Assembly: GCF_025602895.1 (NCBI RefSeq)
Contig: NW_026516305.1
Coordinates: 62,001-126,000, forward strand
DNA length: 64,000 nt
Direction: 5' to 3'
Source of the DNA: Polychytrium aggregatum
Lineage: Eukaryota; Chytridiomycota; Chytridiomycetes; Polychytriales
Position 1 is the stretch's first letter. Each line of letters begins with the position of its first letter. The notes under the pieces were generated by a model. It ran no database searches and was not told the DNA's origin. It saw only the letters and a list, made by a program, of their open reading frames with translations. Both the position numbers and the translations under genes were made by a program. Positions 1-64,000 of this stretch are shown here, piece by piece.

Positions 1-126
1 GGCGGGCATGGTGTCAGGGGAGCTTGAGAAGCAGAGATGGACTGGGAGGCGACAGAGGCAAGTGGGCAGAACGGGAGGGGAGAACAAAGCGGTGCAGATG
101 TCGGCTTGGCTGGCTGTAGGGCTGAG

Positions 127-194
127 CTGGCTATACGGCTGGGCTGGCTATACGGCTGGGCTGGCTATACGGCTGGGCTGGCTATACGGCTGGC
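127..194. repeat. 17-bp tandem repeat, 4 copies
   Basis: The unit CTGGCTATACGGCTGGG is repeated four times head to tail; only the last base of the fourth copy differs. It lies in noncoding DNA. Confidence 0.9.
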
Positions 195-2226
195 AGCGGG
201 AAGTTGCAGACTGAGCCGGGCTCGATGCAGGCCGGTCGGCGGATTGGCTTGGTGGTCGACGAATCGAGGGGGACACCGGCTGGGCCCGTGGTGATGAGGA
301 GTGCCAAGAGGAAGACAGCTGGGATCCGCAGGGCCGGGTGGGAGAGCGGCGGACGATGCCACGGGGATGGAACTGCTTGAGGACTGGGAGCCTGGGTCTA
401 TCGGCAAGCGAGGGCGATAGGAAAAGCAGGAGGTTTGTCCAAGTGCACGGCAAGCAAGAAGGAGCAGCAAAGACAAATGCGGGGCAACGAGCCGAGGATA
501 TAAAGGGGCAAGCGAGGAGCGAGAGGGGAGCGAGAGGGGAGCGAGAGACGAGGCGATGGGAGACGGTGGTGGAAAGAGACGCGGGAGACGGCGAGGAACA
601 GGCGAGAAGCATGCGAGGAACAGGCGAGGGGCGTCCATGACACCAATCCGATGAGCGATGCCTATGCCGGTGTTGATATCGATGGTCTCGCCTTGGCCCG
701 GCTCGCTTCGCTTCGCCTCGGTCGGCCGATTTGGGTCCTCACAGCAGATGGTGCAAGAGGGCGACCAGCAGCGCGCCCTTTGCCCCCAAAACAGGAAGGC
801 CCAACACGCAGCACCAATAACAGCGCAACAGCACCAGCAGCCGAGAACGGCGAGGCAGCGGCACGAGCAGGCATCGCAATCCAAGATGAAGCTCTTGCTT
901 TGGTTGTCCTGGTGGGAGCGACGACAGCCCGCCCGCAGCCAGCACCACGATCATCCCCGCGAGAGAGTAAAAAAAAAAACGTGCATCAGAGCAAGGCATA
1001 CATGTGCCTTTGGGACTGACCGACGCAACACCCGGAAAGATCCTGTCCTGCGGCATGCTGGCTGGTGTTCGAAGACGTCGACACCCTTAATCCTGGCAGA
1101 AAGCGCCGCTTTTGGCAGTGCAGACGACTGAGCACAAGCATGGGCTTGGCGCATCGACAGGCTCCGTGGCGATTCTCCGGGTGGGCGGCAGCTGGACGAG
1201 GATGCGCTATTGCCAGCGCAGGGGAGCGGCCGCTGGTCGCAGCCGGAAGAGCAACGGATCCGAGCAGGCTGCACATTGCTGGTCTCCAGCGCATGGCTGT
1301 CTCCAGCGCATGGCAGATCCGCCGACATGGAGGCAGCCCGCCCGTCCGGCGAGGCCATTCCGCCATGACTCGATTTGCGTCGGGCTGCTCTCCCATGGGA
1401 CACATGCTGCTCCCCGCGGCGCTGACATGGCCCGGCAGGAAGCTGACATGACAGGGGCTGACATGTGTGTCCGGTGCTGAGGGCTTTCAAGGGAGGTGGC
1501 GAGAAGCAGGACGAGCCGGCGCAGCGACCAAGATCGATCAGATTGCTCGCGATTCCCAGGAAAAAATTGATAGCGATATCCATCCACACCAACACCAGCA
1601 TCAGCATCAGCATCACAGGCGATTTGTCGTTTCCAAAGGTACCAAAAATATATTCGTTTCTCGTTTCTCAGGTCCGGAGACAAATTCAAAACTTGGGAGC
1701 GAAAAAAGAAAGACACGGAGAGGAGCAGGAGGCGGGGAAATCTCCACAGCCCGGGCTCCTCGGTTCATCAAGGATTAATGGGAAGGTCGAGCCACTACAA
1801 GGGGGAGAGCGGGAGAGCGAGGATTTGCGGTGGTTGGTATGTACAGAAAATAAGGCGGCTGTCGCTGGATATCAGTCGAGGCGAGCAGCGACAGGGCACA
1901 GACGACACGTCAAAGAAAGAGGGATCTTTTTGTCCAGGGAGAAGCTTGCAAAGGAAGAAGAGGAGGAAAAAAACATTGTCCGAGACGTGGTTTGGGGCAA
2001 GGGCGGTCGATTGAAGGAGGTCATGGAAGATTTGGAAATTGGGAAGGGCAACTCGCGCTTGGATTGGGAAAGCCAGAGGGGGGGTGTCGAGGTTGAGAGA
2101 AGGATGGCCCGAGACAGCTACAGCGGAGTCAACCACTGCGAGCTGAACACGGACTACCTTTTTGGATGGGATTGGCGGTTGCAAACTATGAACGCGGCTT
2201 TGTCAATGTGTAGCGGAGTGCTGGTT

Positions 2227-2280
2227 GGATGGATGGAGGACTGGGATGGGGGATGGATGGAGGACTGGGATGGGGGATGG
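2227..2280. repeat. 24-bp tandem repeat, 2.3 copies
   Basis: A 24-bp unit starting GGATGGATGGAGG occurs twice perfectly, followed by six bases of a third copy. It lies about 300 bp beyond the 3' end of the small minus-strand gene at 2582-2824. Confidence 0.85.
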
Positions 2281-2581
2281 ATCGCGGTCAGATTGCTTTT
2301 TCTTGCGTTGCCGTTGTTGGGAGGACTGTGGTTGTCAGATTGGAGAAGCAGCAACGGACGCGATGCGACAGTTGGTACCAATCCGCGGAGGAGGGGGGAT
2401 GGTTGGTTGGTTGGTTGGAGCTGGCTGATATGGGGGGCTCAGCAAACGGGACAGGGCTTGGGGAAACCAGAAGGATCTCGGAGGCAGATCGACGCGGCAA
2501 GACGGGAGGCAAACTTGAGACAGGGTTGTTGGGAAGGGCCGGGGCAAGCCGCAGGACTCGGAAGGACTCGGAAAAGGTTGA

Positions 2582-2824
2582 TTACATCGACAGGTGTGCG
2601 CTGTACTGGCTGTGCTCCTTGTAGGCGTCCATGGTACGGCCGCGGGTAGCAAAGGATAGCCGCTTCTTGGGGATCGACGGGGCCGACTTGACACCAGAGG
2701 GGATGGTGCTGGAGACTTCCTTCTGACGGACCTCGCTGGGGGGGATGGCGGTGGTGACAAAGGTCGTGGGAACGCTGGAGCCAAAGTCGTTCTCGGTCTG
2801 GAGATACAGGTGGGTGGACGACAT
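2582..2824 (-). CDS. Small protein of unknown function (80 aa)
   Basis: Single-exon frame of 80 residues beginning MSSTHLYLQTENDF and ending YSAHLSM. It is rich in Ser/Thr/Pro and Lys/Arg, with no TM segment or signal peptide, and I do not recognise the family. The ATG at 2824 was chosen because upstream in-frame sequence is compositionally unlike it and a TATAAAG lies at 2981-2987, about 160 bp upstream on the minus strand. The sequence is not low-complexity, unlike the flanks, which argues for a real gene. Confidence 0.5.
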   Translation of the reverse strand: MSSTHLYLQTENDFGSSVPTTFVTTAIPPSEVRQKEVSSTIPSGVKSAPSIPKKRLSFATRGRTMDAYKEHSQYSAHLSM

Positions 2825-4152
2825 GATGAAGATGGGGGAGTTTGGGTCGGGAAGCCGAACGAGGCTGAGAAGAGGGGTGTGCGCTTGAGGAGCTGGTGTG
2901 CAGCTGAGGAGCTTGGCTTGGAGGCGGATGAGGGGCTGAGGTGTACAGAGCAGATGGAGCACATGGCGGCAGAGAGCCGGCTTTATAGGCCGCGCAACCA
3001 GAGATGCAGGACCGGGGGGGAGCCGCGCGAGCCGACGTGGACGCCGGGCATGTCAGGACGGCTCAAGGCGACGCAAAGGCGGTCGGATGACGCCTTCCGC
3101 GCAGCGAATCGGAAGGGCGGGCGGACATGGGACGGGCTGCGCACCGGCATGTGATGGCCGGGGGGTGGCGGTGGGGGACGGGAGGGCGGGGCGCAGTGTC
3201 TGTGAGGTGTCTGTGAGGTGTCTGAATTGTGTCTGTGAGGTGTCTGCGCTGTGTCTGTGTCAGCGACCGCGAGCCGAGTGGTTCCAAGCGCCAAAACCGC
3301 GATCCCCGACTGCGACAATGGCAGACGCGCTCCGCACGGGCGTTTTGCGTCATGGCCCGTCAACAAGGGTCGACACAGCGCGCTGCATCAAAGTTGTGCG
3401 CGTCTCGGTGCGTTCTCGGTGCGCTCTCGGTGCGTCTCGCTGCGTCTCGGTCCCGTGCGTTCACGCCAACATCGGCCTTCTCGCCGCGCCCTCGCCCCCG
3501 CCCTCGCCTCGCCCCTCTCGGACCTTGCGCCCTGACACCTTCAGCGCCCTCCCCGGCGCCGTCTGCATGTCGTCCTGGGCCCTCGGAAGGCCCTGCTTCC
3601 TGCCGGCCGGCTCATGTCGCTGGCGGGGATGGTGCAAAGGACCGCCCAGATCGAGATCCGGCCGGCGCAAATGTCAGCAAGCCCGCGCGATGGTGCAATC
3701 CCCGCGACGTCGGGCATTGCGTGCGAGATGCTTGGTGATCGGCGGGGTGAAGACTCGCGAGCTGCCCCCGATGGCCAAGACCCACATCCGTCGCATTTCC
3801 CCCTCGCTGCTGCAGGTCCCAGGACACACCATGTCGCCAATGCCAGGGCCCTTCCCACGGCCACGTCCCTCTGCATGCATGCACGCAACCACACACCACT
3901 CGCCGGCAACCATTGTCAGAGACCACCCGGTGGGCATCCCTCCCACAGCCTCACCCGGCCTGACGACAAAGGCGGCATGTGCCCGGATGCATTACTTTCG
4001 TCGTGTCGCTTCATGTATTGGTCGACGCTGAGGGCGTCGTGATCGGCTCGCTTGTTTTCGCCGGTTGTCTGCAGACCAGCTTGTGTCGGCAAGCTTGTTT
4101 TCGCCGTGGTCGCCTGCCCATTTTCGTTGCGGTCGCCTGCCCAGAGCCACAT
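2825..4152. other. Intergenic, no gene seen
   Basis: Contains the TATA box of the small gene (2981-2987) and a degenerate run of TGTCTGTGAGG-type repeats at about 3196-3262. Frames here (for example 3087-4031 plus) are Arg/Pro/Ala-rich and look like GC-rich noise. Confidence 0.5.
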
Positions 4153-5382
4153 CTACTTGGTCGCCCGGGCCGGCAGCAGGCGCTTCATGGCGTTGGTCAG
4201 AGGCAGGACCGCAAATCTGCACGGGCGGTAACGGCGCATCGCGTGTGGGTCGCCATGACGCCGGATGAGGGGATGTGGGTCAGCCTTTGCAATCCGGCCA
4301 CCAGACCCTCGCTTGCGGCCCGCCCTCACCACCGCTGGTCTGCCGAGTGGCACTCGCCTGCCCGTCCTCCCCAGCGATATCCACCCCCCGGCTGCGTGGA
4401 CTCGCCGCGGCCGTCGTGATGAATGTCCAACGCCCGTCACCGTCGACCTGCAATCCGTCATCCTGTGGCGGCCTTCCTGGATTTCGGTGCCAGGGAGCAC
4501 ACAGTCCCGCAGGCTCGCTGTGGCTGTGATTGCTGCTGTTGCTGTGGCTGTGATTGCTGCTGTTGCTGCTGCTGTTGTTGCTGCTGCTGTTGTTGTTGTT
4601 GTTGCCGTTGCTGCTGCATCGATAAGATCTCGTCTTCCGGAATCGGCCGACGCAGGCACCCACTCCCTGCCAGCGGGTCTGCGGCCATCGATCGATCCCC
4701 ATGAGCCAGCAGAGTCACAGCCCCAAAAGCACAGCCGATCGCGATTGCTTGGGGAAGAGGAGAAGCCAGACCAGGGCCCGATCGGCTGTGCTTTGACACC
4801 TTGGGGATTTGGCTCTCTGGTCCTTTGGTCCTTTGGGTGCGGCCCTCGCTTGGACCGAGAACCGCTGTATCGGCGATCCAGCACCCAGCACCCACCAACA
4901 GCGCCTCCCGCCTCCTACCTTGCAAAGTACGGCGTCAGAAACACCGAGAGGCCCAGACGGAGTGGCATCGCTGCCTTGACGAGGGCATACGACGTCACCA
5001 GATGCAGCATCATCTGCGAGTCGTCCCTGAGCGACACCGGCGCTCCCGCCAGTTGCAGCAGCCGGGTCATGCGTCGGTTGCCCTCGGCCAGGATCTCCTC
5101 CGGAAACGGGATTTGGATGTCAAAGTAGCTCAGCCCAAAGTACAGCAGCGGCAGGGGTGCGATCGCCGTGAGTTCGTGCAGGACCAGGAACGACACCAGA
5201 TGCGACCCCGGCGCGGCCCGGAACTGCTCGGCATATTTGGCCAGGTGCTTGTTTCGGATCAGTCGCTGCAGGAGCGATGCCGACGGTGCATCTGTCGAGG
5301 GTCCTGCGCCGGTGCTAAACGATCGCCAGAGGCCAGGGCCAAGAGGCGAGCGCCGCGGATGCATGCAACGCAGAAAGAACAT
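4153..5382 (-). CDS. Mitochondrial FAM210/DUF1279-type membrane protein
   Basis: Two exons, 5382-4919 and 4216-4153, join in frame across a 702-bp intron (donor AG|GTAGGA, acceptor TGCAG|A) to give 175 aa. The C-terminal half matches the DUF1279 (FAM210) domain: a hydrophobic, proline-bounded segment (LLYFGLSYFDIQIPF) followed by SYALVKAAMPLRLGLSVFLTPYF. Exon 2 adds ARFAVLPLTNAMKRLLP. The N-terminus, with RRSPLGPGLWRSFSTG, looks like a mitochondrial targeting peptide. FAM210 proteins sit in the mitochondrial inner membrane and influence mitochondrial translation or lipid handling. Start uncertain between Met1 and Met7. The large intron carries a CAG/CTG-rich repeat. Next gene upstream in the same orientation is TSR2. 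Confidence 0.75.
4527..4616. repeat. Imperfect CTG/CAG trinucleotide tract in FAM210 intron
   Basis: A run of GCTGTT/GCTGTG/GCTGCT triplets about 90 bp long inside the intron of the DUF1279 gene. On the coding strand it reads CAGCAACAACAACAA-like. It is noncoding because both flanking exons join in frame without it. Confidence 0.8.
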
Positions 5383-5925
5383 ATCCGATGGGCGACGTCT
5401 TGGTGCTGGTGGTTATACCGCAGCTTTCGATGACAGATGTCCAAGATGCCAGAGACGACCCAGAGCAAGTCGGGCGAAAGCCATCTCGGTCCACCGTCGC
5501 GGCTCTCGGTCCGCTGTCTCGCTCGCAGAGAAAGAGCACCATGTTCCAAGCCAACATGCGCGCAACAGGCGCAATAGTCTTCATTCGAGGGCAGCGAGGC
5601 GGTCGAAACATGAGTGCAGACGCAAACAGAACAGCGGCCAGACAGACAGATAGATAGACAGACAGACAAAACCAGCGGGAAACACCCGAGACAGTCTCCA
5701 GGCGAACGAAAGCAGGGCGGCGCCATGGGCAGAGGCAAGAGCAGCGAGTACACATCCTGGCGTCCTCTGGCGTCCATCAGCGAGCAACATCCGTGCATTG
5801 AGATGGGCGGACATGTATGCGCAGAGTCCGATCGATCAAGACCCAGAAGGCCGATCCAGGCCTGGCAGCAGCGGATCGGCAGTGGATCGCAGACAAACTC
5901 TGCCTCAAGCCAAAGGCGGCCGCAT
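5383..5925. other. Intergenic between FAM210-type gene and TSR2
   Basis: Upstream region of the FAM210-type gene and 3' flank of TSR2. It holds a GACA/GATA microsatellite at about 5640-5668 and no convincing coding frame. Confidence 0.5.
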
Positions 5926-6534
5926 TTAGCGGCGGCGGCGGCCCTTTTGCACGAGCTCAAAGCCGTCTTCGTCGACGATGGGCCCTTGGGGCTCTGGCCG
6001 TCCTGAGGAGCCGCCAGCGCCGCCGTTCGAGCCAGAGCCAGAGCCATCTTGGTCGATATCCATGCCGTCGGCTCCAGCACCGTTGCCTTCATCGTCGTCG
6101 TTACCGTTGTCGTCGTCGCCAGCCTCGTCGCTGTCGACTTCGTTGTTGTCGCCCACCACTTGCTTGGGTGTGCGCTGCTGCGTCCGGACCTTTTCTCTCA
6201 GGAAATCGACAATCTCGAGCCGTCCGAGGACAACCACGTCCTGGTAGAGTTGGACCAGCGCCTTGCCGACTTGCTCGCCGCTGCCGTCCTCAAGATCAGC
6301 ATCAAAGATCTCGTCAAAATAGCCGGTGAAGTTGTCGCCGAGCTCGTACGCCTCGACGTCGGTGCCATACTTGAGGAAAAAGTCCTTGGTGAACTGCACC
6401 ATCGTTGCGGCCTGCTCGTTGGTCGCAGGGCCGCTGATTTGCTGCTCCAGCACAAACTGCAGGGCCGGCCAGCGAGCAAAGATCAGGTCGACGCCGTCGC
6501 AGAACGGAGTAAAGTTGGCGGGTGGGGAGGCCAT
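5926..6534 (-). CDS. TSR2: Pre-rRNA-processing protein TSR2
   Basis: Single exon, 202 aa, starting MASPPANFTPFCDGVDLIFARWPALQ. It matches the TSR2 (WGG-type) family: the N-terminal F-x-x-GV-x-x-IF-x-RWPALQ block, and then a helical region with LVQLYQDVVVLGRLEIVDFLREK where the family has its second conserved block. The C-terminus is acidic and low complexity (Asp/Glu/Gly/Ser) and ends in basic KGRRRR. Tsr2 is a chaperone that binds eS26, delivers it to pre-40S particles and acts in late 20S pre-rRNA processing. The ATG at 6534 is the first in-frame one before the conserved block; further upstream the frame is Pro/Ser-rich leader. It is divergent from the multi-TM gene at 6897. Confidence 0.85.
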   Translation of the reverse strand: MASPPANFTPFCDGVDLIFARWPALQFVLEQQISGPATNEQAATMVQFTKDFFLKYGTDVEAYELGDNFTGYFDEIFDADLEDGSGEQVGKALVQLYQDVVVLGRLEIVDFLREKVRTQQRTPKQVVGDNNEVDSDEAGDDDNGNDDDEGNGAGADGMDIDQDGSGSGSNGGAGGSSGRPEPQGPIVDEDGFELVQKGRRRR

Positions 6535-6896
6535 AGCGGGAGGCGGCGGGTCTGCTGTCGAACTGGGTGTGGTGGAGTGGCCGAGATGGTTCCTCGATGC
6601 TGGTCGATCCGAACAGAGAGTCAAGCGGATGCGAACGAAGGCCCGGCGACTCAACCAAGCCAGCAACAAAAAAGAAAAAAAACGTGTCACAGGATCGAAT
6701 TGGATGAGAGGCCAGGAATAGCACGATCAATGCCCATCAATGCCCAGCAATGCCCCCACCCGACAAGGCCGCTGCCTCAACGGGCGCTTGCCTGTCTCGA
6801 GCACCGCCCAGCAATCCGTGCAAGTATCTGCTCATCGTCCTGTCCATCGTCCTGTCCAAGTCCTGTCCAAGTCCCCGCAGTGTCTGGCCTTCTATA
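6535..6896. promoter_or_regulatory. Divergent promoter region, TSR2 / multi-TM gene
   Basis: The 362 bp between two divergent start codons must hold both promoters. A TATAAT sits immediately before the plus-strand ATG, so it lies in the leader and is not a usable TATA box. There are repeated GTCCAAGTCC/CATCGTCCTGTC motifs at 6836-6872. No clear core element can be assigned. Confidence 0.4.
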
Positions 6897-8401
6897 ATGA
6901 ACAACTCGCTGTCCCCGGGCCTCTGCGACTGGCGGGTCCAGGCACTCCCCTGCACCGCCAACAACCCCATCGCAGCGTCGCTCTATCTCGCCAGCATCGC
7001 ACTCAATGCTGCAAACTGGCTCTTTGCCGGCGGCATCCTCCTGCACCGGCTCGTATACAAATCGCAGCGCCTGCTCGACATGCGCATCCCAGGCTCCCTG
7101 CCCGTTCGCCCGACCGAGTGGTACCTGGTCTTCATGGTCCTGTTCTGCGCCATGCGGGTCATCCACGGCTCCGTCGTCCTGGGCGGGTTGACATCCATCC
7201 TCATCATTGTCGAGTCCGTGGTAGGTGTCCGACCGGTGTTGTCGACATTGCATCTGCCATTGCTATATGCCATCGGGCCTTGCATGTGCTGCTCGATACG
7301 AGACGATACCAACCCTATTCGTCTGCAGAACACTCTCTCGTGGATCTTTCTATTCTATGCACTGGTGCTCTATCTCGTTGGAATGTAAGTGCAGCCTGAC
7401 AAACCCCAATAAGCAACCCGGAGAGTCCCCTCCAGCCCTGCTTGATAGTCTCCATCCATCCGTCCGTTGTCTGGCCTTCATTCCTCGCCATCGCCAGACA
7501 TGGTGCTGCATTGCTATTGGTGTTTGCCACCACCACCACCACCATCACCACCACCACCACCACTACCACCATCACCACCACTATCACCACCACAATCGCC
7601 ACGCCGCTCCGTCTGACCCGGCCTGTCGTCTCGGCCTCGCCTCACAGGTACCACTCGATCCCTGACTCGTTCAAATGGAACTACTCCAACATCGACGGCT
7701 CGCCCAAGAGCCCGCTGCTGATCGACATCCTCGCCATCGTCCTGATCATCACGCCAATCCTCTTCAGTCTGCCGCTGGGCATCGTGGCCGCCTACTACCA
7801 AGACACCTCGCAGCCCGCCAGTGCCGACTGGATCCAGCGGGCCCACTCGTTCGGCGCCATGAGCGTGTGGCTCCTGCTGATGGTCGTGTGGATGTATTGG
7901 GGCCAGCAGTGCATCGTCATCCTGGAGGAGCAGCTCGACGACGCCCAGTCCGACCTTGGACAGCTCTTCCGCGGCGATTCCGAGAGCCACCAGCTGAACC
8001 CGCTGCGAGCGCATGTGCAGCGCATGAAGCGGGGCCGCCGGGACGTTGCCTGCCTCAAGGGCTTTGTGATCTCCCACATTGTCGTCATTGGATCCATCTG
8101 CGTCTTTGACCTCGTCTACGGTCTCTGGAGCACAGATATGATCGGCCCGAACACGACCATTGACGAGGTCGTTTCTGCCCTGTGGCTGTTGTTTGTGCCG
8201 TTGATGTCGACGCTGAACCTCGCCGTGATAGCCATGAGGTACGTTGCTGCATCGCGCCACCATGGCCTGCTCTGGTCTGCTCTGGCTTGTTCTGGTCTGC
8301 CATGATTCGCTTGCTAATCCAGATGCGTTTGTGGGGGCGGGCGGGTCATCTCGTTCCTGTATCGCTCTCAGCGCCTGGCCCTGCCGGGTCACGGCCGCTG
8401 A
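6897..8401 (+). CDS. Multi-pass membrane protein, GPCR-like topology
   Basis: Three exons (6897-7384, 7648-8238, 8323-8401) join in frame to 385 aa. Splice sites: AT|GTAAGT, CACAG|G, AG|GTACGT, CCAG|A. About eight hydrophobic segments are visible: four in exon 1 (around PIAASLYLASIALNAANWLF, WYLVFMVLFCAM, ILIIVESVVGV, WIFLFYALVLYLVG) and four in exon 2 (DILAIVLIITPILFSLPLG, MSVWLLLMVVWMYWG, GFVISHIVVIGSICVFDLVY, ALWLLFVPLMSTLNLAVIAM). A charged loop (RMKRGRRD) precedes the seventh segment, as in some 7TM receptors. I do not recognise the family. Exon 3 is the weakest part; another frame reaching 8530 is an alternative C-terminus. An AATAAA lies at 8708-8713. Confidence 0.6.
7515..7590 (+). 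repeat. CAC/ACC trinucleotide tract in intron 1 of multi-TM gene
   Basis: A CACCAC-rich microsatellite about 75 bp long lies between the GTAAGT donor at 7385 and the CACAG acceptor at 7647. If translated it would give poly-His or poly-Thr, but it is removed with the intron. Confidence 0.8.
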
Positions 8402-9215
8402 CGTGGGAAAGCGAACCGGAAGTATGCAGTTTGGAGGCTCGTTGCGACGCCGCTCATTGCCTCGACAGCGGTTCCCATCAGCATACCAGTACGGCACCGT
8501 GACGGCTGCGGCCCGCAGCGATTCACGATAAGGTACTCACGACTTGGGGCCTGCGGTGATTGCCAGGATCTCCTCTTCCAACCATATCACCCACCACCCA
8601 ACACTATACTACACGCCACTAGATCAAGCCCTCGGCACCTGTCCGGTCCCAGTGGCTCTGTCGCTTCGTCGTTGCAGGCAACGCAAGCTCCACAACCATG
8701 TATACTGAATAAAGGTGCACAATAGTCTACTGTTGATGATAAGGAAATACAGAACGCTTCTCGCTTCCGCTCACTCACTCACTCACTTGATCGATCGAGC
8801 CCGCGGTGGCTCGGGGTAGAAATCATCCATGGACAGAGCTTACCAAGTCTTCCGTAATAGTGCCCATCGACGCTTGCACTGTTGTATCAGACTCGATCGA
8901 TAAAATGTCGTGGATATGCCCACACACTAACAGCATGAGACAGACACCCAAAGCAATGACTCTTGTAACTTGGTCGTTCCCAGCCGAGTGAATGGTCCGA
9001 TCCAACGATGGCATGGTTTTTGTCCGAAATAACCAATACGTCTCATTGTTATTCAATACGCCATGCAACGAGCAGTCATCGCTCCTGATAATCTCGCACC
9101 CATACAATAGAACAAAACAAAACAGAACAGCGGAACAGAATCATGCAGTGATAAAGTACAGTTTGGCAATCATCGCGTCTTTTGATCAACTTCGGGCAAG
9201 CGGGAGGGAGGCTCT
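8402..9215. other. Convergent 3' region, possible tiny minus-strand ORF
   Basis: Lies between the 3' ends of the multi-TM gene (plus) and the Whi2-like gene (minus). It contains an AATAAA at 8708-8713. On minus, a frame around 9020-8843 reads MPSLDRTIHSAG and includes one hydrophobic segment (VIALGVCLMLLVCGH) ending at a GTAAGC donor, with a possible acceptor that would place a stop immediately. This may be a minute membrane protein but is not supported beyond that. Confidence 0.35.
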
Positions 9216-12200
9216 TCAGACAGCAACAAACTCGAACGACCACGTTCTGTGTGTCCACAGCTTGACGTCCACAACGGGCTCAGTGAGCGATTCCGGGTGC
9301 GTCGTGGGTATTTCCGATGGCCGACCAAAGAGCGTTGATCGGCGCATAACAGCCCGCGGTTTCTGCCCCGTGCTCTGGTCCGGCTGCTCGCCAATGGCAG
9401 CGTGCTCCTCGGATCTCTGAGTTCGATGCGTCGAGCTCTTGGAGCTGCCGGCTCGTCTCAGATCCTTCGCCGCTGGTGCCTCCTGGGCTGCTTCAGACAG
9501 CATGGCCTGAACCTGGTCGAGGAGTTCCTTGGACGTGTGTCCCGGCTCGTCTCGGTGGCCCTTGACTGAGCAGCTCGACCCTGTTGCGCCGTCATGTAGA
9601 TCGCCAGCGGGCTCAGCAACGGCTTTGTGGTCGAGCGGGCCAAAGGACGGCGGCGGCAAGCGAATCTGAACGTGCTCCACATCCCACCATGACTTGCGGA
9701 AGGGCTGCCTTCCTTTCATGCAATATTCGAATCCGGACGTATTGGGTATGATCGAACCCTCTTGAGCCTGAACCAGAATGCTGGAGGCGAGTCCTCCGGG
9801 ATTGTCTGAGGCCTTGGTGCCCTTTTGAGAGGCAGCGCCGGCAGCCGGGTCGCTGCCGAGTGCGCTGCTGTCCGGTTTCTGAGCACACGCAGATGAGTCG
9901 CAGGCGCCAAAGGACACCTTGGACCTCGAGAGCGATGTTGTTCGCATCGGCTCGCGTTCGTGCGGGCGCCCATGCTCGTGCTCATGCTCGTGCTCCGGGA
10001 TCGAGCTGCTGATGCACTCGGGCACGCTGGGATCTCGTTTCTCTTTCATGTTGAGAATGGCAATGCTGACCAGCTGGTACGAGTCGGACCTGAGAGACTC
10101 GCGATAGGGCCACACGGCGCTGCTGTCACAGTATGCGTGGCACTTGAGGATCTTTTCGATATCGAGGAGCTGTCTGTTATGCTCACAAGTCCGGGCCTCT
10201 GCTTCCGAGGTACCATCCCAGCGCGGTGAGTTTGGCGTTTGAGTGCTCGGTGTGGGGGTTTGAGAGCACTGAGGCTCAAGCTCGGCAGACTGTAGCGGCC
10301 CGGGAGCCTGGAGGCTCAGCGAGCGAGGCGGCAGCAGCATGGGCTCGCATGAACGGCCATCGTCGAGAGAATGTGGCTCAAAATCGGCGCTCGGGGGCCT
10401 TGGGGACTCTCTGCACCCGTCCTTAGAGCTATCGAGCGGCGACGGGAAGATGACCTTGCGGCTCTTCAGGATCTTGAAGCACTCGTTCTTGATCAAATGA
10501 CGCTGCAGCTTTTCGATGCTGTGGTCGTGAGTCTCGGGCAGCGACTTTGCCTTGCCTTTGCTGCTCTGCTTGCCAAGAGTCGAGAAAATGCTGGACAGAC
10601 CATGCTCTGGAAGCGAATTGCGGCGACTCTTGCGACGTTGCGCGGAGCGAGGCTGGTCGGACTCGGTACTCTGTCGTGGCAGGTAGTCTTGCGCGTTCTT
10701 GGGGATCGCGTAGAACTCAATGTCCTCGCGCAGGACCAGGAGATACTGGATCGGGTGTGGCGGGCGAGTGGGCGCTATCTCGACCATGCTCTCAAGCGGC
10801 CTGGGCGGCGGGAGAGCAGCGGGCTCGGCGTGGATGGCTCCAGTGAGGACGCTTGTGGTTGTGGCCGGCACATCAGCAATAGACGGCCCAACCACGGACA
10901 CGGGTGTGATTTCATTTGCGCTGAGATCAGAGATCGTGTACGCATGTGGGAACCGTTGGGAGATGTACGATACGATCGCACTTTTGGCAGCCGAAATACG
11001 CCGGGTGATTCCAAACTGAGTCACCAGGTCCGACCGTTTCGGCGCAGCCGCTGGCTCGGCTGGAAAGCGCTCCATCGTTGAGTTGCGGATTTGAGGGGCC
11101 TCGTCAGCGGATGGCGGGTTTTCTTGGGGCAGCATGCATGCGCTTGGATCTGCCTGTGCAGTCTGGGCTGCTTCGGTGAGGATTGACTATGAAATCAGCA
11201 AGCGAAGATGTGAGTCAGGTCGTCCGTGAGAAGTACGAGCCACGATCGGCCCCGCTTTGTCGGCTGCCGTGTGATGCATAGGCCCTTTACACCACACCCA
11301 GAGGCCCCACCAGGCTTCATGAAGATCAAAGTCTCAGTCGATTCAAGGGCCGGTCGCTGTTACAGTGCACCGGGCCAACTGGATCGCTTTGTACCAGAGA
11401 CAACAGGCTACTCACGCTGCTTCGAATGGACTCGGCAGTAGCCGGCTCCAGGGAGGGGCCGTTCCCGGCGCTTAAGGCCGCTGCAAGTTCATCAGGCTGC
11501 ACGGGGCCCTCCTTGGGAGGCTGCTCGTGGGCATCATCAACAACCGGAGCAGCGCTGGTGGAAGGCGGGGCGGTGTTGATCCCGGCCCGAGAGGATCGTC
11601 TGGAGGCCGTGCGCGATCCACCGGCAGAACGACGGCGTCCGGAGCGGGTCGTCAAGCTGCGACGCACCATGTCAAGGGCCTTCTTGTGCTCCTCCTCCAG
11701 GGCCTTCTTGATTTCTTCGTTCGCGGCAATGACCTGGCGAAGACCATAGGCAATGTACCGAAACAGGGTCGGGTCGAGGTCGGAGTTGACGATTCGCGCC
11801 TCATGGAGGTCCGAAAAGGCGCCCTCGAGCAGCTCCTCCTCCGGGTTGCGGAAGGACTCACGTTCGTGCTCGTCGGGGGCTGGGGTGCAGGCCTGACTTG
11901 GCTCGGAGCTTGCCGACAGATCCGAGTCGGCTTCGCTTTCGGAATACTCCAGGACAGACTCGTTGTCGGGGTAGTGTTGGCGCCAGCGGAGCGCGGCGGA
12001 GCGGGATATGGACGACCTTGCGGCGTTCTCATCGGAGGAGAGGCCTCCCGGCGAAGGCGACTTGGAAGACGACGGAGACTCGGCGCCGGATGGAGCTGGC
12101 GTCGGCAGGGCAGCGACCTGAAGGGTGCTTGGATCATCAAGAAAGAGGCCAGGAGGAGTGTTGGTCGCAGGAGGCCGCTCCTGAGGATTGCTCGTGGTAG

Positions 12201-12399
12201 TTGGCGAGGCCGGCGTGATGGAGCAGAAGGGAATGTAGCCCGAGGGGAAGAGCGACGTGAGTAGGCTATCGGGAAACAGGCAGATCAGCCTGGAAGATAT
12301 CCGGAAGCGATCGCCACGCAGATTCAGAAAGACAACGGAGTCGCCAAACATGAAGCGATCGGTGGCCGAGCCGGGCGCTGGACTGGGTGGGTTCATCAT
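9216..12399 (-). CDS. Whi2-like BTB/KCTD-domain protein
   Basis: Two exons, 12399-11416 and 11186-9216, separated by a 229-bp intron (AGC|GTGAGT, CATAG|T), give 984 aa. Residues about 15-55 (FMFGDSVVFLNLRGDRFRIS, then LICLFPDSLLTSLFPSG) resemble the BTB/KCTD-like fold of fungal Whi2 proteins. Exon 2 has QYLLVLREDIEFYAIP, a block I associate with Whi2-like proteins, and C-terminal blocks around FRKSWWDVE and VKLWTHRTWSFEF. The rest is Ser/Pro-rich and probably disordered, with an Arg/Ser-rich patch (RSGRRRSAGGSR). In yeast Whi2 works with Psr1/Psr2 phosphatases in the general stress response and damps TORC1 under amino-acid limitation. The ATG was placed at the MM doublet because upstream frame has no ATG; a TATATAG lies at about 12625-12632. 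Identification rests on remembered motif resemblance. Confidence 0.6.
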
Positions 12400-14058
12400 G
12401 AACTGTGGGAGCAAGTCGAGCACGGCCGGCAAAGGCAGATCAAGGACAGGGAGGGGAAATGGGTCGGTGTCGAGATCGAGAAAGGAAAAAGAGCGAAGAC
12501 CAGCGAGGGCGGGACGAAGAAACGGATGCGAAGAGCCGATGAGGGCGGAAGTGGGATCGAAGACAATCGGAAGCACCGACAGGAACGAGCGGCGGCCGTC
12601 GATGCAAGGGCGAGTCTCGCGGACTATATATCAGGGGTATGGCGTGGCGCCGATGCAGTGTCCGTGACGACGGCTGCGATGGACGTTGTCTGAGCGAGCG
12701 CCGGTAGTTTGGCCGTGCCGGCGAATGGAAATGGGGACGGAGATGGGATTGATATCCAATGACACGGACAGAGGCCGTAGAGGAATAGTCCAGCGACTGC
12801 CAGTGACAGCAGAGAGAGAGCCGAGGATTGATGAGATCGAGACGGAGGTATTGTGACGAGGGTCGGCGTGACGAAGGCCGATGGTATTGACAGCAGCCGG
12901 GTTGGCAAGTCGATTCGGCGACGAGTGGCAAACGGGCTCTGCGACGTGACGAATGCTCCGTCATTGGTTGTGTCGGACTGACATGATCCGGACGCCGCCG
13001 CCGCGGATTGGCTCACCTGAGGAGAGGGTGTGTGTCCGGAACCGATGCTGCAGCGGATCGGGTGGTTGCGATAGGTGAAGATTGCTGCGATGGATGGATG
13101 GATGGGTGGATCGATCGAGTGGTTGCGATAGCGAGGACCGCTGCGATTCCTCGCCCGGCAGCGGCAAATGTGCTGCTCCTGGTCATGATTCTGCAAACAT
13201 GGCCTCGGATCGAGAGCCACGCGCCCATGTCACGACCACGCCCAGCGACGACACTTTGATTTAGCTGCCCTCCTCCACCACCACCAACAGCGTCGCCTGC
13301 CTCTGTCCACGATCGCAGCGTCATCTGCTTTCCCGTCTTGCTGCTCAGTCAGCCGCCATCGGCATTGGCGCTGACCGAGACCGTCCATCTGGGTCCTGGG
13401 AAACGCAGCCCACCTCTGCCGGCGCGTCTGGTGCAAGTATGCCTCGCTGGCGTGGAGCGACAACGATCCTGGGTCTGATTCCAGGATTGGTGCTGGTTCC
13501 GCCATGCGATCTGCTATGCAACCCTCCATGCGATCTGCTATACAACCCTCCATGCGATCCGCTGCACCGCACTGGACTTGCAGCGGCGCCGACCCCAGGC
13601 CATCTGCCCTCCACCGCCACCAGGCAGTGCTCAATGCAGCCACACAACGGCCACAGTCGAGCCGCCCCAACACAGCGCCACACAATCCACAAAACCGATG
13701 AGGACCCACACAACAGCCACAGCGCAGCAGTCACAATTCAGCAGCCACAATGCAGCAGCCACACCGCTGCGCGTCGGCGCCGCCGCCTGTCGCACCGCCC
13801 TTGCGCGCGTGGCGTGTCCCTCGGCGTCGCCACCCGCCGTGCTGTGCCCCGTGCGTTCGCCATTCAAAAGCGATCGATCGCCGCTGTCCGCCTCGTTGCG
13901 TTCTTGGTCCAACATCCTTTGCCCTCGGCTTCGCTGGCCATCTGTCTGGACAGCGCTCTCGGCTCTGCAAGTCTCCAGGAGCACCCGTCTCGATAGCCCT
14001 TCGCTTCCGTCCAGATCGAGATCCAGATCCAAACTGCCCTCGTCCCTGTCCAATTGCC
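12400..14058. other. Divergent intergenic region with 21-bp repeat
   Basis: Lies between the divergent Whi2-like gene and the secreted hydrolase. It contains a TATATAG at about 12625-12632 facing the Whi2-like gene and a tandem repeat of a 21-bp unit CCATGCGATCTGCTATACAA-type at 13502-13563 (three copies, the third diverged). Long frames on both strands (for example 13230-13709 minus, 13578-14210 plus) are compositionally biased and mutually overlapping; none is convincing. Confidence 0.45.
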
Positions 14059-15533
14059 ATGTCTGTCCTCTTTCGCTGGGCCATCGCCCTCGTCCTCCTG
14101 CTGTCCCAGGCAGCTGCCGATCCAACCCTGCAGTATCTGCCCCAGGTACGGCGCTCGTCTCTGGAGGAAACACACCCCGCATCGCTTTTGTGTCTGCTGC
14201 ACTCGACTGACTCGACATCGACAACTGCTGGATGCTGCTTCGTTCTTCGCCATCCAGGGCAACTACCAGTTTCCCTTCTACTCCTCTGTGCCCCTCGGCA
14301 CCCAAAACACCCAAATCAAGCGCCTTGTCTTTGCCCTGCACGGTATGTTCTCTCTCCCTCTCTCCACTGCGGCGCTCTGCCGTACCGGTCGTCTTCCTTC
14401 GTTTCTGCATCCTCGTCTCCCAACTTCTGTAGTGACCGGCCTGCTAACGTCCTCTCCGAACCCCAGGCATCGGCGGTAACGCTCTCCAGGACTTTACCAC
14501 CGTCACTGGAAACTTCCCAAACATCATGTTTGAGACTGCCTTTGTCACGCCCTACTTTTACTGCAAAGGCGATTCGACTGTCGCCTCCAACGCTCTGACC
14601 TTCTGCGCCGGCTGGCTTGACGGCACGGCGAGCGACCAAAACAGCACCCTCTATTCCTTCGACATGATCGACCAGCTCGTCCTGCTCGCCAAGAAAAACT
14701 TCCCATCCATCAACTACTACATCTTTGCAGGCCACTCTGCCGGTGGCCAGACCATCCTGCGCTACGCGTCCTCGACCCAGATCGGCATCGCCGAGTATCT
14801 CTATGCCAACGTCAAGTACATTGTTGCCGGTGCCGGCACCTATCTCTACCTCAACAGCTACCGTCTCAACAGCAACGTCGACCCCACCACTATCTGCCAG
14901 TCGCTGGACAACTGTCCCTTGACCCAGAATGACTTTGTGCAGAACTACGTGCCGCCGCCGCCCCGCCAGTCATGCAGCGTCTATGACAGCGGCAAGTACG
15001 GTCTCTCTAGCGTCAACGATCCCAGCCAGCCGCCAAACTATGCCCAGCGTGCGACCGCTGACTGGATCTTCAACTCCCTCGTCGAGCGCAACATCACCTA
15101 CATGGTCGGCGACCTCGACACCGTCGCCAACTACAAGCTTGACGTTACCTGCTCTGCCATGGCCCAGGGCCCCGCCAGTCGCAAGATGCGCTTCCTCATC
15201 TTCTCGCGGTACATGCAGATCTTCTTCCCGGTCTACCAGCAGTACCAGAACCACAAGATCGTCCCTGGCTGCCCTCACAGCGATCCTTGCATCTACTCGA
15301 GCAAGGAGTTTGAGCTCGAGGTGTACTCTGGCACGACCATCAATCCCCCGGACTTGCCTCCGGCCTCGTCTATCACTGACAGCGGCTCGCTTCCCGATTC
15401 CACCCCCGTTGCCAAAGTTTCTGGTAACGGCGGCTCTACCAGCTCGGCCCCGTCGGCCCTCCCGTCCTCGGTGCTCGTGGGTGCATGCACCGTTGCCATC
15501 GCGGCGGTGCTTTCCGGGCTCTGGGCTTTGTAA
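14059..15533 (+). CDS. Secreted, probably GPI-anchored alpha/beta hydrolase
   Basis: Three exons (14059-14145, 14258-14342, 14467-15533) join in frame to 412 aa. The N-terminus MSVLFRWAIALVLLLSQAAA is a signal peptide. Then follow a beta-strand block (IKRLVFALHGIGGNA, the oxyanion-loop position) and the nucleophile elbow YYIFAGHSAGGQTI (GHSAGG, Ser nucleophile). The protein has several cysteines and many N-glycosylation sequons. The C-terminus is Ser/Pro/Gly-rich followed by SSVLVGACTVAIAAVLSGLWAL, a typical GPI-attachment signal. It probably acts at the cell surface; the substrate is unknown. The acid and His of the triad cannot be assigned with certainty (GCPHSDPC near the end is a candidate His). 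Signal peptide and first intron boundary coincide closely. Confidence 0.75.
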
Positions 15534-15959
15534 TGATCCCGCACATCTTCTCCTCAACCCACGTGGCCCCTCGGCTCGTTTGCTGTGCTGCTGTCATACT
15601 CCCACATGTCATCCCATTATACGTTTCCCTTTCTATCTTTTTCCTATTCCCTCAGGTATTGCCCTTGCGCTGCGTCGACTGTGTGTGTGTCCTGGCCTGG
15701 CTGCTCGGCACAATCGCTTGTTGCTTGTCAATCAATGCCGACTGCACCCACTTCCGAAACCCGCTGGCTGTTCGGCTGCCCAGAGCGCCGCGAATACATC
15801 ATCTTTACAGTCAATCCAATAAAAAAACGGGACACCCGTGATTTTGACGATTGATCAAATATTTTGTTACCCAATGCAATCGCGCGCTGGCCATGATCAT
15901 TCTGTGATTTGAATCAAGGGCGTCATTGTGGGAATCGCTCCCAGCTCAAGATGCGCTAG

Positions 15960-16322
15960 TTGAGCACCACACCAAGTCCCAAGATCCGTGTGTGCTCGGT
16001 GAACGAGTTCAACACATCCCAGGTGTGCTCACATTGTCGGGAAGCCAAGCGACTCGAGAAGGTCGAGCATCTTGATGTCGAGAAACCACACTTTGTCCGG
16101 AGCTGTGCAAGCTGCCATACGCTGTGGGATCGAGACATCAATGCAGCCAGGAACATGATCTCGGTATGCCAGTCGATCATCGCCACAGGAGATCGACCGA
16201 GTGCATTTAAGACTGTGCTCCCGAAACCAACCAAAACAAAGAGATTACCAACGAAGACAGGAGTGCAGTGCCATGGCCTACCCGCTGGGCCTACAGTCAG
16301 TCAGCGGGCTTCAGATATCTGA
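15960..16322 (+). pseudogene. Fanzor (eukaryotic TnpB-like) C-terminal fragment
   Basis: The frame has KIRVCSVNEFNTSQVCSHC, later FVRSCASCHTLWDRDINAAR and then NMISVCQ. This is the C-terminal signature of TnpB/Fanzor nucleases: a VNEF-x-TS-x-x-C-x-x-C first zinc knuckle, a second C-x-x-C, then the RuvC-III block W-D-R-D-x-N-A-A-R-N with its catalytic Asp. A stop at 15957-15959 closes the frame upstream and nothing resembling RuvC-I/II or the N-terminal domain is found, so the gene is broken. Fanzor proteins are RNA-guided DNA endonucleases carried by diverse eukaryotic transposons. Two further relatives lie at about 29400 and 47690. Confidence 0.8.
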
Positions 16323-16326
16323 AGCC
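16281..16326. repeat. Adjacent stem-loop and 20-bp perfect palindrome
   Basis: CCCGCTG (16281-16287) pairs with CAGCGGG (16302-16308). It is followed directly, overlapping by two bases, by the perfect palindrome GGCTTCAGATATCTGAAGCC (16307-16326). Both lie between the Fanzor C-terminal block and the right terminal repeat. In TnpB/Fanzor elements this is where the guide-RNA scaffold is usually encoded; that role here is inference. Confidence 0.6.
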
Positions 16327-16364
16327 AGAAAGGGAAAGTGTCCCGTTTATTTCTGGACCGACTG

Positions 16365-16941
16365 TAGATCCGCGAATAGCTGTTCTGGCTTGCATGCATG
16401 CGTTTTGCACACCGAGTAAACTCGTTCTCTGCCGCCTCGGTGGATGGCGAGAACCACGGCAACTTTGATGCCGAGCAGTCTCGCCCTATCACCGCCGTTG
16501 CCGTATCATAATCGCCGTTGCCGTATCATAAGCGCTGTTGCCGTATCAGCGCCATCATGTCGTGGGTTGTCGCATGACGCGCCGCATCCAATCCACCGGC
16601 CGTCCGAGCTCAAAAAGACAAGCCTCGACTGCTGGCCGCAGATTCCTGCCTGCCCTCCATCGCACCGTCGCTCTGTTGGGCTGGCAGCAGACAGCAGCTC
16701 TTTGCGCTCACAGACCTCGGTCGTCAGCCTCCTCGGACCATTTGGCAATATCGGCCTCTCGGGCGGCCGCCTGTGCATATTGCCATCCGCAGTCTTTCGA
16801 AGAGCACAACAACCGCAATCGCACCCACAATCGCAATCAAAATTGCAGCCATCACTGTACCGCTGCATCTGCATCTCCATCTCCATCTGCATCCCAGTCT
16901 ATCCACGCCCACTCGACGACACCCGTTGCCCGGCTTGCGCT
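16365..16941 (+). other. Upstream region of ADCK2-type gene
   Basis: About 575 bp between the transposon remnant and the first ATG of the kinase gene. It includes short CCGTTGCCGTATCATAA repeats at about 16494-16546 and CATCTGCATCTCC repeats at about 16864-16892. Open frames run through it but lack coding character. Confidence 0.4.
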
Positions 16942-19574
16942 ATGCGAGTGGGTCTGCTCGCATCTCTCTGCCCTCGGCTCGTCCAACAGTCATCCCGCCA
17001 TTCCCTCATCCAAGCACGCTCAGTGTCTCATCAAACAGCCGCACGATGGCCCGGCTTTCGTCTGCGATCCATCCCAGAGTGGCGGCGGCGACTGATTCTC
17101 CTCTGGAGAATGTCCGTGCCGTCGCTCACACGCTCAAGGCTTACCATTCGGCTTAGATCTTCGCCGTGGCCCAAGACGGCCTTGAATCTGTGTCGGCTCG
17201 CCGCAAACATGACTTCGGTTGCTGCTGTCTGCGGCTCTCGCACTCTCTTCTTCTCCTTTCGAAGCCCGTGGCTAGGACCGATGCGTTTCCGGCGACAGCA
17301 GCCGGCACTCCGCTCATGCTTGGCCCCTTGGCTGTCCGAATTCAGCATCGTGGTGCTCGACACACCGGCCTCGGGACTCTTTCGATGGATCTCGTTCGGG
17401 ATGCAGTCGCTTTACCGCCTCGTGCGCATCTCCGTGCGTGTCGTCGTGCTGGCGTTGATCTTTCTCCCGGTGGCAGCCTCCTTCCCACTCTGGCTGGTTG
17501 TCGACTACCACGATATCGTCAACGGACGGGAGCCTCGTCGTGTCTGGTGGCCATGGATGCTGCTCTATGCTTTTGAGCTCGCCGGACCGACGTTTATCAA
17601 GGTACGAATCTGTGTGTGGAACCGGGCGGTTGTTTCACTGGGCGAATGACCGAAGTTGCGTGATTGTCTGGCCGTTGCGGAATGGTCGGCTCGACTGACT
17701 ACTCGCTGGTTGCAAGAACATCAGCCGAGCGTCGTGCCAGCCTTCCATCTGCCCTGATGCATCTTCTTTGACGAGCCTGATCGGCCATCACTGCGCCTAT
17801 GATATGCACCGCCGCTCACGATGTGCCCTCCGTCCGATTCGCAGTTGGGTCAATGGGCAAGCTCGCGCAAGGACATGTTCCCACCATACCTCTGCGATAT
17901 CCTCTCGAAGCTGCAAGCCAATGTTAAACCTCATTCAATTCAGGCCACCCGTGTCATGATCCAGCGCGAGTTTGGCCGTCCAATCGAAGATATGTTTGAA
18001 CTATTCCAAGAAAAGGAAATCGGAGTCGGCGCAATTGCGCAAGTGTATCGGGCTCGACTCAAGAGCAACGACGGATTGTCTGGCGAGGAGTGTGCCGTGA
18101 AGGTTCTTCACCCCGGCGTGGAGGAGCTGCTCGAGGACGATCTCGCCATCATGGCCACCTGCGCATCGCTCTTAAGCCTGATTCCCGGTGTGCAGTGGCT
18201 CAGCCTGCCGGACGAAGTTGCAGTGTTTGGTGAAATGATGAAGCTGCAAATTGACCTTCGAAACGAGGCCCACAACCTCCGCCAATTCATCGCCAACTTC
18301 AGCGACCGCCCGAATGTGCTCTTTCCTGAGCCGATCCTTGGGCTGGACCGCAAGACCGTCCTGGTCGAGACCTTTGTGCATGCCATCCCAATCCAATCCT
18401 TTCTCGAAAAGGGCCACAGCCAAGTGACGTCCGTCTTGGGCGAGTACGGACTCGATGCGTTTTTGGTGAGTGGTCAGTCGTGTCAGCTCCGGCGTTTGGA
18501 CCGCCGCGATGCCGTCGAAACGCTTTTAGATTCTGCTTCAGATCCCTCGACAGCTTCCTAATCCTATCCCGACCCCGTCTTCCTCGCCACAGCACATGCT
18601 TGTGCTCGACAACCACGTTCATGCGGACCTCCATCCAGGTAAGCGACCTTTCCATCTGCGGTTGGGCTCCCGTTTTTGTGCAATTATCAGCAGCAACCAG
18701 AGCGAGTACTCCCCTTCTGCGGTGTTCAAACCAAGGCTGTATCTGACACACATCGCCATGTTTGTCTCGACATCCCCAAGGTAATATCTACGTTACCTTC
18801 CGACGGCCCTCGGACAACCAATCCACCCTCAAGACGCTCTTCCTCCGATACTTTTATCCAAACTACTCTCGTAGCCACGAGCTGGTGTCGGAGGAGTTTC
18901 TCCAGAGCCTGAAGGAAGTCTCGACGGAGGAGTGGGCATCCCATGTCGAACAGCTCTATGCCCAGGGATTCGAGCCACAGATGGTGTTCTTCGACGCAGG
19001 GCTTACCTCCACGCTCTCGGCCGCCAACCTAGTCAACTTTCTTGAGCTGTTCCGAGCAATCGCCGAGTTCAACGGGCAGCGGGTGGGCGAACTCATGATC
19101 GAAAAGTCCAAGACGCCGTGGACAGCGATCGACGCCGAAGGATTTGTGCACAAGACCGAGTCATTTATCCGCGACATCCAGCTGTCCACTTTGAAGCTGT
19201 CCAAGCTCCAGCTGGGCTTTATCCTAGGCACGGTGCTTTCTCTGGTGCGCGAGCACCACGTCAAGCTCGAGGGCGACTTTGTCAACGTCGGTGTTGCCGT
19301 GATGCTTCTGGAGGGCGTTGGTCGCCAGATGAATCCCGAGATCGACCTGCTCGAGCGGGCTCTGCCGATCCTGAACCGCGCAATCCTGACGGGAAAGAGC
19401 TTTGGCATCAAGGTGGTGGACGAAGACCCCTCGACCCTCAAGATCATGGGGGTTGTTGGTGTGATGGTGTATCTGGAGCTGCTGGTGTACACTCTGGTCC
19501 ACGGATCGCTGCGCGAGCTCAGGCAGGTCAACGAGTCGCTGCTCGAGGGAGGGCTGCTGTATGTTCCTGAATAG
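16942..19574 (+). CDS. ABC1/ADCK2-type mitochondrial atypical kinase
   Basis: Four exons (16942-17601, 17845-18465, 18593-18638, 18781-19574) join in frame to 706 aa. The N-terminus MRVGLLASLCPRLVQQSSRH is Arg/Ser-rich and fits a mitochondrial presequence. UbiB-family motifs appear in order: FELAGPTFIKLGQWAS (KxGQ), GVGAIAQVYRARL (Ala-rich loop), CAVKVLHPGVEE (ATP-site Lys), DLRNEAHNL (Glu), DNHVHADLHPGNI (catalytic loop Asp) and FFDAGLTS (DAG metal site in place of DFG). The long insert before the DAG motif and the overall order fit the ADCK2/yeast Cqd1 subgroup rather than Coq8. Cqd1 acts at the inner mitochondrial membrane in coenzyme Q distribution. Exon 3 is only 46 nt and encodes most of the catalytic loop. 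Confidence 0.85.
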
Positions 19575-19763
19575 AGACCGCTTCGGGTGCAACGAGGTGG
19601 AGATAGAATCGAGCAGGGTCTCTGTGACTGTCTCTGTCGAGGAGAGTGGGCACAGTACTGTGCACTGGCCTCCTGGCTCGTCCAACGGACATTGCCTGAG
19701 GTCGATCGTCGAGATTGCTCAACGCCGATCGTCGAGATTGCCCGAGGCCAAACGCGCTCTTTC

Positions 19764-22667
19764 ATGGCAAACGAAAGCCCCCAAGGCCCCAGAGCTCCCA
19801 ATCTCGCTCTCACTTCATCGCACACGCCCTGCTTCGTGATCGACCCTGGCGCACTTTGCCCCGCTATCGGCCCTGCCTCAATGTCCCTGGCACACACGGC
19901 GACAGTGTCGCCCAAAAGCGCTAACGAGAAACTCACAAAGTTCCTGAAGGACCAGTTTCCAGTCCAGATCGCCTCGATCGCCCAGGCGGCTCGCCTCATC
20001 TCCAACGGCCGGGTCAGTTGCCGGCCCACAGCATCACTGATACTCGGCAAAACGACATTCTGGAAGATGGCTACATGCCTCCTCCCTCCTGCTCGGGTGC
20101 GCTGAACCAAGACTTCCGTGTCGATTTGCGCCAGGTTTCGGTCAATGGCAAGATCGTCCAGAAGGCCGTCTACAAGCTCAAGGCCGCCGATATCGTGGCA
20201 ATCAAGACAGCCAAGAAGGGCGAGGGCAGTCGCACTGGCGGCCCTGAGCGAGACTTTTTCGCCAAGTTGGGCATTCATGTAGGTGCTGGTGGTTGCGAGC
20301 GATGTCGGGGTGTCGCTTCGGGTGGCTGTTGGTGCAGTGCCGTGCAGATCCCTCTGTACATTCAGCAGCCATGCATTAAGCAGCCAGACGCTCCGCACCA
20401 GGTTCACTTCGAGAACAGAGATCTGGCGATTGTCTGGAAACCGAGCGGCATCAGCGTTGGCAAAAGCCAGCGCGGCTCCTCGGAGCAATCCATCGAAGCC
20501 TTGCTGCCGTCGCTGCTCAGTCCGGCCCCGCCAAGCAGCACCAGCAACGACGATAGCAGCCTAGAGCAAGACGAAGGCCGGTGCGAGCCTCGGTGCATAT
20601 CTTTCCTGGACAGGGCCACCGCGGGACTCGTTATCTGTGCCAAAACACAAGAAGCCTATCGGATGATCGGCCAGCTCTACAAAGAGGGCCTGGTGACAGA
20701 GACATGGAAGGCCCTCTGCGTTGGACATGTGGGCGATACCCGCAAGCTGGCGCCGTTCGAGACGTTTGAGATTACCAACAAGATCGACGGTAAGTGTGGC
20801 GCTGGTTATTGGGTGCTGCAACTAGTCCGGAACTGCCGCTGCTTGGCGGCTTGATTCTCTGAGGTGGCATCGCCGGCATTGATGGTCGTGGCGGATCAAT
20901 CCATGTACTCTGTCGAATGGGTGATGCGGCAGACCCCTCCAACGTCGCTTCAATCCGAATACCTTGAGAGTATCCGCCATCTCCTTACCTATCATCACAA
21001 CCTCGCCCCATATCCATCCTCGTGGATCACAACTCACTCTCAGATACCGAAGCCATCACCCTCTGCACTTTCCTTGAAGCCACCCGAGCTCGCAACTATC
21101 CCGGTGGATATATATCGACGATATTGGCCAGCCCGATCCAGGAGTCAACGCCGCTCTGTGGCCAGGTCCGCCAGCACCTGTCTCAGACACATGGCGGGCA
21201 CCCCCATGTCCTGGTCGGAGCGCCTCCATCGGATACGCCCACGCCCGCAGCCGAACGAGGGGACTACCTGGCACTCATTGAAATCGAGCTGGACCTTTTG
21301 CATCCCGATGGCCGGACCGAGCCCATCCACGTGCGCGCCGAGGAGCCCAAGAAGTTCAAGACACTCAAGAAGCGAGAAGAGGAGACGTGGCTGGCTCGTC
21401 GGAACCAAGATCTGGAGGAGCTGAGGACGTTTCGTCTCCAGCACGGCATGAATGGCGAGATTCCCAAGGACGACGAAACCAAGCTGGACGAAGGCGTGCC
21501 AATACCATACATTGTCGGTGAGAAGGCAAGTCACCCATCTGGACCTGCCAGTCGGATCGCCTAGACACGCGGCGGCGGATAGCAACCTACCTCTGTGGTC
21601 AGCTGTGATGAATCGTACTCTTGGCGACCATAGGTTGCGCCAGGGAGGGGTGACTACTGCCTCGCTCGCTTCTGGGATACCATGCTCACATACTCTGCCC
21701 CCCTCCCAATTCATCGGATGCATCGACCACTCCACACTGTTCGGCAATGACAACCATGGCAAATTTATCAAACGGGAATCATCGCTCGTATCTGTTGAAC
21801 CTCGTGAAACCCCGGATCTCCTCCAACACTCGAATGCTGAACACTCGGAATCCTTCGAATGGCCGACTTTGCTGGCCGCGACAAGGCGTGCAGGACTTTT
21901 TCGGCCTGTCCTTCATCGTCAGTCCCGCGGTGATGATTCCTCGCGTGGGCACCGAAACCTTGATCCAGTGCGGGATTGACGCCGCTATGCGTCTCCGAGG
22001 CGACCCGTCGCAGCCTCCCCACCATGCGATCCGAGCCATTGATCTCGGAACAGGATCGGGATGTGTCCTGCTTTCCATCCTGAAACACTTGCCCAACTCG
22101 ACTGGCCTGGGCCTGGACCTTTCGGAGCAAGCTCTCGCGGTTGCAGCACAAAACGGCCAGAAGATCCTCGGTGCGGCAGGGGCATCACGAGCCGTCTTTG
22201 CCAAAGGGGCCTTTCAAGATGTCGCCGCTGTTGCCGAGGCGAGCTATCTGCAGGGACCCAACGACGACAGCCGGCTGATCGATGTGGTTGTGTCAAATCC
22301 GCCGTATTTGGCCAGGAGCCTGGTGCAGTCAAATCGACTGTATGCCCAGCAACGCCACGAGCCCGAGCTGGCTCTGGCTGGCGGAGACGATGGATTCCAA
22401 GCCTTCCGCGAGATCAAGCATGGACTGGCCCAGCTGGGCTGCCGGGGATGGCTCCGGGCCGGAGCGGAATGTATCATCGAAATCATTGGCAGCGACATGG
22501 GCGAGAAGGTAAAGGAGATCTTCCTCGACATCGACAGCCAGCAGACCGGCTCTGACGACGAGACGGCGGCGCAAGGCAAATGGAAATATCTCCAGATCCA
22601 CAGCGACCCCAAGGGCATCCCGCGGTGTGTTTCGTTCGCCTGGCGAGCCAAGAAGCACGGCGTGTAG
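19764..22667 (+). CDS. Pseudouridine synthase / PrmC-HemK methyltransferase fusion
   Basis: Five exons (19764-20012, 20135-20278, 20402-20789, 21044-21517, 21886-22667) join in frame to 678 aa. An S4-like RNA-binding segment (AARLISNGR|VSVNGKIVQ, split by intron 1) leads into an RluA-type domain (VHFENRDLAIVWKPSGISV; CISFLDRATAGLVI; CGQVRQHLSQTHGG). The C-terminal third is a PrmC/HemK glutamine N5-methyltransferase: PIPYIVG|VQDFFGLSFIV, AIDLGTGSGCVLL (SAM loop) and VVVSNPPYL (catalytic NPPY). The PrmC PYIVG...FFGL block is interrupted by the last intron, so the two halves are tied by one reading frame. The synthase keeps the catalytic Asp, but the usual HRLD reads SFLD. An alternative start is the ATG at 19881. 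PrmC-type enzymes methylate release factors; the RNA target of the first half is unknown. Confidence 0.75.
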
Positions 22668-23010
22668 ATGGAGCCGAACACGCGGCGATAATAGCATTGG
22701 ATAGCCCGGCGCGCCTGGGACTTGCTCGATGATCATGTCTCGCTGATCATGTCTCAATGATCATGTCTCGTTCATGATGCATCCCACTCTCAACACGTGC
22801 GCTCGTTGCTGAGACGCATCCTTTGGCACGTTGTCACACAGCATTCCCACAGCCTGGTGCGTGCTGTGCCGTCCGCGTGCGCGTTGGCGGCGTGATCTCA
22901 GGTTGAGTCACCGGAGAGCTCCGTATTTCAACTCGCCCTGGTCTCGCCCACCACCTGCATCTTCTTCCTCCTTCGCAAAGACAAAACCAGTCGATAACCG
23001 TCCCGCCGCA
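22668..23010 (+). promoter_or_regulatory. Upstream region of multicopper oxidase with TGATCATGTCTC repeats
   Basis: Three spaced copies of TGATCATGTCTC occur at 22729-22777, separated by GC or AA. Each contains the palindrome TGATCA, and a TCATGATG follows. They lie about 230-280 bp upstream of the oxidase ATG and are candidate binding sites for a dimeric regulator; no factor is known. Confidence 0.4.
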
Positions 23011-24900
23011 ATGCTGCCGGGCAGCCTGTCCCTATCCCGGCCCTGTCGAGGCGTCTTGGTGCTGCTCGCCTGTGTCTTGCTCCTGGCTTGCACCGTCCTC
23101 GTGGCCCGTCCCAAGAGCCAGCCACATGAATCCTCCTTCGTCAGTACCTACATTACCAGTTTCGTCAATCCATCGCCGCCGCCGGTCTCTACCGATGCAC
23201 CCGTATCTGCGCCGACGCCAGTGTCCACTCCCGTCGCTGAGCCGCGCATGTCCTATTTTGAGCTCAACGTCACCTTTGGAACCGGCAGTCCAGACTGCGT
23301 CGACAAGTCCATGTTCTTCGTCAATGGCGTCTTCCCCGGCCCGGCCATCCGAGCCCAGGTCGGCGAGTGGATCACCGTCGTCGTTCGGAACCTGATTCCC
23401 TCCGAGAACATCGTCGTGCACTTCCACGGCATCCTGCAGCAGGGCACTCCCTTCTACGACGGCGGCGGCACATTCACCCAAAACCTGATTGCGCCCGGCG
23501 AGGCGTATCGCTACCGACTGTTCATGGACCGCCCGGGAACCTTCTACTATCATGCCCATCATGGGTTCCAAGACACGAGCCTGTATGGTCCCATGATCAT
23601 CGAGGACCCCACCGACCCGGCCGAGATTGGATACGACGACGAGCGCATCCTCATGATCGGCGACTGGTGGCAAAAGCCTCATTCCCAGCTCGAAAACGAA
23701 ACGCTGTCATCCGTGGGCTTTGACTGGAAGGGCGACTCCATTCTGACCAATGGGAAGGGCCTCTTCCAAGGAGCCTGTAGCTCGCCTGGGCACTCACTCG
23801 AAGTTGTCACCGTCGACCGCAATCGTCGCTATCGCTTCCGGATCATCAACACTGGCACTCTGCATCAGCTCGCCTTCCGCATCGCCCAGCACCGCATGCA
23901 TATTGTCGAGGTCGAGGGCCAACTCGTCGAGCCGCTGGAAGTCGACTACCTCGAGTTGTCGCCGGGCCAGCGCTACTCGGTCCTTGTGACAACCGACCAG
24001 TCCCCAGGGGACTATTGGATGAACTCTGTTCCACGATATCTCCCGATGGACAATGTCACAGGCCCGTCGATCCTGCGGTATGTCGGCGGCGTGGAGACCT
24101 TGGAGGCCTTTGATCTTCCAGTCGCCAGCTCACTGCCGTCCTTCCCGCTCGAGAAGAACAACTGGGTCACGGCGCAGTTGACAAGCAAGTTCTCTGCTCG
24201 TCGGCCCATGCCATCTCAGCCAGATCTCACCCTGGTTTTTGAAATCGGCTCGTCAATCAACAACGTTTCATTTGCCCCACCTGCACCGGGCGAGCTGCCC
24301 CTGCTGGAATATGCCTACCAGAGACGTCTCCCAGCGAACCAAGCGTCACGATGGATCGATCTGGGCAACAACACCGTTGTCGATATTGTTCTTCAAGCCA
24401 TCGTCAATGACGTGGGCATCTGCGACTCGCACCCCTGGCATATGCACGGTCATGGCTTCTGGGAGCTTGGCAGCGGCAGCGGCAAGTTTGAAGACGGCCT
24501 GGCCGAGACACCTGCAGCTCCAGTATTCCGGGACACCTCCGTCCTATACGCATATGTCGATCCCGAAGAGCAGGGCCGCCTGGTCGAGGGAACGCCATGC
24601 GGATGGCGCCACATTCGGATGCTGACCAACAACCCCGGACTTTGGGCACTCCACTGCCATATGACCGTCCATGTCATGAAGGGACTTGCTGTTGCCTTTG
24701 GAGTCGATCTGGAGCACGCCGCCGAAGCCAGCAAGCATGCTGGCGGACTGATTCGCAGCGTGGGGAGCGGCTTATCAGCCGGAACATTCGGCTGCTGCAA
24801 CCATACCACACATGAACAGAGCGCTGTCACTGACAGACAAGGCCGCATATCGGTATCTCGAATTCTGCGGACCTATCTGCTGCATCATCCCACGAGCTGA
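23011..24900 (+). CDS. Laccase-type multicopper oxidase, signal-anchored or secreted
   Basis: Intronless, 629 aa. The N-terminus has a strong hydrophobic stretch (GVLVLLACVLLLACTVLVA), either a signal peptide or a type II anchor, and then a Pro/Val/Ser-rich stalk. The four copper-ligand blocks are present: VVHFHGILQQG, FYYHAHHGFQ, SHPWHMHGHGFW, and LHCHMTVHVMKG. The Cys between two His binds the T1 copper, with Met as the probable axial ligand. About ten N-glycosylation sequons fit an extracellular enzyme. It would oxidise phenolics, metal ions or ascorbate-like substrates with reduction of O2 to water; the substrate cannot be told. The ATG at 23011 is chosen because it starts directly before the hydrophobic segment. 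It is the only long gene here without introns. Confidence 0.85.
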   Translation: MLPGSLSLSRPCRGVLVLLACVLLLACTVLVARPKSQPHESSFVSTYITSFVNPSPPPVSTDAPVSAPTPVSTPVAEPRMSYFELNVTFGTGSPDCVDKSMFFVNGVFPGPAIRAQVGEWITVVVRNLIPSENIVVHFHGILQQGTPFYDGGGTFTQNLIAPGEAYRYRLFMDRPGTFYYHAHHGFQDTSLYGPMIIEDPTDPAEIGYDDERILMIGDWWQKPHSQLENETLSSVGFDWKGDSILTNGKGLFQGACSSPGHSLEVVTVDRNRRYRFRIINTGTLHQLAFRIAQHRMHIVEVEGQLVEPLEVDYLELSPGQRYSVLVTTDQSPGDYWMNSVPRYLPMDNVTGPSILRYVGGVETLEAFDLPVASSLPSFPLEKNNWVTAQLTSKFSARRPMPSQPDLTLVFEIGSSINNVSFAPPAPGELPLLEYAYQRRLPANQASRWIDLGNNTVVDIVLQAIVNDVGICDSHPWHMHGHGFWELGSGSGKFEDGLAETPAAPVFRDTSVLYAYVDPEEQGRLVEGTPCGWRHIRMLTNNPGLWALHCHMTVHVMKGLAVAFGVDLEHAAEASKHAGGLIRSVGSGLSAGTFGCCNHTTHEQSAVTDRQGRISVSRILRTYLLHHPTS

Positions 24901-25227
24901 AGCAGTCAACTACCTGTGCGATCGTATTCTCTCTGCGGTCGCCCTCGGCCACAAGACTGATGCTGCTGCTCAAATGCAAACGCCGCAACCATCCGCTTTC
25001 ATCCCGTCAAAAGCAGCGGGCCAAGGTCACAGCCCGAGAAACCCCTCTATCGCATCGGCATCCTCAGAGCTCACTGAAACATGCCCAAAACCCGCGCCTC
25101 GGGACGGCCAAATAGATACTTTGATGACCTTTGTATTTTCCTTGGCAGCGTCTGCCTTTCACCTCAACTGATTATGCCCGCAATACAATAATGCCGGTGC
25201 AAGAGACCCAGACCAAACTGCTGCAGA
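24901..25227. other. Convergent 3' region, oxidase / LMBR1 gene
   Basis: Three hundred and twenty-seven base pairs between two converging stop codons. No gene or clear polyadenylation signal is seen. Confidence 0.4.
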
Positions 25228-27071
25228 CTACCTGCCAACTGTTCGCTCGATGATGTTGCGGGCTCCTGAAATCACCACGATGGTGCCCGCAAAGCTGACG
25301 ATGCCACTGTAGATCCACACGAGCCGGTCGCTGATCTGATAGAGCGCAAAGGGGCCGAGGTATTCGACCGAGGCGACACCAAGGATATGCAACAACGGAG
25401 GAGAGCACGACGAAACCAGTAACATCGTGATGATGGCCGACGACGACGGAATGCTCGATGAGGACTTGCTCTCGATACCCAGGGAGAGCCGAATCATGGG
25501 GACCAGCTTCGAGATTCCCACGATGGCGGCACCGAGGACAAAGACCATCGAGACTATCCGGGCGGTCAGAGTGGCCGCTGGCAGGAGGCGGACGATATCG
25601 GGGTGATGGGTCAAGGTGTAGATTAGCTCTTGCTCCTCGTCAGGCAAACTGGAGAGGACAAAGTCCGACAGGGATTCGTATGCGCCCAACAACATGGTGG
25701 AGCTTGCCGGCACTTCGGCTGCCGCGTGCCATAGATCCATGAGAGCTCGGTACAGATCCGGATCGGCACCGACCTTGGAGAGAAACTGAAGCTGAATCCA
25801 CGCCATGGTCACCAGAAAGGCGAACCAGACAATCAGCAACAGCACCGTGGCCACGGCTAGTCGCCAGTACGGCGAAAGATGCCCGAGCTCCTGGCCGATC
25901 TGCTGCCGCTCAGATTCCAGCCGCTCGATATGTCGCCACGATTGAACAATCTCACGCCGAAGCAGCCGGGTGGGTCGAGAGTACATGGTGAACTTGGGCT
26001 GAGCGGCCATTGCAGAAGCTATGGTGGTGGTGGTGGTGGTGGTGGTGCTTTTGTGCCGTTGCGAACTACCCCCAGCAAGCGCAGATAAAGCCTGGGACGG
26101 CGTTCGCTGGGGGTTGTCGAGGGTCTCAAGCTTGCTCGAGAGGTCGTGCAGTCGGTTCTCAAGCGATGCCTTGGCAAAGTCCAGCTCAAGCAGCCGCTCG
26201 GCCATACGGCTGTTATGATCCAGAGGCAGCAGCAGATCCAACGGCTTTGTGAGAATGGCCAGCATGCCGATGGGGAGGGCAGCCAGGGCGAGCAAGAGAC
26301 CCAGAGTCGAAACCACCGAGTTCAACAGTAGGCTTAGAGGTACGTCGGTGCTCTTGAAGTATGACGACTGGACAAACGTGAAGGTGCTTTGGCCGAGATA
26401 GATGAATCCGTAGAGGAATATCCAGAAGATGAAAAGGAGGAGGGATGTTTCTCGGAAGCGATGCGACCAGGGTCCGAATGATTCGTTGAAGAAGTAGGCG
26501 AAGGGACAGAAGAAGTAGATGGAGAGTTGGATACTCCACAAGCTGTAGCTCCACAGACTAATGGTGATGGTGATGGTGATGGTGATGGTGATGGTGATGG
26601 TGATGGTGATGGTGATGGTGATGGTGATGGTTCAATGCAGCCATCCAAAGAGGCTTGGGTTAGAGTCAGCTGTGGGAACTGGGCTCATCCATTGACAGAA
26701 AGAGAGTCGTCCATCTCTCACCTGGAAACAAGATCCCAATCGAGCCATGCCAGATCCAAGGGATACATGCCCGGCTGCTCGCTCTGCGCAAGGGTGAATC
26801 GATAGAGCTCTGTGGCAGGCAGCAGGACGAAGCAACTTGATGACGACGCAAAGGCAACCGAGGAGACCAGCAGCGTGACGGAGGAATCGACCGACACAGC
26901 CAGGATCTGTGAGTTGAAGAGCTGCGAGAGCTCGATCTGCGACAGTAGATTCAGCTTGAGCGAAGAGTAGTTGACCAGGATGATCACCGAGAGGGCATAG
27001 AGCACCGAGCCCAACAGGAAGGCCACGATGTTGGTTCTGACGGAGACGTAGAATGGGTCCTCGTCGGCCAT
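25228..27071 (-). CDS. LMBR1-domain multi-pass membrane protein
   Basis: Two exons, 27071-26722 and 26542-25228, joined at TCCAG|GTGAGA and CTACAG|C, give 554 aa. The protein has an N-terminal TM (IVAFLLGSVLYALSVIILV) and further TM segments, with the family-typical junction LWSIQLSIYFFCPFAYFFNES. A central cytoplasmic coiled-coil region follows (ERLLELDFAKASLENRLHDL ... RLESERQQIGQEL), then four more hydrophobic segments near the C-terminus. This order (TMs, long coiled-coil loop, TMs) is that of LMBR1/LMBD proteins, putative receptors or cobalamin-export-related lysosomal proteins. A poly-Thr run of nine lies in the loop, encoded by an ACC repeat at about 26018-26047. The intron is mostly a GATGGT hexamer repeat. 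It is divergent from the Tvp38-type gene. Confidence 0.8.
26561..26632. repeat. GATGGT hexanucleotide repeat in LMBR1 intron
   Basis: About twelve uninterrupted copies of GATGGT on plus (ACCATC on the sense strand of the gene) fill the 5' part of the region between the acceptor and the donor. The repeat sits within 20 bp of the CTACAG acceptor, so length change could affect splicing. Confidence 0.9.
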
Positions 27072-27802
27072 GGCGATCCGGATGGCGGCAGGAAGCAGAA
27101 GATGCGGAGCCGTTGACGAGGGACTCTTGCAGATCGTTTGCCTCGGAGCAGGCCGTGCCGGGGGGGGGGAGGCCGCTGGAGCAGCGTGGGGTTGGCGACT
27201 GATGGCCGCCGGACATGATGTCCGCCCCCGACGCGCCGATGCGAGCCCAAGAACCGACGACCGGCCGACATGGGCAACCAATATCGCAGCCGATATCGCA
27301 GCCCATTCTCACGGCGCATCCCGGGCAGCTCCATCGGCAACCAGCAGCAACCCACGGCGCCGCGGTGCGGTCGCAGACGACAGGGCCTCGCTGCTGATAT
27401 GCACTGGATATGCGCTGGATGTGCGCTGGATATGCGCTGGATGTATGAACACCGCCGATGTGGCGGTGCACGTCCTGCCGGCGTTGCGATCGGGCTTTTC
27501 TTGGCCCTTTGGTCCTGTCTGCTCGCCTTCGACCCGATCCCACCCTTTCCCTCGCCATCGACCGTCCTCCGCTCGCTGTTCGTCGGGCCCGTCGATTCAG
27601 CACCGTCGTCGGTATCCCTGGTCTCCGTTTGCCCAGCTTCTTCCGCCTGGTGTCGTCTCCGCTGCTCGATCCCACCCAACGCAGCGACCATCGTCCCCGC
27701 TGCCCCAGCGACGTCAGCCCAAGCGTTCTCTTCTGCAGCCAGCCAACCAGCCAACCAGCCAACCAGCCAACCAGCCAGCCAACCAACCAGCCAACCAACA
27801 CC
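27072..27802. promoter_or_regulatory. Divergent promoter region, LMBR1 gene / Tvp38-type gene
   Basis: Seven hundred and thirty-one bp between two start codons. Two tandem repeats: a 12-bp GATATGCGCTGG-type unit at about 27397-27444 (four copies, some with TGC in place of TAT) and an AACCAGCC 8-mer array at about 27743-27799, directly before the plus-strand ATG and so probably in its leader. No TATA box is evident. Confidence 0.5.
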
Positions 27803-28998
27803 ATGGCAGACTCGCAGAGCACCATCCATATCGAAACCGACTCGTCCCGGGACCCTGGCCGCTCAAAGGGCTCCTCTCGCTTCTCGTTCTTTTGCTCCAA
27901 GGAGTGGATTGTCATATGGATCCTCGCCTCGATATCGCTGCTGACCTTTACCCTGCTGGTCGTATTCAAGGACAAGGTTCTTCCGCCTCTGATGCAGTTT
28001 TGCAACTCTTTAAGGGATATGGGCGTCGGGTAAGCAGCGTTCATGCACTTGCCTTGGATTTCCCGGCAAAGCCCCAGTCGGCTTCGTTGTCGTCGGCAGC
28101 GACCAAAGTGCTTTCGCTCCTCGGCAATCTGCTGGGTCTGGGCAGCGGCCTAATCCTTTCCTTCTCTCATCATCCGCAGCGGTGCTTGCATCTTGATGCT
28201 GCTCATGTTCCTGGCCTGCTTCCCCCCTATGGTTGGATATACCACACTTTTGTACATGTCGGGCTTCACATACGGATTTGCCCTGGGCATTATCCCAGCA
28301 CTCATCGGCCCGCTGCTCGGGCAGCTGGCATGCTTTGCCGTTGCCCGGAAATGGCTGGGCAAGTACTATGGCGAGCAGGTGCTGGTGCACTTTCCAAATC
28401 TGCAAGCCATCGAGGATGCTCTCGAGTCCGGCGGTCTCTATGTAAGTCGCTGGGTTCATTCTCGGCATCACCCAGTTCGTCCAACAGGATCCGCCACCGC
28501 TCGATCCATCTGGGCAGCCCTGGAGCCATGCTTGCATGATACTGCAAACTCGATCCTTGTCGACTCGTTGGGTGTGCCGGGGTCGACCCGCTGAATGTGT
28601 TTTGGCGAACGATGCTAATTCACATCCCCGTCCTGACCAACACCTCATCGCAGCTTGCCGTCATGATCCGCCTGGCCCCGTATCCGAACGGGATAGTCTC
28701 GGTGATCTGCGCCGCCACCACAATGCCATTCAACCGGTATGCGGTCGCATCCTCCATCGCCATCTTCAAAAACATCCTGTATGTCTACATCGGCTCGTCC
28801 ATTCGCAACCTAGCCGAGGCAACCTCGCCAACACCTGCCCACATCGCTGCGGTTGCTGTCGGGTTTGTGATTGGTATTGGTGTCTTTGTCTATATGACCT
28901 GGAAGTTCCGAACGATTGTCGCCCAGCGGCGGGCACTCAACGCAAACAACGACTCGAGCGAGCTGCTGGTTTCGCACGGCGATGGAAGCTATGCTTAG
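27803..28998 (+). CDS. Tvp38/TMEM64-type VTT-domain membrane protein
   Basis: Three exons (27803-28029, 28180-28441, 28654-28998) join in frame to 277 aa. After a hydrophilic start there is a first TM (EWIVIWILASISLLTFTLLV). The VTT (SNARE-associated/DedA-like) core follows: LMLLMFLACFPPMVGYTTLL, YMSGFTYGFALGIIPALIG, LGQLACFAVARKW, then VMIRLAPYPNGIVSVICAAT with the conserved R-x-x-P re-entrant helix. A last TM (IAAVAVGFVIGIGVFVYM) precedes a short polar tail. Proteins of this family are Golgi/ER membrane proteins, and several VTT proteins are lipid scramblases. Introns have consensus GTAAG donors. Confidence 0.8.
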
Positions 28999-29301
28999 GC
29001 GGCGACAGAGCCCTCGTATAGACTCCAAGACGAGGATGGTCGTTTGTGAGACCGATGGGACGACAATTGCGTTTGTCCAGGCAAATACACATGTGCCATC
29101 CACCGATCTTCATGTCGGTGCAGCCGAGAATGCGGTCGCGGTGCGCAAGTCGACTATCGCTCATGGAAATTGACCTGGTGTATTGGCGAGCATGCTATCG
29201 AAGCAAGCGAGATGCTCCTCCGATCCATCTCGGGGAGCCTGTGTGCGTGGCTGGGTCGCTACTGGATAGTCTTGGAGGCGAACTGATCGGCCTTGGTTTT
29301 A
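28999..29301. other. 3' flank of Tvp38-type gene
   Basis: About 300 bp between the Tvp38-type stop and the left end of the second Fanzor-bearing remnant. No gene is seen. Confidence 0.4.
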
Positions 29302-29610
29302 TGGTCAATCCAATAAAAAACGGGACACCCGTGTTTTTGACCATTCATCGAATATTTTGTTACCCAATGTTATCGCGCGCTGGCCATGACCATTCGCCAG
29401 ACAGTGTGGAATCGCGACGTCAATGCGGCGCGCAACATGATCACAGTGTGCAGGTCGATTGTGGAGACCGGAGAGCGACGTGAGGTCTTCACTCGGAGGC
29501 TGCCAAAGTGATTTGATTGTATTACTTATGGCTTTGCTTGACGCAAGCACATCACATACTACATGTTCATGGAAGCAGCTGTGTTGTCACGTTTGTTTCT
29601 GAATAAAGTG
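29302..29610. mobile_element. Second Fanzor-bearing transposon remnant
   Basis: From 29302 about 90 bp nearly match the left end of the element at 15808: same A-run, same CGGGACACCCGTG, and then ATTTTGTTACCCAATG and CGCGCGCTGGCCATGA. The match stops abruptly and is followed by the end of a Fanzor frame, as if the middle were deleted. The left tip reads TA|TGGTC rather than TA|CAGTC. A candidate degenerate right end is seen at about 29581-29610 (GTGT..C.CGTTTGTTTCTG), ending in TG before TA at 29611-29612. If true, the element is 309 bp and overlaps the last codons of PITHD1. Confidence 0.6.
29397..29511 (+). pseudogene. Fanzor C-terminal fragment (second copy)
   Basis: The frame reads TVWNRDVNAARNMITVCRSI followed by VETGERREVFTRRLPK and a stop. 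It contains the RuvC-III W-N-R-D-x-N-A-A-R-N block of TnpB/Fanzor but lacks both zinc knuckles, so it is a deep truncation. DNA similarity with the third copy at 47690 extends past the stop, through a TTTGATT...TATGG...GACGCA segment, showing that the 3' untranslated part of the original element is also shared. Confidence 0.7.
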
Positions 29611-30846
29611 TATGGTCCGCCGGGTTCGCTGCCAACTCGTAGATGGTGATGATGGGGTCTTTGTTGACCTGTGCGATAACAGTGTTGATGAATGTGTTAT
29701 CGATCGAGCCGCACTGCATTGCTGGTGCTGAGTCGCTCTCGTGGCTCACCTCGGTCCATTCGCCCTTGAAGCCAATGTATGTGATGGTGGTGGTGTCGGC
29801 CCCAAAGTTGCTTGGGAAATACAAGGCCAGGCTGCGAACATTCGAGAACTTTGCCATCCTGCGGGCCGAGACGATCAAGTGTGCGCATCAGCTTTGCAGC
29901 ATCAGTCATGCAGCATCGACCGCGCCGCATCAGTCATGTCGCATCAGCTGCATTGCATCCCAGCCCGGCTTCCTCAACCGACCTTGTTGGATATTCGGGC
30001 AGATCTTGACCAGGATCCTCGACCAGCTCCCATTCCTGGTCAGGCTTGGTGCTGTCCGCCGAATCAAAGTCAATGTCCTCTCGGTTGATGAACCTACGGA
30101 TCGCACTCCAAGGATTAGCCGCATGTCCGGCCTCGCTGCTTCGACGTCGAGCTCGGGCGCTTACGCTTTCATGACAGATGGTCCAGGGCTGCCCAGGACA
30201 GCGATGGACTTGAGCTTGACGCTCCCGGTGAACCTGCATCAGTTGGAGAGTCAGAGGCCAGAGCGTGCATCGTGTCTCTCTCGGGGATGAAATGCAAGCG
30301 AGGGATGCGTACGGGATAATAAATATAAGCTGTTCGTCGGCATCGCTGGTAACGGCCTGGGAATCAAGCAGAGTGCTGTTGTCAGTATCAGGGGCTCGAC
30401 GAGCAAGCAAACGGGAAGGGCGTTCGTTGCTGGCGCTGTCCTCGGCATCGTTTCTGCAACTCATCACCGATATTGGCTGCGTGGTAGATGCCCATGTATG
30501 TCGGAGGAGGGCTCATGCGCGCTTGGGTATGCTCGTAAATGCGGGGCAGATACTCGCAGATGCCTCGGCCCTTCAGGATTGTCTCAGAGATCCTGCACCA
30601 GCATCACTGCAGCAGGGAGCGCACCTTGGATGTGTCGAAGCGGTCGATCCAGTGCTTAAAGACGGCTTTTCCGGCGCCATCGACGGACTCGTTCAGACAT
30701 CGGACATGCTCAATGTCGATCTTGTTGAAGAGCGATGACTCAAGTCCCCTGTCGGGGCCGTCATGATCGTGCTCATGGTCGTGGTGATGGTGGTGATCGT
30801 CATCGTGGTGGTGGTGTCCGGCGTCCTCTTCGCGGCAGTGGGACAT
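29567..30846 (-). CDS. PITH-domain protein, PITHD1 type
   Basis: Five exons (30846-30625, 30356-30313, 30233-30165, 30093-29983, 29858-29567) join in frame to 245 aa. The N-terminus is His/Asp-rich (MSHCREEDAGHHHHDDDHHH), as in animal PITHD1. The PITH domain follows: LFNKIDIEHVRCLNES, FDTSK|AVTSDADEQLIFIIP, FTGSVKLKSIAVLG, AFINREDIDFDSAD, MAKFSNVRSLALYFPSNFG and TTTITYIGFKGEWTEV, ending NPADH plus twelve residues. The PITH domain binds the proteasome in thioredoxin-like TXNL1; stand-alone PITHD1 lacks the thioredoxin part, as here. The tail after NPADH overlaps the second transposon remnant. It is divergent from eS24. Confidence 0.85.
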
Positions 30847-31345
30847 GATCAACTAGCAGTGACGTCGAGCGATTGCGATGGTGAAGGTGGTAGATGCAAG
30901 GCAAGGCTGCCTCCGAAACAGAGCGGCGCTGATGGAAGCCAAAGCGCGAGGCAGGCTCGCCGCATCTCCAAACGGGACCATATCCAAACCGACATCCATG
31001 TACAAACCGATATCCCGATTCCAGCGAGCGTGCGCTAGTGAGCAGGTCGTCACCGCTGCCGCATTGTCGCTCTGCGACAGCGCCTGTCGATGTGGGGTGT
31101 CGCTGTGTGCTTGCGAGCCCCCTCCCTGGCCGAACCAGCATCGCCCATGAGCCCCCCGTGCCCGTGTGTGGCCAGCCTTACCGCAGCCAGCCGCGCTCTG
31201 GCTGCGTGGGGCTTAGATGACACGTGACCGGCGCCGCTGCACCACGGCTCGCGGGCGCGGTCGATATGGGCTGCGGGCATTCTGTCTGTTTTTGGGTCCC
31301 TCCTTTTCGACGTTATATCTTACTCAAGGGAAACGTTCATCCAAA
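30847..31345. promoter_or_regulatory. Divergent promoter region, PITHD1 / eS24
   Basis: Four hundred and ninety-nine bp between start codons. A TTATAT at 31313-31318 lies about 30 bp before the eS24 ATG, so either the leader is very short or this is not the TATA box. A GACGTTATATCT block precedes it. No other element is assigned. Confidence 0.4.
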
Positions 31346-32502
31346 ATGGTACAGACCGCTGTGCAGCCCCGCCCTCGTGTGTCGCCCTCCGAGGCTAGAT
31401 GCAAGCCGGGACGTGCGGATGGATAGATGGATGGATGGATGGATGGATGGATGGGATGGATAGATGGACAGCTGGATGGATGGATGAACACCTCGACAAA
31501 CGGAACACGGAATGGATGCCGGATGGAGCGCTTGCGACCGACGACAGAATCCCGAATCCCGAAGCAACCGACTCGGATCCACCTGCCCCCGATGCAACAG
31601 TGGTCGCCAGTCACCGTGTCGAAGCTGGCTCTGTCTGGATGGCCGCTGCGATCCTTCCTTCGATCCGCCAAGCCCTCCATCACAGCGCTCGACCCACCCA
31701 TCAACCCTGCTGTACCAGCGTCACGGAGGAGGCCATGACAGCGGCTCGCGACAATCGGCGTGGCATTGTGCTCTAGACGAGCACGAAGGACTGGAAACCC
31801 CGCGGGATCGGCCGATCCAACCGAGTCCGGCACCAACACCGATGCGGCCGGACGCCTGACTGATCCGTGTGGTCTGCCTCCTCCCTCTCTTTCAGGCTGA
31901 CGCTATCACCATTCGCACCCGCAAGTTCCTCAACAACCCTCTCCTTCAGCGCAAGCAAACCGTCGTTGACGTCCTCCACCCCGGACGTGCTGGTATCAGC
32001 CACAAGGAACTCCGCGATAAGCTCGCCAAGCTCTACAAGTCCGATGTCGAAGTGAGTGTGTGGCCCCCAGGCCGATGGCCGCACGCACCGGGCGGATGTG
32101 TGCGAGGCGAGTCCTCGCTGTCTTTTCGGCCGATCCGCTGACTCACCGTGCGTCTCTCTCGACAGAACGTCTTCGTCTTCGGTTTCCGCACCCAGTTCGG
32201 TGGTGGCAAGACCACTGGCTTCGCCCTGATCTACGACTCCCTCGATGCTGCCAAGAAGTTCGAGCCCAAGTACCGACTTGTCCGCCACGGTCTTGCCGAG
32301 AACAAGAAGGCTTCTCGCAAGCAGCGCAAGGAGGTGAGCGATCGATCGATCGGCGATGCATTGCTGGATCGGCTGTGCGGCTCTGTGGGACTCGTGTGTG
32401 CAGCTGCTGAGTCTCTCTGTTTGTGGGTTATAGAAGCGCAACCGTATGAAGAAGGTCCGCGGTACCAAGAAGGTCAAGGCTGGCGCTGCTGCCAAGAAAT
32501 AA
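31346..32502 (+). CDS. RPS24: Ribosomal protein eS24
   Basis: Four exons (31346-31348, 31896-32051, 32166-32333, 32434-32502) give 131 aa. The first exon is the ATG alone, followed at once by a GT donor; exon 2 then starts GCTGAC, giving [15 protein letters not shown]. Family blocks: [64 protein letters not shown] and the basic tail [17 protein letters not shown]. eS24 is a 40S subunit protein needed for 18S rRNA maturation. Codon use is biased to C-ending codons (AAG, CTC, GGT), as expected for high expression. The first intron (547 bp) carries a GGAT repeat. Confidence 0.93.
31421..31483 (+). repeat. GGAT microsatellite in eS24 intron 1
   Basis: A run of GGATGGAT broken by a few GGATAGAT units, about 60 bp, within the first intron. 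Similar GGAT tracts occur elsewhere in the window (2227-2280, 13090-13110). Confidence 0.8.
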
Positions 32503-33031
32503 GGTGCGTGCTGCCACACTTGTCAGGCAGAGCTGCGATCGATGGGATGGGTCTGCAACCCTCGGGCACTCTGCTAATCTGTCTCTGTTTCCTCTGCAGC
32601 ACCCTACCATACGGTCATGTAGATTCTCTGGAAGCCTGCCCCTCGCGCTTTCCAATCGGATGCTGGTGGAGATCCGGCTCATGTTTCCACCAAAAGATAA
32701 TAACACGAATTTATCTTGTGTATTCTCAACGCCCCTCGACAATATCCCCGCGAGCCCCAGCTGGGTCTCGTCTCTCTCGAGCAAACCGATGGACGGTGTG
32801 GAAGCGAGCGAGCGTGCGTGCGAGAGAGAGCTCATTTATTTCAGTTGGCTCGGGCAGCGCCTGGGGTCTGCCGCTGTGATGGAACACTTCCCCCAAGTGC
32901 CCCGTGATGGATAGTTCTGACTCGGTTGTGCCAGTGCCGCGAGCACTAGTGCTGGATGTCCTCCCTGTGAATCGGAGCCACGGAACTGTGAGTCAAAGCC
33001 CGGATAGTGGATCGCTGCAGCCGCCGACCGA
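32503..33031. other. Convergent 3' region, eS24 / URC1
   Basis: Holds the eS24 3' untranslated region. A GTGCGT at 32504 and a CTCTGCAG at about 32600 could bound a 3'UTR intron, but this is unproven. No coding frame. Confidence 0.35.
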
Positions 33032-35273
33032 TCAGCAATGTCGGAACAGGAGCGGCACCCCGTACCAGTTCCGGCCCTTTGTGTCTTCCAGGTCGGTCGC
33101 GACCGTCGTCTTGGAAAAGTAGCCAGCGGCGATCTTGGCGTTGATTTCGACTTGCGAGTCCGGAGGGAGCATGCCCTCGGGGATGGGCACTCGCTCGAGG
33201 ATCGGAATGCCCGAGTCGACGATCGCATCGTATTTCTGTCGCCGGACCAGTTCATCCCGTCAGCACCGCCATTAGTATGGTCATGAGCACCGCCATCGGC
33301 AGCCAATCGACTGGCAGTGCTCGAGCGGCTCTTGCATGCGGCCACCGCCGAGTCAGGCACAGAGCAGCACACCGGATCGTGTATGGCACCTCCCCTCATA
33401 CCATGTTGCTCATGCTGATCATCTTGTCGATCTTCTGGATGCCCAACCAGTGCAGGACGTCCGGCATTGTCGCCTGGAAGCGCATGTCCTTGACGCCCGC
33501 GATGTTTTCGGTGCGTTGGAAGTACGCCGCAGCGGTGTCGCCGCCCTCGGCCCGCTTCCTGGCGTTGTAGACCAGGTACTTGGTGACCTCGCCGAGGGCT
33601 CGGCCCTCCTTGCGAAAGTACACAATCAGGCCGACGCCGCCCTCCTGGGCCGTGCGGACACACTCCTCGATACCGTAAATCAGATAAGGACGGCATGTGC
33701 CTGTGCAAGGCGGGAAGGATCGCTTTGGCAGTGAGAACGCAAGGCGGCCCAGCAAGACAACCGAATTGCTCGCAAGCATGGCGGCAACCTACAGATATCC
33801 GAGCCAAAGACATCGCTGCCGTTGCATTCGTCATGCACACGGAGCGTGAGCTTTCGCGAGGGATCGGCCAGGAAGTCCGGGTTGCCAAAGATGTAGATCG
33901 AGAGATTGCCGATGGGTGGCAGGAACACCTTGAGATCAGGGCGGGTGACCAGCTCTGGGTACATGCCGCCAGTGTCTTCGCTGGAGACATCCCAGGCGAC
34001 ATGGCCAGTCGAGTACGGAATGGCATAACAGAGCAGTGATGAGTTTCCTGGTCTTGGTCTTTCAAATGGTCCGTGGCTACCAAAGCACTCTTATGGCGAC
34101 TCGAATCGTTCGTCGAGACAGTGTCTCAAAAGCAGCCAGCCATCCAGACCGCTCAAGCGGGCCTCAATTCTATGCGGCTCGGCCTACCCGGAGTGGTTCA
34201 CGGCACGGGCATATCCCGTCGCAGTTTCACCGGCCCAGCACGAACATCAGATATCTGATCCCGGTCGATCGTTACCAGATACTCCCGCGCATATCCGAGA
34301 GTACTTACAACAAAGCGCGCCGGAGCGTCGTCTCATCGACCTTGAATCGATCGGCGATCCCAGGGAGGTACCAGACAGGCTCCACGGCGCCCTTGACGAC
34401 GGCAAGATCACCGTCCAGTCCAAGAACAACGGTTCCGTCCACCTTCAGACTGCCCTGCTGGACAAGATACTGGATTTCGGAGACACGCATGTGTGCCTTG
34501 GTGATGGCTATGGTCGGGCGGACATCCACGCCGGCGTCATGGTGCTTCTTGAAGATCTGCGAGATCATGGCGCCCCACGGGTCCAGCGATACAATCTTCA
34601 TGGGGTCGTTCCAGGAAGGGAAGGGCCCGATCTGGACGACGGGGTAGGTGTTGTGGAGGTTGGGCTTGTGGTGGGGCTCGAGCTCGCGGATGGCGATGGC
34701 GAGGGCCCGGTAGACCGAATACGAACCGCCATGTGCGCCGATGGCATTACGGAGCTTGAGGGACTCTGGGATTCGGGAGCAGACGATCGGCCCACGCACC
34801 TCGGGCTCGCTCGCGCCCCAGATCAGCGGGATGGGATTGACGCCGACCTGGCCGGGGTAAGTGGTGAGCACGATACGGTGGTTGTAGAGGAGCAATGATG
34901 GGTTGGCCAGAGCTGGTCTGTCGGCAGGCAGAGCGACCCCTTTCTTGACTGATTCGTCGGTCGCTTTGGATTTGTCGGCGTCAATCGCCTCATCTGCCCA
35001 GGAGCGATACCCGTGAGTGGCTATGTAGTGCTCTCATGATGCAGAGGCGCAAGATCAGAGCAGTGCAGGCCCACCGCCGATGCACCCACACTTACTGCTC
35101 GAATAGATGGTGTAGAAGCCATCGCTCGAGTGAGAGAGGGCGCGGGCAGGCAGGGAACATTCCTTGCAGTGGCTGTCGATCTTATCGGCGAGGTTGCGGT
35201 AGTCGGCCCGAAGGCTTTCGATGGCCTGCAAGAGGCAGGGCAGAAGATTGGGGTCCTGGGAACCGGCAGTCAT
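33032..35273 (-). CDS. URC1: Uracil-catabolism protein URC1, GTP cyclohydrolase II-like
   Basis: Five exons (35273-35096, 35020-34309, 34076-33793, 33700-33402, 33235-33032) join in frame to 558 aa. The C-terminal half is a RibA-like domain: LRVHDECNGSDVFGSDIC|TCRPYL (zinc-site Cys cluster, split by an intron), GLIVYFRKEGRALGEVTKYL (catalytic Tyr/Arg block) and MPDVLHWLGIQKIDKMISMS. The N-terminal part (VLTTYPGQVGVNPIPLIWG; THGGSY-like AHGGSYSVYRALAIA) is the extension seen in URC1 and absent from riboflavin-pathway RibA. In Lachancea kluyveri URC1 is required to use uracil as nitrogen source. The exon 2/3 junction (TT|GTAAGT to TAG|C) is the least certain. It is head to head with the UPRT gene. 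Confidence 0.85.
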
Positions 35274-35274
35274 G

Positions 35275-35338
35275 GCTGGACTGGACTGGACTGGACTGGA
35301 CTGGACTGGGCTGGACTGGGCTGGGCTGGGCTGGGCTA
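35275..35338. repeat. GGACT pentanucleotide array upstream of URC1
   Basis: About twelve copies of the pentamer GGACT, changing to GGGCT towards the distal end. It begins two bases from the URC1 start codon on the untranslated side. Confidence 0.85.
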
Positions 35339-36121
35339 GCGATGGAGTTGGGAGGAACGGGATCAATGGAGGAGCAGGATAAAGATGGCCACGACGGGGA
35401 GTTGTCGCTTTGGCATGCGATGGAGTGCACGGCTGGACAACCAAGCTGCAGAACCGATGTGAACATACGAGATTCCGAGGGCGGGTTGAGGCCAGGAGCA
35501 ACAGGGCGGCACACAAGCGGGACGAGGTGGAGCAACTGGCTCGGCCTTTTGAGGGCTGAGAGAGGGTTACTGCGGAGACTAGTTGGGAGGGCACTCACCG
35601 TCGATTGATCGACTGGTTTGAGGGAGATGAAAAGGGAGACCGGCGAGGGGCTTGGGAATGCGGGCCGGACAGACATGCGGGCAGGGAGTTGGCGCCAGCA
35701 CCAGTAACGCGCGGGAAAGCTGTCGGAGACCACTCCGCTTGCTGGGATGGCAACATCAGAGAGAGGGATTGCGGATTCGATTGATGTCGGTCTGGCAACG
35801 ACCTGCGAGATTGTGCATCGAGCCGCAGCTGAAGTGAATCGATCGCAGCCGAAGTGAGTTGATCGCAGAAACGGCTTGAGTAGGATTGCCACGGGACTGA
35901 GGAGCACGGCGGGACATGGGCTGGGGGTCTGTGTCGATGGGAGGGTCAAATCGCCCGGCAGGAACTGGGCGGGAATCTGGGCTCGACTGTCCCTGTCCCT
36001 GGTGGACCAGAGGCCAAGGCGGGGAGGCCGAGCCGAATGACCCTGCAGCTGACCATCGGAGCATGAGCATGGACCGTTGGCTGTCGGGGTAAGGCTGTCG
36101 GGGTAAGCCGCTGGGATACTC

Positions 36122-36201
36122 GATCGTCTTCACACCAGCTTGATCGTCTTCACACTAGCTTGATCGTCTTCACACTAGCTTGATCTTCCTCACGCCAGCT
36201 T
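36122..36201. repeat. 20-bp tandem repeat, 4 copies, upstream of UPRT gene
   Basis: Unit GATCGTCTTCACACTAGCTT; copies two and three are identical, copy one differs at one base and copy four at four. It ends 79 bp before the UPRT ATG. Confidence 0.9.
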
Positions 36202-36280
36202 GTCCGCTTCCATCGATTTGGCCTTCCTCACGTCGCCTTGTCTGTTCACAGCATCACCATCGCTCTCCGTATCGACACCT

Positions 36281-37583
36281 ATGGATTCTTCGCTCTCCGC
36301 CAAGGTGGCCCTGGTCAACCACCCAGTGTTTCTGCACAAGCTCTCGCTCATCCGCAAGGCCGAGACAGACACAGCCCAGTTCAGGCAGCTCATCCACGAA
36401 GCCGGGCTGTTGCTTGCGATGCAAGCCACCTCCGATCTCGACTTGATCAGGACTACCCAGGTAAGCGCAAGTCTGGGCGACGGCTCGGCCTGGCGCCTGT
36501 TGCAATCTTTGCATCGATTGACAGGAAGACGGCCAAAGCCATGGATGTGTCAAGGATTCTCGATCGGCACTTCGTCTTCAGCCCAGTCAACGCCCCTGAT
36601 CCGTCTCTTGGCCCCGGATGGCTTCTCCTGGGAGTGCAGCAGAGGAGCCCGATCGATTATTACCAGGGTGTTGAGATCAAGGACAACGTAGGACTCTTCC
36701 CGATCCTCCGTGCCGGCCTGGGACTAGTCGATGGTAAGGACATTGATTCAGTCGCTCGACTGCAAGAATCGAGGTGAGGCGGGGCACCCTCGCTTGCGAC
36801 GGCGACGGCGATATTCACGATGGCATATGATCTGCTGGGTATGTCAAGCATTCCGGGTTATGGTTCCCGAGGCGCGAGTTCACCATCTTGGTCTGTATCG
36901 AGAAAAGGTGAGCGAAACGGGCTCGCTTGTGTCCATCGATCCTGCGGGATGGATGTGGTTGTGGTGCTGGGTCATGATTTGCAGCAGAGCATTCTGCATC
37001 ATCACAGCTCGGCGCAGAGCATATCTCGGCCACGAATTCTCACGGCCGTGCTCCGATCGTACATTACCCCCCGTCATTTGCACTCTTCCCGAACCAGTCC
37101 ACCCTGCTTCCTGTCGAATACTACAACAAGCTGCCGAGCAAGTGCACCACCCAAATCGGCATCGTCCTGGACCCGATCATCGCAACGGCCGGAACAGCCA
37201 TCGCCGCGATCAACATCCTCAAGGACTGGGGGCTGACCAAGATCAAGTTTGTTGCCGTGCTTGGCAGTCGGCCCGGCATCAGTGCCCTGCAGCAAGCCCA
37301 CCCTGACATTCAGATCATTGTCGGGGAGATTGACGACGGTCTCAGCGAAGACGGCTACATCATCCCTGGCCTGGGCGACGCCGGCGACCGGTATGGGCTT
37401 TGTCGGTGCCTGAGGCTTGCCGCTACTCTGGCGCACTGGATAGCAGCAGCACGCTGGGGGACAGCACATTGTAGAGAGCACGCTGGCTGGGCGGGGAAAG
37501 CGTTTTGCGGACGACTGGAGGTGGGAACCGATTGCTGATGCCCCGATGACTGCGATAGGCTCTTCGGGACGGTCCACGAGTAG
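36281..37583 (+). CDS. Uracil phosphoribosyltransferase (URC6/FUR1-type)
   Basis: Five exons (36281-36460, 36640-36733, 36849-36907, 37098-37390, 37559-37583) join in frame to 216 aa, the normal UPRT size. Blocks in order: VALVNHPVFLHKLSLIRKAE, QFRQLIHEAGLLLAM, DNVGLFPILRAGLGLVD, PEARVHHLGLYREK, PVEYYNKLP, VLDPIIATAGTAIAA (PRPP-binding loop), FVAVLGSRPGISAL, and GYIIPGLGDAGDR|LFGT (uracil-binding). The enzyme makes UMP from uracil and PRPP. In the URC pathway UPRT (URC6) supplies the first step, and its pairing with URC1 supports that use here. Exon 3 (59 nt) and exon 5 (25 nt) are short but fit in frame. Confidence 0.88.
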
Positions 37584-38124
37584 ATCCATGCGGACAGCAA
37601 CGACAAGAACGCTGGCTGCTCGACATCTGCGTATCTCAACATGCATCGCCCGGACGAGGACGCTGTGTACCGCTTGAGTTTCCTCCCCGGATCGTCAAGG
37701 GCCCAGGCAGCTGTGTTCAAGCATCTGAATACACATCCGCTTTGCGCCATCGTCCTCTGCCATTCCGTCGCGCTCTGAAGCAGATATGCGCGTAGATTCG
37801 GCTCTGCTGCTTCCAGGGCAAGGCGGGTGTCCTGATACATCATGTTCGGAACCAAACAGGCCTTTTCTCTGGCATCAGGATCCTGAAGCTGTTTCGTTTC
37901 GGATACGTGGCATACATTGATGAGGTCGGCTCGCTATATTGGCATAGCATACGCAGCGGGGCAGTGACAGTGCTGCCATTTGATGCAGCGACACCTTCAT
38001 TCAGAATCCACTCGCTCATACCAGAACTCGCTGGCTGCCCCGAGACCGCCATGTTCTCGGCGACTGCGTTCTAGCTCCTTTGCAAAGAAGTCATGTGCAC
38101 AGGCAACGGTATCAGGGGTTGTGG
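37584..38124. other. Convergent 3' region, UPRT / MFS transporter
   Basis: Overlapping open frames on both strands (37355-37855 minus; 37840-38052 minus; about 37860-38070 plus) have reasonable composition but no recognisable motif. A frameshift at about 37850 would join the two minus-strand frames. I see no firm gene. Confidence 0.3.
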
Positions 38125-39718
38125 TTATTCCGACAGCAGAGACTCGGATTCAGATCGCGGGTCGGTTCTGGTTGAGCCCTCATAGTGGGCAACCCATGCA
38201 GGGCCGTTTTGACACTGTGAGAAAGAAGATATCGGGGCAAAGTGTTGGCAAGGCAGGCTTCGCGGAGATTATGTGGATTGCTTGCGAAGCGACGAGAGTA
38301 TAGGACGAGTAGGACGAGTGGGGCGAATCAAGCGAACGATCAAGCGGCGTTGCCGCATATGCACTCACCATGTAGACGCCGAGCAGCCCCAGCAGCGACA
38401 GGAGCAGAAAGATGAGCCCATAGAGTCTTGTGTGGATTCCAAGTTCCCACAGATAACCGGTCAGGGCCGGACTGATGGTCCTTAGACCCGCTGCACAGGT
38501 GCTCGCGAATCCGTGGGCAAGTCCCAGGTTGGAGCCCTTGGCGCCCTCGGTGATGAGCATGAATACGGACAGATAGGCCAGGGCCTCGCCGGTGCCAAGA
38601 CAGGCCATGATGACGGACAGCGTCGGGAAGGACACCAGGCTCGAGAGCGAGGGCAGCCCCACGACCAGCAGAAGCGTCATCATGCCGATCATGCCGATTT
38701 GGTAGGTCCGATAGACGCCGACGATGCGGTGCAGTCGCGAAAACAAGAAGAATTGCACAACGAGCTTGGCGGCCGGCAGGATGGACATGAACGAGGCGGC
38801 GAGCTTGGGCGAGAGTCCCAGGCCGCCAGTCTTGGGCGAGGCCGAGAAGAAGAGCGACAGCGCCGTTGCATAGGACATGTTGCCAAAGGCGATGATGCAG
38901 TAGATTGAGATCGGGAAGAGCAGCCGCAGGGTCAGGAGTGACATGTATGGCGACGGCGACTGGGCGACAAAGACCTTGCCGTCGCGGGGTTCGACTGCAG
39001 ACATTTTCAAGATGGAGGGTTCACGGGTCGAAGACGACGATGATTTGCGGTTCTGTGGCTCGAACTCATCGGACGCCTTGGACGACTCGGGCTCAGGCTC
39101 GGGCTCAGGCTCGGGCTCGGAAGGGACGGGCTTGCGGGTCGGCGCGCCCGAGGGAATCTGGGTCCAGCCAAGGATGCTGACGAGAACCATGCCGACGCCG
39201 AGCATGCATGGGTAGTGAATCGGATGGGGATCGTTGGGATCCAACAGGTAGCCACCGATGAGTGGGCCGACGATGCCGGCCACGCCGTAGACGGTGCCGT
39301 ACATGGCATATCCCCAGGCACGATCGGTCTCGTTGGTGAAGATCTCGCCGAGCATGCCCTTGGCGACTGTGGAGCTGCCGCCAAAGAAGCCGGCCATGAA
39401 CCGACACATCCAAGCTACCCAGAATGACGAGGTTGTGCCGATAGTGAAGGTGCAGATGCCGCAGACGACGAGGCCGATAATCAGGACGGGCTTGCGGCCG
39501 TAGCGGTCCGAGACGCCGCCCCAGACGAGGTTCATGAAGAGCAGCGGGAAGTAGAATGCCGAGCCGAGCAGGCCAACATAGTATCCGATATCGGTGACAG
39601 AGTCTTTCATCATGGATCGCACCATGAAGGGATAGAGCGGGATAAGCATGGCTTCGAGAATGGCCTCGGGAACGATAGTGCCAAGCACGCAGAATGTCTG
39701 GAGAACCTCTCTGCGCAT
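38125..39718 (-). CDS. MFS transporter, drug:H+ antiporter / ZIF-like
   Basis: Two exons, 39718-38369 and 38214-38125, joined at ATG|GTGAGT and TCACAG|T, give 479 aa. Twelve TM segments are visible, split by a cytoplasmic loop with an alternating Glu-Pro run (PSEPEPEPEPEPE). MFS motif A is clear in the loop after TM2: GGVSDRYGRKPVLIIG. The family resembles fungal YCR023C-like and plant ZIF1-like exporters. Exon 2 encodes a polar tail ending ESESLLSE, a possible acidic-dileucine sorting signal to vacuole or endosome. Substrate unknown. It is divergent from the I-BAR-like gene. Confidence 0.8.
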
Positions 39719-40379
39719 CGTGGTGCGGCTGGGAAATGGGAGCTGGGAGAAGGGAGATGGGGAGATGGGAGATGGGGAGATAGGAGCACGGACGAACAAC
39801 AGCAGGGCTGGTGATAGGGACTGAGGGTTGATGGAGCTTAGGCGATGAGGACAAGGATGGTGGAAGAGAGCGACGGGGAAGGAAAGGAGCGATGCAAGAC
39901 GGATGGACGACGAGGGCGAGAGGACGGGCCAGGGCACGGGACAGCGCCACCGATATCGATGCCGGGAGGGATGGGCTGTGGCGGCTGTGTGTTGTGTGCC
40001 GCCATTGTCCCTGTGCCCCGCTGTTCCCGCTGTTCCCGCGCCACAGCAGAACAATGGCGAATCACAGATCTGCACAGGACGATACAGCGCACAACCCAAC
40101 TGCACAAAGCAGCAATCCGCACAGTGTGCCGAATGGCCCCGGTGCGACGGCGCCGCGGACAAGCGCGCCGACAGTCGCACACGCACCCGCGACAGCCCCC
40201 GCGCCCTCGCGCTCGCATGGCGTCGGGTCCTTTCCTTGTCGGCGTCGCTGGACTTGCCCTCAAAAGACGGCCACTCGCTCTGTCCAGCCGCTCTTCTCCC
40301 ATCTCATCGCTCGCTGTACCTTTTTTTTTTTGCCCTCCTCCCCCGCCTCCCATCCATCTACCAGTTTGCTCGCTGCCCC
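39719..40379. promoter_or_regulatory. Divergent promoter region, MFS transporter / I-BAR-like gene
   Basis: Six hundred and sixty-one bp between start codons, with a GGGAGATGG-type repeat at about 39731-39783 beside the transporter and a T-run of eleven at 40320-40331 beside the plus-strand gene. Long frames run through it on plus but are read from noncoding leader. Confidence 0.4.
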
Positions 40380-42412
40380 ATGAACCCAAGGCCGCCTCAC
40401 AAAAAGATCACCAAGGCCGACATCTCGCCGCCGACCCCCATCGCCGTCAACCCGACTGCCTTCCGCGCCCTTGGCAAGACCCGCGACGACCACCCGCAGG
40501 TCCTGCCGCAGTCCGCATCCGACACCCAGCTGCATCTGCCGCCCCAGGGCAAGAAGGCGGGCGGCCTGCTGGCCGGCAAGGTCCACGTCTCGGCATCGGT
40601 CGTCGGCGGCCCCAACGACCCCAACCTGATCCCGCAGCCCCCACAGACCCTGCAGATGCGCAACTACGAAAGCTTTGTGCAGGCTTGCTCCGTCTTTCGG
40701 ATCCAGATCGAGGCCATGAGCAAGGCCACCGAGACCTTTGTCCGTGCCCTCGAGGAGATTGCGTCGTTTGTCCAGCCAGGTACTGGTCTGTCTGGGTCGT
40801 GTACAGGCCTGCCACCTGTTGTTCCGGCGCTGTGTCGCTCCTGATGCTCGTTGCTCGATGTCGGCGGCGGGTACTCTGCACTATCGCACTGGCAGAGACC
40901 CAAACGAGCCCCTGCTGTCAGCCCAGATTGATCCAACGGATCGGCGCTGCCTCCCCCCCCCCATGTCGATCGACTGGACAAAGGCTCTGCGGCACCTTGC
41001 GGGACAAGCTCCCGATGAACCTGTCTCATCCGCACTCTCGCCACTGACCACCGACCACTGCGCCGCCTCCGCTCCATTATCAGGAACTGTCACGGATGAG
41101 TTCCTCCTTGGCGATCTCGAATTCCTTATCGACAGCACCACCCTCATTGCCAACTCGCATCAGATCTGGGTAAGATCTGGATTCAGTCTGGTCTGCGCTC
41201 TTCTTCCCTCCCGACTTGCGGCTGACAGCTCGTTGCGGTCGACCCCGGATCTGTCCATCACTCCGTCTCTCGCTCGCCCCTCTCCTCCCGCGTCCTTCTC
41301 TCTTCTCCCCTCCACTCTCTCGTTCTCTCTGAACAATAGGCCAACACAATCCAACAGGAAGTCGAGATTCCTCTGCAAGCCGATATCGAGAAACGCAAAG
41401 AGTCTGCCAAAGTGAGCCAACGGAGTTGTCGCACCGACCGTCTGCTGTCATTGCGAGGATTGCATGAATGCGCTGCGTGCCCCGAAGGTGGCGAATGCGT
41501 TGTGCGTACCCACCCACATGCGCCTCTCCTGACAGCATTATTTTGCTCCGACATCCTGTGGCTGATGTTCCCGATGCAATGGCGCGCATGTTCGCAGAAA
41601 ATACAAGACGAAAACAAAACCAAGCTCAAGGATCTCATGGAGTCACTCAACCGAGAAACAGACTCGTCGTACAAGCAAGGAAAGAAGAAGCAGCGTGACC
41701 TGACAAGCCTACAGAATGTAATGCTGCTGTTTGGCCGCTCTCGCACTCGCAGTCGGAGGAGGAGGATCACTCTGTGCTGTCCAGGGGACACACACCCATC
41801 TGGCGCGCTGGCTCTGACAATCACACATGTATGGGTGGCGTATATCCTGTCAAAAGTCCATGAATGTTCGCATGGGTCTCGCCGAGGACATCAAGCAGCT
41901 CACAATCCAGAACCAGACCGTCCACGATAAGCTTGCACACGAGGGCATGTCCGTCGTGCTTGCCAAGTGCTCAAACGCCGTGAAAGCCGAGCTGGAAGTG
42001 TACGACACCATCAACGAGGGACTGCGAAAGGTATAGCTATGCCATGGGCCGCACGGCTGGACACAATATGCATCCATCCATCCGACTGAGGACAGGCTCG
42101 GTGCGTGGCGATTATGGGCCGAGGTTTGACCCCTTGTTGTCGGCGTCGTTCCAACAGCTCGGCGCTTACTCGGAAGGAGAGGCGCCGCTACCCGTTGGTG
42201 GTCGTATTCGGCGGCTGTCTCAGTACTCGATACGACATCAAAGTCCAATGGGTGTCTCCAAGGGTCCTCTCGCAATAGGAGCACATCCAAATCACGGCAC
42301 AGGAAACATCAAAGGGAAGGTCTTGGCAGGTGTACCCGAGGAACCGAATTGGCTCGAGCAAGGCGACTTTGACATCGAGTACATCAAGCAAGCGCTACAA
42401 CGACTCAACTGA
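40380..42412 (+). CDS. I-BAR/IMD-like coiled-coil protein
   Basis: Six exons (40380-40779, 41084-41169, 41340-41411, 41598-41717, 41857-42030, 42158-42412) join in frame to 368 aa. After a Pro-rich start, the region from YESFVQACSVFRIQIEAMSK onward is a long helical domain: ATETFVRALEEIASFVQPG, LGDLEFLIDSTTLIANSHQIW, LQADIEKRKESAKKIQDEN, KGKKKQRDL-like KQGKKKQRDLTSLQ and LAEDIKQLTIQNQTVHDKL. The pattern of a LQ..IE..K......D...Y......K block is that of IMD (I-BAR) domains of MIM/IRSp53, which bend membranes outward and bind PIP2 and small GTPases. The tail is basic and Gly-rich. The last exon might hold one more intron. The family call is moderate. Confidence 0.6.
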
Positions 42413-43529
42413 GGATTCGGTCGGTCTCGCCAGCGAACCTGTGACCCCTTCTCTGTGGCTCCCCGTCCCTCCAGAAGAATCACTTCCGCATCGCCACCTT
42501 CCTAATACTCGGCTGCCACACGGCTGCCGCTCCACAAGCTGCGGCACTCTGGATCCGACGCTCGCCCTGGCGCATGAGCGTTTGCGCTTCCCCATGACCA
42601 AACTCCATATATAGATGCCCTGCCCTGCCCTGCCTCTGCCCTCACCCCTGCTTCTTTCTGACGCCGCTCGTATTCTGCGGCATACTCGACCCACCGCGCT
42701 GCACACAGGTCGGTTCCTTCCCATCCTCCCTTTCTCCTCCTCGTTCGTCTCCTTCCCCGCCCAATATAGACTGTGCAGCAATGGACGCCTCTTCTATTTG
42801 CTTCCTCATAAGTCCTTCCTTCCCTCGGTTCATTTTCATTCGATTTTCCTATCTTTCACTTTCCTTTCTTGGTTTTTGTTGCCTGCGGTCGACTTTCATG
42901 CTCGGACGAGCGTGGCAAGACCTGGGCTCCCTCAGTGCCCTCTTGAATTCTGCCGACGGCTCTTGGACCGTATTTTGAAGGGGAAACAAACCTGGGCCAG
43001 GCTGCCTCCCCCTTTGATCGTTCTCTTTCGCTTCGGTCGCTCCTCCTCCTCCTCCTACAAAATGGCATCCACAATAAAAAAGGTTATTATTTGTCCAAAC
43101 ACCAAGGCCGTCATGCTTTGACTGTGCATGTCTTGGCGAGCTCGACAGCGGCGACTGACGGTGCAACGCGACTGCATCTGGATGAGACTACATCTGGATG
43201 AGACGCTGATTCGTAGACATTGACCGCTTATCACAGCTTGCAATCTTGCCTTCTGGGTGCCCTGTTCACTTGTGGAATGACAGCACAAACGTCCGGCTCT
43301 GTTCCAGGAGATCGCAATCGGTAATTCCCATCCCCAAGGTAGTCCAAATCTCCTGAGGGTTCACAAAGTGGATCGTCAAGACCAACTCGGACCACATGCA
43401 CATGCAAATGGAGATCCGCACGGGCCCTTCTTCTTCTTCCAAGCACTCTATATTGAGCTCTGACGATACAGCCAAACACGTCCTTGGGATCGATTAGCGG
43501 TGGAGCAGTCGGCGATACTAACCCGCGAT
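42413..43529. other. Convergent 3' region with a possible small minus-strand exon
   Basis: Lies between I-BAR-like and SKA1 3' ends. On minus at 43475-43266 a 69-codon frame (AVSSELNIECLEEEEG ... LLEQSRTFVLSFHK) has coding-like composition but no ATG; a GTCAG|AG acceptor at its start suggests a terminal exon of an unrecognised gene overlapping the SKA1 3' end. A C/T-rich stretch at 42640-43060 is otherwise featureless. Confidence 0.3.
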
Positions 43530-44748
43530 TCAGATCAGCACCACATAGCGGGTGTGCCCTCCACCGCGGACCTCCTTGACGTAGCCCAAGTGTCGCAGGC
43601 TGGCCAGCAGACTCCGGCCCAACGGATCGAGCCGGAACCCGCACCCCGACCAGTTCTCACGCAGATCCTTCTCGGTCAGGAACACCTTGCCCTTGAGCTC
43701 CTCGGTCACCAGCTGTTTGTGCTCCCAGAATCGGTCTCGCTGCTCCTTTGTCATTTGCCCCTGCGGAAGGCGCACCATGGTCTGCTTTTCGATGATGGCC
43801 TTATTGAATTCAGTGATGGCATCGTTGAGCTTGTCGCGGGTAAACCGATTCACTGAGGGAATGTCGAGCGAGGAGACGATCGAGGCATGGGATGAGTCAA
43901 CCGATAGGCGGCACCAGCGATAATCGAGGAACCGGCACAAAATGGACATCGATGGGCAACAGAATGCAGTGGAAAGTCCCACTCATGACAATATGCGCTG
44001 GGTCCTTGGGTGAGCTGCAGCTGAAAGCTGAGTCCATGAGGAGCTTCGCTTAGGGCTGCAGATTGATCCGGTGGTCCGATCTGGCTCCCTGGGCAGCGCA
44101 AGAAACTACAACAGCGATACGTACCGACGTATTTCGGTATTCCCTGGAACTGGAGATGAGGAGGATCGATGTGAGTTGGTGCTGATGCCATGATCGACGC
44201 TGCGATCTGATGGGCTGCAGGCGCCGTCTGGCGGCTCAGCTCACCTCGGCAACGGTGATCGGCGGTAGCTGCGGCGGGCCCTTGCTGGTTTTTTTCACCG
44301 CTTGGGCGGATGATGCTTTGTCCTGGTCGGGTGAAGTGGGTTCGTCCTGGCCAGAGCTGGTTCCAGAGGGACCCATGTGGTCGATGGCAAAACGAAGCTG
44401 CGGTGCCGAAGCCATCCTGGGCAGGGTTGACCGGGCCGAGATCGTGGGAGCCGCCGGAGCCGCCGGCAGGTGTCGGGGCATGTTTGCGAGCATGTGTTCC
44501 AAAACCAGATTCTGATCGTCAAGCTCCTGGAGCATCCTGAGGCCCTCGGTCTGAAGCAGGCGCTTCTCCTCGGTGAGGAGCACGAAGGTGGCCTCGATGT
44601 TCTTCTCGAGCTCGGCCATCAGGAGCGAGAGCTGTGTCTGGGAGCTGCGGATCGAGCCGGTGGGCACCAGGGGCTCGGGTGTCCGCAGCAGCGAGAGCTG
44701 CTTGAGCTCGTTGATGCGGGTGCAGAAGGAGTTGAGGAGATCGTCCAT
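43530..44748 (-). CDS. SKA1: Spindle and kinetochore-associated protein 1 (SKA1)
   Basis: Three exons (44748-44245, 44149-44125, 43852-43530) join in frame to 283 aa. The N-terminal half is a coiled coil starting MDDLLNSFCTRINELKQLSL, with LSLLMAELEKNIEATFVLL. The second exon is only 25 nt and encodes FQGIPKYV. The C-terminal winged-helix microtubule-binding domain follows: NRFTRDKLNDAITEFNKAI, KQTMVRLPQG, VFLTEKDLRENWSG, LLASLRHLGYVKEVRGGGHT and RYVVLI. The RGGG-x-TRYV ending and the GIPxYxxxRxT start match animal SKA1. SKA1 with SKA2 and SKA3 couples kinetochores to dynamic microtubule ends, a task done by the DASH/Dam1 complex in most studied fungi. Confidence 0.88.
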
Positions 44749-46083
44749 GGCCGATGCGGGAGAGGGAGAGGGAGTGAAGCGCGGCGACTGGCCTCGGCCC
44801 TCCTGAAGTGTGCACCACACGACAACCCGCCAGAGCAGCTGAGAAGACCGCCCTTGCTCTCGGGATCTGTTGCCCACGGAAGGCGACTGACTGACTGACT
44901 GCTGTTTCAGCGGAGCGCACGAAGAGCGAACAGCCGGGCTGCATGGGACCATGTTGAATGCGACACCACCGGGAACGGCTGCGGCGGCCATCACAGTACA
45001 GCTACAGCAACAGCACAATGGGGTCGCTCCCAACCAGCGACGCCCGGCCTTGGGGGTCGTCGTCTCGCTTCGTCCGGCCAGCGTCACCCGTCGCGATCCC
45101 CGTTGCTGGTCCCGTTGCTGGAGGTGGCGAGAGGACGAACCAATCGTCCGGATGGGCTTGAAAGTACTTTCGGCTGGGAGGCGCTGCACCAATCCGCCGT
45201 TGGGGGGGGGGCTGCAAGAGTGTCCGGTGGGTGCAAATGTCAGACGGGCTGAGCCAGAGGGTCAGTCGGCCGGTGGGCATTCGGCTGGCCGGAAGGTCGC
45301 CCGACCGGAGGCAGCATCCGTCGCAGCAGGCCAGAGAGTCGCCCGCATGCTCGGCGATGGATGCTTGCGGGCCACGCTGCGTGCTGGGAAGCAGACCAGG
45401 CTGCTGGTTTGTCGAAGGATCCGAGTCTCCGACGATTTGAAAACGAACCACAGCCAGAAACAAGGGAGGCGATTGCGTCTTGGCGACTGCTCGCCCCACG
45501 GCATGCACAGGGCTGCTACGCTGGGCTGCTGCACTGGGGGGCGCTCGCGGACCAGCTGCATCCCGACAAAGAGCGACTGCAGCCTCGATGCCAAGGGCCG
45601 AAGCCGACTCGCAGCTTGAATCGCAGTGCTTGCGATTGGATGCTCTACTTAGATGCTCTACTTGCAGTTGGATGCTTTATATGCAGTTGGATGCTTTATA
45701 TGCAGTTGCAGTCTAATAACCCACTTGCATTCCCAAGCACTCATTCTACATTCCCAAGCACTCGTCCTGCATTCCCAAGCACTCATTCTACATTCCCAAG
45801 CACTCCATCCGAGCCACTGCCCCTCTTTCAAATCCACATCCCGAGAACCCATCGCACCATTCCACCGCACCTTTGCTGGCAGGATCATCGCTGCCGCGCG
45901 CGGAGGCGTGACTGGCTGCGGCCGCGTGGCTCCACTCGGCGGTGCCCAGGTGACCTTGGCGACGTTCATGGCATATAAGCTGTCCGCTTGCCCCCCTCCT
46001 CAACCTTGCTCTGCGCTCCCCCCCTCGTCGCAACCTTGCCCTTCTTCGCCTCGTCTGCTTCTGCTCTATCGCAGCCTCCCTCC
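44749..46083. other. Divergent intergenic region with 21-bp repeats
   Basis: Between SKA1 and the unknown protein gene. Contains two copies of GGATGCTTTATATGCAGTT (45670-45707) and a 21-bp CATTCCCAAGCACTC-type unit repeated four times (45728-45811). A TATAA at 45974-45978 lies 106 bp before the next ATG. Frames on plus (44951-45619) are not convincing. Confidence 0.45.
45728..45811. repeat. 21-bp tandem repeat, 4 copies
   Basis: Unit CATTCCCAAGCACTCATTCTA. Copies one and three are nearly identical; two and four share the CATTCCCAAGCACTC core and diverge at the end. Confidence 0.85.
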
Positions 46084-46683
46084 ATGTTCGCCGTCAAACC
46101 TCCATCCGAGCCGTGCCCCGAATGCAACGGCTCCGGCTATCTGCAGCACGGAGAACTGCCCTGTCTCCGCTGTCCTGGCCCGTCGCTTTCCCACCACCTG
46201 CCCACGCCTGTCTCGCGCCGGTTCAGCACCTTCGAGCCCTCGCTGGTCTCGTTCCAGGCCAACTTTGTCCACTCCATAGACTCGCTACTGACGCTGCGGG
46301 ACCGCCCCAGCTCCAACCCAGATTCCGATTCAGACTCGGACTCGGACTCGGATGACTGGACACTTGCCCCGCCAGACGATCTCAACCCATCTCTGTTCCA
46401 TGTCGCCGACCCTCCTCCGCCAAAGTCACTTGGCCGGCGGTCCTCCAAGGCCATTGCGTCGTCCTCCCGTCGCCGCAAGCATGCTGACCGCTCCGTGCGG
46501 CTGCCACTCGATTCTCACCAGACTGCCCACTACTCGCCCAAGAAGCATCTCTCGGAGCCCATTCTGTCCCTTGCTTCGGCTTGGAGAGACGCTGGCTCGC
46601 TGCTGGGATCCCTAAGCTCCTCCCGCGCCAGCAACAGTCTTGGCGTCGAGGCCGTCGCCGGGACTTTCGAAAAGCCCAGCTAA
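46084..46683 (+). CDS. Protein of unknown function with a CxxCxGxG zinc motif
   Basis: Single exon, 199 aa, starting MFAVKPPSEPCPECNGSGYL. The first 30 residues hold two Cys pairs, CPECNGSGYL and LPCLRCPG, like one repeat of a DnaJ-type zinc finger, but no J domain is present. The rest is Ser/Pro-rich with an Asp-Ser alternating run (DSDSDSDSDSDD, a likely CK2 target) and basic patches (SSRRRKHADR). No TM or signal. A TATAA lies 106 bp upstream. Function unknown; the zinc motif is the only clue. Confidence 0.55.
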   Translation: MFAVKPPSEPCPECNGSGYLQHGELPCLRCPGPSLSHHLPTPVSRRFSTFEPSLVSFQANFVHSIDSLLTLRDRPSSNPDSDSDSDSDSDDWTLAPPDDLNPSLFHVADPPPPKSLGRRSSKAIASSSRRRKHADRSVRLPLDSHQTAHYSPKKHLSEPILSLASAWRDAGSLLGSLSSSRASNSLGVEAVAGTFEKPS

Positions 46684-47555
46684 GCCCGGACAGCAACCGT
46701 CGCCCAGTGCTTTTGCCACTCGCCATTCCCTTCTGCCCTGTTCCCGGTTCCGATCGTTCACTGTGCTTTCAACGTCCCGTCAGCTCGTTTCGCCATCAGC
46801 ATCCGCCACTTCAAAGCAAAGTACCGGCATATCCCGGTCTCCAGCAACATAAGGCCCTACGCACACATCCACATGCCCACACAGTCGCTCGCCCTCGTGT
46901 TTCCCATTCGATCTCATGACCTCGATGCCTCAGCTCCGGCAAAGCCATTTCAGCAAGTGTCCGCTCACCGGTTGCAGTCCTGCTCGGCGCGGACGGTGCA
47001 AGTCGGTTGATTTGCACTGTCCGGAAGGCGCTTCGCCGATCATGCGGCTGTGTCGGTGTCCACCAGAGCGGCTGCACCCCCATGGCCTTCTGGAAGGTTC
47101 GAGAGTCTGCTGCGCGTCGCAGCATGCCCACAATCCACTTTGCCGCTGCCCAAGATCCCGACTATCACTATCAATTCCCAATTCCCAATTCCCAATTCCC
47201 AATTCCCAATTCCCACGCCTTGCACTTCGTCGTTCGCTTCAACACTCCTCTGATCCTCGTTCTCTTCACAACCCCCGTGGCACTGCTCCGTCGCATAGCA
47301 TAGCGCACTGGCGTTCGCAGCCTCTCTCTGTTTCTTGTCCATCCTGTTTATATTCTCTTTCACTGCATCTCGTCGCTTTCCCTCTTCGCCGATCCCGCCG
47401 AGAACTCTCCACGCGTTTACTGTTCGATCCTTCTTTGATATGTGCTCCTTGTTTGCAGCGCTATGGTCTGAACCATCGTCCACATGCCGGCGCATTTGCA
47501 CTCGATCCATTTTTGTGATGAAATAAAGATGACACGGATTATGAAATGAGATATG
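46684..47555 (+). other. Intergenic with AATTCCC heptamer repeat
   Basis: Contains about six copies of AATTCCC at 47173-47215. Frames through it encode repeated PNSQFPI and are repeat artefacts. No gene is recognised. Confidence 0.45.
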
Positions 47556-47559
47556 CAGA

Positions 47560-47830
47560 CCCGCCAAAGAGCAAACAGCCATGGTTGCGAGCAGTGGTTG
47601 GTGGCCCGTGCATTGCTTTTCTCATGGCTCTGAATGTACCTTCCATTCAATGCTGCAATCCCGGCTGCATCTCAGCGTGGAATCGCGATGCCAATTCGGC
47701 GCGCAACATGATCACTCTGCGCAGGGCGATTGTGGGAACCCGGTGTCTTCACTCAGAGGCCGCCGAGACAATCCGTTTGATTTCATATGGCCTGTTGGAC
47801 GCAGCCTGTCTCATACCTCGCTGCCGAACC
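47560..47830 (+). pseudogene. Fanzor C-terminal fragment (third copy)
   Basis: A frame reads QCCNPGCISAWNRDANSARN followed by MITLRRAIVGT: the second zinc knuckle C-x-x-x-C variant and the RuvC-III W-N-R-D-x-N-x-A-R-N block. DNA similarity to the second copy runs from GTGGAATCGCGA through GCGCGCAACATGATCAC to TCTTCACTC and on past the coding part. The first zinc knuckle is missing and I find no terminal repeat nearby, so it is an old, end-less fragment. Confidence 0.65.
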
Positions 47831-48064
47831 CCAAATTGGCTGCATCCCGCTTGATCCTGAGGCAGGTTCGGCACTCTTTCGTTGGAGCACGCCATCCGTC
47901 CCCGCGTGGCTCGAGCCGCGGTTCCATCCGCGCGCCGCCTTGCCTTTTCTTTGCGAGATTCTGCTTTGCCCTGGCTCTGCCAAGATCCCCGACGCAGCCA
48001 ACACCCGACGAGAAACCGCATCGGTCACTTCAACACCATGAGTCGGTATCCGCGAGTGCTGTGC

Positions 48065-51000
48065 ATGTTTAATCGTGAGCCCCATGCTCTGTATGGCCGT
48101 TGCTGTTCAAGCCTGTGCCCGTTGGCAGCGATCACCATATGCGTTTCCTCAGCGACCATGTCTCGATCGCTGTCCCGATCATCGTTTTGATTTCTGTGCC
48201 GGCCTTTCCTCCTTCGCAGGCGCACCATTCAGCTTCAATTCAACAAACCCATCGGGTGGATCAGGTAACCGACAAAGCATCCTATAGCTCGGGCCATCCT
48301 TAATCTCTTCCGTATCTCTGACTTTGCCCTGGTCCTGGCTGGCCAGCCGGTCCGGATCCACACTACGGCATTCCTCGCCATGGGCAACCCTGATCTTTTT
48401 TTGCTCAAACTGCGTTTTGTCCTCACGCTCCCAATGGAACGGTGCATTCCTGACCCCCCCCCGATTCTGGTCGGCTTTAGGTGCTCCCTCGGGCTTCGGA
48501 TCGGGCGCCGGCACTGGATCTGCCTCCACTTTCAACTTCGGAGGCTCAGGCACTGGGACTCAGGGCTCTGCGACTGGCGCCTTTGGCTTTGGTGCCGCTT
48601 CTGGGACTTCGGGATTCGGAAGCGCCACGCTCCCTGCATTCGGAAGTACAACAGCTCCTGCGTTCGGAAGTACCACGGCTCCTGCGTTCGGAAGTGGTGC
48701 TCCTGCTGCAGCTCCTGCATTTGGGAGCAGTACCGCCACCACAGCTCCTGCGTTCGGCAGCAGTGCAGCTGCAGCTCCCGCGTTCGGAAGCGGTGCTGCT
48801 GCTTCATCCCTTGGTTTCGGTGCTGCACCTTCGACGTCGGCCACGACGGCTCCCGCGGTTGGTGCTTTTAGTGCACCCGCTGGCGGCTCGATCTTTGGAG
48901 CTTCCACAGCACCAGCACCAGCTGCAACCGGATTTGGTGCGGCAGCAGCGCCGACCTCGAAAGGTCTGTCCTTTGGAGCGGCGGCACCTGGTACTGGATC
49001 TGCCTTTGGTGGATTTGGCCAACCGGCTGCCACAACGACTACAGCGCCAGCGGCCGGGCCCACAGCCGCTCCGACCGGCTTTGCGCTCGGTGGTGCTGCC
49101 GCCGGATCTTCGTCGGGCAGCGCTTTCACAGGCGGCTTTGGTGCCGCACTCGGCGGCGCCTCGAACACCACTTTTGGATCAACTACCACCACCACGTCAG
49201 CCGCTGCCCCGAGTTCGTTGCCATCCTTTAGCGGCATATCCTTTGGGGCTTCGACCACGCCTGCCCCTTCGACAACTGCCGCCCCGTTGACCGGCTTATT
49301 CGGAGCCGCTGCTTCTTCGACAACTGCCGCCACAACCACTGCCGCAGCTCCCTCCAGCTTGCCCGCCTTTGGCTCCGCTACAACGGCCGGGGCACTGTTT
49401 GGAGGCATTAAGCCCTCGGCCAACCCATCAACCACAAAGCCTGCAGTGCCAGCAGCAACGTCACCCTTCGCTTTCCCTGCGGCTTCTTCGGCAGCCGCTG
49501 TAACTGCCGCTCCAGCTACCACAGCCGCAACTGCCCCAGCGCCAGCGCCGGTCGGCGGATTTGGCTTCAACTCGCCAGTGACTACAACCAAGCCAACCGC
49601 AGCGTGAGTGGTTGTCCCGCAACCAGATCGGGCCAGATTGGACGAGACCTGATTGGACTTGATTAGACTGGACTAGATTGGACTTTGATTGGGTTGGGCC
49701 AGACTTGATCGGATAGGATTGTATTAAACTGGATGCAGACTCTCTTTTGTTCCTGACACAAGCTTTGATTGTTTCCGCCACACAGTGCAACACCGGGACC
49801 GCTGCAACTTTCGGATCTGACGAGTAAGTCGACCGCCGATCGTCATGCTTGCTGGAGCAGTGTCCCGAGTTCCCTCAGTGCCCTGCTGACATCGGCTCCT
49901 CTATGACTCCGCAGCAACCAAGCCATCGCCTCTCTTTGGTGCTAAAGCAGCAACCACGACCGCCCCGTCGGCTATAGCCACAACTACTGCAGCTACTGCA
50001 GCTGCGACTGCAGCCACGGCCCTGTCATTCGCCTCTGCTGTGCCGACGACCAGCTCCGCTGCCGCCAACACCACTGCCCCTACTGTCGCACCGAACGTAC
50101 CCAACCTCGCCAACCTGAAAAATAAGACCCTCGAGGACATTCTCTCCGACTGGGCCAGTAAGCTGGACGTCTGCACTCGAGAGTTCCACAAGAAGGCCGT
50201 AGAAGTCGCCATCCTGGACAGAAAGCTCATCGAGAACGGCTACCAGGTGCGCTGGCCGCCGGGCGTGTGTTTGCAGATCCTGCCTTGGAGCGTGGTGTGG
50301 ACCAAGACAGTGTTCGAACATGATCCCCCCCCCTTGAACGGCCACATCAGGCGTCCCTCAACCAGCAAGCGCTGTTGCGGCTGTCCAACTTATCACTGCG
50401 TGTATTGTATCTGTTGACAGATTAATCGCCTGCACGACGAAGTCAAGAACGCCTCGGATCTGCAGGCCAAGATCAACCAGAGCCTGGATGCTATGGAGAG
50501 CCAGCAGACCGACCTCACCAAGATCCTTGAAAAATACGAGAGCGAGCTCGTTGGCATACTGGACGGGGATAGCAGTGCTCAGGCCAAGTAAGTTGCTCAC
50601 TCAGAAAGGACATATGGAGGCGCTGTTAGCTGGATCCAGAGAAATGTGCTCGCATGGGTGTGCTGTACCGAATGGATGTTTTGCGAGCGGCTGAGTGCCG
50701 ATGGATGCAGATATGCACTGCGCTGGCATGTGGCCGAGATCGGCGGGCTGTTGCCAGGATAGGCAACCATGAGACTGAAGAGCACATGAGTGTGTTGGCG
50801 GAAGCTGCTTTGCGCAGCTTGGCCGTGTTCGAATCGCTCCACTTACCCTCTGTCTCGGCCGGGCGACGCAGAAACACGCCTGCAGATGAGGAGCGAGACA
50901 AGGCATACATGCTCGCGGAAAAGCTCAGCAAGGACATGGATGTCCTGGAGCAGCAACTGGGCTCCATGATCGACGACCTCAACACGCGCACCCAAGGCGA

Positions 51001-51247
51001 CGAAAGCGAATCGACGATCCATCAGATCACGCGCGTGCTGAACCACCATCTGTCTGCGCTGCAGTGGCTTGAGCAGAGCACCAACGAAGTTGCCCACAAG
51101 ATGGACCAGCTCTCACTGCGGGCCAGCAGCGCCCGCGAAGGTGCCAACCGGCTTCACAGCTTGGGCGGTAACCAGGGCACTGCCGCCTTCTCGCCAGGCA
51201 ACTCGATCGGCACCAGCCTCGGATTCGGCAGCAGCTGGAGACAGTGA
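48065..51247 (+). CDS. NSP1: FG-nucleoporin NSP1/NUP62
   Basis: Seven exons (48065-48074, 48220-48264, 48481-49603, 49786-49823, 49915-50246, 50421-50587, 50872-51247) join in frame to 696 aa. Exon 1 is 10 nt (MFN plus one base). The N-terminal 430 residues are an FG domain rich in Ala/Thr/Ser/Gly (PAFGSTTAPAFGS, SGFGSGAGTG, PTGFALGGAA). The C-terminal coiled-coil domain starts LANLKNKTLEDILSDWASKL and runs through TREFHKKAVEVAILDRKLIE, QAKINQSLDAMESQQTDLTK and EERDKAYMLAEKLSKDMDVL, as in Nsp1/Nup62. It forms the central-channel trimer with Nup57/Nup49 and also the Nup82 complex. Short exons 1, 2 and 4 are supported by phase. AATAAA lies at 51294-51299. It is convergent with RAD7. Confidence 0.88.
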
Positions 51248-51629
51248 GCGACAGGGCCGAGATATCCCAGCCAGGAATGTGGCCGTCCCGCGAAATAAAA
51301 GCATATGTAGCTTGACTATTGGCCAGCTGCCCGAGTATCGTTGGCAGTGCGAAACCGCAGACATGGCCTCAGGCGAGCGAGCCTGGCGACCAACAACAGC
51401 TTCCTCAAGACACCCCCCCTCTGGGAATGCTGGACTTGAATCTGGAGCTGCGAGTGCTGGACGCACCCAGTGCCCAGCCGGCGCATTGATATTCGAACGA
51501 TGGCAACAACCCAGACGACGGACAGACACCCGCAACGCCTGCCGAACCCCTCTGACACGGACAAGAACAAGAACAAGAGCAAGAACAAGAACAAGAGCAG
51601 CAGCGACAATAAGACCAGTGCCGCCCCAC
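51248..51629 (+). other. Convergent 3' region, NSP1 / RAD7
   Basis: Holds a likely NSP1 polyadenylation signal AATAAA at 51294-51299 and an AACAAG hexamer microsatellite at about 51561-51597 lying beyond the RAD7 stop. Confidence 0.5.
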
Positions 51630-54098
51630 TCAGTCAAACTCGTTGCCCAGAAGCTCGATAGGCTCGCCCTTGGCATTTGTCCACCGCCTTCGGAATGTAA
51701 ACTCCGTCAGCTTGTTACAGCCATAGAGCTTGGCGAGCTTGAGTCGCGGGCAGTTGCGGAAAAACTCCTCCAAGAGCTCGTCCTCCAGATTGCGCACCCA
51801 GGATAGATCCAGCACCTCCAGCATCGGCAGCTTTGTGGCAAGCGCCTTGAGCGAACGCTCGGTCAGGTCCTCGAGGCCATTCAGCAGCAGCGTCTGCAGC
51901 ATGTCGCAATGGAGATTCGAGAGCACAATCAGCGACGAGTCCCCGAGCTGGGTCACCCGCGACAGATCGAGTCTGCTCAGCCGTGTAGAGCCCTTCCTCT
52001 TGAAGACGTTGAGGAACTGCTCAAAGCCCTCGTCCGTGATCGACTCGCAGTTCGCGATCGAGAAGAACTGCAGCTGGTTGCAGATCGGGGCGATGACGTC
52101 AAGCAACAGCGCGTCCTTCATTTGGCCGTATCTGCCCAAAGCGCAGGAGGTATCAGTAATGCATCCGCATCCACATCCACATCCACACCGATAAAGTACC
52201 ATTAGCATAGCTCACCCGCTCAGCGAAAGCACGCTCAGCTGCTGGCCGATGGTCTGGATGATTCCGCCGAGCGCCTCGTCGGATATGGCGCTGCCGAGGT
52301 AGTTGAGCTGCAGTTCCTCGACACTAGTGAGGCCGCCAAGCGCCTTGATCTCTGCATCGCCGACCGAGGTGCACTGGTCCAGATGGAGAGATTTAAGCCT
52401 TGGGCAGTTCTTGACAAGAGCCGAGAGGCCTCCAAACCCGAGTTGGGCTGCGCTCTCAAGCCGGAGCTTCATGAGCTTGTCTCCGAGGCTCTCGAACAGC
52501 GCGGCAAAGGCCTTGTCGGTGACCAGGTAGGGGCCCCGGAGTGTCAGTGACGTCAGACGAGGGAAGCTGCGTGCGTAGACTTGGATAACATGATCTGGGC
52601 GGCGACAGGATCGACGGAGCATATGCACCAAGCCGTTTGAGGATTAGACACACGTTCACAAGTGCAAGCGGTCCCGGGGATGGGTGGGCGGCTTACCATT
52701 CATGCGGCCGCACAGCGTCAGATTCAAATGGGTCAAATTTGGGCAGAAGCTCGATATTTGTGTGTATCCGTTCTCGTCGAGGACTATGGTGGATCCATGC
52801 ATAAAAGCGAATATGTGAGTAGCTGTACTCAACAATCACAGGGGGGGGGAGGGCTCGTGGAGCATGCCAAGCAACGACCAGCAGCGATACATACGAGTGC
52901 AATCATAAAGATCAAGGCTGGACTCGTCTGGGCCGATGAACAGACCGAGCGTTTGATTGTTGAGCACACGAGAGCGCGAGATGATGCGGGAGATGGTTTG
53001 CTTGGACTCATACGATATATCGCCGAGCTGTTCGATATCTTCGATGTAGTCGACCAGGATCTGCAGGCGGTTCGATGCGCATACGCACACAAGCAATCAA
53101 CACATTGCGCCAAGGTGAGTGGGTGGAAGAGTGCTTGCGTCGATTCCTATGTCCAACCGAATCATCATGAAGAACCACTGGCTCCGTGAAACTGGCACGC
53201 CGCGGGACTCACCTTGATGCACATAGACTTGAGCGACAAGACCGAGCCCTCCCTCTTGAGAAGCGGATCCATGACGGTCTTAGCCTTGCGCTTGATTTTG
53301 TTGGCTCGCTTCTCGCCATGGAGTGTAAAGCACGCCTGGCAGATCTGATCACCTAGGTTTTCCAGGACAAACTTGCGCTGGCAGCGATCGCAAAACCGGA
53401 TGGCTCCGATGCGATCCTCCCTCATCTCGTCCATCTGCTCTTCCAGCCGCCGGTTCCGCAGCTTGGAGTGCTGCGATCTCGGGGCAAGCTTTTTGTCCAC
53501 CTCAAAGAAACGGCTGTTGATATCATCATTGTAGTCGCCGTCGTTGTCGTCATCGTCGTCGCCGTCGCCCTTGCGCTTCTGCTTCTTGGAGGCCTCCTTT
53601 TTCGAGGTCTGTCGGGTGGTCTTGCGTTTGAGGGATGGGCTTTGCTGGGCGGACGACGATGATGAACCGGGTTGGGCTGCACTTCGACTGGGTGGCTCAA
53701 CGTCGATGTCGATAACAATCACTTGATCTGCGAGATCCGGGCGCACAACTCGGCGCATCTCCTGATTGCCACTGTCCTCGGGGTCGGCATCGTCGGTGCG
53801 CTCTGGCTCTTGAGCAGGAGCTGCAGGGGTCGCAGTTGCCGAGGCTGGTTCTTCGGGTTGATCTGGGCCCCCTTCCTCGTCCTGTGTGGCTCGTCTCCGG
53901 CCATAGTGCAGGCGGGGAGCGACGATGCCCTTCTCTCGGAGAAAGCTGAGCGATTGGATAGGCGACAAAGCGTGAGGCCAAGACGGATGCCCGGATGATG
54001 GCCCAGTCGACGGGGCAGCCCGATGGGTGAGTACGATGCGGCGGGCCGACGTACCTGGAGAGGGCCGACGTTGGCCCTTTGACAGAGTTGCCCGACAT
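51630..54098 (-). CDS. RAD7: DNA repair protein RAD7 (LRR, GG-NER)
   Basis: Six exons (54098-54055, 53945-53213, 53060-52895, 52783-52697, 52594-52216, 52131-51630) join in frame to 636 aa. The start MSGNSVKGPTSALSSFLREKGI is typical of Rad7. An acidic/basic disordered region follows, then a treble-clef-like zinc motif (RFCDRCQRKFVLENLG, QICQACFTLHGEKRA), and LKSMCIKILVDYIEDIEQLG. The rest is leucine-rich repeats (CPNLTHLNLTLCGRMN, FPRLTSLTLRGPYLVTD, CPRLKSLHLDQCTSVGD, LPMLEVLDLSWVRNL). Rad7 with Rad16 and Abf1/Elc1 forms the global-genome nucleotide-excision repair complex with translocase and E3 ligase activity. Every junction preserves frame and falls inside conserved blocks. Confidence 0.88.
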
Positions 54099-54531
54099 GC
54101 TGGCTGGAGGGTGCGATCGGTGCGTGGTTGGCTGCTGCCTGGTCCGTTTGCTGCCTCGATGGACGCCGGGCTGTCTTGGAGACGTTTTGGGCGGAGGAGC
54201 GGAAGAGGCAGAGCGGCTCGCACCGCCGTTTTTCCGACCCAACTTCGCAGCTGTCGCGCGTGGGCAGCCGCCGCCACACCCCCGTCTGGGGCGTGCTGCG
54301 ATGTTGTGTTGTGAGCATCGGGTTCAACACCGCTGGTGGGCTCTAATGGGTTGCAGGAGCCGTATGAGTTGCAGGGGCCGCATGGGTTGCAAGGGCCGCA
54401 GTGCCCGAGCCAGCGCAACTGAGAGCGACACGGGGACAGACAAGCGACGACGCATGTCCAGCGCACCAGTTCAACGAGGCACAGCAAATGAACGAGGATC
54501 TACTCGCATGTCGCTGCCAGGAACTGCATAT
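54099..54531. promoter_or_regulatory. Upstream region of RAD7, 3' flank of Ubp1-like gene
   Basis: Four hundred and thirty-three bp. A GGGTTGCAGGAGCC/GAGTTGCAGGGGCC-type repeat is seen at about 54350-54400 (three to four copies of a 15-bp unit). No gene. Confidence 0.4.
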
Positions 54532-57500
54532 TTACATCTTCTCGTAGAACAGCATGTACACGAAAGCCGCACCGTGGCCAAAGACCTCGTCCTCAATGTC
54601 CCGCACGAGCTCGACCTTGTCGTCAGAGATGCGGAACCACCGATCCGACAGCGAGCCGTGGTGATGACCGCCGACCAAAGTTCGTGTGCGGGGCGCCGGA
54701 GGCTTTTTGGGGGCAGTCGGAGACTGCTGTTTCGCCCCGGCTTTACGATTGCGGAGCTGCTTTCCGCGCAGTCCACGGATCTCGACAGCTTCTTCTTCTT
54801 CTTCGACGCTGCTTGTGGATGTGTGTCCCGCTTCGTCACTGCTCTCGGTGAACTGGTTGGGTGATGGGGCGCTGACGCGGCGGTAGGTAACGAAATGACC
54901 CGAGTCGTGGCTTCCATAATGCAGCACAACGGCCCGCAGCTGAAACAGATTGGCGTTGCGAGCGACAGCAGGCGTCCGGGCAGGCAGCTTCTCGTGCTCC
55001 GATGCGTCCGTCTCTTCCGGTGGTGGGCCATCTGAGCTGGGCCCGTCTTCGGCTCCTGAAGCGTTTACACTTTCCAGCAGAGGTCCGTCTTCAGCGCTGT
55101 CGTGCGCATCGACTCCTTGTTCTTTGCCGTTGGGCTTGCCTATAGCGAGTCCGCCACGGCTGGTTGTTGGCGACGATGCATCCTGTGCCCCACCCTTCAG
55201 TCCAGGGGTACCTGTCCGCATTCCCGCCGCTGCAGGATCGGCCTCGGAGCCACAGATATCCATCGTTTCGCTTTCGGTCATGTTCTCGGCAGCGGTGGTG
55301 TCGTCATCAAGGTCTGGCTCCGTAGTCAGTTCGCGACTGGTCAAGCGGCGACGATCACTGGGCTCGCTGTCAGCGTGGCCGTTGAAAACCTCGCTCCTCA
55401 TGTCTGTGTCCGTATCGCTGCTGTGGGTGCTTCCGTTTGGTATCGTGTTGGGTTTCAATAGATTCATCGACGCCGTGCCGTTGACTGGATGGGCCGACGG
55501 TACACCGTTCGCTGGCGATAGCTTTGGTTCAGCCGGCGACCATGGTTGCTGTTGAGAGGTGCTATATACAGAGGCGCTCTTGAGCTTGGATGAAAAGCCG
55601 CCAAATCCGGCCTGGACAATGCGGGCGTCTTGAAGCGCACTGGAAAAGTACATCCCTGACCCGCTGGTGCCGGTGCTGAAGGGCGTCAGGTCCAGAAAGT
55701 TGGAAAACAGCACCCGGCAGTTGTTCTTGACAACAGCTCCAGTCGGCAAGAACACGGACCGCTGCATATGCAAACAAAGACTCTGTGGCGAGTTGGCGAT
55801 AAGGATTTGCTTCTGGGACAACGGAGAGGCGGCCTTGACCCGCTTGATGTGGTCGGGCTGGAGTCGGAATGAGGGCGAGAACGAGGGTACGATGAGAGTT
55901 TGGAATCGGCAGTGAGAGCCGCTCCGACTCCCAGTCGAGCCACTTGCCGCAAGCTCATGGAGGCTGATCCCTTTATCCAGCAAGATCGTTCTGTATATCA
56001 GCCTTTGGGCATCCGCCTTTGGGCACCAACTTACCAGCTTGCCCTCGACGTCGCTCTTGATCAGCTTTTCGACCAGAGCAAGGTCGCTTTGGAGCTGATG
56101 CATGTGATCGAGCTCACTTTGGAGCGTGTCCTCGAGCTCCTGTCGGTGAGCTTTGGAGGCAGACTTTTTCTGCCCGTCCTTCTTGTTTGATTTTGCGCGA
56201 ATGGCTTTGAGGTTGCTTTCGGCAGAGCCAACAATCTGCTTTTGCCGTTCGAGCTCACGCCCGATCCTTGTGTAGGTGGCGATTAACGAGCACTTGTCGC
56301 AGATCCAGTCGTGCAAGGATTCGGGAGATACGTAGGCCGTGAGAAGGCTCTCGATTGAGCACTGGGGCTGGAGGAGAGTGACGTGGTTCAGCACGATAGA
56401 CGGTCGATCCGATGGATGCGAATGAGCCTGTGTTTCCCTTGCCCAAGTTTGCAAAGGACATCAACACCGCCCCGCTTCAAGCTGAGAAAAGCCGTACCTT
56501 TGCTGGTACCGCGAGTGAAATGTTATCGAAGGTTGCATGGCGGATCGTTGACTGGTCACATATTCGGTCAGTAAAGGAGCAAGGCGATTGGAGAATGAAC
56601 ACATCCGCAGAATGGATTCGATGCGGGCGATACACCATAAACCAAGTCGGTGGTATCGCGCCGATGGCCGGGAGGGAATCGGCCATTCGTAGCGGAAAGG
56701 TTGTTGGAGAGACCGGATAAAGCCGTCAATATGGCTCGGCAGTCGTCGACGGCGTCGTCGTCGAAGAGCGACTCTTGGCGGGTGATCGAGCTCATTAGAG
56801 TCACGATGCTCACAGAGGTCCAAGTTAAGGAAATGCAAGGAAGGACCGATGTACATACCGCATATCCGCACTGCATGCACGCAATGCGATGGGCTGTCAG
56901 CCCAGTAAGCGGATTCCGGATCTGACGCTGCTGGAGGTACTCGATGGAATGGCCGAGATAGACAAGATTCACCGTCGACTGGCCAGGGATCCCACGCGGA
57001 GCCACGTTCGTGGCTTGCTCGGCGTCAAAGAGCGAGACTACTGAAGGAAGTCCCGGTACTTCTTCGCTCGTCAAGCTGCTGGAGAGCACTTGCAAAAACT
57101 CATGTGCATCCTGTGTCGCAAATGAAGTGCATCAGATATCCAAGCTCAAGCAGGCGCTCGCTTCGGTTTCTGGGATCCAGATGCAACAGCTGTGTGGCGT
57201 GGGAGACGCAGCGACAGCACGACGGGTGAACCAGGAAGGAGTCGCACGGCTGCTCATACTTGCTGATCGTAACACATGAGTCGCCTATTCCCGCTCTTGG
57301 TCGTGAGGGCATTCATGATGTTGCTTGGACGGAGGACTCGCTTATTCGGCAGCATCTCATTGAGGGCTAATGTGAAAATGCCGCTCGTCAAGGCTCTGCT
57401 TGTATCCCAGACAGAGAGCATGGATGTCGCTCCATGTTGGAGCAGATGCACAGGAGCAGATGCACTGGAGCAGATGACTCGTCGTCTGCGTGAAAATCCA

Positions 57501-58422
57501 GCATTGCGCATGCGGAATGCTCTGCCGCACACACGCACCTCTGCAAAGTTCCAGTAGCGCTTCGGTGACGATGAGGGGCGGTTTGTCGCCGGAATCGAGA
57601 GGAGGGACCAGATCCGAGTGATAGACGTCTGTCCGCAGTTTGATATAGATCATGATGCTTGGTAGCGATGAGAGAGCCTGTGGCGTTTTCCCGAGCGCCG
57701 AGTTAATTCGGAGCGACTCGGCATTGAGCACGCCGGAGAGGGGATACCAAAGTGGATGTGCCAGCAGCGGAGGCCAGCGAATATAGGGGCCTGTTGGATG
57801 TCATCGGCCCTGCAAGCGAGGCACAGCCGACGACAGCGATGGGGACACCAGAAGCCGCACCGCGATCGAGCAACAGACGAGAGAAAGCGCCTGCCCTGCC
57901 CTGCGTATCGAATCGCCCATACCTGGAGCACCGAGTTCATGAAGCAGGTATTGCCCAAGTTGTAGAGCCCAGCGGGGAAGGCCGCCTCTGCGCAATCACG
58001 GTTATGCGAAAATGGCGTCAGCCGGGTCATGTCGAGTCGCAGGAGATGATGCCGGACCGCTGACTTCTGCACAAAGGGTGTGGTTTTCGAGCCACGGCGA
58101 AAGGTATGCCTTGCCGAGGACGGCCTTCGACGTGGAAGGGCCAGGCTGGCTGCCGATGATACTGGGAGCAGACATCCAGATCCCACCGATACCCATCCAT
58201 GAGCTTGAGGACCGACCCACCTTTTAGAGCGCCTTTGCTCCTCTTGCCCCGCTTGCCGACACGAGAGCCGGACCGCTTATATGTCGATGGTAAGGTGATG
58301 TACCAGAGCGAGACACCGGCGAGGACGATAGCCAGGCCGGCCCCGAGCTGGAACGGAAGCAGGTTTTGGGTCGCGACCACCGAATTGGATGTGGGCCCGG
58401 TATCCCACAGGGCGTTCATCAT
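54532..58422 (-). CDS. Ubp1/USP30-like ubiquitin-specific protease with N-terminal TM
   Basis: Eight exons (58422-58221, 57987-57923, 57677-57539, 57366-57260, 57110-56859, 56551-56498, 56367-56035, 55857-54532) join in frame to 825 aa. A TM near the N-terminus (FQLGAGLAIVLAGVSLWYI) is followed by a Lys/Arg-rich stretch. Catalytic Cys box: GLYNLGNTCFMNSVLQ. Further USP blocks: DAHEFLQVLSSSL, GLTAHRIACMQCGYA, FDNISLAVPA, SPESLHDWICDKC, and SQKQILIANSPQSLCLHMQR. The His box is YGSHDSGHFVTYRR. A disordered acidic insert of about 200 residues precedes the His box. The 177-bp stretch 55858-56034 stays open but has a GTAAGT donor and a pyrimidine-rich CTCCAG acceptor, and is treated as an in-frame intron. 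The anchored layout recalls yeast Ubp1 (ER/endosome) and USP30 (mitochondria). Confidence 0.82.
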
Positions 58423-58973
58423 GGCGATGGGGGCGGAGGCAAGCGTGCCGCGGAAAGTCGAGCGAGGAGCCAGGATGAAGATCGATGCCCAGGAGCGAAT
58501 CGGCCGGAGAAGAGCCGACGCCGACAACAAATCAAAGGACTGGATGCCGCCGAGGTGACGGAATCGAGACGACGGACGGCTTGGTCGAGAGGAGACAAGC
58601 GGGAGAAGCAGAGTGGGCCGCTGGGAGATGGGCGCCGGCAGCAGTCGTTGGACAGGACAGGATGGCTGCACCCTGAGGACGCTGGGATGGACAGGAGCCA
58701 AGGGAGGAAGACGTGGGGCGACGGGACAGGGCACCACGGGGCTGGAGAAAAAAAGCCTGGTGCAACCCGCCATCACATGCGGACAGGAGGACGGACTCGT
58801 TGGTGGGCCAGATATACACAGATATACACAGATATGCACCAGATATGCACCGGTATGCGATCCGGTCGAGTACTATGCTGCTATTCAGTCGTCGGCGTGA
58901 TTTATATTGGGTGCAGTAACCCCCCCGGCGACTCGAGCGACAGCACCAGCAACAGATCAAAGCCATGGCTAAT
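58423..58973. other. Upstream region of Ubp1-like gene, 3' flank of SFM1
   Basis: Contains an AGATATACAC/AGATATGCACC repeat at 58808-58853 (four copies). No gene recognised; frames on plus are antisense noise. Confidence 0.4.
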
Positions 58974-60247
58974 CTACAGCATCGTGGTGATGTCGATATC
59001 GTTGCCCTTTCGCAGGAGCTTCTTGAACCCGGGCGGCATGATCATCTTGCCCTCGCTATTGAGCAGATACCGGAACGGCATCTGGACAGTTTCGCGCTTC
59101 GAGAGCACAATCTCGGGATGGTCGATGAACTTGAGCTCGTCCAGCGGGATGCCCTTCTCGAGAACATGCTGGGAGGTCATCACGGCCGTATCGGTGGTCA
59201 TCTGGACCGGGCCCAAATGGCGTCCCTTGAAGCCCATGACTCGCAGCTCCTGCAGCGACACGGGAGGAGCAAGCTGTTAGAAGCCCAGAGGCCGAAACGC
59301 CATCGGTTGATTGCCCGCCCCCCTCCTCAGCTCCGAAGCTGGAGCCATCAGCATTACAGAGTACTTGCCTTGGTACGATCGCGCGGGGGATCGTCGCCCT
59401 GTGGTAAAATACACGATGATAAGTTCAGAAAATCGGCGACATCATGCCGACGCAAGGAAACCTCGCCACAACGACGGCATCCACAGCATTATCATTTGTT
59501 TCCCGAATGGCGGCACTGACAAGAAATGGGACCGGAAAAGCCAACAACGACAACAACGACAACAACGACAACAACGACGACAACAACAACGACAACGACG
59601 ACCACGACAACAACAACGAATACGGACCAAAATACCGCCAAAGAGCAAGAACTTGCAGTTTTCGGCGTCCGACGGGCTCAGAGGCTCCTTCGCAGCCGGA
59701 TCAAGCAGGATGCAGTTGTCGATGGTGACACCCTCGATTTCCAGAACAGATTTGCCGGTCGCAACGACGCCCTCGAGCTTGGTCGGCAGATTATCGAGCA
59801 CACTCTGGTGCATGTTCGACAAGATCAGGTTGCCTGGCGAGATGCACGGATGTCGACAGGAGGAGGTCAGCGAGGTCGGATCCTGGTGAGCTGTTGGGTA
59901 GATATCCCCCCCCCGGCTACACGGCAAATCGATATATATACCTTCGCCGACATAGCTGAGCATATGGCTGTATTCGAGCTGTGCAGGGAGTCGCCCCAGC
60001 ATTAGATCCGTTCCAAGGTGATACCCAGTCAGCGTCGCGGATGTCCATGCAGTGTAGCTTGCGGCCAAAGGCGATGCAAAAAGAGCAGATGCGATGTGGC
60101 AGCGAGGCGAGCAGACAATCGAGGCTGGCTCAGAGGCAGACCAGGCATCGACGAAAGCCGTCTGATCCGGCGGACGGGTTGTCGAAAGAGCCTTACCTCG
60201 CACCACTCCTCGAGACCCTCCTCGAAATGCTCGATGATGTACTTCAT
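58974..60247 (-). CDS. SFM1: SPOUT-type protein arginine methyltransferase SFM1
   Basis: Five exons (60247-60197, 59978-59942, 59833-59628, 59398-59369, 59249-58974) join in frame to 199 aa. It begins MKYIIEHFEEGLEEWCELEY, the Sfm1 start signature, followed by SHMLSYVGEGNLILSNM, CILLDPAAKEPLSPSDAENC, FLLFGGIL|GDDPPRDRTK (SAM-binding knot loop) and LGPVQMTTDTAVMTSQHVL, KFIDHPEIVLSKRETVQMPF. Yeast Sfm1 methylates Arg146 of ribosomal protein uS3. Exon 4 is 30 nt, GDDPPRDRTK, and its donor is AAG|GCAAGT, a GC-AG intron. Intron 3 holds a CAACGA-type microsatellite (59537-59616). Confidence 0.9.
59537..59616. repeat. CAACGA/CAACAA microsatellite in SFM1 intron 3
   Basis: About 80 bp of AACAACGAC units between the GTCCGT donor (59627) and the CCACAG acceptor. 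Read on plus it gives poly-Thr or poly-Asn/Asp frames that are artefacts. Confidence 0.85.
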
Positions 60248-60454
60248 GCTGAGGACTCCAGATGCAGGATCAGGGTCAGGCGCATCGAGCGGAGACAGAA
60301 AACAACAGGAAAAAAAAGCGCACACGTGTTTTGAGCTCACCACACAACAAAGCCAGGGTTGGAATCCCGTATGGGAATGGACGACGTATGGGAATGAATG
60401 CTGTATGAGAGTGCTCATGGAGTGACGTATGGGTTGGAGTGCAATACAGGGATC

Positions 60455-61234
60455 TCATAGTTTCCTGTCGTCCGGAAGCTGTCGGATCTTGGAGCCGACG
60501 CAGTGCAGCAACAGATCAACGTCCGCCGGCCGGCTCAGGCGGTGATCCCCTCCCTTGACGATGTTGACGTTGATGAAGGATGGATGCTGGAGGTCCAGCA
60601 GGGCGAGGGCCTCGGACACCGGCACCACCGAATCTGCGGTGCCGTGGAGGGCCTCGAGCGTGCAGAAGACGGGGGCGTCGGTACTGATGTGATTGTCGGG
60701 ATTGTTGCTGTCCAAAAGAGCGCTGCTGAGCCGATAGAACCCGCCTGGAGTATACGGCGAGGGCAAGTGGAAGCAGTGGCCCGAGGGTGTCTCGGTGCAG
60801 GACAGATGTTGAGCCGCCCATCGTCGGGCTGGATTGACGGCACCACCGACGCCGACAATGGCCTCGATCCGACCAGGGCGACAGCAGGCGGTGAGCAGGG
60901 AAAGATGCAAGCCCATTGATGCGCCGACCATGACGACACGAGAATCCTTTGCGACGACGCTGTCAAGGACATGGAGGCAGTCGCGCTTCCAATCCGACAC
61001 GGTGGCGGTCTCGAGCGATCCAGCCGATCGACCATGACCAGAGAGATCCAGGGCAACGAACTGGGTCGACGGCAACCTCCTGCAGAGTTGGGCAAGCTTC
61101 TGGGCTTTGACGGAGTGTTCGAAGGACGATCCCAGACCAAGAACGAGCAGCACGGTTGACTGTTGGATAGACCGAGATGACTGCACCGGCGGAGAAGACC
61201 AGCAGGAGATGCGATTATGGAGGAGGAAGCGCAT
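60455..61234 (-). CDS. ABHD10-like alpha/beta hydrolase
   Basis: Intronless, 259 aa. Strand beta3 and oxyanion loop: VLLVLGLGSSFEHS. FVALDLSGHGRSAG follows, then the nucleophile elbow VVMVGASMGLHLSL (Ser in GASMG). The acid is likely Asp in LHGTADSVVPVSE and the His is in VKGGDHRLSRP. The order and the GDHRLSRP ending resemble ABHD10, a mitochondrial S-depalmitoylase/thioesterase, and related bacterial hydrolases. The N-terminus (MRFLLHNRISCWSSPPVQSS) is Arg/Ser-containing with no acid, which fits a mitochondrial presequence. The ATG at 61234 is the first in frame. Subfamily assignment moderate. Confidence 0.72.
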   Translation of the reverse strand: MRFLLHNRISCWSSPPVQSSRSIQQSTVLLVLGLGSSFEHSVKAQKLAQLCRRLPSTQFVALDLSGHGRSAGSLETATVSDWKRDCLHVLDSVVAKDSRVVMVGASMGLHLSLLTACCRPGRIEAIVGVGGAVNPARRWAAQHLSCTETPSGHCFHLPSPYTPGGFYRLSSALLDSNNPDNHISTDAPVFCTLEALHGTADSVVPVSEALALLDLQHPSFINVNIVKGGDHRLSRPADVDLLLHCVGSKIRQLPDDRKL

Positions 61235-62028
61235 GGTCGCTGGGGGGACGGCGATGAGAAGAACTGAGACCGGGGCTGTGTCGAATGCAGACCAAGGGCT
61301 TGGTGGAGATTGTTGGCGATGATGGGCGGGAGCGGGTCGATGGGAGCGAACGGACAAAAACCAAGACGACCGAGAACGGACAACCCATCCAAGATGCACG
61401 CCACGCAGTCTTGCGACGGCACTGCGACGGTCTCACGGACGCCGATGCTGGAAGCTGATCATGGAATACCCGGTGCACGCACGTCCGCCATCGCATAGGA
61501 CATGGATGCCTCAATGGTCAATCGCCAATCTCACAGTCTCACAGGGTCGCCATGCATGAAAGGTACAAGGGGGAGAGTGGTTCTCACCCCGATTCAAATT
61601 CTGTTATGAGAAAGGAAAGAGGACAAGAATTACAGGCCCGAGCAGGCAAGTCATCGCTGATTCTACATCAGGGAGGATGGCAAACCGAGTACACGGAACG
61701 AAGGGGAGTCACAAGAGCAAGAGCCGGTCTATTGTCGACGAGATGATATACACGATCTACGGTTCCGGGTAAGGAAGGGGGGGGGAAGCGGAGTCTCTCA
61801 TCGACAGCTCAATTGATATCTAAGACTCAGGTGGTTGGAGGGGGGGGGCAGTTGGTACGAGAGATGGAGGGGAGGAGGCGAGGGCGATCAATCGATCAAT
61901 CAAAAACAAGGGAGGTAGCGGCTCGAGGCATGCCAGCACTAAGGAAGAATAAGAAACACATGGGCATGTATCTTGGGCCAGGATCCGATCCGTTCGCAGA
62001 CGGGAGGAGGTAAAGCCATGCGCCTCGT
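61235..62028. other. Intergenic, no gene seen
   Basis: Seven hundred and ninety-four bp between the ABHD10-like start and the 3' end of the Cys-rich protein gene, both on minus. Includes G-runs at 61769-61777 and 61840-61848. No frame with coding character. Confidence 0.5.
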
Positions 62029-62995
62029 TTAGAGGGCAAAAACGGCGCCAGCAACAGCGACGATGACACCAGCAAACAGAGAGGCGGAGAGGGTGGCGGC
62101 AGCGCTCTTGTTGGAGTTGCCGTTGGTGGGGTTGGAGCCCTGGTTGGGGATGGACGAGCTCGATCCAGTGGCGACACCGATGCCGTAGGTAGCGTTGAAG
62201 ACGGCGAGGATGGTGGCGGGGGCCTGTGATGTTTGAAGCATTCGCAAGTGCCGCCGAAACATGCGTCGGCGCCGAGTCGATGCCGATACCGATGCCGATG
62301 CAAGTGTTGGGTGGAAGATTGCAGCGCCAATGGACAACAGACAACAGACAACGAGCAGTTGCGGCAGAGAGTTGGTGGTTGGTCGATGTGTATGGCCGAC
62401 ATTTGAGGGTTTGGGAGTAAAGCGACAAATGAATTAGCAACCAAGACAGGGTCCGGCGGCACGACCAAGGGACCTTGAGGCTGGCATAGCGACATACCTT
62501 GGCAGCGTTGGTGCCACAGTCAATCTCGAGGTTGGTGATCAGCTTGGTGGAGGGAGAGTTGGAGTCGGAGGGCGAGGTCTGGAGGCACTGGATGCACTTG
62601 GTGGGGACAACATCACCCATGCTCAGGAAGGGGCAGATGCACTGGGCAAGCTTGGTGGCGGCGGCGGTCCACTGTTGAGGTTCGACAACGTGGTCCAGGT
62701 TCATGGTGGTAGTGGTGATGATGATGGTGGTGGTGGTGGTGCGTTAGCAGTGGAAGAAAGAGCCATCTGGTCCCACCAGCGTCGAATTACAGCAAACAGC
62801 GGCTGCCAAGTCAACGACAGCAAAACGCACATCATCAGGGGTCTGCGGGGTGGAGCTCTGCTTGCAGGTCAGGATGTTGTTGAGCACCGGCTGGCAAGCG
62901 GAAGCGCAGGTGGTGGGCAGGACGGGCTGCTGGGCCTGGGCGAAGACCGCGACGGCAGCGAAGAGGAGGGCCAGGCAGAGACGGAGGGCGTTCAT
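62029..62995 (-). CDS. Small Cys-rich secreted protein, probably GPI-anchored
   Basis: Three phase-0 exons (62995-62831, 62671-62498, 62223-62029) join to 177 aa. The signal peptide is MNALRLCLALLFAAVAVFAQ. The mature part has eight cysteines in pairs (TTCASACQPVLNNILTC; CICPFLSMGD; PTKCIQCLQ; IDCGTNAAK) and an Asn-sequon NATYG. It then has a Ser/Asn/Gly linker and the hydrophobic C-terminus ATLSASLFAGVIVAVAGAVF, a GPI-attachment signal. The Cys layout recalls fungal adhesion or effector-like surface proteins, but I do not recognise the family. Retaining intron 1 gives an alternative 83-aa product (see findings). GATATAAGC lies about 55 bp upstream of the ATG (63049-63056). Confidence 0.72.
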
Positions 62996-64000
62996 GGCGG
63001 ATCGAGGGCGAGAGGGCTGGATGGAAGGCGGGCGAGTGTCAGAGGGCGCTTATATCCAGCGGCGAGCACAGGCGATGAAGAGGACAAACGGACCAGCGAC
63101 TCGAGGCAGACAGGACGGGGCGATGGAACGATGGCGGCAAAGGAGAAATGCAGTCGGACGAGGGAAGAAGCGAGAGGGGGAGGGACCGAGAGCCGCCGGC
63201 GAGAGCTCGCTGCAGCAGTATCTGCTACTGAGGGTGTGTCCAGCGAGCAAGCAGCGAGAGACATGGTGGCTCGTGGGCACGCCCTGGGTCGTCAGTGCCG
63301 GCAAGAAGGAGCCGGGAATGGAGGCGCCGTCGCGAGGCACTCGCGGCCAGGAGCGCGTCCCAGGACAAGGGTGCGGCTGCGCGAGTGGGCCCAAACATAG
63401 CGCAGCATGCTTGTCTGGAGAGCCAAATCGGGGCTGTCGTTGTTGGCGCTTCGGGTGAGCACAGCCGCTGCAGAGCTTCAGTCGACACACACAATGGGGC
63501 TGCTGCAGCCGCGCAGCATTGGCTTTGCAGTCACTGACTCTATCGACAGACTCTGTGGACCAGCAGAGAGCACACGCGCGCCGACACCGGCACAGCCCGA
63601 CGCCGCCCTTGCCTCTGCACACACAGAGTGAGTCAGGCCCGCGGCGCAGCAGCCAAAACAGGCTGTGCGCGTGCGATTTGCGGGCGACACCGGTCGCACG
63701 TTGCCGCGTCGGCGGCGAGCGTGTTGCTCGCACCGGCACAGGGCTGTGCTGCGATGCACCAATCGGCGCACGGCCAGGACCACGCGATGGCCGACCAGCC
63801 GCAATTATCGCGCGCCTTCTCACGTGCAGCCATCCCAGCCTGGCTCGAGTGGCCTGGCTCGAGTGGCTGGATCCAGTCCAGCCAGGGCGAGAGCGAGAGG
63901 GAGAGAGAAGGAGCGAGACGCCCCTCGCGACGGGCACTCTGTTTCCGTTTCCGTTTCTGAGCAGCACACGATTCCACGGAGACGGCGAGCATGGACATGG
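62996..64000. other. Window-end region, no gene seen
   Basis: About 1 kb upstream of the Cys-rich protein gene. Long minus-strand frames (63050-63967) are Arg/Ser/Pro-rich and lack motifs. A CTGGCTCGAGTGG direct repeat lies at 63839-63865. A gene could begin beyond the window edge. Confidence 0.45.
63049..63056 (-). promoter_or_regulatory. TATA box of the Cys-rich protein gene
   Basis: GGATATAAGC on minus, about 55 bp before the ATG at 62995, a usual distance for a TATA box with a short leader. Confidence 0.5.

Follow-up and report, generated by a model that had tools for sequence, protein, structure and literature searches.

Fanzor genes in mariner elements have been in print since 2013, when SPu-1, PUl-1 and PGv-1 were described (Bao and Jurka, PMC3627910). 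SPu-1, from Spizellomyces punctatus, is a Fanzor1 element of ~2.1 kb that carries Fanzor only (633 aa), and PUl-1 and PGv-1 are Mariner elements with both a transposase and a Fanzor1 gene (PMC3627910). The motif definition of Fanzor1 is D-X(125,275)-[TS][TS]xx-C4-X(5,50)-RD (PMC3627910), and the DPG in RuvC-I, a glutamate before the zinc finger and the TDG in WED are likewise Fanzor1 definitions (PMC10711439). The TnpB search expression of the latter paper has 120-160 residues from DPG to E and 12-18 between the CxxC pairs. Its Fanzor1 guide RNA (reRNA) has three stems, includes the terminal inverted repeat (TIR) and the target duplication in its scaffold, and runs ~15 nt beyond. Our comparisons draw on parts of four papers (PMC3627910, PMC10711439, PMC10432273 and PMC12633428). 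The window, that is, the whole 64,000-nt stretch of Polychytrium aggregatum DNA that was analysed, contains a 561-bp element which is very probably a MITE-like, non-autonomous internal-deletion derivative of a two-gene Tc1-like transposon, one that encodes a Fanzor1-type nuclease downstream of a DD34E transposase.

The short element and its full-length relative

The element lies at C6:77806-78366 of an assembly of 64.7 Mb and 418 contigs, ~270 bp downstream of a frame with its stop at window positions 15531-15533 (by eye). It is 561 bp long with its TAs, has 557 bp from TA to TA, and reads TA-CAGTCAATCCAATAAAAAAACGGGACAC ... GTGTCCCGTTTATTTCTGGACCGACTG-TA, the last bases being GTGTCCCGTTTATTTCTGGACCGACTGTA. 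Its features, in window positions, are as follows.

15806..16366, + strand: entire non-autonomous element including both flanking TAs (sequence, genome copies, repeat pattern, layout)
15806..15835, + strand: left TA and left terminal inverted repeat; first bases TACAGTCAATCCAATAAAAAAACGGGACAC
15806..15902, + strand: left end in common with the full-length element at C63:30802, 88% identity over 97 bp
15893..15907, + strand: transposase-start remnant, consisting of ATG, three codons and TGA (by-eye comparison with copy L051)
15903..15960, + strand: stretch in common with copy L054, unaligned to the C63 full-length copy
15960..16319, + strand: Fanzor C-terminal remnant, 120 codons (TTG after TAG), stop at 16320-16322 (PF07282; motifs by eye)
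15978..15987, + strand: second deletion junction, CCCAAGATCC
16292..16366, + strand: three-stem guide-RNA-like 3' module (prediction), in whose closing stem TACAGTCAGTC pairs with the terminal GACCGACTGTA
16307..16326, + strand: perfect palindrome GGCTTCAGATATCTGAAGCC, 20 bp, the middle hairpin of the module
16338..16366, - strand: right terminal inverted repeat and right TA

A repeat finder scored the inner 15 nt of the ends as an inverted repeat, 93% complementary, and when aligned out to the TA with one gap the ends are alike in 25 of 30 columns, i.e., they are imperfect inverted repeats. The end pattern TACAGYSNNTCCANNANRAAAYGGGACA matched the genome 195 times forward and 202 times in reverse, 397 in all; the count is a lower bound, since variants like the C63 right end escape the pattern. 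Since the same pattern read backwards gave 0 + 0 matches, the ends occur far beyond chance, and a chance origin of the repeats was rejected. Among 100 listed ends there were six inward-facing pairs, with sizes of 201, 504, 504, 646, 647 and 888 bp. TA stood at both sides of all eight elements mapped, partly by construction, as the search patterns contained TA; the flanking TAs are a putative target duplication of one TA. No target motif beyond TA was common to ten sites compared by eye in Fanzor orientation (the eight mapped plus L036 and L041). At one site, L056, the bases before the TA read CATA, like the published TAM of SpuFz1 (PMC10432273).

When 40 of 1,502 candidate matches were scored, six covered all 561 bases. 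They fall into pairs on near-identical contigs (L001/L002, L003/L004 and L005/L006, with 99.4%, 99.9% and 98.6% identity over 3.5 kb), and because the flanks are common to the paired contigs, the 561-bp form has three independent insertion sites, not six, among the matches scored. Joined-flank searches of the assembly for an empty site, made at three sites, found none; two returned only the occupied place, for which the assembly has no other allele, and the flanks used in the third are repeated elsewhere.

Comparison of both alleles at the window site gave 20 differences in 3,561 positions. Fifteen of the differences are inside the element (binomial 6e-9), a density 16 times that of the flanks (15/561 versus 5/3,000; 15948-16247 in the comparison with L002). 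At 183, 395 and 399 the window allele carries the bases of copy L019, at 229, 239 and 240 the second allele carries those of L030, and several other differences match none among the copies compared. Interlocus conversion from dispersed copies would explain part of the differences, as would mis-assembly or mis-polishing of repeats. Downstream of the element, a 20-bp unit is present in three head-to-tail copies at 16488-16547.

Searching the genome with the ends led to full-length copies, as the sequence-only reading had proposed. The element at C63:30802-34590, read whole, is 3,789 bp long with both TAs and consists of left repeat, transposase, Fanzor and right repeat. Its first frame, of 325 codons (310 aa counted from ATG), is intact, and the product matched DDE_3 at 6.4e-24 and an IS630 transposase model at 1e-34, over the cut-off, with 34 residues from the second D to the E (DD34E). 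Judged by its sequence, this protein is a Tc1-like DD34E transposase. There were at least 150 DDE_3 matches genome-wide, and DDE_3 genes were found just inside ends of the same kind, e.g., at C63:30802, C63:45903 and C2:38416. PF03184 (DDE_1/pogo-type transposase) had no match, nor did the controls, so a partner of this type may still be present.

The second frame, of 884 codons (855 aa counted from ATG), is also intact, and by eye its product has the same motifs as P0003, an 850-aa Fanzor copy on C2. P0003 matched PF07282 at 7.8e-10 and contains the whole Fanzor1 pattern, with D582, TS780-781, C784/787/810/813 and RD819-820. DPG is at 582 (RuvC-I), E777 is six residues before the zinc finger, and TDG is at 525 (WED); the spacings of 192 residues from DPG to E and 22 between the CxxC pairs exceed those of the TnpB search expression. 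Because the AlphaFold2 model for the Fanzor was too poor to use (mean pLDDT 33.3) and a sequence search matched no Fanzor structure entry, the name Fanzor rests on the motifs and PF07282. Fifty-three long Fanzor matches were scored of 1,399 candidates (67 rows, with 14 short N-terminal pieces excluded), and 40 of the 53 had no stop listed inside the match. In viral contigs, with a scan that reaches close relatives only, one stretch fit the pattern for the Fanzor query and 10 stretches for the transposase query, and none was confirmed.

A second transposase-Fanzor lineage was seen in L052 and L053 (C22:12900-15000 and C35:588540-590000). There a frame for a transposase, whose C-terminus looks altered by eye, precedes that of another protein, and the N-terminal part of the L052 protein has 37% identity to the first Fanzor over 128 aa.

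In the short copy, the frame at 15960-16319 matched PF07282, the Pfam TnpB/Cas12f zinc-ribbon domain, at 2.1e-11, over the cut-off, and the NCBIfam TnpB model at 6.6e-7, under the cut-off. By eye, the remnant retains the displaced RuvC-II catalytic glutamate, the four zinc-finger cysteines (C4) and the RD; of the Fanzor1 motif pattern, the short copy keeps only the part from the glutamate onward. These results bear out the sequence-only reading's description of Tc1/mariner-like inverted-repeat ends, flanked by TA and 557 bp apart, around a Fanzor C-terminus in a copy without its own transposase.

The predicted 3' module

The remnant's stop codon falls within the 20-bp palindrome. Three stems are predicted in the last 75 nt: TACAGTCAGTC with GACCGACTGTA closes the fold, the palindrome is the second stem, and AGAAA..UUUCU is the third. 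This 3' end is kept even in the 201-bp copy. Folding was scored on pieces of 70-76 nt, the strong-scoring ones having been chosen to start at the internal TAC. The module of the short copy gave a z of -4.63 (200 shuffles), and those of L070, L013, L023, L054 and L005 gave -7.08, -4.52, -4.79, -1.90 and -0.70, respectively. For the diverged right end of C63, in which the middle hairpin differs in sequence, z was -3.02. A search for right ends found 64, or 33 distinct ones after duplicates were dropped, its pattern missing the diverged ends of transposase-bearing copies. The first and last bases pair mutually in the predicted fold of 24 of the 33, and in eight of the remaining nine the closing stem contains, by eye, a single additional A.

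From folding predictions and by analogy, the 3' module in full elements is somewhat likelier than otherwise to be a guide-RNA scaffold, and it is possible that the short copies still express a guide RNA. An alternative, to which we give slightly less than an even chance, is that the module serves transposase binding or has a structural role in the DNA. Many DNA transposons have subterminal palindromes. Covariation over the 33 right ends was no better than in shuffles: RNAalifold gave 0 of 21 pairs changed on both sides; for the named three-stem structure 1 of 744 cells was changed on both sides, which 205 of 500 shuffles reached, and its covariation score was at shuffle level, being reached by 417 of 500. 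Longer pieces of the 3' end also folded less remarkably (z of -2.27 and -1.08). On the other hand, the pieces chosen on the Fanzor side fold well in most copies tried, whereas two left ends folded as a comparison do not (z of -0.35 and -0.20), and the layout resembles that of the three-stem Fanzor1 reRNA with its TIR and target duplication, as far as the latter is described in the part of PMC10711439 used here.

Origins of the short copy and of the CACTA-like composites

The left 97 bp of the short copy parallel the C63 left end down to the transposase ATG. BLASTN against the C63 element placed bases 1-97 of the short copy on that left end, 156-182 on 3115-3141 (27/27 identical), 171-457 on 3456-3743 (92%) and the last 48 bp, 514-561, on the right end (79%). 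Bases 98-155 (58 bp) had no match, and 458-513 aligned only under looser scoring. The 888-bp copy L054 (C35:73065-73952) has the same left part as the short copy (95% over 181) and the same first junction into the Fanzor gene, and it is without the second deletion. C63 carries CCAAGATCC twice, 327 bp apart, and L054 carries CCAAGATCA and CCAAGATCC; because CCAAGATC is present on both sides of the second deletion, slippage or repair between short direct repeats is its most likely origin. Since the right end of C63 is diverged over the last 48 bp, the immediate parent belongs to another subfamily than the C63 element. By these alignments the short copy arose from a transposase-Fanzor element through two or more internal deletions and is no record of capture. 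Capture had been thought visible here at base level; what the short copy shows is loss, and the intact element already carries both genes.

We propose the following course of events. A two-gene Tc1-like element, with a DD34E transposase and then a Fanzor1-type nuclease downstream, would have undergone internal deletions that took out the gene for the transposase and the greater part of that for Fanzor and left the ends in place. Full-length copies would then have supplied, in trans, the transposase that moved the short copy into TA dinucleotides, and the retained 3' module would be the scaffold of the Fanzor guide RNA. It is very unlikely that instead an unrelated Tc1-type MITE independently picked up a Fanzor 3' piece, given that an intact element with both genes between such ends exists and that the short copy's left end fits the left end of that element as far as the transposase ATG. 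At least two left-end types (TACAGTCAATCCAATA.. and TACAGCGTTTCCAAAATG..) are joined to one Fanzor right end, which speaks for independent capture; because both join the same right end, we conclude that ends of different subfamilies recombine.

Internal deletion accounts for the short copy; Fanzor is also found in larger composites of another kind. In 13 of 20 larger regions fetched (L031-L050), similarity continued ~300 bp beyond the right repeat; the 13 regions are 12 sites, L034 and L035 being identical. Among the 12 examined, seven composites had both ends definable. Their lengths range from 1.55 to 3.73 kb, and their ends resemble CACTAT / ATAGTG, with variants; an example, in Fanzor orientation, is L034 3693-7426. 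Six of the seven have identical 3-bp flanks (TTG, TCG, TCA, TCG, TCG and TGG), and with an eighth, L031, where the flanks by eye are TTT and TTC and do not match, the count is six of eight. CACTA/EnSpm elements have CACTAT..ATAGTG ends and 3-bp target duplications. The composites are like them in both respects and unlike them in that no Transposase_21 gene adjoins the listed ends: the genome has 29 Transposase_21 matches, 28 of them over the cut-off, and none was seen by eye within 10 kb of 100 listed of the 122 CACTAT ends.

Three composites compared with C63 contain 43 to 53 bp of the transposase gene's 3' end, the Fanzor gene or part of it, and the Tc1-type right repeat. A left Tc1-type repeat was looked for inside the composites and none was found; in L049, a left repeat of another type lies just outside the truncated left boundary, facing away. 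Some composites retain a long Fanzor frame, of 893 codons in L034/L035 and 915 codons in L049. As the composites hold a transposase 3' piece, Fanzor and the right repeat without the left one, their make-up indicates that a CACTA-like element acquired a Tc1-Fanzor element truncated at its 5' end, a second capture, and that the piece has multiplied there. The sequence-only reading had named full-length copies with boundaries outside the repeats as an outcome that would speak against it. Copies of the C63 type end at the repeats, whereas the separate CACTA-like class does extend beyond them, the right-hand Tc1-type repeat lying ~300 bp inside the composite boundary.

There are 122 CACTAT left ends genome-wide at up to 2 mismatches. 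On contigs C1-C72 an exact right repeat was found at most 5 kb from 19 of 32 of them, and for three more of the 32 there is a Fanzor copy whose repeat is a variant (C1:211459, C13:961197 and C10:78240). Of the 53 long Fanzor matches, at least 28 have a CACTAT end 456-1005 bp before their start, and a transposase gene precedes at least 8, the counts being lower bounds drawn from 47 of 150 listed DDE_3 places and 100 listed of the 122 CACTAT ends; none among the matches listed has both neighbours. Despite the large share of long Fanzor matches held by the composites, the idea that the 561-bp copy is a fragment of one is scarcely credible and was rejected, as the short copy is bounded by repeats and TA of its own and possesses a left Tc1-type end, which is missing from the composites, and as its flanks, read by eye, contain neither a CACTAT end nor sequence of the composites. 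In L047 and L048 (C268 and C148), a 5'-truncated Fanzor frame runs upstream, by eye, into WD40-repeat-like host-gene sequence, possibly a fusion or a nested insertion.

A further idea, which we consider improbable, is that short copies are mobile guide-RNA genes, such that Fanzor supplied by another copy would cleave the allele without the insert and favour copying of the insert into it, and that the guides of the composites would aim Fanzor at CACTA copies without Fanzor. If so, a transcript past the right TA would carry insertion-adjoining DNA as guide, and all CACTA-like composites would have nearly one and the same guide, taken from CACTA-internal sequence. In the literature searched, which most subscription papers lie outside, no report was found of guide-bearing short Fanzor copies or of Fanzor carried by CACTA; EnSpm was named in one work of the Fanzor literature searched, for other elements, and neither EnSpm nor CACTA occurs as a word in the main text of PMC3627910.

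Comparison with known systems

The single-genome series, the capture by a CACTA-like element and the putative scaffold kept in short copies are above routine, and the short copy itself is ordinary, a MITE-like relative of a mariner-Fanzor element. One genome holds an intact transposase-Fanzor element, Fanzor in a second kind of transposon, and short copies with the ends and a putative scaffold, so that Fanzor's role for its transposon becomes approachable through copies that differ in having the nuclease or not and the scaffold or not.

As SPu-1 is described in the parts of PMC3627910 used, the elements here share with it a Fanzor1 frame between TIRs (33-bp in SPu-1), putative TA target duplications and multiple copies. 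Unlike SPu-1, the full element here, of 3.8 kb, adds a transposase to a Fanzor frame of 855 aa, and the short copy lacks an intact version of either gene. The closer likeness by the same source is to PUl-1 and PGv-1, in which a Mariner-like transposase and Fanzor1 likewise share one TIR element with TA, although these come from other hosts and the likeness is one of description, not of TIR alignment. A further likeness is that Fanzor-only relatives bear TIRs of Mariner elements, as PUl-4 does (PMC3627910). Finally, as in the SfAV Fanzor1 reRNA of PMC10711439, as far as that paper was drawn on, the putative scaffold has three stems and takes in the TIR and the target duplication; the SfAV reRNA comes from small-RNA sequencing, whereas the scaffold here is a folding prediction, made in copies without a complete Fanzor gene.
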